Assembly: GCF_014904815.1 (NCBI RefSeq)
Contig: NZ_JACZFR010000023.1
Coordinates: 1-64,000, forward strand
Direction of reading: 5' to 3'
DNA length: 64,000 nucleotides
From: Microbulbifer taiwanensis
GTDB taxonomy: Bacteria; Pseudomonadota; Gammaproteobacteria; Pseudomonadales; Cellvibrionaceae
Of this stretch, positions 1 to 64,000 are shown piece by piece. Numbering within the stretch: position 1 is the first letter of the stretch; every line of letters starts with the position of its first letter. The position numbers and the translations under genes are program-made. Under the pieces are notes generated by a model that saw nothing but the letters and a program-made list of their open reading frames with translations, made no database searches and was not told where the DNA came from.

Positions 1-24
1 GGCCGGAATCCAGGTGCCACCGAA

Positions 25-53
25 CTGGATACCGGCCTTCGCCGGTATGACGA
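25..53. repeat. REP-like palindromic repeat, one arm
   Basis: The segment resembles the right arm (CTGGATTCCGGCC...) of the palindromic element at 3216-3286 and ends in the same GGTATGACGA-type terminus. It lies just downstream of the nitrate reductase gene (minus strand), at the window edge. The left arm is not visible. No gene is seen in 1-109. Confidence 0.55.
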
Positions 54-109
54 GACAATAAAAGCTTGTTTTGCAACAGAGTATCTACAGGGGAGCTGTA
101 AAATTGCAG

Positions 110-2803
110 TCAGGCGACGTTTTCCCCAAGTGTCCAATCAATGGCTGTGTTCGCACGCAAGATCGATGCGATCTCCGGCTTGCAGGAACCGCAATTGGTG
201 CCGCAGCCGAGCAGCTCGCCCAGTGCCTCCACTGAAGCGGTGCCCCCCGCTATGGCTTCCTCTATCTGTTGCCGCGACACCTGCTTGCAGCTGCACACCA
301 TCTGTGCGCCCGGGGCGATATTTTGCAGCAGTTGCGCCGGTGCCGGCGGCAGTGGTTGCTGTAGGTGCTGCTCCAGGACGCGCCTGTCGGGCAGTGTGCG
401 CCAGTCGCCGCCGCTAAAGATCAGCAACTTCACCCGCTGCGTATGCGCCAGCCAGCGCTGCCCCTGTAACAATTGCAATTGCTGCCAGCACAGTGTCGGG
501 CCGCTATTCGCAAACAGCTCCCCGCCGAGAGCGCGACCATCCAGCGATTCGCGCAGCGCCAGCTCGTAGCGATAGCCACCTTCACAGGGCACGCGGTACC
601 AGTGCACCAGTTTTCTCTCCTGGCGGGCCAGCCACTGTTGCATGGGAGCGGCGGTCTCTTCGTGACATAGCAGCGTCGCGTAGCTGTGTACCGGCAGCGG
701 GGACAGCTGCACTGGCAGCTGCTTGAATTCCGGCTGACCCGAGTGGGGATCCGTGGCCGGCCCGGCCAGCGCACTGACGCGGGCGTCCTGTGCCAGGGTT
801 TCGCTCCAGTGAATCGGCGCGAACAGCTCGCCGGGTTTCTGCGCAGCGGAGACGAGGGCGCGGCCACACATCCTGCCGCGCGGGCTGCGCAGTTCCAATA
901 GCTGGCCGTCGCCGATGTGGTAGTGTCTGGCGTCGCCGGGGTTGATCTGTATCTCTGGCATCTCGCTGTGGTCGAGCAGATTGCGCGCGCGGCCGGTGCG
1001 GGTCATGGTGTGCCACTGGTCGCGCAGGCGGCCGCTGTTCAGCCAAAGGGGGAATTCGTCGCTGCGACTCTGCTCCGGTGTACGCGGCTGCACCGAAATA
1101 AAGCGCGCGCGACCAGTCGCTGTGAAGAATTTGTGCTCGGTAAACAGGCGTTCCGTGCCGGTCGGGTTTCTCTCGTTCACCGGCCACTGTACGGGCTGCA
1201 AACCGTCGTACTGGCGCAGGCTGATTTCCGCCAGTGCGGAGATATCGAAGGCGCGGCTGCCGTCGTTCTCGAATCCCGACAGGGCCGCGTGCTCACGGAA
1301 AATCTCCACCGGGTGGGCGTAGTCAAATTGATCACCATGGCCGAGGCGCGCGGCCAGGTCGCAGATAATCTGCCAGTCGTGGCGCGCCTCTCCGGGGGGC
1401 GTCAGAAAAGCGCGTTGCCGGGAAATGCGTCTCTCGGAGTTGGTCACGGTGCCGTTCTTCTCACCCCAGGTGGTCGCCGGCAGCAGAAGGTCGGCGCAGC
1501 GCGCAGTATCCGTATCGGCCACGCAATCGGACACCACCACCAACGGACATTTCTGTAACGCGGACGCCACCCTTGCAGCATCCGGCATACTGACTGCCGG
1601 GTTGGTCGCCATAATCCAGATCGCTTTTATCTTCCCGCGCTCGACCGCCTCGAACAGATCCACCGCCTTGAGCCCGGGCTTTTGCGCGACCGAATCCGCC
1701 CGCCAGAAGCGCCCGACCCGGTCGATATCTCCCGCGTTGAAATTCATATGGGCGGCGAGCATGTTCGCCAAGCCGCCCACTTCGCGCCCGCCCATCGCGT
1801 TGGGCTGGCCGGTGATGGAAAAGGGCCCGGCCCCCGGCCGACCTATTCTGCCGGTGGCCAGGTGGCAGTTGATGATCGCGTTGTTCTTGTCGGTGCCGCT
1901 GCTGGATTGGTTGATGCCCTGGGAATAGAAGCTGACAGTCTTCTCCGTCTGCGCAAACAGCCGGAAAAATTCCAATAATTGCTGTTCGGCAATGCCGCAG
2001 GCCGCGGCGGTTTTGGCCAGTGACCAGTCCCGCGCTATATCGATTGCCTCGTCGAAACCCTCGGTGTGCAGGTCTATGAATTGGCGATCCAGCCTGTCTC
2101 GCTCCACCAGGAAATTGAGCAGGCCGTTGAAGAGTGCGGCATCGCTGCCGGGCGTAATTGCCAGGTGTAGGTCCGCCATTTCACTGGTGGCGCTGGCGCG
2201 GGGATCTATTACCACCAGCCTTGTGCTGGCCGCCTGCATGCGCTGGAACAGGATCGGGTGGGTCCAGGCGGCATTGGAGCCGACCAGCACCACCAGGTCT
2301 GCAACTTCCAGGTCCTCGTAGCAACAGGGCACCGCGTCGGCGCCGAGAGCGCGCTTGTAGGCGGCCACCGCCGACGACATGCACAGGCGCGAGTTGGTAT
2401 CCACGTTGCCGCTGCCAATAAAGCCCTTCATCAGCTTGTTGGCGACATAGTAATCCTCGGTGAGCAGCTGCCCGGACAGATAAAAAGCCACCGAATCCGG
2501 ACCGTGCTCGGCGATGGTGCGGGCAAACTGGCGGGCCATAAAATCCATGGCGCTGTCCCAATCGTGCTCGCGACCGTGCAACCGGGGCTGCAGCAGTCGT
2601 CCGCGCTCACCGAGGGTCTCCGCCAGCGCCGAACCCTTGACGCACAGGCGGCCGAAATTGGCCGGGTGCTGTTCGTCGCCGCTGACCGCTACGGTTTCTC
2701 CACCTCCCCGGCGCTTGACGGTCGCGGACACGCCGCAGCCGACGCCGCAATAGGGGCAGGTGGTGCAGGACCTGTGCGCGCGAAAATGCTCCGTCAACGA
2801 CAT
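110..2803 (-). CDS. nasA: assimilatory nitrate reductase, large catalytic subunit
   Basis: Reduces nitrate to nitrite in the cytoplasm using bis-MGD and Fe-S clusters. The 897-residue protein begins with a Cys cluster, CTTCPYCGVGCGV (about residues 14-26) followed by CVKGS (about 54), which is the 4Fe-4S site of the family. The molybdopterin oxidoreductase body and molydopterin-dinucleotide-binding domain follow. About 60 C-terminal residues carry CSCKQVS...GCGTNCGSCKPE, a BFD-like [2Fe-2S] domain found in many NasA/NarB-type enzymes. Its start lies 2 bases after the nirD stop, so it is the last visible gene of the nas operon. No separate NasB-like electron-transfer flavoprotein gene is visible; the donor may be encoded to the left. 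Confidence 0.95.
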   Translation of the reverse strand: MSLTEHFRAHRSCTTCPYCGVGCGVSATVKRRGGGETVAVSGDEQHPANFGRLCVKGSALAETLGERGRLLQPRLHGREHDWDSAMDFMARQFARTIAEHGPDSVAFYLSGQLLTEDYYVANKLMKGFIGSGNVDTNSRLCMSSAVAAYKRALGADAVPCCYEDLEVADLVVLVGSNAAWTHPILFQRMQAASTRLVVIDPRASATSEMADLHLAITPGSDAALFNGLLNFLVERDRLDRQFIDLHTEGFDEAIDIARDWSLAKTAAACGIAEQQLLEFFRLFAQTEKTVSFYSQGINQSSSGTDKNNAIINCHLATGRIGRPGAGPFSITGQPNAMGGREVGGLANMLAAHMNFNAGDIDRVGRFWRADSVAQKPGLKAVDLFEAVERGKIKAIWIMATNPAVSMPDAARVASALQKCPLVVVSDCVADTDTARCADLLLPATTWGEKNGTVTNSERRISRQRAFLTPPGEARHDWQIICDLAARLGHGDQFDYAHPVEIFREHAALSGFENDGSRAFDISALAEISLRQYDGLQPVQWPVNERNPTGTERLFTEHKFFTATGRARFISVQPRTPEQSRSDEFPLWLNSGRLRDQWHTMTRTGRARNLLDHSEMPEIQINPGDARHYHIGDGQLLELRSPRGRMCGRALVSAAQKPGELFAPIHWSETLAQDARVSALAGPATDPHSGQPEFKQLPVQLSPLPVHSYATLLCHEETAAPMQQWLARQERKLVHWYRVPCEGGYRYELALRESLDGRALGGELFANSGPTLCWQQLQLLQGQRWLAHTQRVKLLIFSGGDWRTLPDRRVLEQHLQQPLPPAPAQLLQNIAPGAQMVCSCKQVSRQQIEEAIAGGTASVEALGELLGCGTNCGSCKPEIASILRANTAIDWTLGENVA

Positions 2804-2805
2804 TT

Positions 2806-3180
2806 TCAGCCTTCGTCAATCGCGATACACACGGTGTCGCCATCGAGGGCGACCGGGTAGCTGGCCAGTTGCACCGCCTCGTCCTCGATACAGGCGCCGT
2901 CGCCCAGGCGGAAGTGGTGCTTGTACAGCGGTGACGACACCGTCAGCTCGCCGTCTATCTCCGCCACAATACCGCGGGCGATAACGCCGGCGCCGGCGAC
3001 GGGGTCCCAGTTGTCCAGGGCGTAGAGCTGCGGCTCGGCGCCGGGAATAAAAAACAGGGCGATGCTCTTGCTTGCGCCAGAGGCACCGCCCACAAGAGCA
3101 CACACTCCGGAATCGGCAACCAGATCTGATCGCTGGCAGATCGGCTGCCACTGGGTGTGGGTTATGGCAACTTGGGTCAT
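2806..3180 (-). CDS. nirD: nitrite reductase (NADH) small subunit
   Basis: The small subunit of assimilatory NADH-nitrite reductase, a Rieske-fold protein. The 124-residue length is typical. It contains the family segment ending in the VALDGDTVCIAI-like tail and lies between nirB and nasA in the same direction. Two bases separate its stop from the nasA start. The gap to nirB is 152 bases and holds a palindromic repeat, so nirD-nasA may be made at a different level from nirB. I see no complete Cys/His Rieske ligand set, as is usual for NirD. Confidence 0.93.
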   Translation of the reverse strand: MTQVAITHTQWQPICQRSDLVADSGVCALVGGASGASKSIALFFIPGAEPQLYALDNWDPVAGAGVIARGIVAEIDGELTVSSPLYKHHFRLGDGACIEDEAVQLASYPVALDGDTVCIAIDEG

Positions 3181-3215
3181 GGCTTGTTCCTAAGTAAGCA
3201 ACGAAATTATTGGTT

Positions 3216-3286
3216 CGTCATGCCGGCGCAGGCCGGCCTCCAGCAGGCACTTCGAATCTCTGGATTCCGGCCTGCGCCGGAATGAC
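3216..3286. repeat. REP-like inverted repeat between nirB and nirD
   Basis: The left arm at 3216-3243 (CGTCATGCCGGCGCAGGCCG...) is nearly the reverse complement of the right arm at 3260-3286 (...CCTGCGCCGGAATGACGA). A short loop separates them. It belongs to the common bacterial palindrome class with CGTCAT ends. In the nirB-nirD-nasA transcript it would fold as a strong hairpin and could affect mRNA stability or operon polarity. Confidence 0.8.
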
Positions 3287-3332
3287 GATGTGCGTTATGC
3301 GAAGGTGCTGGTGTCGCACCCGCTTCAAAAAA

Positions 3333-5885
3333 TCAGGCCGGCTCGGCGATTTTGACGATTTCCTCGTTCCGCGCCGGACGCGGCTGGCCGCGCTCCTCGA
3401 CGAAAACGATCTTCTCGTCCGGCTCATCCGTGTTGACGAACTGGCGGAAGCGCTTGACCATTTCCGGGTCGTTGATCGCCGTCTTCCACTCGCACTGGTA
3501 GGTGCCGACCACATTGGCCATCTGCGCCTCCAGCTCGTCACAGATGCCCAGCTTGTCGTCGACGATGACCTCGCGCAGGTAGTCGAGACCACCCTCCAGG
3601 TTTTCCAGCCACACCGAGGTGCGCTGCAGCTTGTCCGCGGTGCGCACGTAGAACATCAGGAAGCGGTCGATAGTTTTGACCAGCGTCTCGTCGTCGATAT
3701 CGGTGGCGAATAGATCCGCGTGGCGTGGGCGCATGCCACCGTTGCCGCACACAAACAGGTTCCAACCCTTCTCGGTGGCAATCACGCCCACGTCCTTGCT
3801 CTGCGCCTCGGCGCACTCGCGGGTGCAGCCGGACACCGCCATTTTTATCTTGTGCGGCGAGCGCAGTCCCTTGTAGCGGTTCTCGATATCCAGTGCCATC
3901 TTGACGCTGTCCTGTACACCGAAGCGGCACCAGGTGCTGCCGACACAGGACTTCACCGTGCGCAGGGACTTGCCATAGGCGTGACCCGTCTCGAAGCCGG
4001 CATCGATCAGCTCACCCCATATCAGGGGCAGCTGCTCCAGCCGTGCACCGAATAGATCCACCCGCTGGCCGCCGGTGATCTTGGTGTAGAGGTTATATTT
4101 CTTCGCCACCTGGCCGAGTACGATCAGCTTGTCCGGCGATATCTCACCGCCGGGTACCCGCGGCACTACCGAATAGGTGCCGTTTTTCTGCATATTGGCC
4201 ATAAAGGTGTCGTTGGTATCCTGCAACCCTACGTGCGGCTTCTTGAGGATATGCTCGTTCCACAGGGAGGCGAAAATCGAGGCCGCTGTCGGCTTGCAGA
4301 TCTCACAGCCGCGGCCGCTGCCGTGCTTCTGTAGCAGCGCATCGAATGTTTTTATCTCCTCCACCTGCACTATGTGAAACAGCTCCTGGCGGGTGAAAGG
4401 GAAGTGAGTGCAGAGATGGTTGTTTACCTCCACACCCAGGGCCGCCAGCTCCTCGTCGACCACATTTTTCAGTAGTGCCGCGCAGCCGCCACAGCCGGTG
4501 GAGGCCTTGGTCGCGTCTTTTACATCGGCGAGGGAACAGCAGCCGCCGGCCACGGCATCGACGATCTGCCCCTTGCTGACGTTGTGGCAGGAACAGATGG
4601 TCGCGGTGGCGGGCAGGGCGCCGGCGCCCAGGGCCGGCGCGGCGCCATCGGCGGCGGGCAGAATCAACTGTTCCGGGTGTTCCGGCAGGTCGATGTCGTT
4701 CAGGTGGTATTGCAGCAGCTGATCGTAATCGTCCGTATCGCCCACCAGCACGGCACCCAGCAATTTCTTCCCTTCTGCATCGGTGATCATGCGCTTGTAG
4801 ACGCCGCTCTGCTCGTCGACAAAGGTGATGGCCGCGGCGCCCTCTGCGCGACCGTGGGCATCACCGATCGATCCCACCTGCACGCCGAGCAGTTTCAGCT
4901 TGGTACTCATATCGGCGCCGGTGAAAACTTCACTCGTCTCGCCGCACAGCTGCGCCAGCGCGGTGCGCGCCATGGTGTAGCCGGGGGCCACCAGGCCGTA
5001 GACAAAATTGTTGTAGAGGGCACACTCGCCGATAGCGAAGATATACTCGTCGGAGGTGCGACAGGACTCGTCGACGGCGATACCACCGCGCTCGCCCAAT
5101 TGCAGTCCGGCGGATTTGGCCAGCTTGTCTTCCGGGCGGATACCGGCGGAGAAGACGATCAGGTCGGTCAACAATTCACGCTCACCTTTACTCTCTCCTT
5201 GAAAGCGCATGCGCAGGCGGCCGTCCACCTCCTCGATGAGTTCGGTGGCGGTGCTGGTGTGCACGGTAACGCCCAGGTCCTCGATCTTGTTTTTCAGCAG
5301 CTCGGAACCGCCGCCGTCCAGCTGTACCGACATCAGGCCCGGGGCGAATTCCACCACATGGGCCTCCAGCCCCAGCTCCTTCAGCGCGTTGGCCGCTTCC
5401 AGGCCCAGCAGGCCGCCACCCACGACGACGCCCACAGTGCCGCCTTCACTGGCCGCGCGGATCGCATCCAGGTCTTCGATGGTGCGGTAGACGAAACATT
5501 TTTCGTGTTCGTGGCCGGGAATCGGCGGCACGAAGGGGTAGGAGCCGGTGGCGAGCACCAGGCGGTCGTAGTTCTTGACAGTGCCGCTGGCGGAGGTGAC
5601 GGTTTTCTTGTCCCGGTCGATCTCCACCGCTGTGTCGTTCAGCAACAGCTCGAAGCCCCAGTCCCGGTACTGCTCGACCTTGCCCATAGCTAGGTCGTCA
5701 ATGGTGCGGCCGGCGAAATACTCGGACAGGTGCACGCGGTCATAGGCGGGTCTGGGTTCGGCGCAGAAAACGGTCACGTCGAACAGTTCTTTTTCCGGCC
5801 GTGCGGCCAGCTGCTCGAGGAAGTGGTGGCCCACCATGCCGTTGCCGATAACGATGAGTTTTTGCTTAACCCTCGGTTCAATCAT
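3333..5885 (-). CDS. nirB: nitrite reductase (NADH) large subunit
   Basis: Six-electron reduction of nitrite to ammonium with NADH, using FAD, [2Fe-2S], siroheme and [4Fe-4S]. The N-terminus has the FAD Rossmann motif VIGNGMVGHHF. The NAD-binding GGGLLGLEAA lies near residue 150. The BFD [2Fe-2S] domain (CSCHNVSKGQ...STGCGGC) is central. The siroheme/4Fe-4S ligands appear as CTRECAE...CGNGG. I prefer the ATG at 5885, giving 850 residues, because AGGAA lies about 6 bases upstream. The in-frame ATG at 5900 has no clear ribosome site. The gene follows the kinase gene after a 375-base gap that may hold its own promoter. Confidence 0.95.
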   Translation of the reverse strand: MIEPRVKQKLIVIGNGMVGHHFLEQLAARPEKELFDVTVFCAEPRPAYDRVHLSEYFAGRTIDDLAMGKVEQYRDWGFELLLNDTAVEIDRDKKTVTSASGTVKNYDRLVLATGSYPFVPPIPGHEHEKCFVYRTIEDLDAIRAASEGGTVGVVVGGGLLGLEAANALKELGLEAHVVEFAPGLMSVQLDGGGSELLKNKIEDLGVTVHTSTATELIEEVDGRLRMRFQGESKGERELLTDLIVFSAGIRPEDKLAKSAGLQLGERGGIAVDESCRTSDEYIFAIGECALYNNFVYGLVAPGYTMARTALAQLCGETSEVFTGADMSTKLKLLGVQVGSIGDAHGRAEGAAAITFVDEQSGVYKRMITDAEGKKLLGAVLVGDTDDYDQLLQYHLNDIDLPEHPEQLILPAADGAAPALGAGALPATATICSCHNVSKGQIVDAVAGGCCSLADVKDATKASTGCGGCAALLKNVVDEELAALGVEVNNHLCTHFPFTRQELFHIVQVEEIKTFDALLQKHGSGRGCEICKPTAASIFASLWNEHILKKPHVGLQDTNDTFMANMQKNGTYSVVPRVPGGEISPDKLIVLGQVAKKYNLYTKITGGQRVDLFGARLEQLPLIWGELIDAGFETGHAYGKSLRTVKSCVGSTWCRFGVQDSVKMALDIENRYKGLRSPHKIKMAVSGCTRECAEAQSKDVGVIATEKGWNLFVCGNGGMRPRHADLFATDIDDETLVKTIDRFLMFYVRTADKLQRTSVWLENLEGGLDYLREVIVDDKLGICDELEAQMANVVGTYQCEWKTAINDPEMVKRFRQFVNTDEPDEKIVFVEERGQPRPARNEEIVKIAEPA

Positions 5886-6275
5886 CTGAGTTCCTGCCAT
5901 TTTTTCTGAATTTTTCGGCAGGGGAGGGGAGCGCGGTGGAGTGGCACGGGCGCCGCCTCTTCTCTGCCGAAGAGTCCGGGCGCCGTTGCCTCGTTAGGGG
6001 GATAAATTGTGTTGGTAGTTATTGTTATTCAAGGATTGTGCCAATACGAAATCCGTGTTTATTGCGGAATTTTGGCGGTCGATACTGACTCGGTTGCAAT
6101 AAATTGGTGCGTCGGCGATTCGGCTGCCCCTCGATGGTGCCCGCCATTTCGCCCCGTAGAAGCGGCCCATGGCCGCGATCGGCATCTGGTGTTGCCCGTG
6201 AGTCTGATCGCGGCCATTAATTTAGTGTCAACGGGCCCTGGGAGATATTTGCGTAACGGAATTTGCGTAACGGAG
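5886..6275. other. intergenic region upstream of nirB with hairpins and repeats
   Basis: No gene seen. On the minus strand, just before nirB, there is a strong hairpin with arms GGCGCC...CTCTTC and GAAGAG...GGCGCC and a 6-base loop GGCAGA (about 5950-5990). A copy of the GCGGCCCATGGCCGCGATC palindrome family lies near 6163-6181, with a partial GATCGCGGCCAT second arm near 6208. I found no U-tract terminator and no sigma54 consensus here. Confidence 0.5.
6247..6274. repeat. perfect tandem 14-bp repeat after the kinase gene
   Basis: ATTTGCGTAACGGA occurs twice head to tail (6247-6260 and 6261-6274), directly after the stop codon of the PP2C/kinase gene. Origin and function unknown; it could be a slippage product or a binding site. 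Confidence 0.9.
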
Positions 6276-7970
6276 TTACAGAAGGTGGAGGAGATGCGAC
6301 AGCAGCAACAGCAGCGCAACCAGCTGCCAGAACAACAGCGGGTTGCGCTCCAGCAGCGGTTTTTCCCGCTCGCGGGTGAACTGCGGGTTCGGTGTCTGCA
6401 GGTCGTGCACGAATTCCGATAGTGCCGGGTAGCGGTTGCGCGGATCCGGCGCGCAGGCCCGGCGCAGGGCGCCATCTATCCACTCGGGAATATCCTCGCG
6501 GTGTTGCCGCGCACTGATGTACTGCATACCGGCATAGCTTTTCAGCTGGTAGTGGCGGAAGCCCGCACGCTCGCGGTAGGGGTAGCGACCGGTGAGCAGC
6601 TCGTAGGTGATGACGCCGAGTGAGAAGATGTCCGAGCGGTGGCTGGGCGCGTCGTCGAAGAAGTACTCCGGCGCGGCGTAGTTCTTGCTGCCTGGCGGGG
6701 CCTCTTCACCTGGATAGCCGCCCAGCTGCAGCTGTTCGCGCAGGCCGCTGCCATCGGCGCCGCCCAGGTCGATCAGTTTCAGGCGGCCGTCTTTCGCCAC
6801 CATGATGTTTTCCGGCTTCAGGTCGCCGTGCACTATCTCCATCCGTTGCAGCCGGCGCAGGGCGCTGACCAGCTGGCTGATCAGTTCCCGCACCTGCTCC
6901 ACCCCCGGGGCGGGATTCAATTGCATCCACTGGCGCAGGTTCTGGCCGTCGATATATTCCAGCACATGGTAGAGAAACTGCCGCCTGGCCCTGGGGGGAA
7001 ATATTTTGACGATACCCGGGTGATCCAGGCGGCGGCCGGTCCACTCCTCGGCGACGAAGCGCTCGATATAGGCGGGGTCGTCGGCGAAATTGATCGATGG
7101 CGTCTTGATCGCGCGCAGCGCGTCGCTGTCGATATCCCGCGCCAGGTACAGCTGGCTGCGGGGGCTGGCGTGCAGCTCCTGCAGAATCAGGTAGTCATCG
7201 ACTTTATCGCCCGGTCTCAGGTCCGGCGGGAAAGGCAGCTGGCGGTTGCGGTCCAGCAGTTCGTTGCCGCTCGGCCGCACGCGGTGGATGCGGCACACGG
7301 CCGCGCTCAGGTTGTCGCCGGAGCCGCCGGCCAGGGCTGCGTCGACCAGCGCCTGGGCGGCGGCCTCGCCGCTTTCCTGCAGTATTTCGGCGACGGTTTC
7401 CGACGGGAGAAAATCGTGCACGCCGTCGCTGCTGAGCAGGTAGATATCGCCGGCCCGCAGTTCCTCGCGGCGATAGTCCACATCCACATGGGCGTCCATG
7501 CCCAGGGCGCGACTGAGGAAGGTGCGGCCGGGGCCGAGGGCGCGGCTGTGATCGCGGGTCAGGCATTCCAGCTTTCCGCCGCGCAGGCGGTAGATGCGCG
7601 AGTCGCCGATATGGATCAGGTGAGCGCTGGCGCCCTTGAAAACAACGGCGGAAAAGGTGGTGAGCCATCCTTGGGCGATTTCGTCGCCGGCGCCCTGGCG
7701 ATAGAGCCAGCTGTTCAGCGAGTGCAACACCCGCGCGGCGGCCTGCTTTACCGGCCAGGTCTCCGGGGTGCTGTAGTAGTCGGACAGGAAACCGCTGATG
7801 GCCGCGCGCGCGGCCTCGCCGCCGGCTTCGGCGCTGGCGACGCCGTCGGCCAGCGCGGCCAGGGCGCCGTGGGGGCGCAGTTCGGTCGCGGCCGGGGTGC
7901 AGGCGGCACAGGCGTCGTCATTGTATTGGCGGCGGCCGGCGCTGCAGGCACTGGAGAACTCCAGGGTCAT
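6276..7970 (-). CDS. PP2C phosphatase / Ser-Thr kinase fusion with C-terminal membrane anchor
   Basis: A 564-residue bifunctional signalling protein. The N-terminal 230 residues form a PP2C phosphatase with the metal-binding motifs ADGVAS, IGDSRIY, SSDGVHD and GDNLS. Residues about 250-520 form a Hanks-type kinase: AIK lysine near 286, HGDLKPEN catalytic loop near 380, DLGGAD in place of DFG, and an APE motif. A hydrophobic segment (LLFWQLVALLLLLSHLLHLL) anchors the C-terminus. I chose the ATG at 7970 because GAGAGG lies about 6 bases upstream; the longer frame would overlap narK. It lies between narK and nirB in the nas operon, so nitrate uptake or nitrite reduction are plausible targets. 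Related fusions are known near narK in other proteobacteria, but their role is poorly defined. Confidence 0.88.
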   Translation of the reverse strand: MTLEFSSACSAGRRQYNDDACAACTPAATELRPHGALAALADGVASAEAGGEAARAAISGFLSDYYSTPETWPVKQAAARVLHSLNSWLYRQGAGDEIAQGWLTTFSAVVFKGASAHLIHIGDSRIYRLRGGKLECLTRDHSRALGPGRTFLSRALGMDAHVDVDYRREELRAGDIYLLSSDGVHDFLPSETVAEILQESGEAAAQALVDAALAGGSGDNLSAAVCRIHRVRPSGNELLDRNRQLPFPPDLRPGDKVDDYLILQELHASPRSQLYLARDIDSDALRAIKTPSINFADDPAYIERFVAEEWTGRRLDHPGIVKIFPPRARRQFLYHVLEYIDGQNLRQWMQLNPAPGVEQVRELISQLVSALRRLQRMEIVHGDLKPENIMVAKDGRLKLIDLGGADGSGLREQLQLGGYPGEEAPPGSKNYAAPEYFFDDAPSHRSDIFSLGVITYELLTGRYPYRERAGFRHYQLKSYAGMQYISARQHREDIPEWIDGALRRACAPDPRNRYPALSEFVHDLQTPNPQFTREREKPLLERNPLLFWQLVALLLLLSHLLHLL

Positions 7971-8025
7971 TGTTTCCTCTCCCCCGCGAACGGGAGAGGG
8001 GAGTTTTTCTTCCCGAGTCCCGTTT

Positions 8026-9489
8026 TTAAGCAACATCGATCAGTGTCACGCTGCCATCCGGCGCTACCTCTGCCATATGTCCGCGCGGTTCTTCCAATAG
8101 CAGGGTGGCGGCGAAACCGAGCAAAGCGGTGGCGGCGATGACCAGGAAGAAGACCTGGTAGGACACCAGGCTCAGTACGGTGAGATAGAAGAGGCCGCCC
8201 ACATTGCCGTAGGCACCCACCATGCCGGCGATCTGCCCGGTGAGGCTGCGCTTGATCAGGGGCACCATGGCGAACACCGCGCCGGTGCCGGCGTGCACGA
8301 ACAGGGCGCAGAGCATGATGGCGCATACCGCCAGGTAGAGGGGCCAGGAGGCGTCGATGGTGCTAAGGCAAAAATAACCCAGGACCAGCCCCAGGGTTAC
8401 CACGAGCAGGGTGGGTTTGCGCCCCCAGCGGTCGCTGATCAGGCCGCCGATGGGGCGCATGGCCAGGGTAACCACGGCGAAGGTGCCGGCGAGCAGGCCG
8501 GCTTCCACCGGATCCAGGTCAAAGGTTTCGGAGAAGAACAGCGGCAGCATGGATACCACCGCCAGCTCGGAGCCGAAGGCGATGAAATACAGCAGGTCGA
8601 GCACCGCCACCTGCTTGAATTTATAGCGGTGAATCGGCGCCGGCGGATTGCTGAATACCTCGCGATTGATGCTGAAGGTCTTCATGGCGTCGAGCGCGTA
8701 GAGCAGGGCCAGTGCGCAGTAGATCACCGCGGCCCAGAATCCGGTAATCATGCCGACGCCGCTGGACAGTTTCCAGGTCAGCAGTGCCAGGGCCGCGTAC
8801 ATGGGAATTTTCATCAACAGCAGCAGGACGAAGTCGCCGGGGCTGGTGACTGCCATGGCACCGCTCTTTTTCGGCTTGAAGTAGGTGGAGCCTTTGGGGG
8901 TGTCGGTAACCGAGGCGTAGTAGATAAAGCTGTAAATGAGTGCGATGGCACCGGTCAGGCCCACGGCCCAGCGCCAGCCATCGTCGCCGCCGAACAGCAA
9001 CGCCAAGGTGGGCAGGGTAATGGCTGCGGCGGCGGAGCCGAAGTTGCCGAAGCCGCCGTAGATACCTTCGGCGAGACCCAGCTGGCGCGCGGGGAACCAT
9101 TCGGACACCATGCGGATACCGATCACGAAGCCGGCACCGATAAAACCGAGCAGGAAACGGCCCAGGGCCAGTTGCACGAAGCTGTCGGCGAGGGCGAAGA
9201 TAAAGCAGGGCACGCTGCCCGCCGCCAGCAGCAGCGAGTAGGTCAGGCGCGGGCCGTATTTGTCGGTGAGCATGCCGATCACGATGCGCGCGGGAATGGT
9301 CAGGGCCACGTTCAGGATCAGCAGCGTCTTCACCTGGTCGGGGGTGAGCGACAGGCTTTCGGATATTGCCATCAGTAGCGGTGCGTGATTGAACCAGGCC
9401 ACGAAGGTAATGAAGAAAGCCAGCCAGGTGAGGTGAAGTATTCTGGTGTTCCCGCGGAAGGAAAACAGGTTCAGGGTATCGCTGGACAT
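8026..9489 (-). CDS. narK: MFS nitrate/nitrite transporter
   Basis: Inner-membrane nitrate importer or nitrate/nitrite antiporter of the NarK/NasA MFS family, 487 residues with about 12 hydrophobic segments. The first helix ([19 protein letters not shown]) and the segment [22 protein letters not shown] match the family. I chose the ATG at 9489 because AAGGA sits 7 bases upstream. Earlier in-frame starts fall within the leader terminator (9528-9568). It is the first gene after the attenuator-like leader and precedes the kinase gene by 55 bases. Confidence 0.92.
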
Positions 9490-9527
9490 GCGCATTTCCT
9501 TAATCGTCATCGTTTTATCGCGGGCAC

Positions 9528-9578
9528 AAAAAAAGCCCACGGGTGCGGTTTTTCCGCTGCCGGTGGACTTCGTTGTCC
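9528..9578 (-). promoter_or_regulatory. candidate NasT (ANTAR) antitermination leader of narK
   Basis: Read on the minus strand, GGAC-AACGAA-GTCC (9578-9565) forms a hairpin with a 6-base loop having A at position 1 and G at position 4, as in the ANTAR target RNA motif. Its 3' arm is also the 5' arm of a terminator: GUCCAC pairs with GUGGGC, with an inner GCGG/CCGC stem (9568-9535), then seven U (9534-9528). The two folds exclude each other, as expected for antitermination. The usual upstream partner hairpin with the same loop rule was not identified; a long palindromic hairpin sits there instead (9594-9627). Confidence 0.7.
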
Positions 9579-9593
9579 GTGTATCGGTTTGTC

Positions 9594-9627
9594 GTAGGAT
9601 GGGCATGCTGCGCTTTGCCCATCCTAC
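9594..9627. repeat. 12-bp inverted repeat at the 5' end of the narK leader
   Basis: GTAGGATGGGCA (9594-9605) and TGCCCATCCTAC (9616-9627) are perfect complements around a 10-base loop. The motif is a widespread intergenic palindrome type. Here it begins at the predicted transcription start of narK, so the mRNA would begin with this hairpin. Confidence 0.85.
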
Positions 9628-9637
9628 AGATTACGTA

Positions 9638-9653
9638 TTCAATTTTTGTGCCA
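9638..9653 (-). promoter_or_regulatory. candidate sigma54 promoter of narK
   Basis: On the minus strand TGGCAC-AAAAA-TTGAA matches the -24/-12 layout (TGGCAC-N5-TTGCW) with exact GG-to-G spacing; only the C of the -12 GC is replaced. It lies immediately after the nasS stop, with the start expected near 9628. No perfect NtrC palindrome was seen upstream inside nasS. Confidence 0.5.
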
Positions 9654-10721
9654 TCATTTTTTCTTGTGCAGGAAGTCGACTGTCTGCTGGTACAGCTCCG
9701 GGCGGAAGGCGTTTTCCTCCCCGTCGGTGACCGGGGAGAAGTCGCGGCAGAGTTCCAACAGTTGCGTGGCTTTTTTCTTCGTCGGGCGACCAGAATCGTT
9801 TTCGAGTTGGGCGAACAGGTGCCAGCCGGGATTGGCAGCCGTTTCGGTATTGCCGTGGCGGAAGGGCTGCTCGCCCAGCGAAGGGGCCAGTATTTCCTCC
9901 GGTAAATCCAGGTACTGCCCACGAGCCAGTAGCGCTGTCGCATCGCGGCGCCGGTCGCGCTCCGACAGCCAGTCGCAGGCCTGCAGCAGCGCCGCGCGCA
10001 ACGCCAGGTGGGCGGCGGGGTGGGCACGGTGCCAGCTCTCGGTCACCGCCAGTACCTTTTCCGGCATCGCCGGCAGCAGGCTGTTGCAGGGGGTGGCGAT
10101 GGTGCCGATACCCCTGTGTGCAGCCAGTGTGTTCCAGGGTTCACCCACGCAATAGCCGTCTATATCGTCGCGCTGCAGGCTGTCGACCATCTGCTCCGGC
10201 GGCAGTACCACTAATTGCAGGTCCCGGTTCGGATCTATGCCCGCCGCGCGCAGCCAGTGACGCAGTTGCAGTGTGTGGCTGGAAAAGGGATAGACGGTGG
10301 CGAACCTGAGCAGTGCCTCGCCGCCGGGACGGTTTTGGATATAGGTTGCCAGGGCACGGCCGACCCCGGCGCCGTCGCAGTCCGCTGCCGGCAGTATCAA
10401 TTTGCGATACAGGGAGGCGGAGAGCGTAATTGCATTGCCGTTACAACTCAGTATCAGGCCACTCAGCAGTTGCTCGCCGCACTGGGGCAGCGCCTGCGCC
10501 AGGGTCAGCGGCATGGGCGCGAGCATGGCGGCGGCGTCGGCGGCACCGCCGATCAGCTTGTCGCGCAGCGTGGCCCAGGAAGTCTCGCGCTGCAGTTGCA
10601 CTTTGAGGCCGTAGCGATCGAAGAAACCCATTTCCTGCGCAATGATCAGCGGTGCGCTATCGGTCAGACGCAGGTATAGCAGTTTGATATGGCTTTTTTC
10701 CGGGCGCAGCTGTATCGGCAT
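9654..10721 (-). CDS. nasS: nitrate/nitrite-sensing periplasmic-binding-like protein NasS
   Basis: A 355-residue protein of the NrtA/CmpA substrate-binding fold. It has no signal peptide or lipobox at its N-terminus (MPIQLRPEKSHIKLLYLRLTD), which fits the cytoplasmic NasS sensors rather than transporter binding proteins. In the known NasS-NasT pair, NasS holds NasT inactive until nitrate or nitrite binds. It lies 72 bases downstream of nasT in the same direction, which supports the assignment. There are no ABC permease or ATPase genes nearby. Confidence 0.9.
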   Translation of the reverse strand: MPIQLRPEKSHIKLLYLRLTDSAPLIIAQEMGFFDRYGLKVQLQRETSWATLRDKLIGGAADAAAMLAPMPLTLAQALPQCGEQLLSGLILSCNGNAITLSASLYRKLILPAADCDGAGVGRALATYIQNRPGGEALLRFATVYPFSSHTLQLRHWLRAAGIDPNRDLQLVVLPPEQMVDSLQRDDIDGYCVGEPWNTLAAHRGIGTIATPCNSLLPAMPEKVLAVTESWHRAHPAAHLALRAALLQACDWLSERDRRRDATALLARGQYLDLPEEILAPSLGEQPFRHGNTETAANPGWHLFAQLENDSGRPTKKKATQLLELCRDFSPVTDGEENAFRPELYQQTVDFLHKKK

Positions 10722-10793
10722 ACTGGACTCAAGTTTTATGGCTGAAGGCTCAAATTGTTTGGAGCTGAAGGTTCAGTTTTTGGAGCTGAAGGC

Positions 10794-11378
10794 TCAATTT
10801 CCGGGCTGAAAATAGTGAATTATCTGTTCCGCCACTGCGCGCATGGTGGCATTGCTGCTCATGGCCAGGTTGCGCAGTGTCTTGTGCGCCGCGTCTTCGC
10901 TGAGGTTTTTCTTCGCCATCAGCAAGCCCTTGGCTCTCTCAATGGCTTTGCGCTCATCCAGCTGCTTCTGGGTGCGCTCGAGGGATTGGCGCAGCTGCTG
11001 GTAGCTGCGGAACTGCGCCATGGCGATTTCTATTGCAGGCTGGACCCGCTCGGCGGATATCCCCTCGGCCATATAGGCGCTCACCCCCGACTCCACGGCG
11101 CGGGCGATAAACTCCGCATTGCCGCGCGCGGAAAATACGGCCACCGGCGTGGGGGCCTGGCGGTTGATAATCGCCAGGCTCTCGAGAATATCGCGGTCCG
11201 GCGACTCGATATCGATCAGTACGATATCCGGCTTGTGCCTCTCCACCTGGTACAGCAGCCCCTCGGCACTGCTGAGCTGCGCCAGCAGGCGATAACCGGC
11301 CGCGCGCAGCTGCTCGCACACCATCTGTGCGCGCTCCGCCTGGTCATCGACCAGCATGATGCCGAGGGACTTGTTCAT
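10794..11378 (-). CDS. nasT: ANTAR-domain antiterminator NasT
   Basis: A 194-residue response-regulator-like protein. Residues 1-120 are a receiver fold (IMLVDDQ, IVLIDIES, AVFSAR), and residues about 130-192 form an ANTAR RNA-binding domain with ERAKGLLMAKKNLSEDAAH. NasT proteins bind paired hexaloop hairpins in nas leader RNA and prevent termination. I chose the ATG at 11378 (MNKSLGIMLVDDQ) because it begins at the receiver domain. The ribosome site is weak. Upstream lie a terminator-like hairpin and a sigma54-type promoter. Confidence 0.93.
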   Translation of the reverse strand: MNKSLGIMLVDDQAERAQMVCEQLRAAGYRLLAQLSSAEGLLYQVERHKPDIVLIDIESPDRDILESLAIINRQAPTPVAVFSARGNAEFIARAVESGVSAYMAEGISAERVQPAIEIAMAQFRSYQQLRQSLERTQKQLDERKAIERAKGLLMAKKNLSEDAAHKTLRNLAMSSNATMRAVAEQIIHYFQPGN

Positions 11379-11412
11379 CGTTTCTGTCGTTGTCTTCTGT
11401 AATCTACAGACT

Positions 11413-11448
11413 AAAAAGCCCGGCCCACCAGTCAGTGCAGCCGGGCTT
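11413..11448 (-). terminator. attenuator-like hairpin in the nasT leader
   Basis: Read on the minus strand, AAGCCCGGC (11448-11440) pairs with GCCGGGCTT (11424-11416), followed by further U residues to 11413. It lies between the predicted nasT promoter and the nasT start. Just upstream GGC-AAAGAA-GCC could form a 6-base-loop hairpin, with loop positions A1 and G4, that overlaps the 5' arm. That stem is only 3 base pairs. Confidence 0.6.
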
Positions 11449-11470
11449 CTTTGCCATTGCCCAATGAACA

Positions 11471-11486
11471 ATCAAGACTTGTGCCA
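11471..11486 (-). promoter_or_regulatory. candidate sigma54 promoter of nasT
   Basis: On the minus strand TGGCAC-AAGTC-TTGAT fits the -24/-12 spacing of sigma54 promoters, with one change in the -12 GC. The start is expected near 11461, giving an 83-base leader before nasT that contains the hairpin at 11413-11448. Confidence 0.6.
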
Positions 11487-11550
11487 AATACGCCACGACC
11501 GCGATTGACAGGGATTTTCAATGCCCGTCATTTTTTGCATTCGTTGCGAT

Positions 11551-11567
11551 TGCACATCGGTGGTGCG
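11551..11567. promoter_or_regulatory. candidate NtrC binding site
   Basis: TGCACATCGGTGGTGCG fits the 17-base NtrC consensus TGCAC-N7-GTGCA with one terminal mismatch. It lies about 100 bases upstream of the predicted nasT start, a normal enhancer distance for a sigma54 promoter. Confidence 0.65.
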
Positions 11568-11713
11568 GGGAGGGTAAGGTCGGCCTGATTTTGGTGCGTG
11601 TGACTGGCGATACTGGTGCGGCAGCAGGGCGCGGACTCTATGGCACGGTGTTTGCGTTGTGTTATTGGTGACGGCACAGCGCGGTAGATTGGCAGTGAGA
11701 GCGAAAAAAGATA

Positions 11714-12313
11714 ATGACCGATAAAGTGATGCGCATCTGTCCGCTACTGCTGGCCGGCGGCCACTCGAGTCGCATGGGACGCGACAAGGCGCAGGTGGAG
11801 ATCTCGGGCGGGCAGACACTGCTGGCGCGCGCGGAAAAACTGTTGCGTGACCTGCCGTCGCGGGCGGGCCTGCAATTTATGTCGCCGCGTATCAGTGGTG
11901 ACAGGCCCGGCGGTATTCGCGATCTGGTGCCCGGTCGGGGCCCGCTGGGGGGACTCCACTCTGTGGTGGAATATCTGTACGAAAACAACATCGCCTGCGA
12001 TGCGCTGCTGGCGATTCCGGTGGACATGCCCAATCTGCAGCGGCAGCAGTTGCAAAGTCTCTGTGCCGCGGGTCACTCCGGTGGCGACAGCGCGCTCTGT
12101 TTCGGCCACTGCTACCTGCCCCTGTGGTTGCGCCTGGACAATCACAGTCGCACTTACCTGCGCGCCTGTGTCGGAGGCGTGGAAGATTCCTCCGTCGGCG
12201 CCATGCTGCGCGCCCTGAATGGGCGCCAGCTGGAAATGCCGCCGGGGGACTGGCATCACAATCTCAACTGCCCTCAAGCGCTATACCGTTACCATCAGTC
12301 CCTCTGCCGCTGA
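11714..12313 (+). CDS. mobA: molybdenum cofactor guanylyltransferase
   Basis: Transfers GMP from GTP to molybdopterin, forming the MGD cofactor that NasA needs. The 199-residue protein starts with the nucleotidyltransferase signature LLLAGGHSSRMGRDKA. It keeps the LIPVDMP-type metal-binding region (AIPVDMPNL, about residue 98). The length is typical. It is divergent from nasT and separate from the moaABCDE operon 28 kb away. The start follows a purine-rich GCGAAAAAAG stretch. Confidence 0.9.
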   Translation: MTDKVMRICPLLLAGGHSSRMGRDKAQVEISGGQTLLARAEKLLRDLPSRAGLQFMSPRISGDRPGGIRDLVPGRGPLGGLHSVVEYLYENNIACDALLAIPVDMPNLQRQQLQSLCAAGHSGGDSALCFGHCYLPLWLRLDNHSRTYLRACVGGVEDSSVGAMLRALNGRQLEMPPGDWHHNLNCPQALYRYHQSLCR

Positions 12314-12365
12314 GCCTCGCAAGGCGCTGTTCTCTCATCCTTATCTCTCTTTTCTGTGTATCGTA

Positions 12366-12377
12366 TTTGTATACGAG
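12366..12377. promoter_or_regulatory. GTATAC-type operator candidate
   Basis: ATTTGTATACGA carries the GTATAC core shared by the purine-gene promoters in this window. It lies about 210 bases upstream of the 8-oxoguanine deaminase gene. Confidence 0.4.
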
Positions 12378-12481
12378 ATAGTGTCCCTTCTCTCCTGAAT
12401 TCGCTGCAGGCGATTCTTTCTGGCGTATAAAAACTCTATTAGGTGGATATGTGTGCCACTTGTTTGTCACTCGCTTGACAG

Positions 12482-12513
12482 TTGACGCATCAGTCTTCAA
12501 ATTCGGTATACAT
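12482..12513 (+). promoter_or_regulatory. promoter and GTATAC operator of the 8-oxoguanine deaminase gene
   Basis: A possible -35 TTGACG (12482-12487) and -10 TATACA (12507-12512) are separated by 19 bases, slightly long. The -10 overlaps a GGTATACAT palindrome core (GTATAC, 12506-12511), and a GTACACAATA half follows at 12518, so a repressor bound here would block the polymerase. Confidence 0.45.
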
Positions 12514-12585
12514 AAAAGTACACAATAATGATTGCTACGGTGGCGCTGAAATTGTTGCGCGGTCGTCGCGGCCGAGGAGAGAAAC

Positions 12586-13941
12586 ATGGCAGAAGAAAAC
12601 CGTACCCTGTGGATTCGCGACCCGCTGGACTGCGCCGACAGGGGCGCGGCCGGTGGTGTCGTCGTGGACGGGACGCGCATCCTGGAGAAAGTACCTGCGG
12701 GGGGTAGGCCCAGCCGGCCGCCGCAGGAGATCATTGACGCCTCCAGCCATGTGCTGCTGCCCGGCCTGGTCAACACCCACCACCACTTCTACCAGACACT
12801 GACCCGCGCCTACTCCCCCGCCCTGAACAAGGAACTCTTCCCCTGGCTGACCACCCTCTACGACGTCTGGGCGCACCTGGACGAGGAACAGCTGGCGCTG
12901 GCCAGCGAACTGGCCATGGTCGAGCTGCTGATGTCCGGCTGCACCACCGTCGCCGATCACCACTATGTCTTCTCCGGCGCCTTGGAGGGCGCCATAGACC
13001 GCCAGGTGGAAACGGCCCAGCGCCTGGGCGTGCGCGCGGCGCTGACCCGCGGCTCCATGAGTGTGGGGCGCGACGAGGGGGGGCTGCCGCCGCAGTCGGT
13101 GGTGCAGGACGAACAGACCATCGTCGACGACAGCCAGCGCCTGATCCGGCGCTACCACCAGCGCGGCGACGGCGCCATGGTGACCATTGCCCTGGCCCCC
13201 TGTTCCCCCTTTTCTGTGAGCCGCGAGCTGATGCGCGAGAGCGCGCATCTGGCCCAGGCCGAGGATGTGCGCCTGCACACCCACCTGGCCGAGACGGAGG
13301 ATGAAACTGCCTACTGCCAGGAACTGTTCGGTATGCGCCCGCTGGATTACCTGGAGGACAGTGGCTGGCTGTCAAACCGCACCTGGCTGGCCCACGGCAT
13401 CCACTTCAACGACGACGAAATAGCGCGCCTGGGCCGCGCCGGCACTGGCATCGCCCACTGCCCCTCCTCCAACATGGTGCTGGGCTCCGGCCTGTGCCGC
13501 ACCCTGGAGCTGGAGGCCGCCGGCGCACCGGTGGGCCTGGCGGTGGACGGCTCCGCCTCCGCCGATCACTCCAACCTGGCCGAGGAAATGCGCCAGGCGA
13601 TGCTGCTAGGGCGCCTGCGTTACAGCCCCAGCCAGGTGACCCACGAGGCAGTAATCCGCTGGGCTACACAGGGCTCGGCCCGCTGCCTGGGGCGTGAGGA
13701 TATCGGCGGCCTGGAGCCGGGCCAGCAGGCCGACCTGGCGCTGTTCAAACTCGATGAACTGCGCTTCTCCGGGGCCGAGAATCCCCTCGCCGCTCTGCTG
13801 CTCTGCGGTGCCAGCCGCGCCGATCGCGTCATGGTGGCGGGTCGCTGGCGGGTGACCGACGGACTGCCCTGCGATCTCGATCTGGACCAGCTCATGGCCC
13901 GCCACGACAGCGCCGCCCGGCGCCTCAGAAACGCCCTGTAA
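12586..13941 (+). CDS. 8-oxoguanine deaminase (amidohydrolase)
   Basis: Probably converts 8-oxoguanine to urate, feeding the urate pathway directly. The 451-residue amidohydrolase has the metal motifs PGLVNTHHHF (about residue 61), HTHLAE (about 229), HCPSSN, and the catalytic Asp in AVDGSASAD. Length and the THHHFYQT motif match the characterised Pseudomonas Pa0142 enzyme, which also accepts isocytosine. Related enzymes act on other ring amines, so substrate is inferred from family and context. A good GAGGAGAGAAAC ribosome site precedes the ATG. The next gene is a purine permease. Confidence 0.82.
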   Translation: MAEENRTLWIRDPLDCADRGAAGGVVVDGTRILEKVPAGGRPSRPPQEIIDASSHVLLPGLVNTHHHFYQTLTRAYSPALNKELFPWLTTLYDVWAHLDEEQLALASELAMVELLMSGCTTVADHHYVFSGALEGAIDRQVETAQRLGVRAALTRGSMSVGRDEGGLPPQSVVQDEQTIVDDSQRLIRRYHQRGDGAMVTIALAPCSPFSVSRELMRESAHLAQAEDVRLHTHLAETEDETAYCQELFGMRPLDYLEDSGWLSNRTWLAHGIHFNDDEIARLGRAGTGIAHCPSSNMVLGSGLCRTLELEAAGAPVGLAVDGSASADHSNLAEEMRQAMLLGRLRYSPSQVTHEAVIRWATQGSARCLGREDIGGLEPGQQADLALFKLDELRFSGAENPLAALLLCGASRADRVMVAGRWRVTDGLPCDLDLDQLMARHDSAARRLRNAL

Positions 13942-14011
13942 CCGAGCGATGCGCCGGTAGCGGCGTCGCTCTCCTCACCTTGAAATAAAGATAAAAATTG
14001 GGAGAGCCCTG

Positions 14012-15397
14012 ATGTCTACAACTCCTTCCGCAAGTTCCGCCGCGGTCGTCCCTGACAGTCGCGATGTCAATGCCATACCGCCGCTGCGGCGCGCGGTGCC
14101 ACTGGGTATCCAGCATGTGCTGGCGATGTTCGTGGCCAATGTCACGGTGCCGATTGTCATCGCCGGTGCCGCCGGCCTGTCGGCGGAGCAGACCGCCTTT
14201 ATGGTGCAGGCGGCCATGTTCGTCGCCGGCGTCGCCACCCTGCTGCAGTCCTTAGGGGTGGGCAGGGTCGGGGCGCGGCTGCCGATTGTCATGGGGACCA
14301 GCTTCGGCTTCGTGCCGGTGCTGATTCCCATCGCCGTGGGCATGGGGGTGCCGGCAGCGCTGGGTGCCGGCCTCTGCGGCGGTATCGCCATGGCCCTGGT
14401 GGGCTTCTTCCTGCCCTGGCTGCGGGCGCTCTTCCCGCCGGTGGTGACTGGCACCTTCGTGATCATGCTGGGCATACTGCTGATGCCGGTGGGCTTCGCC
14501 TATGTTGGCGGCGGCTTCGGCGCCGAGGACTTCGGGGCAAGTCAGCACCTGGCCCTGGCAGCACTGGTGTTTTTCGTGACCGTCGGCCTGCACCAGTTTG
14601 GCCGCGGCGTCTGGTCCGAGGCGGCGCCGCTACTGGGCCTGCTGAGCGGATACGGGGTGGCCATGGCTTTCGGCCTGGTGGACTTCTCTGCGGTGGGCTC
14701 CGCCGCCTGGTTTTCACTGCCGGTGCCCTTTGCCATAGGTATCGAGTTCCACCTGGCCGCGGTGGTGCCGGTGGTGCTGCTGGCGCTGGTCACCTGCGCC
14801 GAGTCCATCGGCGATATTGTCGGCACCACCGCCGGCGGCTTGAACCGCGAGCCCACCAAAAAAGAACTGTCCGGCGGCGTGATGGCCGACGGCATTTCCA
14901 GTATCTTCGCCGCGGTGTTCAACGCCTTCCCGCAGATCAGCTTCAGCCAGAATGTGGGTATGGTGGCGCTGACCGGTGTGGTCAGCCGCTATGTGGTGGC
15001 CATCGGTGGTGTCTTTTTAGCGCTGGCGGGCCTGCTGCCCAAGTTGGGAGCGGTGATCACCAGTATCCCCAGCGGCGTGCTCGGCGGCGCCGTGCTGATC
15101 ATGTTCGCGATGATCGGCAGCGCCGGCGTGCAGATGCTGAGCCAGGTGAATTTCAACAAGCGCAATATGATGATCATCGGCGTGCCGCTGGCGGTGGCCG
15201 TGGGCCTGCCGGTGCACAAGGGCCTCTACGCCGGCCTGTCGGAAAACCTGCAGGCGATCATAGAGTCGGGCCTGATTCCGGCGGCGCTGTGCGCGATAGT
15301 GCTGAACCTGGTGTTGCCCGGGCGCGACAGCATGGCCGGCGAGGTGGAAGAAGAGGGTGGCGAGGCCCTGGACACCGCGCGCACGGCAGGGGCCTGA
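14012..15397 (+). CDS. NCS2 family xanthine/urate-type permease
   Basis: A 461-residue inner-membrane nucleobase:cation symporter with about 12-14 hydrophobic segments. It has the NCS2 signature SFSQNVGMVALTGV (around residue 310), where QN-x-G...T is conserved. The segment TCAESIGDIVGTT precedes it, with the conserved substrate-site Glu. It is closest in type to XanP/UraA-like carriers. Xanthine, urate or uracil are possible; the neighbouring 8-oxoguanine deaminase and xdh genes favour an oxidised purine. It follows the deaminase by 70 bases in the same direction. Confidence 0.85.
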   Translation: MSTTPSASSAAVVPDSRDVNAIPPLRRAVPLGIQHVLAMFVANVTVPIVIAGAAGLSAEQTAFMVQAAMFVAGVATLLQSLGVGRVGARLPIVMGTSFGFVPVLIPIAVGMGVPAALGAGLCGGIAMALVGFFLPWLRALFPPVVTGTFVIMLGILLMPVGFAYVGGGFGAEDFGASQHLALAALVFFVTVGLHQFGRGVWSEAAPLLGLLSGYGVAMAFGLVDFSAVGSAAWFSLPVPFAIGIEFHLAAVVPVVLLALVTCAESIGDIVGTTAGGLNREPTKKELSGGVMADGISSIFAAVFNAFPQISFSQNVGMVALTGVVSRYVVAIGGVFLALAGLLPKLGAVITSIPSGVLGGAVLIMFAMIGSAGVQMLSQVNFNKRNMMIIGVPLAVAVGLPVHKGLYAGLSENLQAIIESGLIPAALCAIVLNLVLPGRDSMAGEVEEEGGEALDTARTAGA

Positions 15398-15730
15398 TGG
15401 GAAATGGAATGAAAGAAGGCTGGACGGACTACTCCGGGCTGGGCGAGTCGGGCCTCTAGTAACAGTTAGGACTTGTCTCCCCGGTAGGAGCCTGCTTGCC
15501 GGCGGACGGCTTCCGCGGTTTTCCCCTTTTCCCTGCCAGCCGGCTCCCACACGGAGGGCCCCTGAAGCTGGTTCATAACGTAGCGTCCGCGCAGTAGTTA
15601 TGAAGTTGCTTGCGGCCAAACCACTAGGACCAGCATTTCGGGAGCGCTTGCACGCGTCCCTGCAGCTCCGCCGGCATCCCTGCTCGGCAGCCCCGAAATG
15701 CTGGACCTGGTGGCTCGGCCCAGAAAAACT
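15398..15730. other. convergent intergenic region with two inverted repeats
   Basis: No gene seen. The first repeat has arms starting GTAGGAGCC (15484) and ending GGCTCCCAC (15542-15550). The second has perfect arms CCAGCATTTCGGG (15630-15642) and CCCGAAATGCTGG (15692-15704), extended imperfectly outward by about 9 bases. Either could act as the end of the converging permease and xdhC transcripts, though neither has a U-tract. Confidence 0.7.
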
Positions 15731-16603
15731 TCAGCAGCTGGCCGCCTCCGCCTTCTCGCTGGTGTCGCTGCCGTTCAGCGCCTTGAGATCGCGCCAGGAC
15801 AGGCCGCGGCGGGCAGGTTTTTCGGTATTGTCTGCGGCGGCCAGGGACAGCAGTTCCGCGCTGATCGACACCGCCACTTCCATCGGCCGTTTGCCGGGTA
15901 CATCGCTCCTGCCCACCGGGCAGCGGATGCGGTCGATTGTCTCAGCGGAAAAGCCGCGGTGCTCCAGGCGCTGGCGGAAGCGCCCGGCCTTGGTGTCGGA
16001 GCCGATCAGGCCGATGCTGGCGGCGCTGTCCGCCTTCAGCAGTGCCTGGCACAACTCGAAATCCAGCGCGTGGTTGTGGGTCAGTATCAGTGCGTGGGCG
16101 CCGGCACAGAGTTCCCCGGCGTCGCCGGCCGGGTCGTCGGTGTGGTGTACCCGCACATTGCCGGGGATTTCCGCCGGGAAGGTCTCCGCGCGGGAGTCCA
16201 CCCAGGTCACCCGCCAGGGCAGCTGGCCGAGGATCGCCATCAGCGCCTGGGCCACGTGGCCGGCGCCGAAGACCACCAAGTGGTTTTCCGACCCCGGCTG
16301 CGCCTCCAGCAGCACCGCGACGGATCCGCCGCAGCACTGGCCGAGGCTGGCGCCGAGGGGGAAGTGGGCCAGCTGGTAGCGGTAGTCCCTTGCCGCCAGC
16401 TGCTCCCGGGCCTTGGCGATCACCCGGTACTCCAGGTGACCGCCACCGATGGTGTCGTAGGTCTGCTCGCCGGTGATCACCATCTTGGTGGCCGGCTCCC
16501 GCGGCACAGAGCCGGTGACGCCGAGCACCGTAACCAGCACATAGGGCTGGCCGCGATTCTCACATTCGGCCACCGCCTGGTGCCAGTTCAGCTTCTTCAG
16601 CAT
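15731..16603 (-). CDS. xdhC: xanthine dehydrogenase accessory protein
   Basis: Binds and delivers sulfurated Mo cofactor to xanthine dehydrogenase. The 290-residue protein has the XdhC/CoxI N-terminal motif TGSVPREPATKM, the GQCCGGSV motif near residue 95, and a Rossmann segment VVFGAGHVAQAL near 115. The ATG at 16603 overlaps the xdhB stop as ATGCTGA and has GGGAG within xdhB upstream. The overlap suggests translational coupling. It is the last gene of the xdhABC operon. Confidence 0.93.
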   Translation of the reverse strand: MLKKLNWHQAVAECENRGQPYVLVTVLGVTGSVPREPATKMVITGEQTYDTIGGGHLEYRVIAKAREQLAARDYRYQLAHFPLGASLGQCCGGSVAVLLEAQPGSENHLVVFGAGHVAQALMAILGQLPWRVTWVDSRAETFPAEIPGNVRVHHTDDPAGDAGELCAGAHALILTHNHALDFELCQALLKADSAASIGLIGSDTKAGRFRQRLEHRGFSAETIDRIRCPVGRSDVPGKRPMEVAVSISAELLSLAAADNTEKPARRGLSWRDLKALNGSDTSEKAEAASC

Positions 16604-19002
16604 ACCGGCTCCCCGGTGGCCGGCGCCCCGGCGGCCGCGGTGTCTTTTTCCTTCACCCACTGGCGCGTGGCGGTGACTGCATTCAGCACCCGCTCTGGCG
16701 TGGCCGGGGTATCCAGGGGTGGCGAATAGCGGTAGTCGGCGATGCTGGCCACGGCGTCGCGCAGGGCCGACCACACCGACATACCCAGCATAAAGGGCGG
16801 TTCGCCCACGGCTTTTGAGCGGAACACCGTCGCCTCGCGGTTGGGGCTGTCCTTCAACAGCTGCACGTTGAACACCGGCGGTGCGTCGGACACCGCCGGT
16901 ATCTTGTAGGTGGCGGGGCCATTGGAGAGCAGGCGGCCGTCGTCGTTGAACACCAGCTCCTCGGTGGTTAGCCAGCCCATACCCTGCACGAAGCCGCCCT
17001 CTATCTGGCCGATATCGATGGCCGGATTCAGTGAGTCGCCCACGTCGTGGAGTATATCCACGCGGGTGCAGCGGTATTCGCCGGTCAATGTGTCCAGCAC
17101 TACTTCAGCGCAGGCGGCGCCGTTGGCGTAGTAGTAGAAGGGGCGGCCCTTGCCGGTAGCGCGGTCGTAGTGGATCTTCGGCGTGCTGTAGAAGCCGGAT
17201 GAAGATAGCGAGATGCGCGCCATATAGGCGCTCTGTACGAACTCGGCCCAGTCGACGGACTTGTCGCCGGCGATGACCTGGTTGTCGGCGAAGCGGACCT
17301 CGTCAGTGGAGACGCCATAGGTCTCGGCGGCGAATTCGACGAGACGCGCCTTGATCTTCTCACAGGCGTCCAGCGCCGCCATGCCGTTCAGGTCGGAGCC
17401 GGAGGAGGCGGCGGTGGGGGAGGTGTTGGGCACCTTGTCGGTGCGGGTGGAGGACACCTTGATCTTGTCCAGGTCCACCTGGAAGGCGGAGGCCACCACC
17501 TGCGCGACCTTGATATAGAGGCCCTGGCCCATCTCGGTGCCGCCGTGGTTGATCAGTATGCTGCCGTCGGTATAGATATGTACCAGGGCGCCGGCCTGGT
17601 TCAGGTGCTGGGCGGTAAAGGAGATACCGAACTTCACCGGCGTCAGCGCCAGGCCGCGCTTCAGCACCGGGTTGTCGCGGTTGAATTCGGCAATCTCCAC
17701 GCGACGATTCCTATAGTCGGAGCTGGCTTCCAGCTGTTCGATCAGGTCCGCCAGCACATGCTGCTCCACCACCTGGCCGTAGTGGGTGGTGTCGCGGCCG
17801 GGGCGGTAGAGATTGCGCTTGCGCAGGTCCAGCGGATCGAGACCGCGGTGGCGGGCGATATCGTCCATGGCGCACTCGATCACCATCATGCCCTGGGGGC
17901 CGCCGAAACCGCGGTAGGCGGTGTTGGAGACGGTGTGGGTCTTGCAGCGGTGGCCGGTGACGCGGGCGTCGCCGAGGCTGTAGGCGTTGTCGGAGTGGAA
18001 CATGGCTCGGTCGACGATGGCGTCGGACAGGTCCGGCGAGAAGCCGCAGCGGCCGGCCACCATGATGTCGGCGCCCTGCAGTATGCCGTCGTCGTCAAAG
18101 GCGATGTCGTAGGTAGTGAAGAAATCGTGGCGCTTGCCGGTCTGCACCATATCGTCCTGGCGCGCCATGCGGTACTTGATCGCGCGGCCGGTGTGGCGGG
18201 CGAGCAGGGCGGCGATACAGGCCAGTGGCGCCGCCTGGGTCTCCTTGCCGCCGAAGCCGCCACCCATGCGTCGCACTTCCACCTGCACTTCGTGGATCGG
18301 CAGGTCCAGCACTTCCGCCACCAGTTTCTGCACTTCGGTGGGGTGCTGGCTGGAGGTGTGCACATGGACGCCGGCATCCTCTGTCGGCTCTACCAGGCAG
18401 GCCTGGCCCTCCAGGTAGAAGTGTTCCTGGCCGCCCACGTACAGCTGGCCCTGCAGTCGGTGCGGGGCTTCCTTCAGTACCTTATCCGGTTCGCCGCTCA
18501 ACTGCTGGTGCATCGGGCGTACGAAACTCTGTGCTTCCAGTGCCTGCTCGGCGGTGAGGAATTTTTCCAGCGGCTCGTATTCGACCTTGGCCAGGCGCGC
18601 TGCCTGGCGTGCGGCGCGGTGGCTGGTGGCGGCCACGGCGAAAAGCGGCTGGCCGATATGCTCGACGATATCGTCCGCGAGCACCGGGTCGCCGGGAAAT
18701 ACCGGGCCTATATCGGTGTGGCCAGGCACGTCTTTGACCGTCAGCACCGCCACTACGCCGGGATAGGTGCGCACGGCGGAGAGGTCCATGGATTTGATGC
18801 GTGCGTGGGCCTGGGCACTCTGGCCCACGGCCGCGTGCAACATGCCGTCCGGTTCCGGCAGGTCGTCGATATAGCGGGCCTGGCCGCGCACATGCTTCCA
18901 GGCACTGTCGTGTTCGGCGCGGCTGCCGACCAGGCCGCGAGCGCCCGCGGCGGGCTTAGCGCCTGCGACGGATTGAGGGTTGGTATCGATCAGTTTACGC
19001 AT
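16597..19002 (-). CDS. xdhB: xanthine dehydrogenase, molybdopterin-binding subunit
   Basis: The large subunit that hydroxylates hypoxanthine to xanthine and xanthine to urate at the Mo centre. Length 801 residues. The family motifs GGGFGGKE (about residue 240), AYRGFGGPQ (about 370) and the C-terminal KAVGEPPFMLG (catalytic Glu region, about 735) are present. The ATG overlaps the xdhA stop by 8 bases (ATGCGTAA). It acts in the cytoplasm with XdhA. Confidence 0.95.
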   Translation of the reverse strand: MRKLIDTNPQSVAGAKPAAGARGLVGSRAEHDSAWKHVRGQARYIDDLPEPDGMLHAAVGQSAQAHARIKSMDLSAVRTYPGVVAVLTVKDVPGHTDIGPVFPGDPVLADDIVEHIGQPLFAVAATSHRAARQAARLAKVEYEPLEKFLTAEQALEAQSFVRPMHQQLSGEPDKVLKEAPHRLQGQLYVGGQEHFYLEGQACLVEPTEDAGVHVHTSSQHPTEVQKLVAEVLDLPIHEVQVEVRRMGGGFGGKETQAAPLACIAALLARHTGRAIKYRMARQDDMVQTGKRHDFFTTYDIAFDDDGILQGADIMVAGRCGFSPDLSDAIVDRAMFHSDNAYSLGDARVTGHRCKTHTVSNTAYRGFGGPQGMMVIECAMDDIARHRGLDPLDLRKRNLYRPGRDTTHYGQVVEQHVLADLIEQLEASSDYRNRRVEIAEFNRDNPVLKRGLALTPVKFGISFTAQHLNQAGALVHIYTDGSILINHGGTEMGQGLYIKVAQVVASAFQVDLDKIKVSSTRTDKVPNTSPTAASSGSDLNGMAALDACEKIKARLVEFAAETYGVSTDEVRFADNQVIAGDKSVDWAEFVQSAYMARISLSSSGFYSTPKIHYDRATGKGRPFYYYANGAACAEVVLDTLTGEYRCTRVDILHDVGDSLNPAIDIGQIEGGFVQGMGWLTTEELVFNDDGRLLSNGPATYKIPAVSDAPPVFNVQLLKDSPNREATVFRSKAVGEPPFMLGMSVWSALRDAVASIADYRYSPPLDTPATPERVLNAVTATRQWVKEKDTAAAGAPATGEPVC

Positions 19003-20521
19003 AGTCGGTCACCATCAGCGGCTGCTTCTTGTCCTTGTGAGTGGATTCCAGCAGGGCGCGGCGCAGCAGGTTGCCGGCCACCTGCATGCGGTAGGCACTG
19101 GAGCCGCGCACATCGGACATGGGGGTGAACTCGCCCTCGAGGGCGGTCACCGCGGCCTCGACGGAGGAGATATCCCAGGTCTGGCCGCGCAGCGCCGCCT
19201 CTGCGGCGGGGCCGCGCTTGGGGATGGCCGCCATGCCGCCGAAGGCCAGGCGGCAGTCCGCCACCCGCTCGCCGTCGCTTTTGATCCAGAAGGCGCCGAG
19301 CACCGCGGAGATGTCGTCGTCCAGGCGCTTGGAGATCTTGTACAGGTACAGCTGCTCGTCGGCCTTGGGCTCGGGTATCCAGACGCCGCGGATAAATTCG
19401 TTGGGGCGCAGGTCGGTTTTCTTGTAGTCGTGGAAGAATTCCTCGAGGGGCATGCGGCGTATGCCGTCGACGCTGTCCAGTTCCACTTCGGCGCCCAGGG
19501 CGATCAGCGCCGGCGGCATATCGCCGATGGGGGAGGCGTTGCCGATATTGCCGCCGATGGTGCCGCGGTTGCGGATCTGGCGTGAACCGAGGCGCTCGAT
19601 CATGGCGTGGAACTGGGGCCAGCGACGGCTGAGCAGCGGTTCCGCCTCGCGATAGCTGACTGCGGCACCGATATAGAGGCCGTCTTTGTCCTCGCGGATC
19701 TCATGTAGCTTGTCCACGTTGGCCACCGAGATCAGGTGATCCAGATCCTTCAGGAATTGGGTGATTTCCAGCGACAGGTCGGTGCCGCCGGCCACCAGGC
19801 GCGCCTGTGGGTACTGATCGCGCAGTTGGCGCAGGGCCTGGATATTGGTCGGGGCGTCGTAGCGGCGGCCTTCGCTGTCTTCCAGCCCTGCGGCGCGCTC
19901 CTGGATCTGCCCCAGTGTCGCCAGCATTTCGGATGCCTGTAACCAGGCGGGACCAGAGAGGTCGATTTCATCACCTTTGGCCTGCTGTTCCGTGCCCTGT
20001 GCCGGCTCCCAGGTCTGCGCCGCGGCGCGGCGACCCGCCTCGATAATGGGCCGGTAACCGGTACAGCGGCACAGGTTGCCGGACAGCGCCTCCAGCAGCG
20101 CCTTGTCGTCGGCACTGGCGCCGGTGGCGGCGCTCTCGGTGTGCAGCGCAAACAGGGACATGATGATGCCCGGCGTGCAGAAGCCACACTGGGCGCCGTG
20201 GCACTCGACCATTTCCTTCTGCACCGGGTGCGGTTGTTCCTGCTGCAGGCCATCCACGGTCACCAGGTGTCTGCCGTGCAGGCTGCCCAGCGGGGCTATG
20301 CAGGCGTTGACGCTGTCGTAGCGCAATGCGCCGCCGCGACCCGCATCGGGTGAGCCTATGGCCACGGTGCATGCGCCGCAGTCGCCGGAGGCACAGCCCT
20401 CCTTGGTGCCGGTGAGTCGCGCATCGGTGCGCAGCCATTCCAGAATGCTGAGATTGGGATCGGCGCTGTGCAGCTGCCGGTGCCGACCGTTCAAATAAAA
20501 TTCGATCACGGAGTTCCCCAC
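18995..20521 (-). CDS. xdhA: xanthine dehydrogenase, Fe-S/FAD subunit
   Basis: Passes electrons from the Mo centre to NAD+. The 508-residue subunit fuses two [2Fe-2S] domains to an FAD domain. Cluster ligands appear as CASGDCGAC (about residues 43-51) and CGFC...CRCTGYRP (about 112-160). The FAD-binding segment includes RLVAGGTDL and GGNIGNASPIGD. It is the first gene of xdhABC, and the divergent TetR regulator is 349 bases away with a RutR-like box between them. Confidence 0.95.
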   Translation of the reverse strand: MGNSVIEFYLNGRHRQLHSADPNLSILEWLRTDARLTGTKEGCASGDCGACTVAIGSPDAGRGGALRYDSVNACIAPLGSLHGRHLVTVDGLQQEQPHPVQKEMVECHGAQCGFCTPGIIMSLFALHTESAATGASADDKALLEALSGNLCRCTGYRPIIEAGRRAAAQTWEPAQGTEQQAKGDEIDLSGPAWLQASEMLATLGQIQERAAGLEDSEGRRYDAPTNIQALRQLRDQYPQARLVAGGTDLSLEITQFLKDLDHLISVANVDKLHEIREDKDGLYIGAAVSYREAEPLLSRRWPQFHAMIERLGSRQIRNRGTIGGNIGNASPIGDMPPALIALGAEVELDSVDGIRRMPLEEFFHDYKKTDLRPNEFIRGVWIPEPKADEQLYLYKISKRLDDDISAVLGAFWIKSDGERVADCRLAFGGMAAIPKRGPAAEAALRGQTWDISSVEAAVTALEGEFTPMSDVRGSSAYRMQVAGNLLRRALLESTHKDKKQPLMVTDYA

Positions 20522-20870
20522 TGTTTTTATTCTCGCGCCGCCCGTCCCGCGTCCACTGCTGAATCATCGGTTTCAGGCGACTGAGCCCTCGTCAAACCCC
20601 GCTTTGGCGCGCCGATTCCGCTGTGCGGATGCCGCTGTCAAGGTCGGGGTGAGTGTTGTTTTACACTTTCCTGACCATTTGGACAAGTTTTTATGGTTGC
20701 ATAATCGATTATTTTCATGGATTTATTCTGCAGTTCAGTCAGAAAGCTGATCGCCTGGTCGGTTTTCCTGGGGGCTGAGAGGTGGCGTTTTTTTGCCTGT
20801 GGCGGGCACTTGGGATACTGTCGGCTTATTGATCGCTTTTTCACTCGTCACTCAGCAGTTGTCCAAGGCA
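20522..20870. other. divergent xdhA / TetR regulator intergenic region
   Basis: No gene seen. It contains the RutR-like box at 20671-20686. On the minus strand a plausible xdhA promoter is TTGTCC-N17-TAAAAC overlapping that box. The rest up to the regulator start at 20871 shows no clear signal. Confidence 0.65.
20671..20686. promoter_or_regulatory. RutR-like operator of xdhABC and the TetR gene
   Basis: CTGACCATTTGGACAA matches the E. coli RutR consensus TTGACCA-NN-TGGTCAA at 14 of 16 positions. It overlaps the probable xdhA -35 region, so binding should affect xdhA transcription. Confidence 0.7.
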
Positions 20871-21608
20871 ATGACCAACCGATTAGAAGCAGACACCACC
20901 AAGATCACCGAGGCGCTGGCCCCCGGTAAGAGCCGCAGGAACCGCCCCGGGCGGATTCGGGAGCGCAATCGCGACTGCATACTGGCGGCGGCGGAGCGGG
21001 AGTTCGCCCTGCACGGTTTTCGCGGCACCACCATCCAGGGCATCGCCGAGCGCGCGGAGTTGCCGAAATCCAATGTGCTCTACTACTTCAGCAACAAGAA
21101 GCGTATCTACTGCGCCCTCTTCGACTCGATCATGGAGCGCTGGAACGCCATGCTGTCGGAGATAGAGCCCGAGGATGATCCGGCCCTGACACTGGCGCGC
21201 TTTATCCACGCCAAGGTGGAGATGTCCCGCACCCACCCGCTGGCGTCGCGCCTGTTTGCGATGGAGGTGATCCAGGGCGCGCCCATCGTCAAGGATCACC
21301 TGCGCACCACCATGCGCGAGTGGGTGCGCGACCGCTCCGGGGTGATACAGCAGTGGATTGACGACGGCCGCATGGCAGCGGTGGACCCGGTGCAGCTGAT
21401 ACTGCTGATCTGGTCCTCCACCCAGCACTACGCCGATTTCCAGGCGCAGATACTGCTGATCGAGAACAAGGCCGAGTACACGCCGGAGGATTTCGATCAC
21501 GCGGCCGATTTCCTGACCCAGGTGATATTGCGCGGTTGTGGATTGGAGGTGCCGAGTGCGGAGGCGATTGCCGAAGCGGCTGAGATTGCTGAAGTTCAGG
21601 CGGGGTGA
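20871..21608 (+). CDS. TetR-family regulator, RutR-like (YcdC C-terminal domain)
   Basis: A 245-residue regulator. The N-terminal helix-turn-helix (ILAAAEREFALHGFRGTTIQGIAERAELPKSNVLYYF) is TetR-type. The C-terminal region (HPLASRLFAMEVIQGAP..., HYADFQAQI) matches the RutR/YcdC ligand domain, whose E. coli member binds uracil. I chose the ATG at 20871 (MTNRLEADT), which has a weak AAGG site. Three matching operators nearby (xdhA, guaD, permease) suggest it controls purine oxidation; its ligand may be a purine rather than uracil. Confidence 0.85.
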   Translation: MTNRLEADTTKITEALAPGKSRRNRPGRIRERNRDCILAAAEREFALHGFRGTTIQGIAERAELPKSNVLYYFSNKKRIYCALFDSIMERWNAMLSEIEPEDDPALTLARFIHAKVEMSRTHPLASRLFAMEVIQGAPIVKDHLRTTMREWVRDRSGVIQQWIDDGRMAAVDPVQLILLIWSSTQHYADFQAQILLIENKAEYTPEDFDHAADFLTQVILRGCGLEVPSAEAIAEAAEIAEVQAG

Positions 21609-21921
21609 GGCTCTAGAGCTGACACTTCGTGGTTCGTCAATGCGATGTGCTTGATGCGAAGATCCCGCTGTCGGGGACTTTGCTCAGTGGTAGCAGGGCC
21701 TCCACATCGTGTCTCGCAGGACTGTGAGACTCCAGGGGTTTGTACGCTATTTGGACTGCGTGAACTCCTAATTTCTTGACGATTTGGTCAGGTTTTTGTT
21801 GACGGGGCTTCCGGCTCTGGTTTAATTTTTTTTGGTTCTCCAGCTGGTCAATGCGGTATCCGACCGCTGGAGAAGCACCCTGTAACCAGAACAGAAACCA
21901 GAGAAGAATTCGGGAGTGATC
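21609..21921. other. intergenic region upstream of guaD
   Basis: No gene seen. It holds the RutR-like box (21776-21791) and a probable guaD promoter with -35 TTGACG (21799-21804) and -10 TTAATT (21822-21827), 17 bases apart. The left 160 bases show nothing recognisable. Confidence 0.6.
21776..21791. promoter_or_regulatory. RutR-like operator of guaD
   Basis: TTGACGATTTGGTCAG matches TTGACCA-NN-TGGTCAA at 14 of 16 positions. It lies 8 bases upstream of the probable guaD -35 element. Confidence 0.7.
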
Positions 21922-23223
21922 ATGTCCCAGCGCCGAGCCCATCGCGCCGCCATACTGCACACTGTCGCCGATCCCCGCGAGGTCGGGATCGAGGCCTGTT
22001 ACCAATATTTTGAAGATGGCCTGCTGGTCGTCGAGGACGGCAAGGTCGTCCAGCTGGGCGATGCCGAAGAACTGTTACCGGCGCTCGGGGGCGACGTGGA
22101 AGTGGTGACGCACGGCGATGCGCTGATCACCCCGGGATTTATCGATACCCATATTCACTACCCTCAGGTGGGCATCATCGGCTCCTACGGCGAGCAGCTG
22201 CTGGAGTGGCTGGAGACTTACACCTTCCCCGGCGAGGCCCAGTTCGAGGATATCGATCACGCCCGCGCCCAGGCCAACCTGTTTATCAAAGAACTGCTGC
22301 GCAATGGCACCACCACGGCGCTGGTCTTCGGCAGTGTGCACAAGCAGTCGGTGGACGCCTTCTTCGAGCAGGCCCTGGAACTCAACCTGCGCATGATCGC
22401 CGGCAAGGTGCTGATGGACCGCAATGCGCCGGATTACCTGCGCGATACCCCGGAATCCGGCTACGCCGACAGCCGCGAGCTGATCGAGCGCTGGCACGGC
22501 AAAGGGAGGCTGCACTATGCGGTGACTCCGCGCTTCGCACCGACGAGTACTCCTGAACAGCTGGCCGCCGCCGGCAAGCTGTTCAATGAATACCCAGACC
22601 TGTACATGCACACCCACTTGTCCGAGAACAAGGCGGAAATCGAGTGGGTGAAAGAGCTGTTCCCGGAGCGGGACGGCTACCTGGATGTGTACGACCACCA
22701 CGGCCTGATCGGTGCGCGTTCGGTCTTTGCCCACGGCGTGCACCTGTGCGACAGCGAGTGCGCGCGCCTGGGGGAGAGCGGCTCGGCAGTGGCATTTTGC
22801 CCCACTTCGAATCTGTTCCTGGGCAGCGGCCTGCTGGACCTGGAGAAACTGGAGGGGCACGGCGTGCGCGTCGGCCTGGGTACTGATGTGGGCGCCGGTA
22901 CCAGCTTCTCGCAGCTGCAGAGCCTCAACGAGGCCTACAAGGTGCTGCAGCTGCAGGGGCAGAAACTGGATCCCTTCAAGGCGCTCTACCTGGCCACCCT
23001 CGGCAGTGCGCGCGCCCTCTACCTGGACGACAAGATCGGCAACCTGCAGCCCGGCAAGGACGCGGATTTCGTGGTGCTCGATTACTGTGCCACGCCATTG
23101 CTGGAGCACCGCACCGGCAGGGCGGACAGCCTGCGGGAGAAACTCTTTGCGTTGATGATTCTCGGCGATGACCGCGCGGTGAAGGAGACCTTCGCCGCGG
23201 GGGAGTCGCTGCACCGGCGCTAG
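21922..23223 (+). CDS. guaD: guanine deaminase
   Basis: Hydrolyses guanine to xanthine and ammonia in the cytoplasm. The 433-residue zinc amidohydrolase has PGFIDTHIHYPQ (about residue 73), HTHLSE (about 231), the guanine-deaminase segment FCPTSNLFLGSGL, and the catalytic Asp in GTDVGAG. I chose the ATG at 21922 with GGGAG 5 bases upstream; an in-frame GTG two codons earlier lies inside that ribosome site. Its stop shares CTAG with the converging DUF2239 gene. Confidence 0.94.
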   Translation: MSQRRAHRAAILHTVADPREVGIEACYQYFEDGLLVVEDGKVVQLGDAEELLPALGGDVEVVTHGDALITPGFIDTHIHYPQVGIIGSYGEQLLEWLETYTFPGEAQFEDIDHARAQANLFIKELLRNGTTTALVFGSVHKQSVDAFFEQALELNLRMIAGKVLMDRNAPDYLRDTPESGYADSRELIERWHGKGRLHYAVTPRFAPTSTPEQLAAAGKLFNEYPDLYMHTHLSENKAEIEWVKELFPERDGYLDVYDHHGLIGARSVFAHGVHLCDSECARLGESGSAVAFCPTSNLFLGSGLLDLEKLEGHGVRVGLGTDVGAGTSFSQLQSLNEAYKVLQLQGQKLDPFKALYLATLGSARALYLDDKIGNLQPGKDADFVVLDYCATPLLEHRTGRADSLREKLFALMILGDDRAVKETFAAGESLHRR

Positions 23224-23786
23224 TCTACAAAAGCCGCCGCGCTCAGCTTCTGCAGGTGGGCGCGCAGGCCCTTGGGCCAGGACTCGATGGTGGCTTCAAA
23301 AATCCTGCGCTCGCCGGCGCGCAGCGCCGCCTCGGCCTGTTCGAAGCCCGGCAGTTTTTTCGCCAGGGCCGACATGGAATTCTGGATGGCGTCGCAGGCT
23401 CGGCGCCGGCTTTCGGTCCTGCTCTGTTGCCGGCCCTCGGCCTCCTCGGCCAGCCTGCGCAGTGTAGTGCCCGCGCCGCCGGGCTGGCCGTCGAGCCAGG
23501 CCCACAGGTGCGCGGGCAGTGTGATCTCCCGGGCGCGACCCGTCTCTACGGGCGCAGCCGCACCACCACCCTGCCGCGCCGGCAGGCGCGCCAGAACCTC
23601 CTCCTCGCTGCCGCGGAAGTCGATTTCCACCAGCTGGCTGCTCTGGTCGCTATAGACCATGACCGAGGCCAGTTCCCGCTCCGACAGCTCGCGTTTCAAT
23701 GACAGCGCCACATCCGCGATATGCCCCCTGGCCAGGCGCCGCTCGCCGTAAAATGCGCTGACATTGTGTTGATTCTGTTCGCTCAT
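23220..23786 (-). CDS. DUF2239 family protein, function unknown
   Basis: A 188-residue protein recognised as DUF2239 from the start pattern (FYGERRLARGHIADVAL), the middle FRGSEEEVLARL, and the REITLPAHLWAWLDGQPGGAG segment. No catalytic motif, signal peptide or membrane segment is seen. The C-terminal half is Arg/Glu-rich and likely helical. I chose the ATG at 23786, the first residue of the conserved region; its ribosome site is weak. It overlaps the guaD stop by 4 bases tail to tail. The family is unstudied to my knowledge; the purine location may be incidental. Confidence 0.7.
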   Translation of the reverse strand: MSEQNQHNVSAFYGERRLARGHIADVALSLKRELSERELASVMVYSDQSSQLVEIDFRGSEEEVLARLPARQGGGAAAPVETGRAREITLPAHLWAWLDGQPGGAGTTLRRLAEEAEGRQQSRTESRRRACDAIQNSMSALAKKLPGFEQAEAALRAGERRIFEATIESWPKGLRAHLQKLSAAAFVD

Positions 23787-23980
23787 TGTTGTTATCCCCG
23801 GGTAATGTCTTGCTTTTTTTGGGTCGCCCGCCGGTAGTATCTGCCGGCCGTGCGAATCATTCTTGTACACAATAATCTGCTAAAAATCCGAATAAATTAC
23901 TACCGATTTGCAAAATTGGCGCTAAATTCATCCTAATGGTGACTCTTTATTCGATCTATTACGAAAGTTTTGTTGCAATT

Positions 23981-23992
23981 CTTGTATACAAG
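23981..23992. promoter_or_regulatory. GTATAC-type operator (perfect 12-bp palindrome)
   Basis: CTTGTATACAAG lies 27 bases upstream of the RutR-like box of the permease gene. It is one of the best matches to the recurring TTGTATACAA motif. Confidence 0.6.
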
Positions 23993-24018
23993 GAGATAAT
24001 CAACTCAGCTCCTGGTTC

Positions 24019-24047
24019 TTGACCTTTTGGTCAGGAGAAGCTGTAGA
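24019..24047 (+). promoter_or_regulatory. RutR-like operator and promoter of the purine permease
   Basis: TTGACCTTTTGGTCAG (24019-24034) matches TTGACCA-NN-TGGTCAA at 14 of 16 positions. Its first six bases can serve as the -35, with TGTAGA (24042-24047) as -10 after 17 bases. The operator would then occlude the promoter. Confidence 0.65.
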
Positions 24048-24120
24048 GAGGGGCCGAACCGCCACCTTCCCCGGGCGATGCACCCGGGTGATTGACAAAA
24101 ATAACGATGAGGGATTGATT

Positions 24121-25467
24121 GTGGAATCCATCAACCAGCAGGATCAGCAGACACTGCGACAGTCACAGCAAACAGACTGGCTCGAGCGCTTGTTCAAGCT
24201 CAGCGAGCACAAGACCAACGTCCGGACCGAACTGGTCGCCGGGCTGACCACCTTTTTCACCATGGCCTACGTGATATTCGTCAATCCCAACGTCATGGCC
24301 CAGGCCGGGGTTGACCACGGTGCGGCCTTCGTCGCCACCTGTATCGGCGGCGCCATCGCCTGTTTCCTGATGGGGCTCTACGCCAACTGGCCGGTGGGCC
24401 TTGCCCCGGGCATGGGCCTCAACGCCTTCTTTACCTATACGGTGGTGGGCGAGATGGGTCACAGCTGGCAGGTGGCCCTGGGGGCGGTATTCATCTCCGG
24501 TATCCTGTTTACGATCATGAGCCTGTCGCGCATCCGCGAGTGGCTGTTGAACAGTATCCCCATGAGTCTGCGCTTCGCCATGGGCGCCGGTGTCGGCCTC
24601 TTCCTCGGCCTGATCGGCCTCAAGACCGCCGGTATCGTGATCGCCAGCCCCGCCACCCTGGTCACCCTGGGCAGCTTCGGCGAACCGGCCACACTGCTGG
24701 CCGCACTCTGCTTCCTGTTGATCGCGATACTCAGTCACCGCAACGTCTTCGGCGCGATCCTGTTCAGCATGCTCGCGGTCACCGCTATCGGCTGGGCCTT
24801 CGGCCTGGTGAGCTACAACGGCCTGGTATCCATGCCTCCGAGCCTGGCGCCCACCTGGATGGCGATGGATATCGCCGGCGCCCTGGAAGTCTCCATGGTG
24901 AGCGTGATCCTGGCCTTCCTGTTCGTGAATATGTTCGACACCGCCGGCACCCTGATGGGGGTGGCGCACCGCGCGCAGCTGGTGGACGAGAATGGCCGCA
25001 TCAAAAATCTGTCCCAGGCCCTGAAGGCGGACAGCAGCTCCAGCGTGATCGGTTCCTTCGTCGGCTGCCCGCCGGTGACCAGCTATGTGGAGAGTGCTTC
25101 CGGCGTGGCCGCCGGTGGCCGCACCGGGTTGACCGCCGTCACCGTGGGTGCGCTCTTCCTGCTGGCAATGTTTTTCGCCCCACTGGCGGGCATGATTCCC
25201 GCCTACGCCACCGCCGGCGCGCTCATTTATGTGGCCATGCTGATGATGGCCGGTATGGCGCATATCGACTGGAAGGATCACACCGACACCATTCCGGCGA
25301 TAGTCACCGTAGTGATGATGCCGCTCACCTTCTCCATCGCCAACGGTATTGCGCTGGGCTTCCTCACCTATGCGGCGCTGAAGCTGGCCACCGGCCAGAG
25401 CGAAAAGGTGTCCGTGAGCCTCTATGTGCTCTGCGCCATTTTTATTGCCAAGTTCGCTTTCCTCTAG
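24121..25467 (+). CDS. NCS2 family purine permease, AzgA/PbuG type
   Basis: A 448-residue inner-membrane permease. Conserved segments are GLTTFFTMAYVIFVNP (about residue 37), PGMGLNAFF, NMFDTAGTLMG, and CPPVTSYVESASGVAAGGRTG, all typical of the AzgA/GhxP/PbuG branch, which imports adenine, hypoxanthine and guanine. I chose the GTG at 24121 because GAGGG lies 7 bases upstream; longer in-frame starts run into the promoter region. With guaD and xdh nearby, guanine and hypoxanthine are the likely substrates. Confidence 0.87.
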   Translation: MESINQQDQQTLRQSQQTDWLERLFKLSEHKTNVRTELVAGLTTFFTMAYVIFVNPNVMAQAGVDHGAAFVATCIGGAIACFLMGLYANWPVGLAPGMGLNAFFTYTVVGEMGHSWQVALGAVFISGILFTIMSLSRIREWLLNSIPMSLRFAMGAGVGLFLGLIGLKTAGIVIASPATLVTLGSFGEPATLLAALCFLLIAILSHRNVFGAILFSMLAVTAIGWAFGLVSYNGLVSMPPSLAPTWMAMDIAGALEVSMVSVILAFLFVNMFDTAGTLMGVAHRAQLVDENGRIKNLSQALKADSSSSVIGSFVGCPPVTSYVESASGVAAGGRTGLTAVTVGALFLLAMFFAPLAGMIPAYATAGALIYVAMLMMAGMAHIDWKDHTDTIPAIVTVVMMPLTFSIANGIALGFLTYAALKLATGQSEKVSVSLYVLCAIFIAKFAFL

Positions 25468-25530
25468 AACCAGAATCCCAACCCAATGTGGAGTGCTCTC
25501 TCTTCTCTTTCGAGGGGAGAGTCGCCCCGC

Positions 25531-25561
25531 GCCCATAAAAATAAGCTGCCCATAAAAATAA
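25531..25561. repeat. 14-bp direct repeat before the Tsx-like gene
   Basis: GCCCATAAAAATAA occurs at 25531-25544 and 25548-25561, separated by 3 bases, just upstream of the AGGATGATG ribosome site. It could be a slippage duplication. Confidence 0.85.
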
Positions 25562-25580
25562 ACTGAAAGGATGATGAGCT

Positions 25581-26339
25581 ATGAAACTACACAATAAACT
25601 ACTGGCTGCACTCTGCGCCTCGGCCGCTATCGCGCCCGCGGCCCACGCTGAGAAGTTTTTCGGTTCCTCGAGCATTTCCGGTCTCTACGGCGACCAGTAC
25701 GAAATCTTCGGTGGCGACCAGGAGGCAGCCAGCGTAATCACCATAGAAAATGTGTCCGCGCACAACTGGGGCGACAGTTTTCTGTTTATCGACCGCTACC
25801 AGGTGCAGGGGGATTCCGACAGTCCCAATGACGTCTACGGCGAATTCGCCCCGCGCCTGAGTCTCGGCTGGCTCACCGGCAGCGAGCTGAAGTTCGGGCC
25901 GATCAAGGATGTCCTGTTGGCGGCTACCTATGAATACGGCGGCGGTGCGGATGCGAATAACCTGCTGACCGGTGTCGGTTTCAGCTGGGATGTTCCGGGG
26001 CTGCAGTATTTCGATACCAACTTCTATCATGTGGATAATGACGACGCTTTCGATACACCGGACGACTGGCAGACGACCATCACCTGGGGTGCGCCCTTCG
26101 AGATTGGACCGGCCCGCTTCCTGTTCGATGGCTTTATCGATTATTCATCCGGTGTCGGCGGTGCGCAGAAAGCAGAGCTGCACGTGAATCCGCAATTCAC
26201 CCTGGATATCGGCCACTTCTCCGGCAACCCGGGTGTGATGTACGCGGGCATCGAGTACTCTCACTGGCGCAACAAGTTCGGTACTTCGGCGATCGAAACC
26301 GAGAACGCCGTCAGTGCGCTGGTGAAATTCCACTTCTGA
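25581..26339 (+). CDS. Tsx-like outer-membrane nucleoside channel
   Basis: A 252-residue exported protein. The first 23 residues are a signal peptide ending AAHA, with cleavage before EKFF. The rest is beta-rich with alternating aromatics and ends in Phe (VKFHF), as outer-membrane barrels do. It resembles the Tsx/OmpK nucleoside-channel family. It sits 113 bases after the purine permease and is followed by a strong terminator, so the two probably form an uptake unit across both membranes. Confidence 0.82.
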   Translation: MKLHNKLLAALCASAAIAPAAHAEKFFGSSSISGLYGDQYEIFGGDQEAASVITIENVSAHNWGDSFLFIDRYQVQGDSDSPNDVYGEFAPRLSLGWLTGSELKFGPIKDVLLAATYEYGGGADANNLLTGVGFSWDVPGLQYFDTNFYHVDNDDAFDTPDDWQTTITWGAPFEIGPARFLFDGFIDYSSGVGGAQKAELHVNPQFTLDIGHFSGNPGVMYAGIEYSHWRNKFGTSAIETENAVSALVKFHF

Positions 26340-26363
26340 TTTTCATTGCGCTTCCGAAAAATA

Positions 26364-26394
26364 AAAATGCCGGGCGATTGCCCGGCATTTTTTT
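26364..26394. terminator. bidirectional intrinsic terminator
   Basis: The stem ATGCCGGGC/GCCCGGCAT closes a GATT loop and is flanked by A and T runs on both sides. It would end the Tsx-like gene (plus) and uraD (minus). Confidence 0.92.
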
Positions 26395-26426
26395 ATCCAT
26401 CTCTCCGAGACGGCCAGTTTCGCAAA

Positions 26427-26954
26427 TCAGGAATCGGCACGATCCTCCAGGCGGAAAAGCGCAATGCGATTGATCTGCTCAATCGCCATACCCCGCTCCT
26501 CCTCCAGCGAATTCAGCAGCCGCTCTTCGAACGCGGCCAGAATCACGTGCCGATCGCTGCCTTTCACCGCCATGATGAACGGAAAACCGAAGCGCTTCTT
26601 GTAGGCCGCATTCAGTTTTTCGAAGCGGGCCATCTCCTCCGGCGTGCACTGGTCCAGGCCGGCGCCGGCCTGCTCGCGGGTGGAGTCGTCGGTCAGGGTG
26701 CCGGCAATGGCCGCCTTGCCGGCCAAGTCCGGGTGCGCGCGGATCACCTCCAGCTGTCTCTCCGGATCCGCCTCGCGCAGCTCCCGGCTCATGGCTTCCG
26801 CCAGGCCCAGGGGAGTGTCCTGTCTGTCGCCCAGGCCTCTGTCCCAGGCCAGTTCCGCCACCCAGGGTGAGTGCTCGTAGATGTCGCCAAAACGGCCAAC
26901 GAAGGCGTCGCGCGCCAACTGGCTGGGTCTCGGTGTCAGGGTCTTGCCGCTCAT
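26427..26954 (-). CDS. uraD: OHCU decarboxylase
   Basis: Decarboxylates 2-oxo-4-hydroxy-4-carboxy-5-ureidoimidazoline to S-allantoin, the third step of urate breakdown. The 175-residue protein has the family motif RAHPDLAGK (catalytic His, about residue 70) and the C-terminal KRFGFPFIMAVKG segment. The ATG at 26954 has GAGGAG about 10 bases upstream. It is divergent from uraH, with a GTATAC operator candidate between them. Confidence 0.93.
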   Translation of the reverse strand: MSGKTLTPRPSQLARDAFVGRFGDIYEHSPWVAELAWDRGLGDRQDTPLGLAEAMSRELREADPERQLEVIRAHPDLAGKAAIAGTLTDDSTREQAGAGLDQCTPEEMARFEKLNAAYKKRFGFPFIMAVKGSDRHVILAAFEERLLNSLEEERGMAIEQINRIALFRLEDRADS

Positions 26955-26997
26955 ATTCGGGTTACTCCTCTTATTGTGCAAATAATGTTGCAACAAA

Positions 26998-27007
26998 GTG
27001 TATACAA
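26998..27007. promoter_or_regulatory. GTATAC-type operator between uraD and uraH
   Basis: GTGTATACAA carries the shared GTATAC core. A TGTCGACA palindrome lies 48 bases further right (27056-27063). Both are in the 150-base divergent promoter region. Confidence 0.55.
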
Positions 27008-27104
27008 TATTGATGCATAAGTGTATTCTATTTTTAAGTTCAGTGAATCATTATATGTCGACACTTTGTCGAGGTGACTGTTTACACCATGTAAGGAGGC
27101 TTTT

Positions 27105-27458
27105 ATGGGACGCCTGACCACGCACGTACTGGATACAGCCCTGGGGCGACCGGGGCAGGGCATTCGCATCGAGGTTTTCCGCCTGCAGGGCGGAGAGCGG
27201 GCGCGCTTGACCGAAGTGGTGACCAATGACGACGGGCGCTGCGATGCTCCCATTCTCGAGGGCGAGGCATTCGTTACCGGCGAGTACGAGCTGGTCTTCC
27301 ATGCCGGCGATTACCTGTCGCGCCAGGGGCTGGAGAGCGGCGAGCCGCGCTTCCTGGACGTGATTCCGCTGCGTTTCGGTGTGGCAGATGCGAGCCAGCA
27401 CTACCATGTGCCGCTGCTGCTCTCCCCCTACAGCTACTCCACCTACCGCGGCAGCTGA
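27105..27458 (+). CDS. uraH: 5-hydroxyisourate hydrolase (transthyretin-like)
   Basis: Hydrolyses 5-hydroxyisourate, the product of urate oxidation, to OHCU. The 117-residue protein has the family N-terminus [13 protein letters not shown] and the C-terminal active-site tetrapeptide YRGS. A strong AAGGAGG ribosome site precedes the ATG. It is followed after 61 bases by puuD, which makes its substrate. Confidence 0.95.
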
Positions 27459-27519
27459 GCCGGCAGCGGGTAACCAATAGACGTATCGACAATAACTGCA
27501 ATAAAGAGAGAGCGGGCCA

Positions 27520-28911
27520 ATGGAATCCTTTGTCTTTGAATTTGCCAACTTTATGCTGCGCTGGCTGCACGTGATCGCCGCCATCGCCTGGATCGGTGAG
27601 TCCATCTACTTCGTGATGCTGGACAACAGCCTCAAGACGCCCAAGGGCGAGGCATGCCGCAAGAAGGGTGTGTTCGGTGAGATGTGGGCCGTGCACGGCG
27701 GCGGCTTCTACCATAACCAGAAGTACGCCACCAGCCCGGAGTCCCTGCCCGAAGACCTGCACTGGTCCTTCTGGAAGTCCTATGCCACCTGGCTATCCGG
27801 CTTCGCGCTCTTCGTCATCCTGTATATGGCCAAGCCCAGCTTTTACCTGGTCAATCCCATGAGCAGCTGGGAGTGGGCCGCCGGCATGAGCGGCTGGCAG
27901 GCCAACACGGTAGCGGTGCTGTTTCTGCTCGGTGGCTGGCTGGTCTACAACGAGCTGTGCAAGCGTATCAGCCCCAATATGGAGCGCGACGGCCTGCTCA
28001 GTATTGCGGTGGCGCTACTGATGGTGCTGGTGGCCTATCTCAGCACCCAGATTTTCTCCGGGCGGGCGGCCTTCCTGCTCACCGGCGCGGTGATGGCCAC
28101 GGCCATGTCCGCCAACGTCTTCTTCTGGATAATCCCCGGGCAGCGGCGCATGGTGGCGGCGATCAAGGCGGGCGAACAACCGGATCCCCTGGATGGCAAG
28201 CGCGGCAAGCAGCGCTCCGTACACAATACCTATTTCACCCTGCCGGTGGTGCTGCTGATGATCAGCAACCACTACGCCTTTACCTACACCCACGAATACG
28301 CCTGGGTGTTGATGGCGCTGTTTATCGTCGCCGGCGCCCTGATTCGCCAGTTCTTCGTGCTGATGCACGCGGGCCAGATTCGCCCGGCCTACCCGGCGGT
28401 GGGCGCGGCGCTGATACTGCTGGTGTTCTGGATAGCCGCACCGGCGAGCAAGCCGGTGGCGGCCAATGTGGCAGCAGCTGTCGAGGTGGGGACGCCCGAG
28501 CAAGAGGCCGTTACCAAAGAGGCTGCCGGGCCGGAAGTCGAGGTGGTTGCCACCGAAGAGGTGGATGCGGCACAGCCGGTGGCGGATGTCGAGGCAGAGG
28601 CGGGCGGCGAGACCGCTGCGGCCGAGGCGTCCACCGAAGCGGCAGACAATGCACTGGAAAGCAGTGCCCAGGCCGACGCTGAGGTTCTGCATGCACTGAT
28701 CGAGCGCCACTGCGTGGCCTGTCACTCGCAGACGCCGACCCAGCCGGGCTTTGTGGCGCCGCCGGCGGGCGTTGCCCTGGATACCGAGCGGCAGTTGGCC
28801 CTGCAAAAGGCCAAGATCCAGGAGGTGGTGGCCAGTGGCTATATGCCGCTGGGCAATATGACCGGCATGACCGCCGAGGAGCGACAGCTGATCGCCGCCT
28901 GGTCCGAATAA
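27520..28911 (+). CDS. puuD: membrane urate hydroxylase with cytochrome c domain
   Basis: Oxidises urate to 5-hydroxyisourate, replacing soluble uricase. The 463-residue protein has about 8 membrane segments beginning with FMLRWLHVIAAIAWIGESIY and includes the conserved GEMWAVHGGGFYH. A C-terminal c-type heme motif CVACH lies near residue 406. A roughly 75-residue Ala/Glu/Val-rich linker (about 317-390) joins the two parts; it looks disordered and may be unusually long. Electrons would pass to the respiratory chain through the heme. Confidence 0.92.
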   Translation: MESFVFEFANFMLRWLHVIAAIAWIGESIYFVMLDNSLKTPKGEACRKKGVFGEMWAVHGGGFYHNQKYATSPESLPEDLHWSFWKSYATWLSGFALFVILYMAKPSFYLVNPMSSWEWAAGMSGWQANTVAVLFLLGGWLVYNELCKRISPNMERDGLLSIAVALLMVLVAYLSTQIFSGRAAFLLTGAVMATAMSANVFFWIIPGQRRMVAAIKAGEQPDPLDGKRGKQRSVHNTYFTLPVVLLMISNHYAFTYTHEYAWVLMALFIVAGALIRQFFVLMHAGQIRPAYPAVGAALILLVFWIAAPASKPVAANVAAAVEVGTPEQEAVTKEAAGPEVEVVATEEVDAAQPVADVEAEAGGETAAAEASTEAADNALESSAQADAEVLHALIERHCVACHSQTPTQPGFVAPPAGVALDTERQLALQKAKIQEVVASGYMPLGNMTGMTAEERQLIAAWSE

Positions 28912-28996
28912 GCTTTTGACGCGCTTGTACCCCGGAGCCCGCGCCGCGGCCTCCGGTTTTTCTATTTGGGCGGCTTTCTCTACTTAGCGGCACGAT

Positions 28997-29006
28997 TTGT
29001 ATACAA
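28997..29006. promoter_or_regulatory. GTATAC-type operator upstream of the FCD regulator
   Basis: TTGTATACAA is a perfect 10-base palindrome 38 bases before the regulator's GTG start, which suggests autoregulation. Confidence 0.6.
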
Positions 29007-29044
29007 TAGGCGCCAGTGGAACCGAGAATAAAGTGAGGAAGCCT

Positions 29045-29758
29045 GTGAGCGAGATGCCCAAGGCGTCTAAGACCGACAGCAAGAGGCGCGGCGCCGAGCG
29101 CGACGACGCCATTTACCGTGCCATCGCCGATGCGGTGGTGGAGCACCGGTTGAAGCCGGGCGCACGCCTGCGCGAGGATGCGCTGGCCGAGGTATTCGGC
29201 GTCAGTCGCACCGGTATCCGCAAGATTCTGCAGCGCCTGGCCCTGGAGCAGCTGGTCACCCTGACCCCGCGCCGCGGTGCCAGTGTCACCCGGCCCACCG
29301 CCGCCGAGGCCCGCGAGGTCTTTGAGGCGCGCCGTATGGTGGAGTGCGGCCTGATCCCGGAGGTGGTACGGCGCGTCACCAAGGGCGATATCGACGAGCT
29401 GCGCGAGCTGACCCGGCGCGAGGTCGAGGCGCTCAACTCGGGTGAGCAGAGTGCCGCCATCAAGATTTCCGCCGCCTTCCACGAGCGCCTGGCGCAGCTG
29501 TCCGGCAACAGCACCCTGGCGGAATTCGTGGCCCGTCTCTGCTCCCGTTCATCGCTGATCCTGGCGGTCTACGGCAATTCCGGCCACGCTGGCTGCGAGT
29601 CCCACGATCACTACGAGCTGGTGCAGCTGTTGGAGGAGGGTGCCGGCGAGCGGGCCCGCGCCTTTATGGAAAAGCACCTGAGCGCGGTGGAGTCCTCCCT
29701 GTCCATCGTCGAGGGCGCCGACGAGGTGCCGGATCTCTACAGCATTTTCGCCGGCTGA
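29045..29758 (+). CDS. GntR-family regulator with FCD domain
   Basis: A 237-residue regulator. The winged helix (KPGARLREDALAEVFGVSRTGIRKILQRL) is followed by an FCD ligand domain with conserved ARRMVECGL, FHERLAQLSGN and SHDHYELVQLL, whose Asp/His residues usually bind metal. I chose the GTG at 29045 because AGGA lies 6 bases upstream; an ATG three codons later is possible. Its place between puuD and puuE suggests control of ureide genes, with a pathway intermediate as effector. Confidence 0.88.
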   Translation: MSEMPKASKTDSKRRGAERDDAIYRAIADAVVEHRLKPGARLREDALAEVFGVSRTGIRKILQRLALEQLVTLTPRRGASVTRPTAAEAREVFEARRMVECGLIPEVVRRVTKGDIDELRELTRREVEALNSGEQSAAIKISAAFHERLAQLSGNSTLAEFVARLCSRSSLILAVYGNSGHAGCESHDHYELVQLLEEGAGERARAFMEKHLSAVESSLSIVEGADEVPDLYSIFAG

Positions 29759-29919
29759 TCGAGCTTCCCCTCTAATACCTGTGCAGGCCTCCCGTTCCCC
29801 GGGTGGCCTGCCGCCGTCCGGCGGGCAGTCGCGCCCGCGCCCGCATAGCCACCTCCACCCATTCGATCCTGTAGGGCTGCACAGCGGGCGCCAATGCCTC
29901 TGTGCGCCCGTTGCGTCAT

Positions 29920-29930
29920 CTGTATACAAG
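29920..29930. promoter_or_regulatory. GTATAC-type operator (puuE upstream, distal)
   Basis: CTGTATACAAG matches the shared motif; it lies about 215 bases before puuE. Confidence 0.5.
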
Positions 29931-30065
29931 TCGCTTGCCCTCAACATCGGCGCCAAAGGGCGCCAGATCTCGATTCTTTCCGTTTGCCCCAGGTCCCGCC
30001 CGGCTTTGTTGACCAATAAGTTTCAACAGGGATTGCAAAAGTTATGAATACACTATATCGTAAAA

Positions 30066-30075
30066 CTGTATACAA
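30066..30075. promoter_or_regulatory. GTATAC-type operator (puuE upstream, proximal)
   Basis: CTGTATACAA matches the shared motif; it lies about 70 bases before puuE, near where a promoter is expected. Confidence 0.55.
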
Positions 30076-30144
30076 TAATGTCGACCAAAGAGTGGCGCCA
30101 AGTGCATCCACCTGGTCGCACGATAACGCAAAGGAAAAGAAGTC

Positions 30145-31083
30145 TTGAGTTCCTACGAGCAGGATCAATACCCCCGCGATCTGGTTGGCTACGGCCGCAA
30201 CCAGCCGCAGGCCAACTGGCCGGGCAGGGCGCGCATCGCGGTGCAGTTTGTTCTCAATTACGAAGAGGGCGGCGAGAGCTGTGTGTTGCACGGTGACAGT
30301 CACTCCGAGCGCTTCCTGTCCGAGATAGTCGGCGCCGAGGCCTATGCCGACCGGCATATGAGCATGGAGTCCATCTACGAGTACGGCGCCCGCGCCGGTG
30401 TCTGGCGCATCCTCGGTGAGTTCGAGAAGCGCGGTCTGCCACTGACGGTATTCGGCGTGGCCATGGCATTGCAGCGCCACCCGGAGGTCGCGCTGGCCTT
30501 CAGGGAGTTGGGCCACGAGATCGCCTGTCACGGCTGGCGTTGGCTGCACTACCAGGATGTGCCGGAGAGCGTCGAGCGCGAGCACCTGCGCTGCGCCATC
30601 GAAATCTTCCAGGGGCTCTACGGCGAGAAGCCGCTGGGCTGGTACACCGGCCGCGACAGCCCCAACACCCGCCGCCTGCTGCTGGACGAGGGGGGCTTCC
30701 TCTACGACAGCGACAACTACGGCGACGACCTGCCTTTCTGGACCAGCGTGCAGGATAGCAGCGGCGAACTGCGGGACCACCTGGTGGTGCCCTACACCCT
30801 GGACACCAACGATATGCGCTTCGCCACGCCCCAGGGCTTCAACAGCGGCGAGCAGTTCTTCGATTACCTGCGCGACGCCTTCGACGTCCTCTACGCCGAG
30901 GGTGAGGACACGCCGAAGATGCTGTCGGTGGGACTGCACTGCCGCCTGATCGGTCGCCCCGGGCGCTTCAGGGCCCTGCAGAAATTTCTCGATCACATAG
31001 AGCGCCACGACCGGGTCTGGGTGACACGCCGCCTGGACATAGCCCGCCACTGGGCGGAGCAGCATCCGCCCTCGGCAAGATGA
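30145..31083 (+). CDS. puuE: allantoinase PuuE (polysaccharide-deacetylase fold)
   Basis: Hydrolyses allantoin to allantoate. The 312-residue protein has the PuuE landmarks YPRDLVGYGRN, FVLNYEEGGE, HMSMESIYEYGARAGVWR and EIACHGWRW, which distinguish this metal-independent allantoinase from amidohydrolase types. The start appears to be TTG at 30145, with AAGGA about 9 bases upstream; no ATG lies near the conserved N-terminus. It is followed after 30 bases by the ureidoglycine aminohydrolase gene. Confidence 0.93.
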   Translation: MSSYEQDQYPRDLVGYGRNQPQANWPGRARIAVQFVLNYEEGGESCVLHGDSHSERFLSEIVGAEAYADRHMSMESIYEYGARAGVWRILGEFEKRGLPLTVFGVAMALQRHPEVALAFRELGHEIACHGWRWLHYQDVPESVEREHLRCAIEIFQGLYGEKPLGWYTGRDSPNTRRLLLDEGGFLYDSDNYGDDLPFWTSVQDSSGELRDHLVVPYTLDTNDMRFATPQGFNSGEQFFDYLRDAFDVLYAEGEDTPKMLSVGLHCRLIGRPGRFRALQKFLDHIERHDRVWVTRRLDIARHWAEQHPPSAR

Positions 31084-31113
31084 CAGCAACCGCAACGGAA
31101 GACCAAGAAACCC

Positions 31114-31962
31114 ATGAGTAACGCGAAGTACCCCATGCACAACTACTACGCACCCAAAGGCGGCCATCCGCCGCAGACGCAACTGCTCACCGACCGCGCC
31201 GTATTCACCGAGGCCTACGCGGTGATTCCGAAGGGCGTGATGCGCGATATCGTCACCAGCTACCTGCCTTTCTGGGAGAAGACCCGCCTGTGGGTGCTGT
31301 CGCGCCCGCTGTCCGGATTCGCCGAAACTTTCTCCCAGTACATCATGGAAGTGCAGTCCGGCGGCGGCAGCGAAAAACCGGAAACCGATCCCGGCGCCGA
31401 GGGCGTGCTGTTTGTGGTCGAGGGCGAGCTGACCCTGATTCTGAACGGTGAAACCCACCGCATGCTCGAGGGCGGCTACGCCTTTATTCCGCCAGGCAGC
31501 GACTGGCAGGTGCGCAACGAGTGCGCCTCCACCCTGCGCTTCCACTGGATCCGCAAGGCCTACGAAAGAGTCGACGGCATAGACGTGCCCGAGGCCTTCG
31601 TCACCAATGAAAAAATGATCGAGCCGATCGACATGCCCGGCACCGAGGGCTGCTGGAGCACCACCCGCTTCGTGGATATCGAGGATATCCGCCACGACAT
31701 GCACGTGAATATCGTCACCTTCCGCCCCGGCGGCGTGATTCCGTTTGCCGAGACCCACGTGATGGAACACGGCCTCTACGTCCTGCAGGGCAAGGCCGCC
31801 TACCTGTTGAACAAGGACTGGGTGGAAGTGGAGGCCGGCGACTACATGTGGCTGCGCGCCTTCTGCCCCCAGGCCTGCTACGCCGGCGGCCCCGGCCCCT
31901 TCCGCTACCTGCTGTACAAGGATGTGAACCGGCAGATGAAGCTGGGCATCGGGCAGAAATAG
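31114..31962 (+). CDS. allE: (S)-ureidoglycine aminohydrolase, bicupin
   Basis: Probably releases ammonia from S-ureidoglycine to give S-ureidoglycolate. The 282-residue protein has two cupin halves. The second (MHVNIVTFRPGG...ETHVMEHGLYVLQG) carries the Glu/His metal ligands and closely resembles E. coli YlbA/AllE. Known pathways supply its substrate by allantoate amidohydrolase (AllC), which is absent from this window. It occupies the slot where Pseudomonas clusters carry allantoicase. The next gene is allA. Confidence 0.85.
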   Translation: MSNAKYPMHNYYAPKGGHPPQTQLLTDRAVFTEAYAVIPKGVMRDIVTSYLPFWEKTRLWVLSRPLSGFAETFSQYIMEVQSGGGSEKPETDPGAEGVLFVVEGELTLILNGETHRMLEGGYAFIPPGSDWQVRNECASTLRFHWIRKAYERVDGIDVPEAFVTNEKMIEPIDMPGTEGCWSTTRFVDIEDIRHDMHVNIVTFRPGGVIPFAETHVMEHGLYVLQGKAAYLLNKDWVEVEAGDYMWLRAFCPQACYAGGPGPFRYLLYKDVNRQMKLGIGQK

Positions 31963-32031
31963 CGCAGAGGTACAGCAAAGAAAGCGGGCGAGGGTCGGAT
32001 ACCGAATTTTTTAACTGCAGGAGACAGCACC

Positions 32032-32544
32032 ATGTTGCAACTCAAGGCACAACCGCTGACCGCCGAGGCATTCGCGCCTTTCGGCGATGTCATCGACAGC
32101 CGCACCGCGGATTCCTTCGCCATCAACGGCGGGCGGGCGCAGCGGTATCACGATCTGGCCCGCATCGAGACCCTGGGCGATGAATCGCGACCGCTGATCA
32201 GCATCTTTATCAGCGAGCCGGTGGACCTTCCCCTGCAGCTCACTTACCTGGAGCGTCACCCACTGGGCAGCCAGGCATTTATTCCGATGCACGGCGAGCG
32301 CTTTGTGGTGGTGGTGGCCCCGAAAGGGGAAAGCATCGATCCGTCTGAAGTGCGCGCCTTCGTCACCGATGGCCACCAGGGCGTCAACTACCGCGCCGGC
32401 ATGTGGCACGGCGTGCAGTCGGTGATCGAGCGCCGGGGGGAGTTCGTCGTGGTGGACCGCGGCGGCCCGGGCAACAACTGCGAAGAGTATCCGCTGGAAC
32501 TGCGGGTAGAAGTGGAAGGGGTTGAGGTCGCGACCCCGGCGTAA
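32032..32544 (+). CDS. allA: ureidoglycolate lyase
   Basis: Splits S-ureidoglycolate into glyoxylate and urea. The 170-residue cupin-like protein has the AllA signature [14 protein letters not shown] at the start, [14 protein letters not shown] in the middle and the GTWH-like segment AGMWHGV. GCAGGAGACAGC before the ATG gives a clear ribosome site. Glyoxylate feeds gcl, the next gene. No urease is present in the window. Confidence 0.94.
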
Positions 32545-32611
32545 AGGACATAGGCCGATCCGGCCGCGTCGGAAAGGCCGAGAAAATAACAGTAATTATT
32601 GGAGAGAACCT

Positions 32612-34387
32612 ATGGCTCGCATGACAGCAGCAGAAGCCGCCGTTCACGTCTTGAGAAAAGAGGGTGTCGATGTCGCCTTCGGCGTTCCCGGCGCAGCGAT
32701 CAATCCCTTTTACTCCGCGATGCGCAAAGTCGGCGGCATTGACCACACTCTCGCGCGCCATGTGGAAGGCGCCTCGCATATGGCCGAGGGCTACACCCGC
32801 ACCAAGGCCGGCAATATCGGTGTCTGTATCGGCACTTCCGGCCCCGCCGGCACCGACATGATCACCGGCCTCTACTCGGCCAGTGCCGACTCGATTCCGA
32901 TCCTGTGCATCACCGGCCAGGCGCCGGTGGCCAAGCTGCACAAGGAGGACTTCCAGGCGGTGGATATCAAGGCCATCGCCAGCCCGGTGGCCAAGTGGGC
33001 CGTGACCGTACTGGAGCCGGCCCAGGTGCCGCGCGCCTTCCAGCAGGCCTTCCACCTGATGCGCAGCGCGCGTCCGGGCCCGGTGCTGATCGACCTGCCT
33101 ATCGACGTGCAGATGGCGGAAATCGAATTCGATCCGGACACCTACGAGCCGCTGCCGGTGTACAAGCCGAGCGCCACCCGCGCCCAGGTGGAAAAGGCAC
33201 TGGAAATGCTCAACGCCGCGGAAAAACCCTTGTTGGTAGCCGGCGGCGGTGTGATCAATGCCGACGCCAGCGATCTGCTGACCGAGTTTGCCGAGATTAC
33301 CGGCGTGCCGGTGATCCCGACCCTGATGGGCTGGGGCAGCATTCCCGATGACCACCCGCTGATGGCGGGCATGGTGGGCCTGCAGACCTCCCACCGTTAC
33401 GGCAACGCCACCATGCTGGCCTCGGATTTCGTCATGGGTATCGGCAACCGCTGGGCCAACCGCCACACCGGTAACCTCGACACCTACACCGAGGGCCGCA
33501 AGTTCGTGCACGTGGATATCGAGCCGACCCAGATCGGGCGCATATTCGGCCCCGACTACGGCATCGTCTCCGACGCGAAAGCGGCGCTGGAGCTGTTTAT
33601 CCAGGTGGCCAGCGAGTGGAAGGCCGACGGCCGCCTGAAAGAACGCGGTGCCTGGGCCGAGGAGTGCCGCGAGCGCAAGCGCACCCTGCTGCGCAAGACC
33701 CATTTCGACAATGTGCCGGTAAAACCGCAGCGCGTTTACGAAGAGATGAACAAGGTATTCGGCAAGGACGCGCGCTACGTCAGCACCATCGGCCTGTCGC
33801 AGATCGCCGGTGCCCAGTTCCTGCACGTGTACAAGCCACGCCACTGGATCAACTGCGGCCAGGCCGGCCCGCTGGGCTGGACCGTGCCCTCGGCGCTGGG
33901 TGTGGTCAAGGCGGACCCGGAGGCGGAAGTGGTGGCGCTGTCCGGCGACTACGACTTCCAGTTCATGGTCGAGGAACTGGCCGCCGGTGCCCAGTTCAAC
34001 CTGCCCTATATCCACGTGCTGGTGAACAACTCTTACCTGGGCCTTATCCGCCAGGCGCAGCGCAATTTCGATATGGACTACTGCGTGCAGCTGTCCTTCG
34101 AAAATATCAACTGCCCGGAGATCGAGGGCTATGGAGTCGATCACGTGTCCGTGGTCGAGGGCCTCGGTTGTAAGGCGCTGCGGGTCACCCAGCCGGACGA
34201 TATAGCGCCCGCGCTCGAGCAGGCGCGCGAGCTGATGAAGCAACACCGGGTGCCGGTAGTGGTGGAAGTGATCCTGGAGCGGGTCACCAATATCGCCATG
34301 GGCGTGGACCTGGACGGCGTCAACGAGTTCGAGGCACTGGCCGAGAACCAGGCCGACGCGCCCACGTCCATCGCCGCGCTGACCTGA
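32612..34387 (+). CDS. gcl: glyoxylate carboligase
   Basis: Joins two glyoxylates to tartronate semialdehyde and CO2 using thiamine diphosphate and FAD. Length 591 residues. Residue 51 is Val in [12 protein letters not shown], where most ThDP enzymes have Glu; this replacement is the known mark of Gcl. The ThDP/Mg segment is GDYDFQF...VNNSYLG. The ATG at 32612 has GGAGAG 6 bases upstream. It is first of gcl-hyi-glxR and follows allA by 67 bases. Confidence 0.96.
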
Positions 34388-34400
34388 GCCCTGACGACTC

Positions 34401-34427
34401 CTCCCCTCTCTTCTGTAGAGAGGGGAG
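34401..34427. other. hairpin between gcl and hyi
   Basis: CTCCCCTCTC (34401-34410) pairs perfectly with GAGAGGGGAG (34418-34427) around a 7-base loop. There is no U-tract, so it may be an mRNA processing or stability element rather than a terminator. Confidence 0.75.
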
Positions 34428-34456
34428 AGAGGCCACCAAAAAACAGGAGATAAAGA

Positions 34457-35233
34457 ATGCCGAAATTTACCGCCAACCTGAGCATGCTGTTTACCGAGCT
34501 GGATTTCCTCGACCGCTTCAAGGCCGCCGCCGAGGCAGGCTTCAAGGGTGTTGAATACCTGTTCCCCTACGATTACAGCGTTGAGCAAATCAACCAGCGC
34601 CTGAAGGCCAACGGCCTCGAGCAGGTGCTGCACAACCTGCCGGCCGGCGACTGGGCCGCTGGCGAGCGCGGTATCGCCTGTCACCCGGACCGGGTGGAGG
34701 AATTCCGGGAAGGCGTCGACAAGGCCATCGAATACGCCACGGCACTGGGCTGCAAGCAGGTGAACTGCCTTGCCGGTATCAAACCCGCCGGCGTCAGCGA
34801 ACAGCAGGCGCGCCAGACCCTGGTGGAAAACCTGCGCTTCGCCGCGGACAAGCTCGAGGCCGCCGGCATACTGCTGCTGGCGGAGCCGATCAACACCCGC
34901 GATATCCCCGGTTTTTTCCTCAACGGCACCGAGCAGGCGCTGGATATTTTTGATCAGGTGGACAGCGACAACCTGAAGCTGCAGTACGACATCTACCACA
35001 TGCAGATCATGGAGGGGGACCTGGCACCGACCATCGAGAAACACCTGGCGCGCATTGCCCACGTGCAGCTGGCCGACAACCCGGGTCGCCACGAGCCGGG
35101 CACCGGCGAGATCAACTACCCCTTCCTGTTCCAGCACCTGGACCGCCTCGGCTACCAGGGCTGGATCGGCTGCGAGTACAAGCCGAAGACCACGACCAGT
35201 GAAGGATTGGGTTGGCTCGATAGCGCGCACTGA
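34457..35233 (+). CDS. hyi: hydroxypyruvate isomerase
   Basis: Interconverts hydroxypyruvate and tartronate semialdehyde. The 258-residue xylose-isomerase-like TIM barrel has the Hyi N-terminus PKFTANLSMLFTELDFLDRF and metal-ligand segments LLAEPINT, YDIYHMQI and IGCEYKP. It lies between gcl and glxR with a good AGGAGATAAAG ribosome site. Confidence 0.94.
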   Translation: MPKFTANLSMLFTELDFLDRFKAAAEAGFKGVEYLFPYDYSVEQINQRLKANGLEQVLHNLPAGDWAAGERGIACHPDRVEEFREGVDKAIEYATALGCKQVNCLAGIKPAGVSEQQARQTLVENLRFAADKLEAAGILLLAEPINTRDIPGFFLNGTEQALDIFDQVDSDNLKLQYDIYHMQIMEGDLAPTIEKHLARIAHVQLADNPGRHEPGTGEINYPFLFQHLDRLGYQGWIGCEYKPKTTTSEGLGWLDSAH

Positions 35234-35294
35234 CTCACCGGATGGATGTATCCGGTGCGTTTCCTGCTGATCGGGTGTGGCACAGGAGTAGGGA

Positions 35295-35402
35295 GTCCGG
35301 CTGGGGTGCGCCTTTCCGGGACCGTATGAGGCATGGATGCCGATTACGAGCGTACAGGGATGTATTCACAGCGTGTCCCGGAAAGGCGCACCCCAGCCGG
35401 AC
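35295..35402. repeat. palindromic element with perfect 28-bp inverted repeats
   Basis: The arms 35295-35322 (GTCCGGCTGGGGTGCG...) and 35375-35402 (...CACCCCAGCCGGAC) are exact reverse complements over 28 bases. They flank a 52-base centre containing GCATGGATGC and GGATGTATTCACAGCG. The 108-base unit has no coding potential and resembles a MITE-like intergenic element. It splits hyi from glxR within one operon. Confidence 0.9.
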
Positions 35403-35475
35403 CCGCGCAGGAATTTGCCGTTCCCACCAACACAAATGTGGATTTTGAGCGAAGTAAGAAATTAGGAGAAAGATA

Positions 35476-36363
35476 ATGAGCAAGATCGGATTTATCGGCC
35501 TCGGCATTATGGGCCGCCCCATGGCCGGACACCTGCTGGACGCCGGCCACCAAGTGACTACCGTTGCCCGCCCGCGCGGCCTCGACGAGGGCCTGGCGGC
35601 CAAGGGCATGAAAGAGCTGGCCAGTCCCAAGGCGGTGGCCGAGCAGGCGGAAATCATCATCACCATGGTGCCGGACACCCCGGACGTGGAAGAAGTGCTG
35701 TTCGGTGAAAACGGCGTGATCGAGGGACTGCAGCCGGGCACCCTGGTGATCGACATGAGTTCCATAGCCCCGGTGCCGACCCAGGAATTCGCCCAGCGTA
35801 TCGCCAAGGCCGGCGGCGAGTATGTGGACGCGCCGGTATCCGGCGGCGAAGGCGGCGCCATCAACGCCGCGCTGACCATCATGGTGGGCGCCACCCAGGA
35901 GGGCTTCGTGCGCGCCCAGCCGATTCTCGAGATCATGGGCAAGACCATCACCCACGTGGGCGATCACGGCGCCGGCCAGACCTGCAAGGTGGCCAACCAG
36001 ATAGTCGTGGCCCTGACCATTGAAGCGGTGGCCGAGGGCCTGCTGTTCGCCTCCCGCGCCGGCGCGGATGTGGCCAAGGTGCGCGAGGCGCTGCTCGGCG
36101 GCCTGGCCCAGTCCAAGATCCTGGACGTGCACGGCGAGCGCATGATCAAGCGCACCTTCGATCCGGGTTTCCGCATCCGCCTGCACCAGAAGGACCTGAA
36201 CCTGGCCCTGACCAGCGCCCGCGCCTTCAACCTGGCACTGCCGGGTACCGCCAATGCCCAGCAGCTGTTCCAGGCCTGTGCCGCCAACGGCGGCGCCGAC
36301 TGGGATCACGCCGGCATACTGCGCGCGCTGGAAAAACTGGCCGACCACGAGATCGGCGAATAA
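35476..36363 (+). CDS. glxR: tartronate semialdehyde reductase
   Basis: Reduces tartronate semialdehyde to D-glycerate with NAD(P)H. The 295-residue beta-hydroxyacid dehydrogenase has the N-terminal signature IGFIGLGIMGRPMAGHLLDAG, substrate-binding DAPVSGGEGGA (about residue 120), and the catalytic Lys in AGQTCKVANQ (about 170). AGGAGAAAGATA before the ATG is a good ribosome site. Confidence 0.95.
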   Translation: MSKIGFIGLGIMGRPMAGHLLDAGHQVTTVARPRGLDEGLAAKGMKELASPKAVAEQAEIIITMVPDTPDVEEVLFGENGVIEGLQPGTLVIDMSSIAPVPTQEFAQRIAKAGGEYVDAPVSGGEGGAINAALTIMVGATQEGFVRAQPILEIMGKTITHVGDHGAGQTCKVANQIVVALTIEAVAEGLLFASRAGADVAKVREALLGGLAQSKILDVHGERMIKRTFDPGFRIRLHQKDLNLALTSARAFNLALPGTANAQQLFQACAANGGADWDHAGILRALEKLADHEIGE

Positions 36364-36399
36364 GCGCCCGCGGCCAATAAAGCGCCCGCGGCCAATAAA
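36362..36399. repeat. tandem 18-bp repeat at the end of glxR
   Basis: AAGCGCCCGCGGCCAATA is repeated head to tail (from about 36362 and 36380), beginning at the glxR stop codon. Confidence 0.8.
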
Positions 36400-36486
36400 G
36401 AGGCAATTGACGAATTCCCGCGCCCCCAGCCCGACAGTAGATCCACTGCGAGCTGAGGGACCGCGGAAAAAGAAGGACCCAGTATT

Positions 36487-36528
36487 CCGCCGGCGCGCGA
36501 TGAATCGCCGCCCGCCGGCGGCTTTTTC
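36487..36528 (+). terminator. intrinsic terminator after glxR
   Basis: CCGCCGGCG (36487-36495) pairs with CGCCGGCGG (36513-36521), followed by CTTTTTCT. It separates gcl-hyi-glxR from the glycerate kinase-pyruvate kinase pair. Confidence 0.8.
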
Positions 36529-36645
36529 TCCCTCCCCCGATCAGGGCATCTATGCCAGGGCCAATAGGTGAGGTGCAACCAGTAACCGCTGCGTTTCGCC
36601 TATTTGTCTTGCACCGTTAAGTAACCCCGCTGTGAGGAACCGCCG

Positions 36646-37956
36646 ATGAATGCACTGCCCGAATTAGAGACTCTCAAGCGCCCGGCGGATCTCGATGCCT
36701 GGCTCAGGCAGCTGGCCGAGACAGCGGTGGCCGCAGTGCATCCGGACGCACTGCTGCCGGATCAGCTGCCCGAGCCACCCGCCGGCCGCACCTTCGTCGT
36801 CGGGGCCGGCCAGGCCGCCGCCGCCATGGCCTCCGCCCTGGAGAAGGCCTGGGGTAAGAAATACCCCGATGCCGACCTGGATGGCCTGGTCGTCACCCGC
36901 TACGGCCACGGCGTGATCTGCGACAGGATCGAAGTGCTGGAGGCCTCGCACCCGGTGCCGGACGAACTGGGGCAGAGGGCCGCAGTGCGCATGCTGGAAT
37001 CCGTGGGTGGGCTCACCGCCGACGACCTGGTGATTGCGCTGGTGTCCGGTGGCGGCTCGGCGCTGATGACCCTGCCGGCGCCGGGCATCAGCCTGGGTGA
37101 AAAGCGGGCCATCAATAAGGCTCTGCTGCGCAGCGGCGCACCCATCAGCGCCATCAATACCGTGCGTCGCCACCTGTCGGCGATCAAGGGTGGGCGCCTG
37201 GCCGCCGCCGCCCACCCGGCGCGGGTGGTCACCTACCTGATTTCGGACGTGCCCGGCGACCTGCCCAGCCTGATCGCCTCAGGGCCGACCCTGCCGGACA
37301 ACTCGATTCCCCAGGATGCCCTGGCGCTGCTGGAGCGCTACAAGGTGCCTGTGCCCGACTCGGTGCGCCGTCACCTGGAGGCGGGCGCCCCGGCGCCCAG
37401 GTCCAACGCCTCCGCTTTCGCCGCCGACAGCGCCCATATGCTGGCCAAAGCCAGTGACGCCCTGGCGGCCGCCAGCGATGCGGCCAGTGTCGCCGGTGTG
37501 CAGGTGCGTATACTGGGCGATGACCTGGAGGGCGAGGCTCGCGAGCTGGGGCGTGCCCATGCGCGCCTGGCCCTGGCGGCCCAGCGGGAGAGCGACGCGC
37601 CCCTGCTGATAGTGTCCGGTGGCGAGACCAGTGTCACCGTTACCGGCGACGGCCGCGGCGGGCGCAATGTGGAGTACCTGCTGGGACTCTTTGCCGCCCT
37701 GGAGGGCGCGCCGGGAATCCACGCCCTGGCCATTGATACCGACGGTATCGACGGCTCCGAGGACAACGCCGGCGCCCAGTTCTCCCCGGACGACTGGCCG
37801 CGGTTGTCGAAGCAGGGGCTGGATCCCGTCGCTTACCTGGCGCGCAACGACGCCTATAGTTTCTTTGCCGAGCTGGAGCGGCTGATAGTCACCGGTCCCA
37901 CAAGAACCAATGTCAACGATTTCCGCGCCATACTGATATTGCCGCGGCAGTCGTGA
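36646..37956 (+). CDS. glycerate 2-kinase / MOFRL family protein
   Basis: A 436-residue protein of the MOFRL family (TtuD/GckA), often labelled hydroxypyruvate reductase. It has the N-terminal nucleotide-binding segment [19 protein letters not shown], the middle [16 protein letters not shown], and the C-terminal MOFRL domain with GGETSVTV and [16 protein letters not shown]. In this context it most likely phosphorylates glycerate from GlxR to 2-phosphoglycerate; true GlxK belongs to another fold. It is coupled to pyruvate kinase with a 10-base gap. Confidence 0.85.
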
Positions 37957-37966
37957 GGAGCTAACC

Positions 37967-39421
37967 ATGCAGCAGAAAAACCCGATCAGACGCACAAAAA
38001 TCGTCGCCACCCTGGGCCCCGCCAGCGATCGCGAGGGTGTGCTGGAGGCCATGATCGCCGCCGGTGTGGATGTGGTGCGGCTCAACTTCTCCCACGGTTC
38101 CGCCGAAGACCACCGCCGGCGCCTGGCCGAGGTGCGCGAAATCGCCGCGCGCCAGGGCAGGACGGTGGCGGCCCTCGGCGATCTGCAGGGGCCCAAGATC
38201 CGCATAGCGCGCTTTAAAGATGGCGCCGTGGAGCTGTCCGAGGGGGATGCCTTCGTGCTGGATATGGCGCTGGATTCCGATGCCGGCGACAGCGCGCGGG
38301 TCGGCTGCGACTACAAGGCGCTGGTGGAGGATGTCGCCCCCGGCGACAAGCTGCTGCTGGACGACGGCCGCCTGGTACTCGAAGTGGAGCGGGTGCTGGA
38401 CAAGCAGGTAAACACCCGCGTCGTGGTCGGCGGCAAGTTGTCCAACAACAAGGGCATCAACAAGCAGGGCGGCGGCCTCTCCGCCGCGGCCCTGACCGAC
38501 AAGGACAAGCGCGACCTGGAAACCGCCATCGACATAGGTGTCGATTACCTGGCGGTCTCCTTCCCGCGCACGGCGGCGGATATGCAAGAGGCGCGCGCGC
38601 TGCTCGGCGAGCGGGGCCGGGAAATCGGCCTGGTGGCCAAGGTGGAGCGCGCCGAGGCGGTGGCGGACGAAGAGACGCTGGACGACATCATCCGCGCCTC
38701 GGATGCGGTGATGGTGGCACGCGGCGACCTGGGCGTGGAAATCGGCGACGCCCAGCTGATCGGCGTGCAGAAACGCATGATCAAGCGCGCGCGCCAGCTC
38801 AACCGCGCCGTGATCACCGCCACGCAGATGCTGGAAACCATGATCACCGCGCCGCTGCCCACCCGCGCCGAGGTATTCGACGTGGCCAATGCAGTGCTCG
38901 ACGGCACCGACGCGGTGATGCTGTCCGCGGAGACCGCCGCCGGCGATTTCCCGGTGGAGGCCATCGAGGCCATGCACCGCCTGTGCCTGGGGGCCGAGCG
39001 CGAGAAGAGCGCGCAGGAGTCCGGCCACCGTATGCACCAGGGCTTCACCCGCGCCGACGAGACGGTATCCCTGGCGGCCATGTACGCGGCCAACCATATG
39101 CAGGGGGTAGCGGCCATCGCCTGTATGACCGCCACCGGCTACACGCCGCTGATCGCCTCGCGCATCCGCTCCGGACTGCCCATCGTCGGCCTGGCCCACG
39201 ACCCGGTTGCGCAGCGCCGAATGGCCCTCTACCGGGGTGTCATATCGCTGCCTTTCGACACCGAGTCCATGGGGGATGCGGAGATCAACCGCGCGGCCCT
39301 GGCGCTGCTGGAGTCCCGCGGTATCGCCGCGCGCGGCGATATGGTGATCCTGACCCGGGGCGACCTGATGAATGCGCACGGCGGCACCAATACCCTGAAG
39401 ATACTGCAGGTCGGGGAATAG
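37967..39421 (+). CDS. pyk: pyruvate kinase
   Basis: Converts phosphoenolpyruvate and ADP to pyruvate and ATP. The 484-residue protein has [13 protein letters not shown] at the start, the VRLNFSHG motif (about residue 44), the active-site segment [12 protein letters not shown], and [22 protein letters not shown] lies before the ATG. Linked to the glycerate kinase, it completes conversion of glyoxylate carbon to pyruvate; a housekeeping paralogue probably exists elsewhere. Confidence 0.95.
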
Positions 39422-39478
39422 TCACGTCCCCTTGTGGTGCAGGTGCCGCCCTCTTTTGGGGCGGGCTGGAGTGCAAAA

Positions 39479-39504
39479 AAAGTGTATACACTTTCTGTCG
39501 ACAG
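39479..39504. promoter_or_regulatory. two adjacent palindromes upstream of the second FCD regulator
   Basis: AAAGTGTATACACTTT (39479-39494) is a perfect 16-base palindrome with the GTATAC core, immediately followed by CTGTCGACAG (39495-39504), a perfect 10-base palindrome. They lie 62-87 bases before the regulator's start, so autoregulation is likely. Confidence 0.6.
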
Positions 39505-39565
39505 CATTACACTCGATTGAACAGAATTTGAACCGAGAGAGCCCGCGGGGCGAGAGCAACCTGTA

Positions 39566-40291
39566 ATGAATGAGGCCTGGCAGCGACAGATACTGGCGGA
39601 AAGTGGCAACGGCCGCATCAGCGACCAGCAGATAGTCGACAAGATCCGCAGGGCGGTACTGACCCAGCGTCTGCCCCCGAACACGCGCCTGCCCGAAGGT
39701 GCGCTGGGGGATATCTTCGGCGTCAGTCGCTCGGTGGTGCGCAAGGCACTGACCCGCCTGGATGCGGAGCACGTGGTCAGCCTGGCGCCCAACCAGGTGG
39801 CGCGGGTGCGCGCGCCCAATATCGACGAGACCCGCGACACCTTCGTCGCCCGCCGCCTGGTGGAGGGCGAGGTGGTGGCGCTGCTCGCCGGCAAACTGAC
39901 GGCGGCACAGCTGGCGGATCTGGAGAAGATGGTGGCAGGAGAGGCCGATGCCTACCGGCGCGGTGACGAGGGAGCGCGCATCGAGCAGTCCCTGCGCATC
40001 CACCACCTGCTGGCGGAACTGTCGCCCAACCGGGTGCTGGGCAGCATACTGACCGACCTGATTCTGCGCACCTCCATCGTGATTGCGCTCTACCGGCGGG
40101 ACGGCCTGGCCTCCTGCTACCTGGAGGGGGATCACCCGCGACTGCTGGCGCACCTGCGCGCCGGCGAGGCGGAGGCGGCGCGAGGGGCTATAGTGGATCA
40201 TCTGAACGCCCTCGAGAGACTGATGGATCTCGGCAGCCGCGATGCCAGTATCGACCTGATGGAGATACTGGGCGGACGGCGCGTGGGTTGA
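39566..40291 (+). CDS. GntR-family regulator with FCD domain (second)
   Basis: A 241-residue regulator. The winged helix includes PPNTRLPEGALGDIFGVSRSVVRKALTRLDAEHVV; the FCD domain has ARRLVEGEVVALLAG, RIHHLLAELSPN and GDHPRLLAHL. It is clearly related to, but divergent from, the FCD protein at 29045. It follows pyruvate kinase by 144 bases, with its own palindromic operators. It may control the glyoxylate/glycerate genes or share the GTATAC motif with its paralogue. No clear ribosome site beyond GAGAGCAACC was found. Confidence 0.87.
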   Translation: MNEAWQRQILAESGNGRISDQQIVDKIRRAVLTQRLPPNTRLPEGALGDIFGVSRSVVRKALTRLDAEHVVSLAPNQVARVRAPNIDETRDTFVARRLVEGEVVALLAGKLTAAQLADLEKMVAGEADAYRRGDEGARIEQSLRIHHLLAELSPNRVLGSILTDLILRTSIVIALYRRDGLASCYLEGDHPRLLAHLRAGEAEAARGAIVDHLNALERLMDLGSRDASIDLMEILGGRRVG

Positions 40292-40293
40292 TA

Positions 40294-40309
40294 CGGCACG
40301 AAAATTGCT
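40294..40309 (+). promoter_or_regulatory. candidate sigma54 promoter of moaABCDE
   Basis: CGGCACGAAAATTGCT matches TGGCACG-N4-TTGCW at every defined position except the first base, with GG and GC exactly 12 bases apart. Transcription would begin near 40320, upstream of the Moco riboswitch. It starts 3 bases after the FCD regulator stop codon. Confidence 0.65.
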
Positions 40310-40378
40310 GTCATCGAAGAGTCACTGGCAGTGGAAACTGACAACTAACGGAAAACTGACCACCGAATCATCACAACA

Positions 40379-40497
40379 GCTACCGAGCCACTGGGCCTAA
40401 GTTCGCCAATAGCGCGAGTAGGGCCTCTTGGCCGCAGGTTCCGGAGTCAGACAGACTGAGGTGCCTGCCAGGGTCGGCGGAGAAATCTTCCGGCCTC
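40379..40497 (+). ncRNA. molybdenum cofactor (Moco) riboswitch
   Basis: The leader before moaA folds as a multi-helix RNA. CCGAG pairs with CTTGG, CGC with GCG around CAATA, and GCAGG with CCTGC enclosing an AGTC/GACT stem. The last hairpin, GGTCGG-C-GGA-GAAA-TCT-T-CCGGCC (about 40471-40495), has a GAAA tetraloop. Segments such as CGAGCCACTGGGCCTAAG and GCAGGTTCCGGAGTC recall, from memory, the Moco RNA motif. A riboswitch here would lower moa expression when cofactor is plentiful. The 3' end is close to the moaA ribosome site, so translational control is possible. Confidence 0.78.
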
Positions 40498-40514
40498 CCG
40501 AATTTGGAAAGGTA

Positions 40515-41522
40515 ATGCGAAACAACGAAATGCATGAAGCTGGCCAGGGCGTCCTGGAAGACGGCCACGGCCGCCGCTTCTACTATCTGCGCCTGTCGGT
40601 CACCGATGCCTGCAACTTCCGCTGCGACTACTGCCTGCCGGAAGGTTACCGGGCGCGGGCCGGCGAAGCGGCCCCCCTCAGCGTCGCCGAGGCGGCGACC
40701 GCAATGCGCGCCTTTGCCCGATTGGGCACCCGCAAGGTGCGCCTCAGCGGCGGCGAGCCATCCCTGCGTGCCGACCTGCCGGACATCATCGCTGCGGCCC
40801 GCAACACCCCCGGTATCCGTCGCGTGGCGGTCACCAGCAACGGCTACAAACTGCCGAAGGTCATCGACGAGTGGCGCCGCAGCGGCCTAGACCAGCTCAA
40901 TATCAGTATCGACAGCCTGGACGCGGCGGAGTTTGCGCGCATCACCGGCCACGACTGCCTGCCGCGCATCCGCACCGGCATAGACCGCGCCCTGGAGCTG
41001 GGGGTACAGACCAAGGTCAACGCGGTACTGCTCAGCGACGGCGCCACCGAGCGCCTGCAGCAGTTCCTCGACTGGCTGCGGGATACTCCGGTCACCCTGC
41101 GCTTTATCGAGCTGATGCAGACAGGCGACAACCGCGACTATTTCGCCAGCAATCACCTGCGCGGCGACACCATAGAGCGGCAGCTGATAGAGAGCGGCTG
41201 GCAACTGCTGCCGCGGGCCATAGACGCCGGTCCGGCGCGGGAGTATGCGCACCCGGATTACCGCGGCAGCATCGGCCTGATCACCCCCTACAGCAGGGAT
41301 TTCTGCCAGAGCTGCAACCGCCTGCGGGTGTCGGCCCAGGGCAAGCTGCACCTGTGCCTCTTCGCCGATGCGGGTCTCGATCTGCGCGAGGAAATCCGCC
41401 GCGGCGATGTGGCTGCACTGGCGGAGAGAATTCAGACCCTGGTCGGCGGCAAGGCCGCCAGCCACTACCTGCAGCAAGGACAGACGGGTGCCACCCGCAA
41501 CCTGTCCGTGATCGGCGGATAA
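40515..41522 (+). CDS. moaA: GTP 3',8-cyclase MoaA
   Basis: Radical-SAM enzyme for the first step of molybdopterin synthesis (GTP to 3',8-cH2GTP). The 335-residue protein has the SAM cluster CNFRCDYC (about residues 29-36), the second 4Fe-4S cluster CQSCNRLR...LHLC (about 263-280), and a C-terminal GG. I chose the ATG at 40515, which has AAAGG closely upstream; an ATG five codons later is also possible. It lies directly after the Moco riboswitch. Confidence 0.95.
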   Translation: MRNNEMHEAGQGVLEDGHGRRFYYLRLSVTDACNFRCDYCLPEGYRARAGEAAPLSVAEAATAMRAFARLGTRKVRLSGGEPSLRADLPDIIAAARNTPGIRRVAVTSNGYKLPKVIDEWRRSGLDQLNISIDSLDAAEFARITGHDCLPRIRTGIDRALELGVQTKVNAVLLSDGATERLQQFLDWLRDTPVTLRFIELMQTGDNRDYFASNHLRGDTIERQLIESGWQLLPRAIDAGPAREYAHPDYRGSIGLITPYSRDFCQSCNRLRVSAQGKLHLCLFADAGLDLREEIRRGDVAALAERIQTLVGGKAASHYLQQGQTGATRNLSVIGG

Positions 41523-41554
41523 AAGCCAGATAACTGAATGGGCTGGATTCGTGG

Positions 41555-41623
41555 GGTGCGCCGTGCGCACCGGATCAGGGCGGATGTTGGCTTCAGCGCT
41601 TTTCGGTGCGCACGGCGCACCCT
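41555..41623. repeat. 19-bp inverted repeat between moaA and moaB
   Basis: GGGTGCGCCGTGCGCACCG (41555-41573) and CGGTGCGCACGGCGCACCC (41605-41623) are exact reverse complements around a 31-base centre. No U-tract follows. It interrupts the moa operon as a non-coding palindromic unit. Confidence 0.9.
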
Positions 41624-41673
41624 ACGGCCGCAGTGAATAGAGAACCCCAAAGTATTCAACGAGGTAAGTAACA

Positions 41674-42201
41674 GTGTCCCATCACACAGATAACAGCGGC
41701 GCGGCACTCAATATCGCGGTGCTGACGGTTTCGGACACCCGCACCGAGGAAAACGATACCTCCGGCCAGTACCTGGTCGAGGCGCTGCGCGCGAGCGGGC
41801 ACAAGCTTGCCGACAAGAAAATCGTGCGCGACGACGTTTACCAGCTGCGCGCCCAGGTCTCCCAGTGGATCGCCGACGGTTCCATCGAGGTAATCATTAC
41901 CACCGGCGGCACCGGCTTCGCCGGCCGCGACTCCACCCCGGAGGCGCTGGCCCCCCTGTTCGACAAGACGGTCGAGGGCTTCGGTGAGTTGTTCCGCGCG
42001 ATTTCCTACGAGGAGATAGGCTCCTCGACGATACAGTCCCGCGCCCTCGCCGGACTCGCCAACGACACATTGATCTGCTGCGTACCCGGTTCCACCGGTG
42101 CCTGCCGCACTGCCTGGGAAAAGATACTGCGCGAGCAGCTGGACGGCAGTCACAGGCCGTGCAATTTCGTCGAGCATCTGCGCCGCGGTGATAAAAGGTG
42201 A
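41674..42201 (+). CDS. moaB: molybdenum cofactor biosynthesis protein MoaB
   Basis: A 175-residue MoaB/MogA-fold protein expected to adenylylate molybdopterin before molybdenum insertion. It has [19 protein letters not shown] at the start, [16 protein letters not shown] (about residue 72), and [16 protein letters not shown] near the end. The start is GTG with GAGG about 9 bases upstream. No separate mogA is seen, so MoaB may fill that role. Confidence 0.92.
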
Positions 42202-42211
42202 GGAGCTGAGC

Positions 42212-42709
42212 ATGAGCCTGACCCATCTCAACGAGCGCGGTGAGGCCAGTATGGTCGACGTCACCGACAAGGCCGTCAGCGAGCGCAGCGCCCGCGCCCA
42301 GTCACTGGTCACCATGAGCCCCGCGGCCTTCGCGCAATTGGTGGCGGGGCAGAACAAGAAGGGCGATGTGCTGGCCACGGCGCGTATCGCCGGTATCCAG
42401 GCGGCCAAGAAAACTGCCGACCTGATCCCGCTGTGCCACCCGCTGGCGCTGACGAAAGTGCAAGTGGATTTCGAGCTGGAGCCGTCGCAAAACAGCGTGC
42501 GCATCGCCAGCTACTGCCGCCTGGCCGGGCGCACCGGCGTGGAGATGGAGGCGCTGACCGCGGCCTCGATCGCGGCGCTGACCATCTACGACATGTGTAA
42601 GGCGGTGGACCCGGCCATTGTCATCAGCGAGACGCGCCTGGTGGAAAAGCTCGGCGGCAAGCGCGGCCACTGGCAGCGCGGTGACGAACAGAGTGGAGGT
42701 GAGCAATGA
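42212..42709 (+). CDS. moaC: cyclic pyranopterin monophosphate synthase MoaC
   Basis: Converts the MoaA product to cPMP. The 165-residue protein has [16 protein letters not shown], the active-site segment IPLCHPLAL (about residue 75), [11 protein letters not shown] and the MCKAVD motif. The ATG at 42212 has GTGAGGAG upstream and lies 10 bases after moaB. Its stop overlaps the moaD start as ATGA. Confidence 0.96.
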
Positions 42710-42954
42710 TTCGCGTACTCTTTTTTGCCAGCCTGCGCGAGCAGCTGGATTGTGCCGAACTGCAGGTGAATCCCGGCGAGTGCGGGACCCTGGCCGAACT
42801 GCGCGAACAGTTGAGCGGGCGCGGCGAAAGCTGGCGCCGCGCCCTGGCCGACCCCAGCCTGCAGGCGGCTCTGAATCGCGAGGTGGCCTCGGGCGAGGCA
42901 ACGCTCAACAGTGGCGACGAGGTGGCCTTCTTCCCGCCGGTGACCGGGGGCTGA
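42706..42954 (+). CDS. moaD: molybdopterin synthase small subunit MoaD
   Basis: Ubiquitin-like sulfur carrier that donates sulfur to cPMP as a C-terminal thiocarboxylate. The 82-residue protein ends in the required Gly-Gly (VTGG). It starts with [13 protein letters not shown], typical of MoaD. It overlaps moaC by 4 bases, and moaE begins 2 bases after its stop. Confidence 0.95.
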
Positions 42955-42956
42955 CA

Positions 42957-43409
42957 GTGAGCGTTTCCGTATCCGTGCAGGAGCAGGCCTTCGATGTCGG
43001 CGCCGAGTACGCCGGCCTGCGCAACGGCAACTGGGCCGACGGTGCCACGGCGATGTTTGTCGGCTCGGTGCGCGACTTCAACCTGGACAGCGCCGTCAGC
43101 TGTATGGAACTGGAACACTACCCGGGAATGACCGAGCGGGTGCTGCAGGATATCGCTGAGAAGGCGCAGCGGCGCTGGGCGCTGGGTCGGGTGCGTGTAG
43201 TGCACCGGGTGGGACGCCTGGGCGCCGGCGACGACATAGTGTTTGTCGGCACCTGTGCGCCGCACCGCCAGGCGGCACTGGAGGCCTGCGCCTTTGTGAT
43301 GGATTTTCTCAAGACCCGGGCGCCCTTCTGGAAAAAGGAAAAGGGACCGGACGGCGAACGCTGGGTGGAGGCCCGGCAAAGTGACAGCGACGCGCTGGAA
43401 AAATGGTAG
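42957..43409 (+). CDS. moaE: molybdopterin synthase catalytic subunit MoaE
   Basis: Forms molybdopterin from cPMP with MoaD thiocarboxylate. The 150-residue protein has GATAMFVGSVRDFN, MELEHYPGM, HRVGRLGAGD and the catalytic Lys region APFWKKEK. The start is GTG at 42957, two bases after the moaD stop, with a GGGGG ribosome site inside moaD. A longer frame exists upstream but would overlap all of moaD. Confidence 0.94.
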   Translation: MSVSVSVQEQAFDVGAEYAGLRNGNWADGATAMFVGSVRDFNLDSAVSCMELEHYPGMTERVLQDIAEKAQRRWALGRVRVVHRVGRLGAGDDIVFVGTCAPHRQAALEACAFVMDFLKTRAPFWKKEKGPDGERWVEARQSDSDALEKW

Positions 43410-43517
43410 GGGACATTGTAGATCGCGGGTTTCGCCTATAAGCAACACCAATCCCGACTATTCCATTTAGTCTCTTTTCATCTTCGCAGTGTGGGTTTAC
43501 ACTCGAATTCCTTTTAA

Positions 43518-43532
43518 ATTGGTCAGACCAAT
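43518..43532. promoter_or_regulatory. FadR/PdhR-type operator upstream of pntA
   Basis: ATTGGTCAGACCAAT is a perfect palindrome around a central A. It contains TGGT-NNN-ACCA, the operator pattern of PdhR/FadR/LldR-type GntR regulators. It lies 72 bases upstream of the pntA start in an AT-rich promoter region. Confidence 0.6.
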
Positions 43533-43603
43533 AATAACAAATGTAACTAAAAGGATAGATTTAGCGGTAATTCAAAAAACAGTAATTGAGAGGGAGCAAA
43601 GCG

Positions 43604-45154
43604 GTGATCATAGCCATACCGAGAGAGACCGCTCCGGGGGAGTCGCGGGTAGCGGCCACGCCCGACAGCGTGAAGCGTTTGCGCGATCTGGGATTTTCCG
43701 TCGCGGTGGAAAAAGGGGCTGGTGCAGAGGCCAGCTTTACCGATGAGGCCTATATCGAAGCCGGGGCCGAAATTCGCAAGGATTTCAAACATTGCCTGGA
43801 GGGCGCCGGCCTGGTGCTCAAGGTGCAGGCGCCCAGCGATGAGGAGCTGGCGCTGATTCCGGAGGGCGCGACCCTGGTCGCTTTCCTCAAGCCGGCACAG
43901 AATGCAGAGTTGCTGCAGAAATTCGCCGACAGGAAGATCAATGCCCTGGCGGTGGAGTCAGTCCCGAGAATTTCCCGCGCGCAGAAAATGGATGCGCTCA
44001 GCTCCATGGCCAATATCGGCGGCTACCGCGCGGTGATAGAGGCGGCGCACAATTTCGGCCGCTTCTTTACCGGGCAGATCACTGCCGCCGGCAAGATTCC
44101 ACCGGCCAAGGTGCTGGTGATCGGCGCCGGTGTTGCCGGACTTTCCGCCATCGGTACCGCCAAGAGTATGGGGGCGATTGTTCGCGCCTTCGATACCCGC
44201 GCCGAGGTGCGCGAGCAGGTGGAATCCATGGGGGCCGAATTCCTCACCGTGGAAATCGAGGAAGAGGGCTCCGGTAGCGGCGGCTACGCCAAGGAGATGT
44301 CCAAGGAATTTATCGAGGCGGAGATGGCCCTGTTCCGCGAGCAGGCCAGGGAGGTGGATATCGTTGTCACCACCGCCCTGATTCCGGGCAAGCCGGCGCC
44401 CAAGCTGTGGCTCGCGGATATGGTCGACAGCATGGCCGAGGGCTCTGTAGTGGTGGACCTGGCTGCGGAGATGGGCGGCAACTGCGACTACACCGTGGCC
44501 GACGAGAAAGTCGTCAAGAGCGGTGTCACCATTATCGGCTACACCAACCTGGCCAGCCGCGCCGCCACCCAGTCCTCCAGCCTTTACGCCACCAACCTGG
44601 CGCACCTGCTGAGTGAACTGAGCCCGGAGAAAAACGGCGAAATTGATATCAATTTCGACGACGAGGTGATCCGCGGCGCGACCGTGGTCAAGGCCGGCGA
44701 AATCACCTGGCCGCCGCCCCCGCCCAAGATCTCAGCGCAGCCGAAACCCGCGGAGAAAAAGGCTGAGCCGCAGGCGACGGTGGTCGAGGAGCAGCCGCCG
44801 AAGAAAAAGTCACCGCTATCAATACTGGCCTTCTGGCTGGTCGCCGGCGGCCTGTTGCTGTGGCTCGGCCGCGTTGCACCGCCGGACTTTGTATCCCACT
44901 TCACCGTCTTCGTGCTGGCGATCTTCATCGGTTGGCAGGTGATCTGGAATGTGACTCACGCGCTGCACACGCCGCTGATGAGCGTAACCAATGCGATTTC
45001 CGGCATTGTCATCGTCGGTGCCTTGCTGCAGGTGGGCGCAACTGGCTCGGGCCTGGTGACACTGCTCGCCTTTATCGGTGTGCTGGTTGCCAGTATCAAT
45101 ATATTCGGTGGCTTTTTCGTCACCTATCGTATGCTGAAAATGTTTCGGCGCTAA
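43604..45154 (+). CDS. pntA: NAD(P) transhydrogenase subunit alpha
   Basis: Proton-driven hydride transfer from NADH to NADP+. The 516-residue protein has the NAD-binding domain I ([37 protein letters not shown]), a Pro/Lys-rich linker near 370-400, and about four C-terminal membrane segments, the fused E. coli-type alpha subunit. The start is GTG at 43604 with GGGAG 8 bases upstream. It is coupled to pntB. The NADPH could serve biosynthesis and GlxR. Confidence 0.95.
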
Positions 45155-45166
45155 GGGGGGAGAGTA

Positions 45167-46615
45167 ATGATGAACGGTATGATTTCCATGGCTTATCTCT
45201 TCTCCGCGGTGATGTTCATTCTCAGCCTCGGCGGACTTTCCAGCCACGAGACGGCCCGGCGCGGCAATGTCTACGGTATGGTGGGTATGGCCGTGGCCAT
45301 TATCGCCACCGTGGCTGGTATCACTACCGGCGCCTACTGGATGGTGGCTACCGCTATGGCGGTGGGCGCGGTCGTGGGCCTGGCGCTGGCCAAGCGTGTG
45401 GCCATGACGCAGATGCCGCAGATGGTGGCGCTGCTGCACAGCTTCGTCGGCCTGGCTGCGGTGCTGATCGGCTGGGGCGGATACCTGGATCCGCGTTTGT
45501 CCCTGACCGGTGCCGAGCACATAGTGCACAACACCGAGATCTACCTGGGTGTCTTTATCGGTGCCATTACCCTGACCGGTTCGGTGGTGGCTTTCGGTAA
45601 GCTGCAGGGCCTGATCTCCGGTAAGCCGCTGATGCTGCCCGCGCGCCACTGGCTGAACCTGATAGCGATCATTGCCTGCGTGGTGCTGGGCGCCCAGTTT
45701 ATTCCCGCCGATCAGAGTGCGGGCACGGTCATCAATCTGCTGATCATGACGTCGATTGCGCTGCTGCTGGGCATTCACCTGATCGCCGCCATCGGCGGTG
45801 CGGATATGCCGGTGGTGATTTCGATGCTGAACAGCTATTCCGGCTGGGCCGCCGCGGCCACCGGTTTCATGCTCAGCAACGACCTGCTGATCGTGGTCGG
45901 TGCACTGGTAGGCTCCTCCGGTGCCATCCTGAGCTACATCATGTGTCGCGGCATGAACCGCTCCTTCGTCAGCGTGATCCTCGGCGGCTTCGGCTCCGAC
46001 GGTGGCGAAGTGGCAGAGGGCGAGATTGAAGGCGAGGTGGTGGCCACCAGTTTCGACGAGATGGCGGCGGACCTGGAAGCGGCCGACAGCATCATCATAG
46101 TGCCCGGCTTCGGCATGGCCGTGGCCCACGCCCAGCAGGCAGTCAGCGACCTGACCGACAGGCTGCGCAAGATGGGCAAGACGGTGCGCTTCGGCATTCA
46201 TCCGGTAGCCGGCCGCCTGCCCGGGCATATGAATGTGCTGCTGGCGGAGGCCAATGTGCCTTACGATATCGTGCTGGAGATGGATGAGATCAACGGTGAC
46301 TTCCCCAGTACCGACCTGGCGCTGGTGATCGGTGCCAACGATACCGTCAACCCGGACGCGGTGGAGAAACCCGGTTCCCCCATCGCCGGTATGCCGGTGC
46401 TGGAGGTCTGGAAGGCCGGCAAGGTGGTCGTGTTCAAGCGCTCCATGGCCTCGGGCTACGCCGGTGTCGCCAACCCGCTGTTCTACAAGGAGAACGCGCG
46501 CATGCTGTTCGGCGATGCCAAGGACAGCCTGCAGAGCGTACTGGGTAAGCTGAGCACCGAGAGCTCCCGTCAGGGAGCGGCCACTGGCGGCCGCCAGCAG
46601 GCCGTCGCTACCTGA
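45167..46615 (+). CDS. pntB: NAD(P) transhydrogenase subunit beta
   Basis: The membrane and NADP-binding subunit. The 482-residue protein has about nine membrane segments (residues 1-260) and then domain III with [14 protein letters not shown] (about 307), [20 protein letters not shown], and the [14 protein letters not shown] motif. AGGGGGGAGAGTA precedes the ATG, 12 bases after pntA. Confidence 0.96.
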
Positions 46616-46654
46616 TAATGCAGCGTCCGCATTAAACAGCACAGGGATGTGCTG

Positions 46655-46675
46655 GCGCCGGCCCCGGGCCGGCGC
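46655..46675. other. strong GC palindrome after pntB
   Basis: GCGCCGGCCC and GGGCCGGCGC pair around one base, preceded by a CAGCACAGGGATGTGCTG hairpin. It may end the pntAB transcript, but no U-tract follows. Confidence 0.55.
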
Positions 46676-46844
46676 AATTCCCTCCTCTCTTCCCCCTCCT
46701 GAATTCGCGTCGGTTACCTTTCCCCCCCTGCCATTGGTACCCGCAGCGGCTGAATCGTCGGACACTTTTTCCGGTCGATTGTATTGGGTGGTGGTGATAA
46801 TCTCCCGGCTTCGAATAACTAATTAGAAAATGGAGTTCGTTGTC

Positions 46845-48497
46845 ATGGGGGCTGGTTACCGCCGCTTTTTCTTATCTACTTTCCTTTCGTTGAGTGCTTT
46901 CTGTCTCGCTGCCTGTAGTGGCGGTGGAGGCGGAGATAGTAGTAACAGCGGCAACGACAATGACAACAACTATAACGAGCCGGTAGGTTGGCAGTCCGGC
47001 GTTTTCCAACCGGCCGATGACTTCGCCAACCGCTGCGAGTCTCCCCGCAGCGGTATCGACCCGGCCACAGATGCGCCCTATAAGGATATACGGGGCACAG
47101 CCCTTGACGAGAGGAATTGGCTGCGCTCCTGGAGCAACGACTTCTACCTGTGGTACGACGAGATTGCCGATCGGGATCCCGCCAACCACGGTACTCACGA
47201 ATATTTTGATCTGCTGAAAACCACCGAACTCAGTTCCACGGGGGGCGAAAAGGACAAATTTCATTTTCTGATGCCCACGGACGACTGGAACCAGCAGTCC
47301 CAGTCCGGTGTTGCGGTGGGCTATGGCTTCCAGTGGGCTATTCTCCAGTCCAAACCGCCGCGACAGATACTGGCGGCTTACAGCAACGGCGAGGACAGCT
47401 GGCCGACCGGTATTTCCCGCGGCGCCAGGGTGCTGATGGTGGACGGTGTGGATGTGGTCAATGCCGAGGATCAGGCGAGTGTGGATATTCTCAACGCCGT
47501 CTTCTTTCCCGCTGAGTCCGGTGACAACCACGACTTCCTCGTTGAGTACCCGGACGGCACCACTGCCAGCGTTTCCCTGACGGCAAGCGCCGTCACATCG
47601 GATCCGGTGCAGAATGAGAATGAGGATGTTATCACCATAGCCAATGGCAAGCGGGTGGGTTATCTGCTGTTCAACGACCATATAGCCACCGCGGAAAAGG
47701 AACTGAAGCTGGCAGTGGAGCAATTAAGTGCGAAAGGCATCGACGAGCTGGTACTGGATCTGCGCTACAACGGCGGTGGCTACCTGGCAATTGCCAGCCA
47801 GCTCGCTTATATGATTGCCGGCCCCGAACAAGCCGGAGTCAATTGGAACGCTGGGGAGTGGACTGCCAATAAGACCTTTGAGCAGCTGGAGTTCAACAAC
47901 AAGCACCCGGATACGGACCCCTTCACCAAGGAACCCCTGGACCCGATACCCTTTATCCCCGTCACCATCGGTCTCTCGCCGTCGCTGGATAAAAACCAGC
48001 CGCTGCCGAGCCTGAATCTGGACCGGGTCTTCGTGCTCACCGGTCCCAACACCTGCTCCGCCAGCGAGGCGATTATCAACGGCCTGCGCGGCGTGGGCGT
48101 GGGCGTGGTGCAAATCGGCAAGCAGACCTGTGGCAAGCCCTATGGCTTCTATCCCACGGACAACTGCGGCACCACCTATTTCTCGATTCAGTTCCGCGGT
48201 GTCAATGAGAAGGGCTTCGGAGACTATTCCGACGGCTTTATCCCGGCCAGTTACGACGACGGCGGCGCCGTAGTGCTCGGCTGCGAGGTGGGCGACGATT
48301 TCAGCCGCCCGCTTGGCGACGTCGGCGAGGCGCGCCTCGCGACCGCGCTGAACTATATTGAGACTGACAGCTGTGGTGCGTTTTCCGCCAACAGTTTTGC
48401 CGGTGAGGCGCAGTATGGAGTCCGCCTCTCCGCCGGCGAGGGGCGCATCGCCAAGAGCCCTTGGCGGCAGAACCGTATCTTGCTGATGGGGAGATGA
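46845..48497 (+). CDS. S41-family protease lipoprotein
   Basis: A 550-residue exported protein. The signal peptide ends with the lipobox CLAAC (Cys near residue 25), followed by a Gly/Ser/Asn-rich, Asp-rich linker. A PDZ-like segment (GARVLMVDGVDVVNA, about 190) precedes a tail-specific protease (S41) domain: LDLRYNGGGYL (about 305), TGPNTCSASEAI with the nucleophile Ser (about 405), and the general-base Lys region VQIGKQTCGKP. I chose the ATG at 46845 because GGAG lies 9 bases upstream; an ATG five codons earlier lacks one. The substrate is unknown. Confidence 0.85.
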   Translation: MGAGYRRFFLSTFLSLSAFCLAACSGGGGGDSSNSGNDNDNNYNEPVGWQSGVFQPADDFANRCESPRSGIDPATDAPYKDIRGTALDERNWLRSWSNDFYLWYDEIADRDPANHGTHEYFDLLKTTELSSTGGEKDKFHFLMPTDDWNQQSQSGVAVGYGFQWAILQSKPPRQILAAYSNGEDSWPTGISRGARVLMVDGVDVVNAEDQASVDILNAVFFPAESGDNHDFLVEYPDGTTASVSLTASAVTSDPVQNENEDVITIANGKRVGYLLFNDHIATAEKELKLAVEQLSAKGIDELVLDLRYNGGGYLAIASQLAYMIAGPEQAGVNWNAGEWTANKTFEQLEFNNKHPDTDPFTKEPLDPIPFIPVTIGLSPSLDKNQPLPSLNLDRVFVLTGPNTCSASEAIINGLRGVGVGVVQIGKQTCGKPYGFYPTDNCGTTYFSIQFRGVNEKGFGDYSDGFIPASYDDGGAVVLGCEVGDDFSRPLGDVGEARLATALNYIETDSCGAFSANSFAGEAQYGVRLSAGEGRIAKSPWRQNRILLMGR

Positions 48498-48504
48498 GGC
48501 AGCT

Positions 48505-48891
48505 ATGAGAAAAGTAGCGACAGCCACGGTATTGGCCGCACTGGCCCCCATGATCGCCTGCAACTCACAGCCGGCCCAAGGTGATGAGAAGCCGGCTGTG
48601 ATTGCCGAAGCCACGCCGCAGAGCCACGCCGAACTGCAACGCCTGGTGACAGAGGCGCTGGGCGGAGCGCCGGTTACCCTGGCGGAGGACGCGCTGACGC
48701 GCGAGAGCGTCCTAGTAATAGAGCGCAATCCACCGCAGGATCTGCAGCAGCGCCCCCTTCAGGGGCGTAACCGGGAAATGCCGAAGAAGTTCCGCCTGTT
48801 GCTTAGCGGCGACCGCTGCTGGCTGGAGCGCGCAGCCGACGGCGAGCGCTGGGAGCTGCTGGAAGCCAAGTGCGTGCCCGCGGACAATTAA
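48505..48891 (+). CDS. small exported protein, probable lipoprotein
   Basis: A 128-residue protein with a hydrophobic start (VATATVLAALAPMIAC) ending in an imperfect lipobox MIAC before NSQP. The mature part has no family I recognise; it contains two Cys (GDRCWLERAADG and EAKCVPADN) that could form a disulfide. It starts 7 bases after the S41 protease gene, so they are probably co-transcribed. It may be an inhibitor, partner or substrate of the protease, but this is only inferred from position. Confidence 0.7.
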   Translation: MRKVATATVLAALAPMIACNSQPAQGDEKPAVIAEATPQSHAELQRLVTEALGGAPVTLAEDALTRESVLVIERNPPQDLQQRPLQGRNREMPKKFRLLLSGDRCWLERAADGERWELLEAKCVPADN

Positions 48892-48898
48892 AGGAAAA

Positions 48899-48920
48899 GG
48901 GGTGCGGATTCCGCGCCCCC
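48899..48920. terminator. hairpin between converging genes
   Basis: GGGGTGCGG pairs with CCGCGCCCC around ATT. It lies between the small exported protein gene (plus) and the TsdA-like gene (minus), whose stop codon it touches. No long U-tract is seen. Confidence 0.55.
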
Positions 48921-49987
48921 TAATCGCCTCTTCTGGGAAAATCCGCAAAGGCCTCGCTGCCCAGTATTTCACCACCATCAAGGCTCTGCCCGTAATAGCA
49001 CTGATGGTGGTGATACTTCTTGCGCAGTTTTTCCACGTCACCCAGGAACCTGGGATCCTGCGGCCTCTCCCGTGAGTTGATATAGGCGGCCACATCCCAG
49101 GCCTGCTGCTGTGTCAGCTGAATGCTTTTGCCCAGCGGCATGTTTTCGTAGATGAAGGAGGCGGCGGTGTTGATGCGGTGCATGCCTGCGCCCCAGTTGT
49201 AGCTCTGCGGTCCCCACAGGGGCGGCAGTGTGTGGACGCCGGCACTGGCAAAGCCCTGGCCGTCGGCGCCGTGGCACAGAAGGCAGTGTTCGACGTAGAC
49301 CTGCTGTCCGCGCTCCGGTGAGTAGGCTTCCGGTGGGTTTTGCAGTGGCGGGTAGCCGCGTCCGGCCAGTGCGGCGCGCTTGTCCACCGGCAGTGCCTTC
49401 TTCAGGGCGACCGGCATGGGGAAGTCCTCCCGCCTGCCTCCTTTGACCAGTTCCTCGTCGCTGATGGCGGGCACAGACCCATCCAGTTCGTAAAAATCCA
49501 TCAGGCCGCCCATGCCGAGCCAGTAGGCGTAGGCGGACAGGGCTATGGCCTCAGCCCCCCCGACCGGGGGACCCTCGCCATTGGTGGAGTAGGTGAAACA
49601 GCCCTGCAGCCGCTCGGCGAAGCTGTTCACCTTGTCGTTCTTCTTGCGATAGGCGGGATAGGCGAAGTAGGCCGCCCACAGGGGAGCCGAGTTGGCCCGC
49701 CGACCCGCGTCCATATGGCAGTTCACGCAGCTGAGGTCGTTGCCCACATAGCGGTCGCGCAGCAGCTGGGAATTGACGAAGAGCCGGTAGCCGAGACGCA
49801 CCTTGTCGCCAAACTCTCCCGTCGGTATCCGCTCCAGTGGTCGCGGGACTATGACCGGGTGCATCTCCTCTATTGGCGGCGGCAGTGGCTCCTGGCGGTC
49901 CAGTATTTCCTGGGCCGCCAGGGGCGTTGCGGTGATGGCTGCAGCATTGAACGCGGTGATGAGGGCGGCGGGCAACTTCCGTTTCAC
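48920..49987 (-). CDS. TsdA-like di-heme cytochrome c (thiosulfate dehydrogenase family)
   Basis: A 355-residue periplasmic protein. The signal peptide starts at a GTG (49987) and ends PLAAQ. Two c-type heme sites are CVNCH (about residue 87) and CLLCH (about 238). The motif AERLQGCF supplies a Cys matching the Cys axial ligand of TsdA heme 1, and APLWAAYFAYPAYRKKNDKVN is characteristic of that family. TsdA joins two thiosulfates to tetrathionate or runs in reverse. The GTG start falls after the stop of the upstream cytochrome; an earlier ATG would overlap it. No other sulfur-oxidation genes are in the window. Confidence 0.78.
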   Translation of the reverse strand: MKRKLPAALITAFNAAAITATPLAAQEILDRQEPLPPPIEEMHPVIVPRPLERIPTGEFGDKVRLGYRLFVNSQLLRDRYVGNDLSCVNCHMDAGRRANSAPLWAAYFAYPAYRKKNDKVNSFAERLQGCFTYSTNGEGPPVGGAEAIALSAYAYWLGMGGLMDFYELDGSVPAISDEELVKGGRREDFPMPVALKKALPVDKRAALAGRGYPPLQNPPEAYSPERGQQVYVEHCLLCHGADGQGFASAGVHTLPPLWGPQSYNWGAGMHRINTAASFIYENMPLGKSIQLTQQQAWDVAAYINSRERPQDPRFLGDVEKLRKKYHHHQCYYGQSLDGGEILGSEAFADFPRRGD

Positions 49988-49997
49988 GGCGGCTTTC

Positions 49998-50606
49998 TCA
50001 TTCAAGTTCGGCGAAATAGCGGGACAGGGCCCGGATTTCGTCATCGTTCAGCTTGCCGGCGATATTGGCCATAACGCCGTCCCTGTCGCCTTTGCGCCGC
50101 CCCTGTTGCCAGTCCCGCAGCTGGTTGCGCAGGTAGTCGGCCTGCTGGCCGGCGAGCCGCGGGATATCGCCCACTCCGGTACCGGAGGGGCCGTGGCAGG
50201 AGACACAGGCGGGTAACAGGCGCGGCCAGTCACCCTGGTAGGCCAGCCGCTCGGCGGGGTCTGTAAACAGTATTTTCTCACCGCGCCGCAGAATGGTGAC
50301 GGGTCTCACCGACTGGGCTGCGAAGTAATTGGCCACCTGTGCCAGGGGTTCGCCTTCGATTTCCATCGCCAGTGTGTGCATGCTGACATTCCGGCGTTCG
50401 CCGACCTGGAAGTGCCTCACCTGCTCGCTGATATAGGTGGCTGACAGACCGGCAATGCGCGGCCCCAGTTTTTCAAGACCCTGACCGTAGACGCCGTGGC
50501 AGCCGGCGCAGACCTCCGCCGCGGGCGGCATGTCTGAGCTGAAACTGTTGCTGCACGGGACGGTGCCGAAAAGGCATAGATACAGGGCAACTGGGGCGGG
50601 CTTCAT
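49998..50606 (-). CDS. di-heme cytochrome c, c4-like
   Basis: A 202-residue exported cytochrome with a signal peptide of about 23 residues and two heme sites, CAGCH (about 33) and CVSCH (about 135), each followed by a c4-type fold (GPRIAGLSATYISEQV; IPRLAGQQADYLRNQL). It ends 10 bases before the TsdA-like gene in the same direction and is its probable electron acceptor, as in known tsdB-tsdA pairs. Confidence 0.82.
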   Translation of the reverse strand: MKPAPVALYLCLFGTVPCSNSFSSDMPPAAEVCAGCHGVYGQGLEKLGPRIAGLSATYISEQVRHFQVGERRNVSMHTLAMEIEGEPLAQVANYFAAQSVRPVTILRRGEKILFTDPAERLAYQGDWPRLLPACVSCHGPSGTGVGDIPRLAGQQADYLRNQLRDWQQGRRKGDRDGVMANIAGKLNDDEIRALSRYFAELE

Positions 50607-50783
50607 GGTGCATCCACTCCCTGGGGTGGTGGCGCCCGCAAAGGGCGATCGGGATCGTCGCCTAAATATTAGGAACTATTGCCGGGGGAGGAGGTGGGAT
50701 GGCGTATTAATGGACTCGAAGTTTCGGTTGCACGGGAAATGGGGGCTGACCGCGACCTGGCCGCCCCGCTTTTGTCTGGCGGA

Positions 50784-51086
50784 TCAGCGCAGTAGATTGG
50801 AGAGCCTGGCGTTGGGTTTCTTGGCCTGGCGGTAGATCAGTGCAATCTTGCCGATCTCCTGCACCAGCTCGGCGCCGCTCTGCTGGCACAGTTCGCCGAT
50901 CACCTGGTGGCGCAGTTCGCGGTCGGCGATCATCAATTTGACCTTGATCAGCTCGTGATCCTCCAGCGCCCGGTCCAGCTCTTCCATGACCCCCTCGCTC
51001 AGGCCCTTGCCGGCGATGGTCACCACCGGCTTGAGGTTGTGGCCCAGGGTGCGCAGGGCTTTTTTGCGGTCGGCGGTTAAAGGCAT
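50784..51086 (-). CDS. yhbY: RNA-binding protein YhbY (CRM domain)
   Basis: A 100-residue single CRM-domain protein that binds pre-50S ribosomal particles. It has LRTLGHNLKPVVTIAGKGLS with the GxxG-type loop, then ALEDHELIKVK and the C-terminal IGKIALIYR. The ATG at 51086 has GGAG 6 bases upstream. It is divergent from rlmE, the usual arrangement in gammaproteobacteria. Confidence 0.92.
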   Translation of the reverse strand: MPLTADRKKALRTLGHNLKPVVTIAGKGLSEGVMEELDRALEDHELIKVKLMIADRELRHQVIGELCQQSGAELVQEIGKIALIYRQAKKPNARLSNLLR

Positions 51087-51124
51087 ACAATACTCCATGC
51101 CCACAATGTGGGTACCTATAAATT

Positions 51125-51193
51125 GTAGGAGCGGCCCATGGCCGCGATCGGAGCCGGCTATAGGCACTGATCGCGGCCATGGGCCGCTCCTAC
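51125..51193. repeat. perfect 25-bp inverted repeat between yhbY and rlmE
   Basis: The arms 51125-51149 (GTAGGAGCGGCCCATGGCC...) and 51169-51193 (...CCATGGGCCGCTCCTAC) are exact complements around a 19-base centre. Related partial copies occur near 6163-6215 and 56330-56345. It belongs to a common dispersed palindrome type in this genome group. Confidence 0.9.
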
Positions 51194-51221
51194 GGAGAAA
51201 ATTTAGGAAGTATTGTACCCG

Positions 51222-51842
51222 ATGGGCCGATCCAAGAGCAGCCACCGCTGGCTGCGTGAACATTTCAACGACCAGTACGTCAAACAGTCCCAGAAGGAGG
51301 GCTACCGCTCCCGTGCCAGCTACAAGCTGCAGGAACTGCAGAAGAAGGACCGGCTGTTCAAGCCGGGCATGACGGTGGTGGACCTGGGTGCGGCGCCCGG
51401 TGGCTGGTCCCAGGTGGCGGCGGAACTGGTCGGTCACAAGGGCCGGGTGCTGGCCTCCGACATACTGCCGATGGATCCCCTGGCCGGGGTCGAGTTCGTG
51501 CAGGGGGACTTTACCGAGGAGTCGGTGTTGAACCGGTTGCTCGAGCACCTCGGCGATGACATGGCGGACCTTGTGATTTCCGATATGGCCCCCAATATGA
51601 GTGGAGTGCGTGACGTGGACCAGCCGGCCTCCATGTACCTGGTGGAACTGGCGGTGGATATGGCGAGCCGGGTACTGAAACCCGGCGGCGCCTTCGTCGC
51701 CAAGGTATTCCAGGGCGAGGGTTTCGACCAGCTGATCCGCGACCTGCGCGGCAGCTACAACAGCGTTGTGACCCGCAAGCCCGGTGCATCCAGGCCCCGC
51801 TCCCGCGAGGTCTATGTGGTGGCGCGGGGCTTCAGGGGCTGA
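51222..51842 (+). CDS. rlmE: 23S rRNA 2'-O-methyltransferase RlmE (FtsJ/RrmJ)
   Basis: Methylates U2552 of 23S rRNA. The 206-residue protein has the SAM motif [15 protein letters not shown] (about residue 50), the [11 protein letters not shown] segment with catalytic Asp (about 125), and the catalytic Lys in [10 protein letters not shown]. The ATG at 51222 begins the conserved [12 protein letters not shown] region. It precedes ftsH, the standard order. Confidence 0.96.
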
Positions 51843-52001
51843 CAATTGTCCGGGCCGTTTCTGGCCGCTGTCCCTTGTATGGTATAAGCGTACCTGTGAC
51901 GCCGGGAGACAGGGGTGCCCTGCCTATACTGGTGTGGACGCCTGGTGTGAATGGATTTCGAAAGTGAGTGCGAAAGCGAGAGGGCTATCCCTTTGAACGA
52001 T

Positions 52002-53915
52002 ATGGCAAAGAACCTTGTACTGTGGTTGATCATCGCGGCGGTGCTGCTGATGGTGTTCCAGAACTTCAAACCGCAGTCACGGGATGAGGCGCTCAGCTAT
52101 TCCGACTTTGTGCAGGATGTGCAGGCGGGCCAGGTGAAGAGTGTGCTCGTGGACGGGCTGGTGATCACCGGTGAGAAGGCCGACGGCAGCCGCTTCAAGA
52201 CCATACAGCCGCAGATCATCGACGACGAGCTGACCAATGAGCTGGTGCGCAGTAATGTGCAGTTCGTCGGCCGCGAGCCCGAGTCTCCCAGTATCTGGCA
52301 ACAGCTGCTGGTGGCCAGCTTCCCGATTCTGATCATCATCGCCGTGTTCATGTTCTTTATGCGCCAGATGCAGGGCGGTGCCGGCGGTCGCTCCGGCCCC
52401 ATGGCCTTCGGCAAGAGCAAGGCGCGCCTGCTGGGCGAGGACCAGATCAAAACCACCTTCGCCGATGTGGCGGGCGTGGACGAGGCGAAAGAGGATGTAC
52501 AGGAACTGGTGGAGTTCCTGCGTGATCCGTCCAAATTCCAGCGCCTGGGCGGTGCCATCCCCCGTGGCGTGTTGATGGCGGGTCCTCCCGGCACCGGTAA
52601 GACGCTGCTGGCCAAGGCCATCGCCGGCGAGGCCAAGGTGCCCTTCTTCTCCATTTCCGGTTCCGACTTCGTGGAGATGTTTGTCGGCGTGGGTGCCTCC
52701 CGCGTGCGCGACATGTTCGAACAGGCCAAGAAGCAGGCGCCCTGCATCATCTTTATCGACGAGATCGACGCTGTCGGTCGCCATCGCGGCGCCGGCGTTG
52801 GCGGCGGTCACGACGAGCGCGAACAGACACTCAACCAGCTGCTGGTGGAGATGGACGGTTTTGAGGGCAACGAGGGCGTGATCGTCATCGCCGCCACCAA
52901 CCGCCCGGACGTGCTGGACCACGCGCTGCTGCGCCCGGGGCGCTTCGACCGCCAGGTGTTTGTCGGCCTGCCGGATATCCGCGGTCGCGAGCAGATTCTC
53001 AAGGTGCATATGCGCAAGGTGCCGGTGGACGATAAGGTATCCGCACAGACCATTGCCCGCGGCACGCCGGGTTTTTCCGGTGCCGACCTGGCCAACCTGG
53101 TCAACGAGGCAGCCCTGTTCGCCGCGCGCGCCAACCGCCGCGTAGTGACCATGGAGGAGTTCGAGCGCGCCCGCGACAAGATCATGATGGGCGCCGAGCG
53201 CAAGTCCATGGTCATGAATGAAAAGGAAAAGGTGAACACCGCCTACCACGAGGCCGGTCACGCGATTATCGGCCGCCTGGTGCCGGAGCACGACCCGGTA
53301 CACAAGGTCACCATCATTCCCCGCGGCCGCGCTTTGGGTGTTACCCAGTTCCTGCCGGAAGAGGACAAGTACAGCCTGTCCAAACGCGCTATCGAGTCGC
53401 AGCTGTGTTCCCTGTTCGGCGGCCGTATCGCCGAGGAGATGACCCTGGGCCTCGACGGTGTGACCACCGGTGCCTCCAACGATATCGAGCGGGCCACCGA
53501 GCTGGCGCGCAATATGGTCACCAAGTGGGGCCTGTCCGAGAAGCTGGGCCCGCTGCACTATGGCGAGGACGAGAGCGGTCAGCCCGGTCACGGCAATCCC
53601 GTGTCTGGCAATACCTCCAATGAGATCGACACCGAAGTGCGCCGCATCATCGACAGCTGCTACGACCGCGCGCAGAAACTGCTGGAGGAGAATCGCGATA
53701 TTCTCGAGGCGATGAAAGACGCGCTGATGGAATACGAGACCCTGGATGCAGAGCAGGTGGATGACCTGATGGCGCGGCGCAAGGTGCGCCCGCCGCGTGA
53801 CTGGCATGACAGCGATCTCGGTTCCGGTGGCAGCGGCTCCGCCGACGACACCGACCGCGCCGCCGCCGAGGCGGACAAGGGCAACCCGGTCGGCGGCCCC
53901 CTGAACGGACACTAA
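52002..53915 (+). CDS. ftsH: ATP-dependent zinc metalloprotease FtsH
   Basis: Membrane AAA+ protease that degrades misfolded membrane proteins and regulators such as LpxC. Two membrane segments flank a periplasmic domain (residues 5-23 and about 100-120). Walker A is GPPGTGKT (about 197), Walker [10 protein letters not shown], and the zinc site is HEAGH (about 419). The ATG at 52002 gives the common MAKNLVLW start; an in-frame TTG three codons earlier has GAGGG at a better distance and may be used. Length 637 residues. Confidence 0.96.
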
Positions 53916-53916
53916 T

Positions 53917-53988
53917 AACGGAAAGATGAATGCGGAATGCTGGATGTGGAAAGGGATAGCTCCTGCCGCATTCAGCGTTCCGTTTTTT
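53917..53988 (+). terminator. terminator hairpin between ftsH and folP
   Basis: AACGGAA...TGAATGCGG (53917-53935) pairs with CCGCATTCA...TTCCGTT (53966-53984), then TTTT. The arms carry the GATGAATGCGGAAT repeat seen again downstream of glmM. Confidence 0.75.
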
Positions 53989-53998
53989 GTATCGGTCT

Positions 53999-54865
53999 AT
54001 GAAAATTACCTGTGGCAAGCGCTCGCTCGACCTGACCCGTCCGGTCGTGATGGGCATTCTCAATACCACCCCTGACTCCTTTTCCGACGGCGGCAGCTAC
54101 TTTGCCAGTGGTGCCCTGGATCTGGATCTGGCACTGCGGCGCGCGGAGCAGATGCTGGGTGAGGGCGCGGCCATCATCGATGTCGGCGGCGAGTCCACCC
54201 GCCCCGGTGCCGCCCCCGTGTCCGAGCAGGAGGAGCTGGAGCGGGTGGTGCCGGTAGTTGAGGCCATCAATGCCAATCTGGACGCGCTCGTCTCCGTCGA
54301 TACCAGCACGCCGGCGGTCATTTCCGCAGCGGCTGCGGCCGGCGCCGGCCTGATCAACGATGTGCGCGCCCTGGAGCGCCCGGGTGCGCTGGAGGCCGCG
54401 GCGGCCACCGATCTGCCCGTGTGCCTGATGCATATGCAGGGTCAGCCCGGCAATATGCAGCGGGACCCGCACTACGACGATGTGGTGGCAGAAGTGGGCG
54501 CTTACCTGCTCGATCGTATGGAAGCCTGCAGGGCTGTGGGTATCGACTGCGAGCGGATCATCTTCGATCCCGGTTTTGGCTTCGGCAAAAATGACGAACA
54601 CCACCTGGCACTGCTGCGGAACCTGGCTTTCTTTGGCAAATTGGGGAATGGGTCGCCATCGGATATCCCACTGTTGGTGGGGGTATCGCGCAAGTCGATG
54701 GTCGGCCGACTGCTGAACCGCGAAGTGCACGAGCGTCTTCCTGGCAGCCTGGCCCTGGCGATGCTGGCGGCACAGCGCGGGGCCAGGATTCTGCGCGTGC
54801 ACGACGTCGCCGCCACGGTGGATGTGCTCAAGATGCAGCAGTTGGTAGACAACCCGAGTCAATGA
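53999..54865 (+). CDS. folP: dihydropteroate synthase
   Basis: Condenses p-aminobenzoate with hydroxymethyl-dihydropterin diphosphate in folate synthesis; target of sulfonamides. The 288-residue TIM barrel has VMGILNTTPDSFSDGG (about residue 19), IIDVGGESTRPGA, and the pterin-site FDPGFGFGK...GVSRKSM. The ATG at 53999 begins the conserved region; its ribosome site is poor. It is followed by glmM, the usual order. Confidence 0.95.
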   Translation: MKITCGKRSLDLTRPVVMGILNTTPDSFSDGGSYFASGALDLDLALRRAEQMLGEGAAIIDVGGESTRPGAAPVSEQEELERVVPVVEAINANLDALVSVDTSTPAVISAAAAAGAGLINDVRALERPGALEAAAATDLPVCLMHMQGQPGNMQRDPHYDDVVAEVGAYLLDRMEACRAVGIDCERIIFDPGFGFGKNDEHHLALLRNLAFFGKLGNGSPSDIPLLVGVSRKSMVGRLLNREVHERLPGSLALAMLAAQRGARILRVHDVAATVDVLKMQQLVDNPSQ

Positions 54866-54919
54866 TGGGTAAAGGCGCGCGACGGCCTGCCCATCAATAA
54901 GGAACGAGAGAAGTAAAAA

Positions 54920-56272
54920 ATGGCGAGACAATATTTTGGCACTGACGGCATCCGCGGGCGCGTGGGTGAGGGGGTAATTACTCCAGACTTTATGCTGCGC
55001 CTCGGCTATGCCGCCGGCAAGGTGCTGGGTGACATGGCCGGCAGCAAGCGCCCCGGTCGCCCGAGGATCCTGATCGGCAAGGACACCCGGGTGTCCGGCT
55101 ATATGTTCGAGGCGGCACTGGAAGCGGGATTGATCAATGCCGGTGTCGACGTGGGCCTGTTGGGCCCCATGCCCACCCCGGCCATCGCCTACCTGACGCG
55201 CACCTTCCACGCTCAGGCGGGCATCGTTATCAGCGCTTCCCACAACCCTTACCAGGACAACGGCATCAAGTTCTTCAGCGCCGAGGGCAGCAAGCTGCCG
55301 GACCAGGTGGAGCTGGAGATAGAAGCGGCACTGGACCTGCCGATGACAACCTCGCCCAATCTGGGCAAGGCCTGGCGTATCGACGACGCCGCCGCGCGCT
55401 ATATCGAATTTTGCAAGGCCTCCACTCCCTGGGGCTTCTCCCTCGATGGGCTCAAACTAGTGCTGGACTGCGCCAACGGCGCCACCTATCACATAGCGCC
55501 CAAGGTGTTCCGCGAGCAGGGGGCCGAGGTCACCACCATCGGCGTCAGCCCCGACGGTCTCAATATCAACCTGGAGTGCGGCTCCACCAAGCCCCAGCAG
55601 CTGCAACAGGCAGTGCGGGAGCGCGGCGCCGACCTGGGCATCGCCTTCGATGGCGATGGCGACCGGGTGCTCTTCGTCGACAGGGATGGCGAGCTGATCG
55701 ACGGCGACCAGCTATTGTTTATGATCGCCATGCACCGCCAGCAGTTTCTCGGCGGCTGCAACGGCGTGGTCGGCACGCTGATGAGCAACTATGGTTTCGA
55801 GCTGGCCCTGCGCGAGCGCAAGATTCCCTTCGAGCGCGCCAAGGTGGGTGACCGCTACGTGCTGGAGAAGATGCACGCCAACGGCTGGACCCTGGGTGGC
55901 GAATCCTCGGGCCATATCATCTGTGCCGATGCCACCACCACCGGTGACGGCATAGTGTCCGCGCTGCAGGTGTTGCGCGCCGTCTGTGACTTTGACGAGC
56001 CCTTGCACCAGCTGAAGACGCGCATGAAAATGCTGCCCCAGCATATGATCAATGTGCGTCTGGCCCATCGCGACGGGGTGCTGGACCACGCGGATGTAAA
56101 GGCCGCGGTCAGCGAGGCGGAAGGCCAGCTGGCGGACAGCGGCCGGGTGCTGTTGCGCCCGTCTGGCACCGAACCGCTGATCCGGGTCATGGTCGAGGGG
56201 CGGGATGGCGCACAGGTGGAGCAGCTGGCCAAGCAGATCTCCATTGTCGTCGAGCGGGTTGGGAATGAATGA
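54920..56272 (+). CDS. glmM: phosphoglucosamine mutase
   Basis: Converts glucosamine-6-phosphate to glucosamine-1-phosphate for peptidoglycan and LPS. The 450-residue protein has [16 protein letters not shown] at the start, the phospho-Ser loop [15 protein letters not shown] (about residue 103), the Mg site DGDGDR (about 250), and [12 protein letters not shown] near the end. AGGAACGAGAGAAG precedes the ATG. Confidence 0.96.
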
Positions 56273-56281
56273 TGAAGGCGG

Positions 56282-56430
56282 AATGATGAATGCGGAATAC
56301 GCGCGCCGACTCCGTGCTGTAGGAGCGGCCGCTGGCCGCGATTGAGCCTTAGGCAGCCCCCAATTTTTGGGCGCGGCCGCGAAGCTTCCCGATAGCAGTG
56401 AGCCACTCCGCGAATTCCGCATTCATCATT
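56282..56430. repeat. inverted repeat between glmM and tpiA
   Basis: AATGATGAATGCGGAAT (56282-56298) and ATTCCGCATTCATCATT (56414-56430) are exact complements. Between them are a part of the GTAGGAGCGGCC palindrome family (from 56331) and a CCCCAATTTTTGGG hairpin. The GATGAATGCGGAAT unit also occurs at 53925-53938. Confidence 0.88.
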
Positions 56431-56494
56431 CATCATTCCGCATTTACATTCCCCGACAATATCGCTAAGATTTGCGCCCCTTGAAGGAGCACAC

Positions 56495-57226
56495 ATGCGC
56501 ACACCGCTGGTAGCAGCTAACTGGAAAATGAACGGCAGCCGAGCGTTCGCCGAACAGTTTTTCACCGCCCTCGATCTGCAGGGCTCTGGCTGCGAGGTGG
56601 TCATCTGTCCTCCTTATCCCTACCTGCCATTGGTGGCGGAAAAGGCGGGGGCCGGTTTCTCCACCGGGGCTCAGAGCCTCAGTGAAGAGTCGTCCGGGGC
56701 CTATACCGGCGAGGTGTCCGCGGATATGCTGCTGGACTGGAGCGTTCGCTATGCGATAGTGGGGCACTCGGAACGTCGCAGCCTCTATGGCGAGAGCAGT
56801 GCGCTGGTGGCGCGCAAGTTTGTCGCTGCCAAATCGGCCGGGTTGATTCCGATCCTGTGTGTGGGGGAAACCCTGCAGGAGCGGGAAGAGGGGCGCACGC
56901 TGGATGTGGTTGCCGCCCAGTTGCAGGCGGTCTCAGAGGCCGCTGGCGATGATGTCTGGAGTCGTGCCGTGATCGCCTACGAGCCGGTCTGGGCCATAGG
57001 TACCGGTAAAACGGCCACGCCGGAGCAGGCGCAGCAGGTGCATGGATTTATCCGCGAGCAACTTGGCGAAACCGGTGCCGCGGTGCAGATCCTGTACGGA
57101 GGCAGTGTGAAAGCCGCCAACGCCGAAGCGCTGTTTGCCCAGGTGGATATAGATGGCGCCCTCGTGGGTGGAGCCTCGCTGGATGCGGAAGAATTCAGCA
57201 GAATTTGTCACGCCGCCGACCGCTGA
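56495..57226 (+). CDS. tpiA: triosephosphate isomerase
   Basis: Interconverts DHAP and G3P. The 243-residue protein has VAANWKMNGS at the start, the catalytic His in VGHSERR (about residue 93), the catalytic Glu in AYEPVWAIGTGKTATPEQA (about 162), and YGGSVKAAN. GAAGGAGCACAC precedes the ATG. The glmM-tpiA-secG order is conserved in gammaproteobacteria. Confidence 0.97.
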   Translation: MRTPLVAANWKMNGSRAFAEQFFTALDLQGSGCEVVICPPYPYLPLVAEKAGAGFSTGAQSLSEESSGAYTGEVSADMLLDWSVRYAIVGHSERRSLYGESSALVARKFVAAKSAGLIPILCVGETLQEREEGRTLDVVAAQLQAVSEAAGDDVWSRAVIAYEPVWAIGTGKTATPEQAQQVHGFIREQLGETGAAVQILYGGSVKAANAEALFAQVDIDGALVGGASLDAEEFSRICHAADR

Positions 57227-57293
57227 TCCGGCAGCGGAATTAGAGAATACTGAATAACGGGTTCACGGAACCCCGGTAGAGAGTTTCCAGAAA

Positions 57294-57722
57294 ATGGAAA
57301 AATTGGTTTTAATCGTACATATACTGACTGCGCTGAGTATCATCGGCTTGATTCTGCTGCAGCAGGGCAAGGGTGCGGAAGCGGGTGCCTCCTTTGGCGC
57401 CGGCGCCTCCCAGACTGTATTCGGCAGCCAGGGTAGCGGTAACTTCTTCTCGCGCCTGACCGCCATCATGGCTACCGTGTTTTTCGTGACCAGTCTCGGC
57501 CTGGCTCTGCTGGCCAAGCAGGGTGCCGAAACAGATATCGATGCCGACCTTCCGCAGATCCCTGAGGCGATTGAGCAACCGCTGCCGGGCGAATTGCCGC
57601 AAATCGACGGCGATGACATCCCGCAGCTGGATGCGCAGCCCGAGGCGAGCGACATTCCGGAGGTTCCGGCAACGGAAGAAGATACTGGCGAGATCCCGGT
57701 CGAGGGAGACGAGCAGCAGTAA
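57294..57722 (+). CDS. secG: preprotein translocase subunit SecG
   Basis: Membrane subunit of the SecYEG channel. The 142-residue protein has two membrane segments: VLIVHILTALSIIGLILLQQG (about residues 4-24) and LTAIMATVFFVTSLGLALL (about 53-73), with GAGASQTVFGSQGSGNFF between. The tail (about 80-142) is long, acidic and Pro-rich, common in this branch. It lies 67 bases after tpiA and just before tRNA-Leu. Confidence 0.95.
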   Translation: MEKLVLIVHILTALSIIGLILLQQGKGAEAGASFGAGASQTVFGSQGSGNFFSRLTAIMATVFFVTSLGLALLAKQGAETDIDADLPQIPEAIEQPLPGELPQIDGDDIPQLDAQPEASDIPEVPATEEDTGEIPVEGDEQQ

Positions 57723-57730
57723 CAGTTTTT

Positions 57731-57816
57731 GCCCAGGTGGTGGAATTGGTAGACACGCTATCTTGAGGGGGTAGTGGCCTATGGCCGTGCGGGTTCAAGT
57801 CCCGCCCTGGGCACCA
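57731..57816 (+). tRNA. tRNA-Leu (anticodon GAG)
   Basis: The acceptor stem GCCCAGG pairs with CCTGGGC, followed by discriminator A and encoded CCA. The anticodon stem CTATC/GGTAG encloses loop TTGAGGG, giving anticodon GAG. A long variable arm and GGTTCAAGTCC T-arm confirm the class II leucine type. It lies 8 bases after secG, a conserved position. Confidence 0.97.
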
Positions 57817-58288
57817 TTTTAGAAGGCACTCGCGAAAGCGGGTGCCTTTTTTTGTTGCCATTGAGCGACCTCGGAATCCGGTTGCCGTGTGTGCGGTTAC
57901 TCCGCGGACATGCAGCGACAATCTCTTCTTCTTCCCGACTGCAGCGTGCGTGTCGACCCTGTGACTGTTGGCGAACGCAATTCACATTTTTGGAAAGTCC
58001 TGCTGGCTAACTGCGCACGCGATCACTGTTTCGGGTCGTCGTGCATGCCATGTCGCTGCAATTAACCCCCCTCAATCTATCTCCCGCTAAAACTCTCTCC
58101 GCGTTCGCGGAAAAAACCGCTGGGCCGGGATGCTTGAGATTTGACCTGTCTCACATTTGGCCGCACCCGGATTGCAATACAATCCCGCTGACTGAAAGTC
58201 CCTTGTCTACAGGTGTTTCCCGACGGTCGGGGTCTGGCTGTGGCGTCGCCGGCGCTCATTGTTAGGGGTAGGGTTAGAGGTAGGTAAT
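57817..58288. other. 472-base region after tRNA-Leu
   Basis: Apart from the terminator at 57824-57853 I see no convincing gene. Short open frames lack ribosome sites and familiar motifs. The right end must carry the promoter of the following operon; a possible pair is not clear. Confidence 0.6.
57824..57853 (+). terminator. intrinsic terminator after tRNA-Leu
   Basis: AGGCACTCGC pairs with GCGGGTGCCT around a GAAA loop, followed by a run of T. It ends the secG-tRNA transcript. Confidence 0.93.
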
Positions 58289-58798
58289 ATGGTCAGAATT
58301 CTACAGTTAACAATTTTGCTGCTGCTGGCGGGTATTGTTAATGCGCAAAGTGTCAGTCGCGGTGAGATTCGCGGTCTCGATGAGCAGATCCAGGATGTCA
58401 AAAAAGACGTGATCGATCTGACGGCCGAACTGACGCAGCTGGAGGAAAAATTACTCTTTCCATCCAATACCCAGGTCTCATTTTTTGTTTCTTTTGCAGA
58501 TGCGCAACTATTTGACCTGGAGGCGGTGCAGCTCAAGCTGAACGATGAAATCGTTGCCCACCATCTCTATACCTTCCGCGAAATTGAGGCGCTGCAGAAG
58601 GGTGGGGTACAACGTATCTACACGGGCAATGTGCAAACCGGGAGCCATCCGCTCGAAGTGAGCTTTATAGGCAAGTCGCCTGCGGGCAAAGAGCACCGGG
58701 CCAATGCCAGCTACCGGGTAGACAAAGCCGTAGGGCCCAAGTTTGTCGAAATCAAAATTGCCGGGGCAGAGTCCGCGATTAATTTCAAGGACTGGTAA
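58289..58798 (+). CDS. small exported coiled-coil protein, family not recognised
   Basis: A 169-residue protein with a signal peptide (MVRILQLTILLLLAGIVNAQ, cleavage after NA). A heptad-like helix (IRGLDEQIQDVKKDVIDLTAELTQLEEKLL) follows. The rest looks like a beta-sandwich (QVSFFVSF, QLKLNDEIVAHH, VQTGSHPLEVSFIG) similar in style to PEGA-type extracellular domains. GAGG precedes the ATG. Its stop is 2 bases before the next TPR gene, so it belongs to the same operon. Function unknown. Confidence 0.75.
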   Translation: MVRILQLTILLLLAGIVNAQSVSRGEIRGLDEQIQDVKKDVIDLTAELTQLEEKLLFPSNTQVSFFVSFADAQLFDLEAVQLKLNDEIVAHHLYTFREIEALQKGGVQRIYTGNVQTGSHPLEVSFIGKSPAGKEHRANASYRVDKAVGPKFVEIKIAGAESAINFKDW

Positions 58799-58800
58799 CC

Positions 58801-60822
58801 ATGTACCTCCGACTGGTATCTGCATTGCGCGGCGCTGTTCCGGTTTCGCTGCTGGCATTCGTCCCTGCGCTGGCTCTGCTGTGCAGCCCCGCCGCAGTTG
58901 GAGATGACGGGAAAGACGAGCTCGAGGATCTCTTCTTCGGCGAGGCCATGTTCCAGGCCTACCAGGAGAATTTTTTCGACGCCATTGTCGACCTGGATGC
59001 CGAGCTGGATCAGTACCGCCGACTGGATGAGCCGGAACTCGATCCTTTTAGCGCGCACCTGGGGCAGGCCGAATTTTCCGTCGGTGACCTGGAACTCTCC
59101 TACCGCATGCACCGCGAGGCCGGTCGCGCCATCGAAGCGGTGCTGAAAGGCAATGTGCCGCAACCGGTGCGCAACGAGGCCGCCTATCGCCTGGCGAAAA
59201 TCCACTACCACAAACAGCAGCCCAGCAATGCCCTGCACGCCCTGGACATGATCGAGGGGCGGGTGCCGGAACGGGTGCGCGCCGAGGAGCAGTTTCTGCG
59301 CGCGCGGGTTTACATGGAGCTGGGCCGCTTTGAGGAGGCAGTGGAACTGCTGCGGGACCTGAAAGGCGAGGAGTCACTGGACGGATTTGTGCAGTACAAC
59401 CTGGGTATTGCGCAGCTCAAGTCGGGGCAGGAGGAGCGCGGTATCCTCGAATTGACCTCCCTGGGCAAAAACCGCAGTTCCGATACCGCCAGGCAGGCAC
59501 TCTACGACAAGACCAACCTGTTGCTGGGCTCGCACCTGATGGAAGCCGGCCAGCTGGAGCTGGCCAGACCCTATTTCGACAGGGTGAATCTGGAGGGTCC
59601 CTTTTCCAACCGCGCCCTGCTCGGCGCCGGCTGGGTGGAAGCCAAAGCCGGGCGCTACGACCGCGCCCTGGTTCCCTGGAAGCTGCTGCAGGATCGCAAG
59701 AACACCAATGAATCGGTGCACGAGGCGATGCTCGCGGTGCCCTATGCCTACGGCAAATTGGACGTGCACAGTACCGCGGCGATTAACTACGGTCGCGCGC
59801 TGGAGTCTTTCGGCAATGAAATCGACACCCTGAGCGCATCTATCAAGAGTATTCGCGAGGGGAAATTTCTCGAGGCGCTGCGCCGCAAGGAGGCCGCCCA
59901 GGTGAAAAACTGGGTGGTGGCACTGCGCAAACTGCCCGACGCGCCGGAAACCCACTACCTGCTCGACCTGATGGCGTCCAACGACTATCAGGAATTCCTG
60001 CGCAATTACCGCGATCTCAATGACCTGTTCGAACGCAACGAAGAGTGGCTCGACAGCCTGTCGGCCTACGAAGACATTATCGAATTGCGCCGCGCCTACT
60101 ACGAACCGCTGCTGCCGGGCCTGGATAAGAGGTTCCGCGAGCTGGACGCGCGCATCAAGCTGCGCATAGAGCAGCGCGACCGGTTTGCCAGCCGCATAGA
60201 ACAGATGCTGGTCACCCGCCGCCCCGAGCACCTGGCGAAAGCCGAAGAACAGGAGGCGCGCCTGCAGCTGCAAAGCCTGCGCAAGCTGATGGCAAAAAGT
60301 CCGGGCGGTTTTACCGCGGCCACGCAACGGCGGGTTGCACGTCTCGATGGTGTGCTCGACTGGCGCCTGGCAACAGAGTACGACCATCGCCTGACGGAAG
60401 CCTACAAGCACCTGCAGGAATTGAATGCAGAAATTGAGCAGCTGCAGACTGTCTATCAATCCTACGTGCGCAGTCGCCAGGCGGCTACGCACAGCTACAT
60501 CGGCTACAACGACACCATTCGCCGCCTGCGCGCCCAGATTCAGAACACCCAGGGGCGGTTGGATACGCTGATGGCACGGCAGGGCAATATGCTGGAAACC
60601 CTCGCGGTCAATGAACTGGACCGCCGCCGCACACAATTGGAGAGCTACCAGATCAAAGCCCGTTTCGCCCTGGCGGACAGCTTCGATCGCGCCAACGAAC
60701 TGCAGGAAGAGCGCGCCGACCAGATGAAGGTAGAACAGCACCGCGCCAACCAGCCAGAGCCGCTGCCGCAGGACAACCCGCCGGAACTTGAAGCGCCGCA
60801 GAAAGACGGGGGTGAACAGTGA
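58801..60822 (+). CDS. large exported TPR-type protein with coiled coil
   Basis: A 673-residue protein with a signal peptide of about 30 residues (VSLLAFVPALALLCSPAAVG). Residues about 90-330 show tetratricopeptide-like helix pairs (AAYRLAKIHYHKQQPSNALHAL; QFLRARVYMELGRFEEAVELL; VQYNLGIAQLKSG). Residues about 440-650 are predicted coiled coil rich in Glu, Arg and Gln. The C-terminal tail is Pro/Glu-rich. It overlaps the next gene by 4 bases. Homologues lie beside TolQ/ExbB- and ExbD-type genes; a periplasmic scaffold role is inferred. Confidence 0.78.
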   Translation: MYLRLVSALRGAVPVSLLAFVPALALLCSPAAVGDDGKDELEDLFFGEAMFQAYQENFFDAIVDLDAELDQYRRLDEPELDPFSAHLGQAEFSVGDLELSYRMHREAGRAIEAVLKGNVPQPVRNEAAYRLAKIHYHKQQPSNALHALDMIEGRVPERVRAEEQFLRARVYMELGRFEEAVELLRDLKGEESLDGFVQYNLGIAQLKSGQEERGILELTSLGKNRSSDTARQALYDKTNLLLGSHLMEAGQLELARPYFDRVNLEGPFSNRALLGAGWVEAKAGRYDRALVPWKLLQDRKNTNESVHEAMLAVPYAYGKLDVHSTAAINYGRALESFGNEIDTLSASIKSIREGKFLEALRRKEAAQVKNWVVALRKLPDAPETHYLLDLMASNDYQEFLRNYRDLNDLFERNEEWLDSLSAYEDIIELRRAYYEPLLPGLDKRFRELDARIKLRIEQRDRFASRIEQMLVTRRPEHLAKAEEQEARLQLQSLRKLMAKSPGGFTAATQRRVARLDGVLDWRLATEYDHRLTEAYKHLQELNAEIEQLQTVYQSYVRSRQAATHSYIGYNDTIRRLRAQIQNTQGRLDTLMARQGNMLETLAVNELDRRRTQLESYQIKARFALADSFDRANELQEERADQMKVEQHRANQPEPLPQDNPPELEAPQKDGGEQ

Positions 60823-63800
60823 AGCCCTTTAACGAGCGCGCCCCGATGAATGCCGTCGTGGTGCGGCGCTGTGCCACCGCTGCCTCCATGGCACTGCTGC
60901 TTAACGCCTGCGCGGTCAATAGCGGCAAGACCATCGGCAGCCTGCAGAAAGTCGATATCGAGATCAAAGAGGAGTATATCGACGGCAGCCTGGAGAAGGC
61001 CCTGGCCAGTTACCAGAAGTATCTGCAGGAGACACCGGAAACCAGCCTGACACCGGAGGCGATGCGGCGCATAGCCGATCTGAAGATAAAACAGGCGCAC
61101 CGGGCTGAAGATGCGGCCTTTGACGGGGCTGTCAGTGCGGCGGCGGGCAGCGGTGCGGTGGTTGCCATCGATGCGGAAAGCAGCGAGCAGGCGAACAGAC
61201 TGGATGCGCCAACCCGCGCCAGTGCGCCCCTGGCTACCGCGCAGGCCGCTTCAGCGAGCAGCATAGCCAGCAGCGGACAGGAGTCGGATCGGGATTTCGA
61301 GGCCCGCGCCAGCGCCAGTATCGATATCGCCGCGGACGAAACAGTGCTGGAAATGCCGGGAGACAACCCCGACGCAATGCTGTCCGCCAATGCGCGTGAG
61401 GCCATCGGCCTGTACCGGGACCTGTTGGCCAAGTACCCGCTGTACGATCGCAACGACCAGGTGATGTACCAGCTGTCCCGCGCCTACGAGGAAACCGGGC
61501 AGATAGACGCGGCCGTGGACGTGTTGCGGCAACTGGTAGCCAAGTATCCGGATTCACGACATATCGACGAATCCTATTTCCGCCTCGGCGAATACTATTT
61601 CACGCGCAAGAAATACCTGGATGCGGAGGAGGCCTACGGCAAGGTCATCGGAATAGGTGTCGGTTCCAGTTTCTATGAGCTGGCGCTATACAAGCGCGGC
61701 TGGTCCCTGTTCAAGCAGGAAATGTACGAGATGGCGCTGAACGACTATGTCGCCATGCTCGATTACAAGGTCTCCCAGGGCTACGATTTCGAGCAGCAGA
61801 CCAATGACGTCGAGCGCAAGCATGTCGAGGACACCTTCCGCGTCGTCAGCCTGAGTTTCTCTTATCTTGGTGGTGCCGAGTCGATCGCGGACTATTTCTC
61901 CCGCAACGGCCAGCGCCAGTACGAATCCATGGTGTACAGTCACCTGGGTGAATACTACCTGGACAAGCGCCGCTACCAGGACGCGGCCGAGTCTTACAAC
62001 GCCTTTGTGCAGCTCAATCCGCTGCACAAGGTGTCCGCGGATTTCTCCATCCGCGTGATCGAGATTTACAAAAAAGGCGGCTTTCCCAAGCTGGTTCTCG
62101 ACGCCAAGAAAGAATTCGCCACTACCTATGCGCTCAATGCACAATACTGGTCCGTATTCGATATCAACGAATACGGCGAAGTGGTCGAATTCCTGCAGAG
62201 CAACCTGATCGACCTGGCGGGCCACTATCACGCCGCCTACCAGAACAAAAAGCTCAAGGACAAGAAGGCGGAGCACTACCGGGAGGCGATCCATTGGTAC
62301 CGCAGCTACCTGCAGTCCTTCAGTGACAAGCCGCGCGCGCCTGAGATCAACTACCAGCTCGCCGGGCTGATGCTGGAAAACCGCGATTTTCACGGCGCGG
62401 CGCTGGAGTATGAGCGCACAGCCTATGAGTATCCCGCGCACAAGGACTCCAGCGAGGCCGGCTATGCCGCTGTCTACGCCTATCGCGAGCACCTTGCGAA
62501 TAACTTCAAGAGCGCGGAGGCGACACAACGCGCTCCGTTGCTGCGGGAGATCATCCGCTCCTCGCTTACTTTTGCCGAAACCTTCCCGGATCACGGTAAG
62601 GCGCCGCAGATTATGGTGGGCGCGGTCGAGGATCTCTATGGTCTCAAGGACTTCCCGCAGACGATCCACAACGGCAGGCAGCTGCTGGAGAAATTCCCTG
62701 CTGCGGAACAGGAGATCCGCCGCTCCGCGTGGATGCTGGTGGCCCACGCCTCCTTCGATACGGAGGCCTTCGTCGATGCCGAAGCCGCTTACGGCGAGGC
62801 CCTGGTGCTGACCGCGGTGGACGCCAAGGACAGGAGTGGCCTGGTAGATAACCTGGCGGCATCCATTTACCAGCAGGGCGATCTGGCACGCAAGCAGGAG
62901 GACCACTCCACCGCGGCCAGTCACTTCCTGCGCATTCGCAAGGCGGCTCCCGGAGCCAGCCTACTGGCAACTGCCGAGTACGATGCAGCGGCCTCGCTGA
63001 TTGTGCTGCAGGACTGGACACAGGCGGCGACGGTGTTGAACGGCTTCCGCCAGAATTTTCCGCAACACAAGCTGATCAAGGATGTCACCAAGAAGCTCGC
63101 CGTGGTCTACCAGGAGAGTGGCGAACTGTTACTGGCGGCGGCGGAATTCGAGCGCATAGAGCGGGAGTCGGATGATGACGATGTTCGCCGCGAGGCGCTC
63201 ACCCAGGCTGCCGATCTCTACGGCGCAGCCAAAGACAATGATAAAGCCCTGAAAGTGTTGCGCCGCTACGTGAAGCTCTTCCCCAGCCCGATGGAGCCGG
63301 CGCTGGAAACACGACAGAAAATCGCCGATCTGTACAAGGCGTCCGGGGAGCATAAGCGCTATCTGGATGAGCTGCGGGAAATGGTGCGCATAGAGCTGCG
63401 CGGCGGTAATGCGCGCAACGACCGCACCCGCTACCTGGCAGGCAATGCGGCGCTGTTGCTGGCCGAACCCAGTTTCGATGCCTTTACCCAGGTTCGCCTG
63501 GTCGCGCCGCTCGAGCGTAACCTGAATGAGAAGCGCCGGCGCATGAAGGCCGCCATCAGTGTCTATTCTGACCTGATCGATTACCAGGTTGCGGATGTGA
63601 CCGCGGCTGCGACCTTTTACCTGGCGGAAATCTACTTACATTTCAGTCAGTCGCTGAAGGAATCGGAGCGACCCACCAATCTGAGCGCGCTGGAACTCGA
63701 GGAGTATGAGTTGGCGCTGGAAGAGCAGATCTACCCGTTCGAGGAAAAGGCTATCTCGGTTCACGAAAAGAATGTCGAACTGCTGGGCGTCGGCATCTAC

Positions 63801-63962
63801 AACGCCTGGATAGACAGGAGTATCGGCAAGCTCGCCGGCCTGGTGCCGGCGCGCTATGCGCGGGCAGAAGAGGCCGGCGATTACTTGCAGAGCATAGTGC
63901 CTATGGCACCAGCGGCGGAGCAGGCCAGTGCCGGCAGTACGCTTTCCGGCGGTGAGGGGTAA
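60819..63962 (+). CDS. large TPR-type lipoprotein
   Basis: A 1047-residue protein starting at a GTG that overlaps the previous stop (GTGA), or at an ATG nine codons later. The signal peptide ends LLLNAC, a usable lipobox, so it is probably anchored in a membrane facing the periplasm. An Ala/Ser-rich stretch (about 100-190) precedes many TPR-like repeats (YRDLLAKYPLYDRNDQVMYQLSRAYEE; FRLGEYYFTRKKYLDAEEAY; LGEYYLDKRRYQDAAESY). It resembles the TPR components of AglT/gliding-type machines, but this is weak family resemblance. Confidence 0.78.
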   Translation: MKPFNERAPMNAVVVRRCATAASMALLLNACAVNSGKTIGSLQKVDIEIKEEYIDGSLEKALASYQKYLQETPETSLTPEAMRRIADLKIKQAHRAEDAAFDGAVSAAAGSGAVVAIDAESSEQANRLDAPTRASAPLATAQAASASSIASSGQESDRDFEARASASIDIAADETVLEMPGDNPDAMLSANAREAIGLYRDLLAKYPLYDRNDQVMYQLSRAYEETGQIDAAVDVLRQLVAKYPDSRHIDESYFRLGEYYFTRKKYLDAEEAYGKVIGIGVGSSFYELALYKRGWSLFKQEMYEMALNDYVAMLDYKVSQGYDFEQQTNDVERKHVEDTFRVVSLSFSYLGGAESIADYFSRNGQRQYESMVYSHLGEYYLDKRRYQDAAESYNAFVQLNPLHKVSADFSIRVIEIYKKGGFPKLVLDAKKEFATTYALNAQYWSVFDINEYGEVVEFLQSNLIDLAGHYHAAYQNKKLKDKKAEHYREAIHWYRSYLQSFSDKPRAPEINYQLAGLMLENRDFHGAALEYERTAYEYPAHKDSSEAGYAAVYAYREHLANNFKSAEATQRAPLLREIIRSSLTFAETFPDHGKAPQIMVGAVEDLYGLKDFPQTIHNGRQLLEKFPAAEQEIRRSAWMLVAHASFDTEAFVDAEAAYGEALVLTAVDAKDRSGLVDNLAASIYQQGDLARKQEDHSTAASHFLRIRKAAPGASLLATAEYDAAASLIVLQDWTQAATVLNGFRQNFPQHKLIKDVTKKLAVVYQESGELLLAAAEFERIERESDDDDVRREALTQAADLYGAAKDNDKALKVLRRYVKLFPSPMEPALETRQKIADLYKASGEHKRYLDELREMVRIELRGGNARNDRTRYLAGNAALLLAEPSFDAFTQVRLVAPLERNLNEKRRRMKAAISVYSDLIDYQVADVTAAATFYLAEIYLHFSQSLKESERPTNLSALELEEYELALEEQIYPFEEKAISVHEKNVELLGVGIYNAWIDRSIGKLAGLVPARYARAEEAGDYLQSIVPMAPAAEQASAGSTLSGGEG

Positions 63963-63968
63963 AGGAAC

Positions 63969-64000
63969 ATGAGGGTATTTTCCGGGGGAGAGTTACTGAA
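63969..64000 (+). CDS. start of next operon gene (cut by window edge)
   Basis: An ATG at 63969 follows AAAGGAAC, 6 bases after the TPR lipoprotein stop, and reads MRVFSGGELL before the window ends. Too short to identify. By analogy with similar operons it could be a TolQ/ExbB-type proton-channel protein, which is a guess. Confidence 0.5.
   Translation, partial: MRVFSGGELL

Follow-up and report, generated by a model that had tools for sequence, protein, structure and literature searches.

The leader of narK in Microbulbifer taiwanensis is probably a single-hexaloop NasT antitermination switch, a lineage-wide variant of the dual-hexaloop switch, a reading to which we give a probability of about 0.75 on the basis of sequence comparison. 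ANTAR domains form a family of RNA-binding antiterminator domains, with NasT, NasR, AmiR and EutV among its members. The leader lies in a window of 64,000 nucleotides, the whole stretch of DNA analysed here, taken from a genome of 4.82 Mb in 115 contigs (G000). The genes of the locus follow each other on the minus strand in the order nasT, nasS, narK, a fused PP2C phosphatase/Ser-Thr kinase gene (window 6276-8036), nirB, nirD and a gene for a molybdopterin oxidoreductase that is presumably the nitrate reductase (Table 1); NasS is the presumed nitrate sensor. The start of narK was placed at the ATG at 9489, matching relatives, and a longer open reading frame starting at 9606 was not adopted.

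Table 1. Genes, promoters and leader elements of the nas locus in window coordinates.
Feature	Position	Strand	Remark
sigma54-type promoter of nirB	6029..6043	-	pattern match
Single hexaloop GGC-AACGGC-GCC of nirB leader	5979..5990	-	predicted +28
nirB leader hairpin CUCUUC-GGCAGA-GAAGAG, then GGCGCCCGUGCC	5943..5974	-	GGCGCCCGUGCC can pair with hexaloop element instead
CUGCCG pairing with nirB Shine-Dalgarno region (GGCAGG)	5893..5921	-	pairs in 41/41 leaders, G-U counted
narK, nitrate/nitrite MFS transporter	8026..9489	-	TIGR00886, 321.6 bits, cut-off 311.7; start as in relatives
U7 tract of narK terminator	9528..9534	-	sequence
Intrinsic terminator hairpin of narK leader	9535..9568	-	-18.1 kcal/mol; GUCC of P2 opens its 5' arm
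Single ANTAR-type hexaloop hairpin P2, GGAC-AACGAA-GUCC	9565..9578	-	predicted +50 to +63
REP-like dispersed palindrome, 12-bp hairpin at 5' terminus, from predicted +1	9594..9627	-	34-nt perfect palindrome; in 1/38 genus leaders
sigma54-type -24/-12 promoter of narK, TGGCAC-AAAAA-TTGA	9639..9653	-	sequence pattern; box upstream of hexaloop in 36/38 genus leaders
nasS, NMT1-like protein	9654..10721	-	PF13379; orthologue in 40/48 genus genomes
nasT, receiver-ANTAR protein	10794..11378	-	ANTAR PF03861; sole ANTAR protein found in genome
Intrinsic terminator of nasT leader, U5	11413..11450	-	5' arm overlaps hexaloop hairpin
Single hexaloop GGC-AAAGAA-GCC of nasT leader	11444..11455	-	predicted +6
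sigma54-type promoter of nasT	11472..11486	-	pattern match

The original prediction placed the parts of a NasT antitermination leader between nasS and narK, namely a -24/-12 element, a GGAC-AACGAA-GTCC hairpin with A1 and G4 in its loop (P2) and a terminator with a U7 tract that has GUCC in common with it, and all of them are present. Parts of this type, next to the gene of NasT, point to such a leader. The promoter box starts immediately past the nasS stop codon and agrees with the sigma54 consensus TGGCAY-N5-TTGM at -24/-12. The corresponding pattern, TGGCAYNNNNNTTGA, has 31 matches in the genome compared to 2 for the reversed pattern, and three of the 31 precede nirB, narK and nasT. For a sigma54 promoter at this box, the predicted +1 would be the first base of a palindrome, at about 9627. 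Like other ANTAR hairpins, P2 combines a stem of at least 3 bp with a six-base loop carrying A1 and G4, and its 3' arm is common to the intrinsic terminator, as in ANTAR antiterminators. Each folded alone, the terminator reaches -18.1 kcal/mol versus -4.0 kcal/mol for P2. A 113-nt stretch of the leader is predicted to fold more stably than any of 200 shuffles (z -5.47, to which the palindrome contributes much), and the predicted fold keeps the palindrome separate from both P2 and the terminator.

The same hexaloop recurs across the genus. A NasS orthologue (at least 62% identity) was present in 40 of 48 Microbulbifer genomes, and 38 of these 40 loci have narK downstream of nasS, once at 1.7 kb from it (L034); the two loci in which narK was not found in the stretch examined (L015, L026) are outside the set of 38 leaders. 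Every one of the 38 carries GG[AG]C-A..G..-GTCC followed by a T-run, no leader failing a pattern that demanded A1 and G4. Within the loop, positions 2 (A in 23, T in 6, G in 6, C in 3), 3 (C in 34, T in 4) and 5 (A in 36, G in 2) vary, position 6 is A in all 38, and A1 and G4 are fixed by the pattern itself. As originally predicted, the usual first hexaloop hairpin (P1) is missing: the second hairpin that ANTAR dual-hexaloop leaders hold a short linker upstream was not seen before P2 of narK. A strict P1 within 20 nt of P2 occurred in 0 of 38 leaders, dinucleotide shuffles predicting 0.42; over the whole distance from +1 to P2 it occurred in two (1.74 expected), which is chance level, and a bulge-tolerant energy scan gave two leaders with P1 at E<=-6 (1.45 expected). 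The stretch searched measured 23-141 nt, or a fixed 60 nt for L010 and L024, in which the pattern missed the box. Nine leaders have, by eye, a similar stretch before P2 (L018, L021, L022, L025, L028, L029, L035, L039, L040).

Upstream of nasT lies a second leader (window 11413-11486, minus strand), detected in 17 of the 40 loci. In all 17 the hexaloop starts at a predicted +3 to +6, with 2-5 nt preceding it, too few to accommodate P1 in transcripts from the nasT promoter; three of the 17 (L023, L027, L034) have a weak A/G hexaloop farther upstream, which counts against a P1-free reading. Ten loop sequences occur among the 17 hexaloops, A1 and G4 being set by the pattern. The 23 loci with no leader detected include stretches too short to show it; in L003, L004 and L006 the site can be seen but departs from the pattern, and the nine loci listed above have a sigma54-like box before nasT, with no leader found. 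The position of this leader suggests autoregulation by NasT. Some relatives have a nasT-type leader 1-2 kb upstream of nasS, in front of a different gene.

A third leader precedes nirB (window 5883-6043, minus strand). It was found in 41 of 43 nirB loci of the genus with an identical hexaloop in all 41, and no P1-like hexaloop hairpin was found in the 5' stretch of any of them. Five Ts within 100 nt past the hexaloop were found in only one of the 41. Around a conserved hairpin, the hexaloop element has an alternative pairing with a downstream GCCCGUGCC arm; RNAalifold, run on 32 of the 41 leaders, recovers the helices of the hexaloop element and of the Shine-Dalgarno region, with changes on both sides in 3 of 20 pairs and a small covariation term of -0.4 kcal/mol. 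Against the hairpin loop, CUGCCG aligns free of mismatch and G-U in 36 of 41 leaders and with G-U in one more, the other 4 being mismatched. CUGCCG follows a C-rich, G-poor stretch (on average 53% C and 13% G). The alternative pairing, the Shine-Dalgarno pairing and the C-rich stretch together suggest that the nirB leader controls ribosome access or Rho. An RNA model of the leader run on 293 genomes matched five genomes of the genus strongly and two outside Microbulbifer at the borderline, its filters losing weak matches; within the scope of this search, the RNA is restricted to Microbulbifer. Among seven genus genomes scanned, the nirB leader accompanies an ANTAR protein in G000, G005, G010, G020 and G029, and the scans detected neither of the two in G039 and G041. 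In G005, the ANTAR protein is of the NIT-ANTAR (NasR) type (L275:1384-2739), with no NasS orthologue or NasT match found; it would explain the persistence of the nirB leader there.

The single hexaloops ahead of nasT and nirB are probably targets of NasT as well. Across the sequences compared, the predicted absence of P1 is a property of the lineage and not a loss in one species, because P1 is at chance in the 38 narK leaders and is likewise missing ahead of nasT and nirB.

The same scan does detect P1 in other genera, in which 60 leaders were picked by hand, since terminator-based classification was noisy, and 59 evaluated (L129 gave no hit). In this non-random sample, for which 110 nt before P2 were searched versus 23-141 nt in Microbulbifer, P1 was present at E<=-6 in 40 of 59 leaders (2.95 expected) and lacking even at E<=-3 in 14. 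The 59 include leaders of alphaproteobacteria and many gammaproteobacteria with textbook dual hexaloops, the two hairpins being mostly 1-18 nt apart. The P1-less leaders include all seven tested of the nearest NasS relatives (L044, L049 from Halioglobus, L122, L124, L126, L130 and L131); the other members of the 14 are L078, L094, L097, L113, L144, L160 and L161. L123, L125 and L129, judged P1-less by eye only, are single-hexaloop leaders of the Halieaceae type with weak or missing U-tracts.

It is unlikely, in our opinion, that Microbulbifer leaders keep a P1 of another loop type or in a distant helix that the scans do not recognise, so that a two-site mechanism persists. Five leaders elsewhere (L137, L140, L155, L061, L064) would fit such an arrangement, their canonical P1 hexaloop lying about 40-60 nt upstream of P2 with hairpins in between as if bridging the gap, and the stretch common to nine Microbulbifer leaders could be read likewise. 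However, A1/G4 hexaloops are at chance anywhere between +1 and P2 of the narK leaders, the few nucleotides before the detected nasT hexaloops offer no place for one, and the nirB 5' stretch is free of such a hairpin in 41 of 41 leaders.

The long 5' hairpin announced by the original prediction is a perfect 34-nt palindrome, GTAGGATGGGCA...TGCCCATCCTAC, running from the predicted +1 (9627-9594). It has one match in the window allowing up to 3 mismatches (shuffles 0) and is dispersed, as had been predicted: the genome contains 14 exact copies of its core (reversed control 0) and 171 places that match with up to 3 mismatches (reversed pattern 11), many of them a sister family. The 14 exact copies start with GTAG, which the pattern sets, and several form inverted pairs. 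REP and REPIN elements are moved by RAYT-type Y1 transposases, and four Y1_Tnp matches over cut-off were found in the genome. As a dispersed GTAG-headed palindrome, with paired copies and a candidate RAYT-type gene, the repeat agrees with the usual definition of a REP, and like REP/REPIN elements it is in general an imperfect palindrome; unlike them, the copy in the narK leader is a full palindrome located at a predicted transcription start. The loop of this REP was also considered as a hexaloop and rejected, no A..G hexaloop hairpin being present at E<=-3 in L001.

The original prediction went further and proposed that a repeat may have replaced P1, and this part is not supported. A canonical dual-hexaloop leader whose P1 was recently replaced or disrupted by a REP in this species alone would account for the repeat occupying the place that P1 has in other genera, where dual-hexaloop leaders are common. 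We nevertheless consider such an event very improbable: 37 of 38 genus leaders are without this REP, none of the 38 has a strict P1 within 20 nt, and P1 is equally lacking from the nasT and nirB leaders and from the seven leaders tested of nearest NasS relatives. A different palindrome occupies the same spacer in 3 of the 38 narK leaders, those of the related species L003, L004 and L006; its pattern occurs at 49, 57, 43 and 45 places in G000, G036, G024 and G015, respectively (reversed 0 or 1). The repeat of the window seems to have entered an unoccupied spacer at a later time, and the best reading is that the free 5' spacer of the narK leader tolerates REP elements.

That the narK terminator is a constitutive attenuator and the hexaloop a decaying relic would suit the loss of P1, the misfit of the nasT-leader hexaloop in at least three species and the weak U-tracts of some Halieaceae-type leaders, but is hardly credible given that all 38 narK leaders conform to the A1/G4 pattern even though positions 2, 3 and 5 are variable, and that the nirB hexaloop is identical in 41 leaders and not found in the two scanned genomes with no ANTAR match.

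For the single-hexaloop switch, we propose that sigma54 RNA polymerase would start at about 9627, as judged from the box. In the absence of nitrate, NasS would hold NasT, the strong terminator would outcompete the short P2 and transcription would stop at U7. In the presence of nitrate, freed NasT would bind the A1/G4 hexaloop as soon as GGACAACGAAGUCC emerges from the polymerase and would hold GUCC, so that the terminator could not close and narK would be made. P1 would have no part in the design of the Microbulbifer lineage; the 23-141 nt between +1 and P2 would be a spacer where REPs can sit, and the REP of the window would fold as an independent 5'-terminal hairpin. One point against this reading is that +1 is placed from the box, and a longer transcript could hold other hairpins.

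The locus encodes a candidate cognate ANTAR protein, NasT. No ANTAR protein besides NasT was found in the genome, and NasT combines Response_reg and ANTAR domains beside an adjoining nasS, as proteins of the NasT and AmiR/NasR type do. It aligns over most of its length with its best solved relatives, Rv1626 (1s8n) and EutV (6wsh). At the EutV contact positions, taken from PMC8934654, R142, K143, K149, R168 and M172 are kept in 40 of 40 Microbulbifer NasT, K147 is Arg and R175 is Asn in all 40, Tyr164 is replaced by His in all 40, and Arg177 by Thr in 39 and Ser in one. In EutV, Tyr164 is described as stacking on hexaloop G4 (Walshe et al., 2022; PMC8934654). Among 34 NasT encoded beside near-P1 leaders, Tyr164 is kept in 33 and position 177 is Lys or Arg in 30. 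In a quick tree of 85 rows (18 of the 40 Microbulbifer, columns 164 and 177 dropped), the NasT of the P1-less lineage form one clade of 34 rows (SH-aLRT 95). The 26 of these rows with a leader status are all P1-less, 8 having no assigned status, and the Halieaceae-type leaders within the clade likewise show one hexaloop. Tyr164 is changed to His or Phe in 33 of the 34 rows and Arg177 to Thr or Ser in all. These changes are one clade event and therefore an association, not a cause. A general coupling of positions 164 and 177 with the loss of P1 was rejected: the changes cluster in this clade, independent pairs gave no support, L134 has P1 yet His at 164, Tyr persists in several relatives lacking P1, and in G005, which retains the nirB leader, the NasR-type protein carries Tyr at the equivalent of 164.

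Extended to marine gammaproteobacteria (Microbulbifer, Halieaceae and neighbours), these data could mean that NasT is a true single-hexaloop antiterminator there, one dimer binding each hexaloop even at the extreme 5' end and fast enough to beat the terminator, with its RNA surface changed alongside, and that the same hexaloop is reused at nirB in a ribosome-access or Rho switch devoid of a U-tract; to this wider proposal we give even odds.

The closest known systems are the ANTAR dual-hexaloop antiterminators of Enterococcus faecalis (EutV-eutP) and Klebsiella oxytoca (NasR-nasF), which share with the window leader the A1/G4 hexaloop, the short stem, the 3' arm shared with the terminator and the ANTAR regulator. 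Ramesh et al. defined the dual hexaloop and reported that deletion of P1 in E. faecalis ablated EutV induction (Ramesh et al., 2012; PMC3369931). Walshe et al. redefined the binding site as one hexaloop, their crystal structure showing full binding to one, with P1 still required for antitermination; they ask why both hexaloops are needed and call for more work on single ones (Walshe et al., 2022; PMC8934654). The window leader is without P1, whereas both papers hold P1 necessary. NasR was reported to bind P2 alone more weakly, at about 12 uM (PMC7496416). The E. faecalis deletion and this weaker binding speak against the single-hexaloop reading.

Similarly, NasS-NasT leaders of Paracoccus denitrificans nasA and, by citation only, of Azotobacter vinelandii and Pseudomonas aeruginosa are described with nasTS beside nitrate assimilation genes, as here, and they too have the leader between nasS and structural genes and a receiver-ANTAR NasT. 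In Paracoccus, nitrate is reported to release NasT from NasS, and NasT to act on the nasA leader (PMC3795266). Two hairpins are described for that leader, with a severe effect of mutating HI and little effect of mutating HII with nitrate (PMC5424462). In contrast, the three leaders of the window locus have a single hexaloop each, and its NasT differs at contact residues. Single-hexaloop sites suggested by Walshe et al. for EutX and some Mycobacterium tuberculosis targets resemble the present ones in that one hexaloop is the minimal binding site, although they are proposed for situations that do not impose the time limit of a transcribing polymerase, whereas the window hexaloop overlaps a terminator (PMC8934654). 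In the open-access literature, we found no report of a single-hexaloop antitermination leader, 'single hexaloop' beside ANTAR only in PMC8934654, ANTAR and Microbulbifer together in no paper, and no occurrence of 'narK RNA', 'narK motif' or RF03032.

Published models need two hexaloops, the first of which recruits the protein, and a lineage dispensing with P1 in three leaders, one of which (nasT) has no room for it, offers a ready comparison; the recurrence of this one-hairpin design makes a standing question on the function of ANTAR switches testable. The search pattern for ANTAR targets is also widened, as two-hairpin models miss single-hexaloop leaders. The narK leader would further illustrate how a regulatory RNA can take in mobile repeats and stay functional.

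The original prediction had proposed a scan with a dual-hexaloop model and counted the lack of a match towards its refutation. In Rfam, RF03032 (narK RNA) is the sole related model. It scored the window leader at 14.0 bits (E 1.6, gathering 43.2), with no match in the window over the cut-off; for this model the refuting outcome thus occurred, but a two-hairpin model would miss a one-hairpin leader. RF03032 resembles the window leader in its -24/-12 box and a hairpin followed by CGAC-AAAGAC-GUCG; the first hairpin of the model and the REP align in the stem alone, with a larger loop. The model itself looks like an ANTAR dual-hexaloop leader with a sigma54 box, though named only narK RNA in Rfam. 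It matched 1 of 145 relatives, L041, which fits at 55.1 bits. Elsewhere in the window, a Molybdenum cofactor riboswitch lies at 40369-40526 on the plus strand (77.7 bits).
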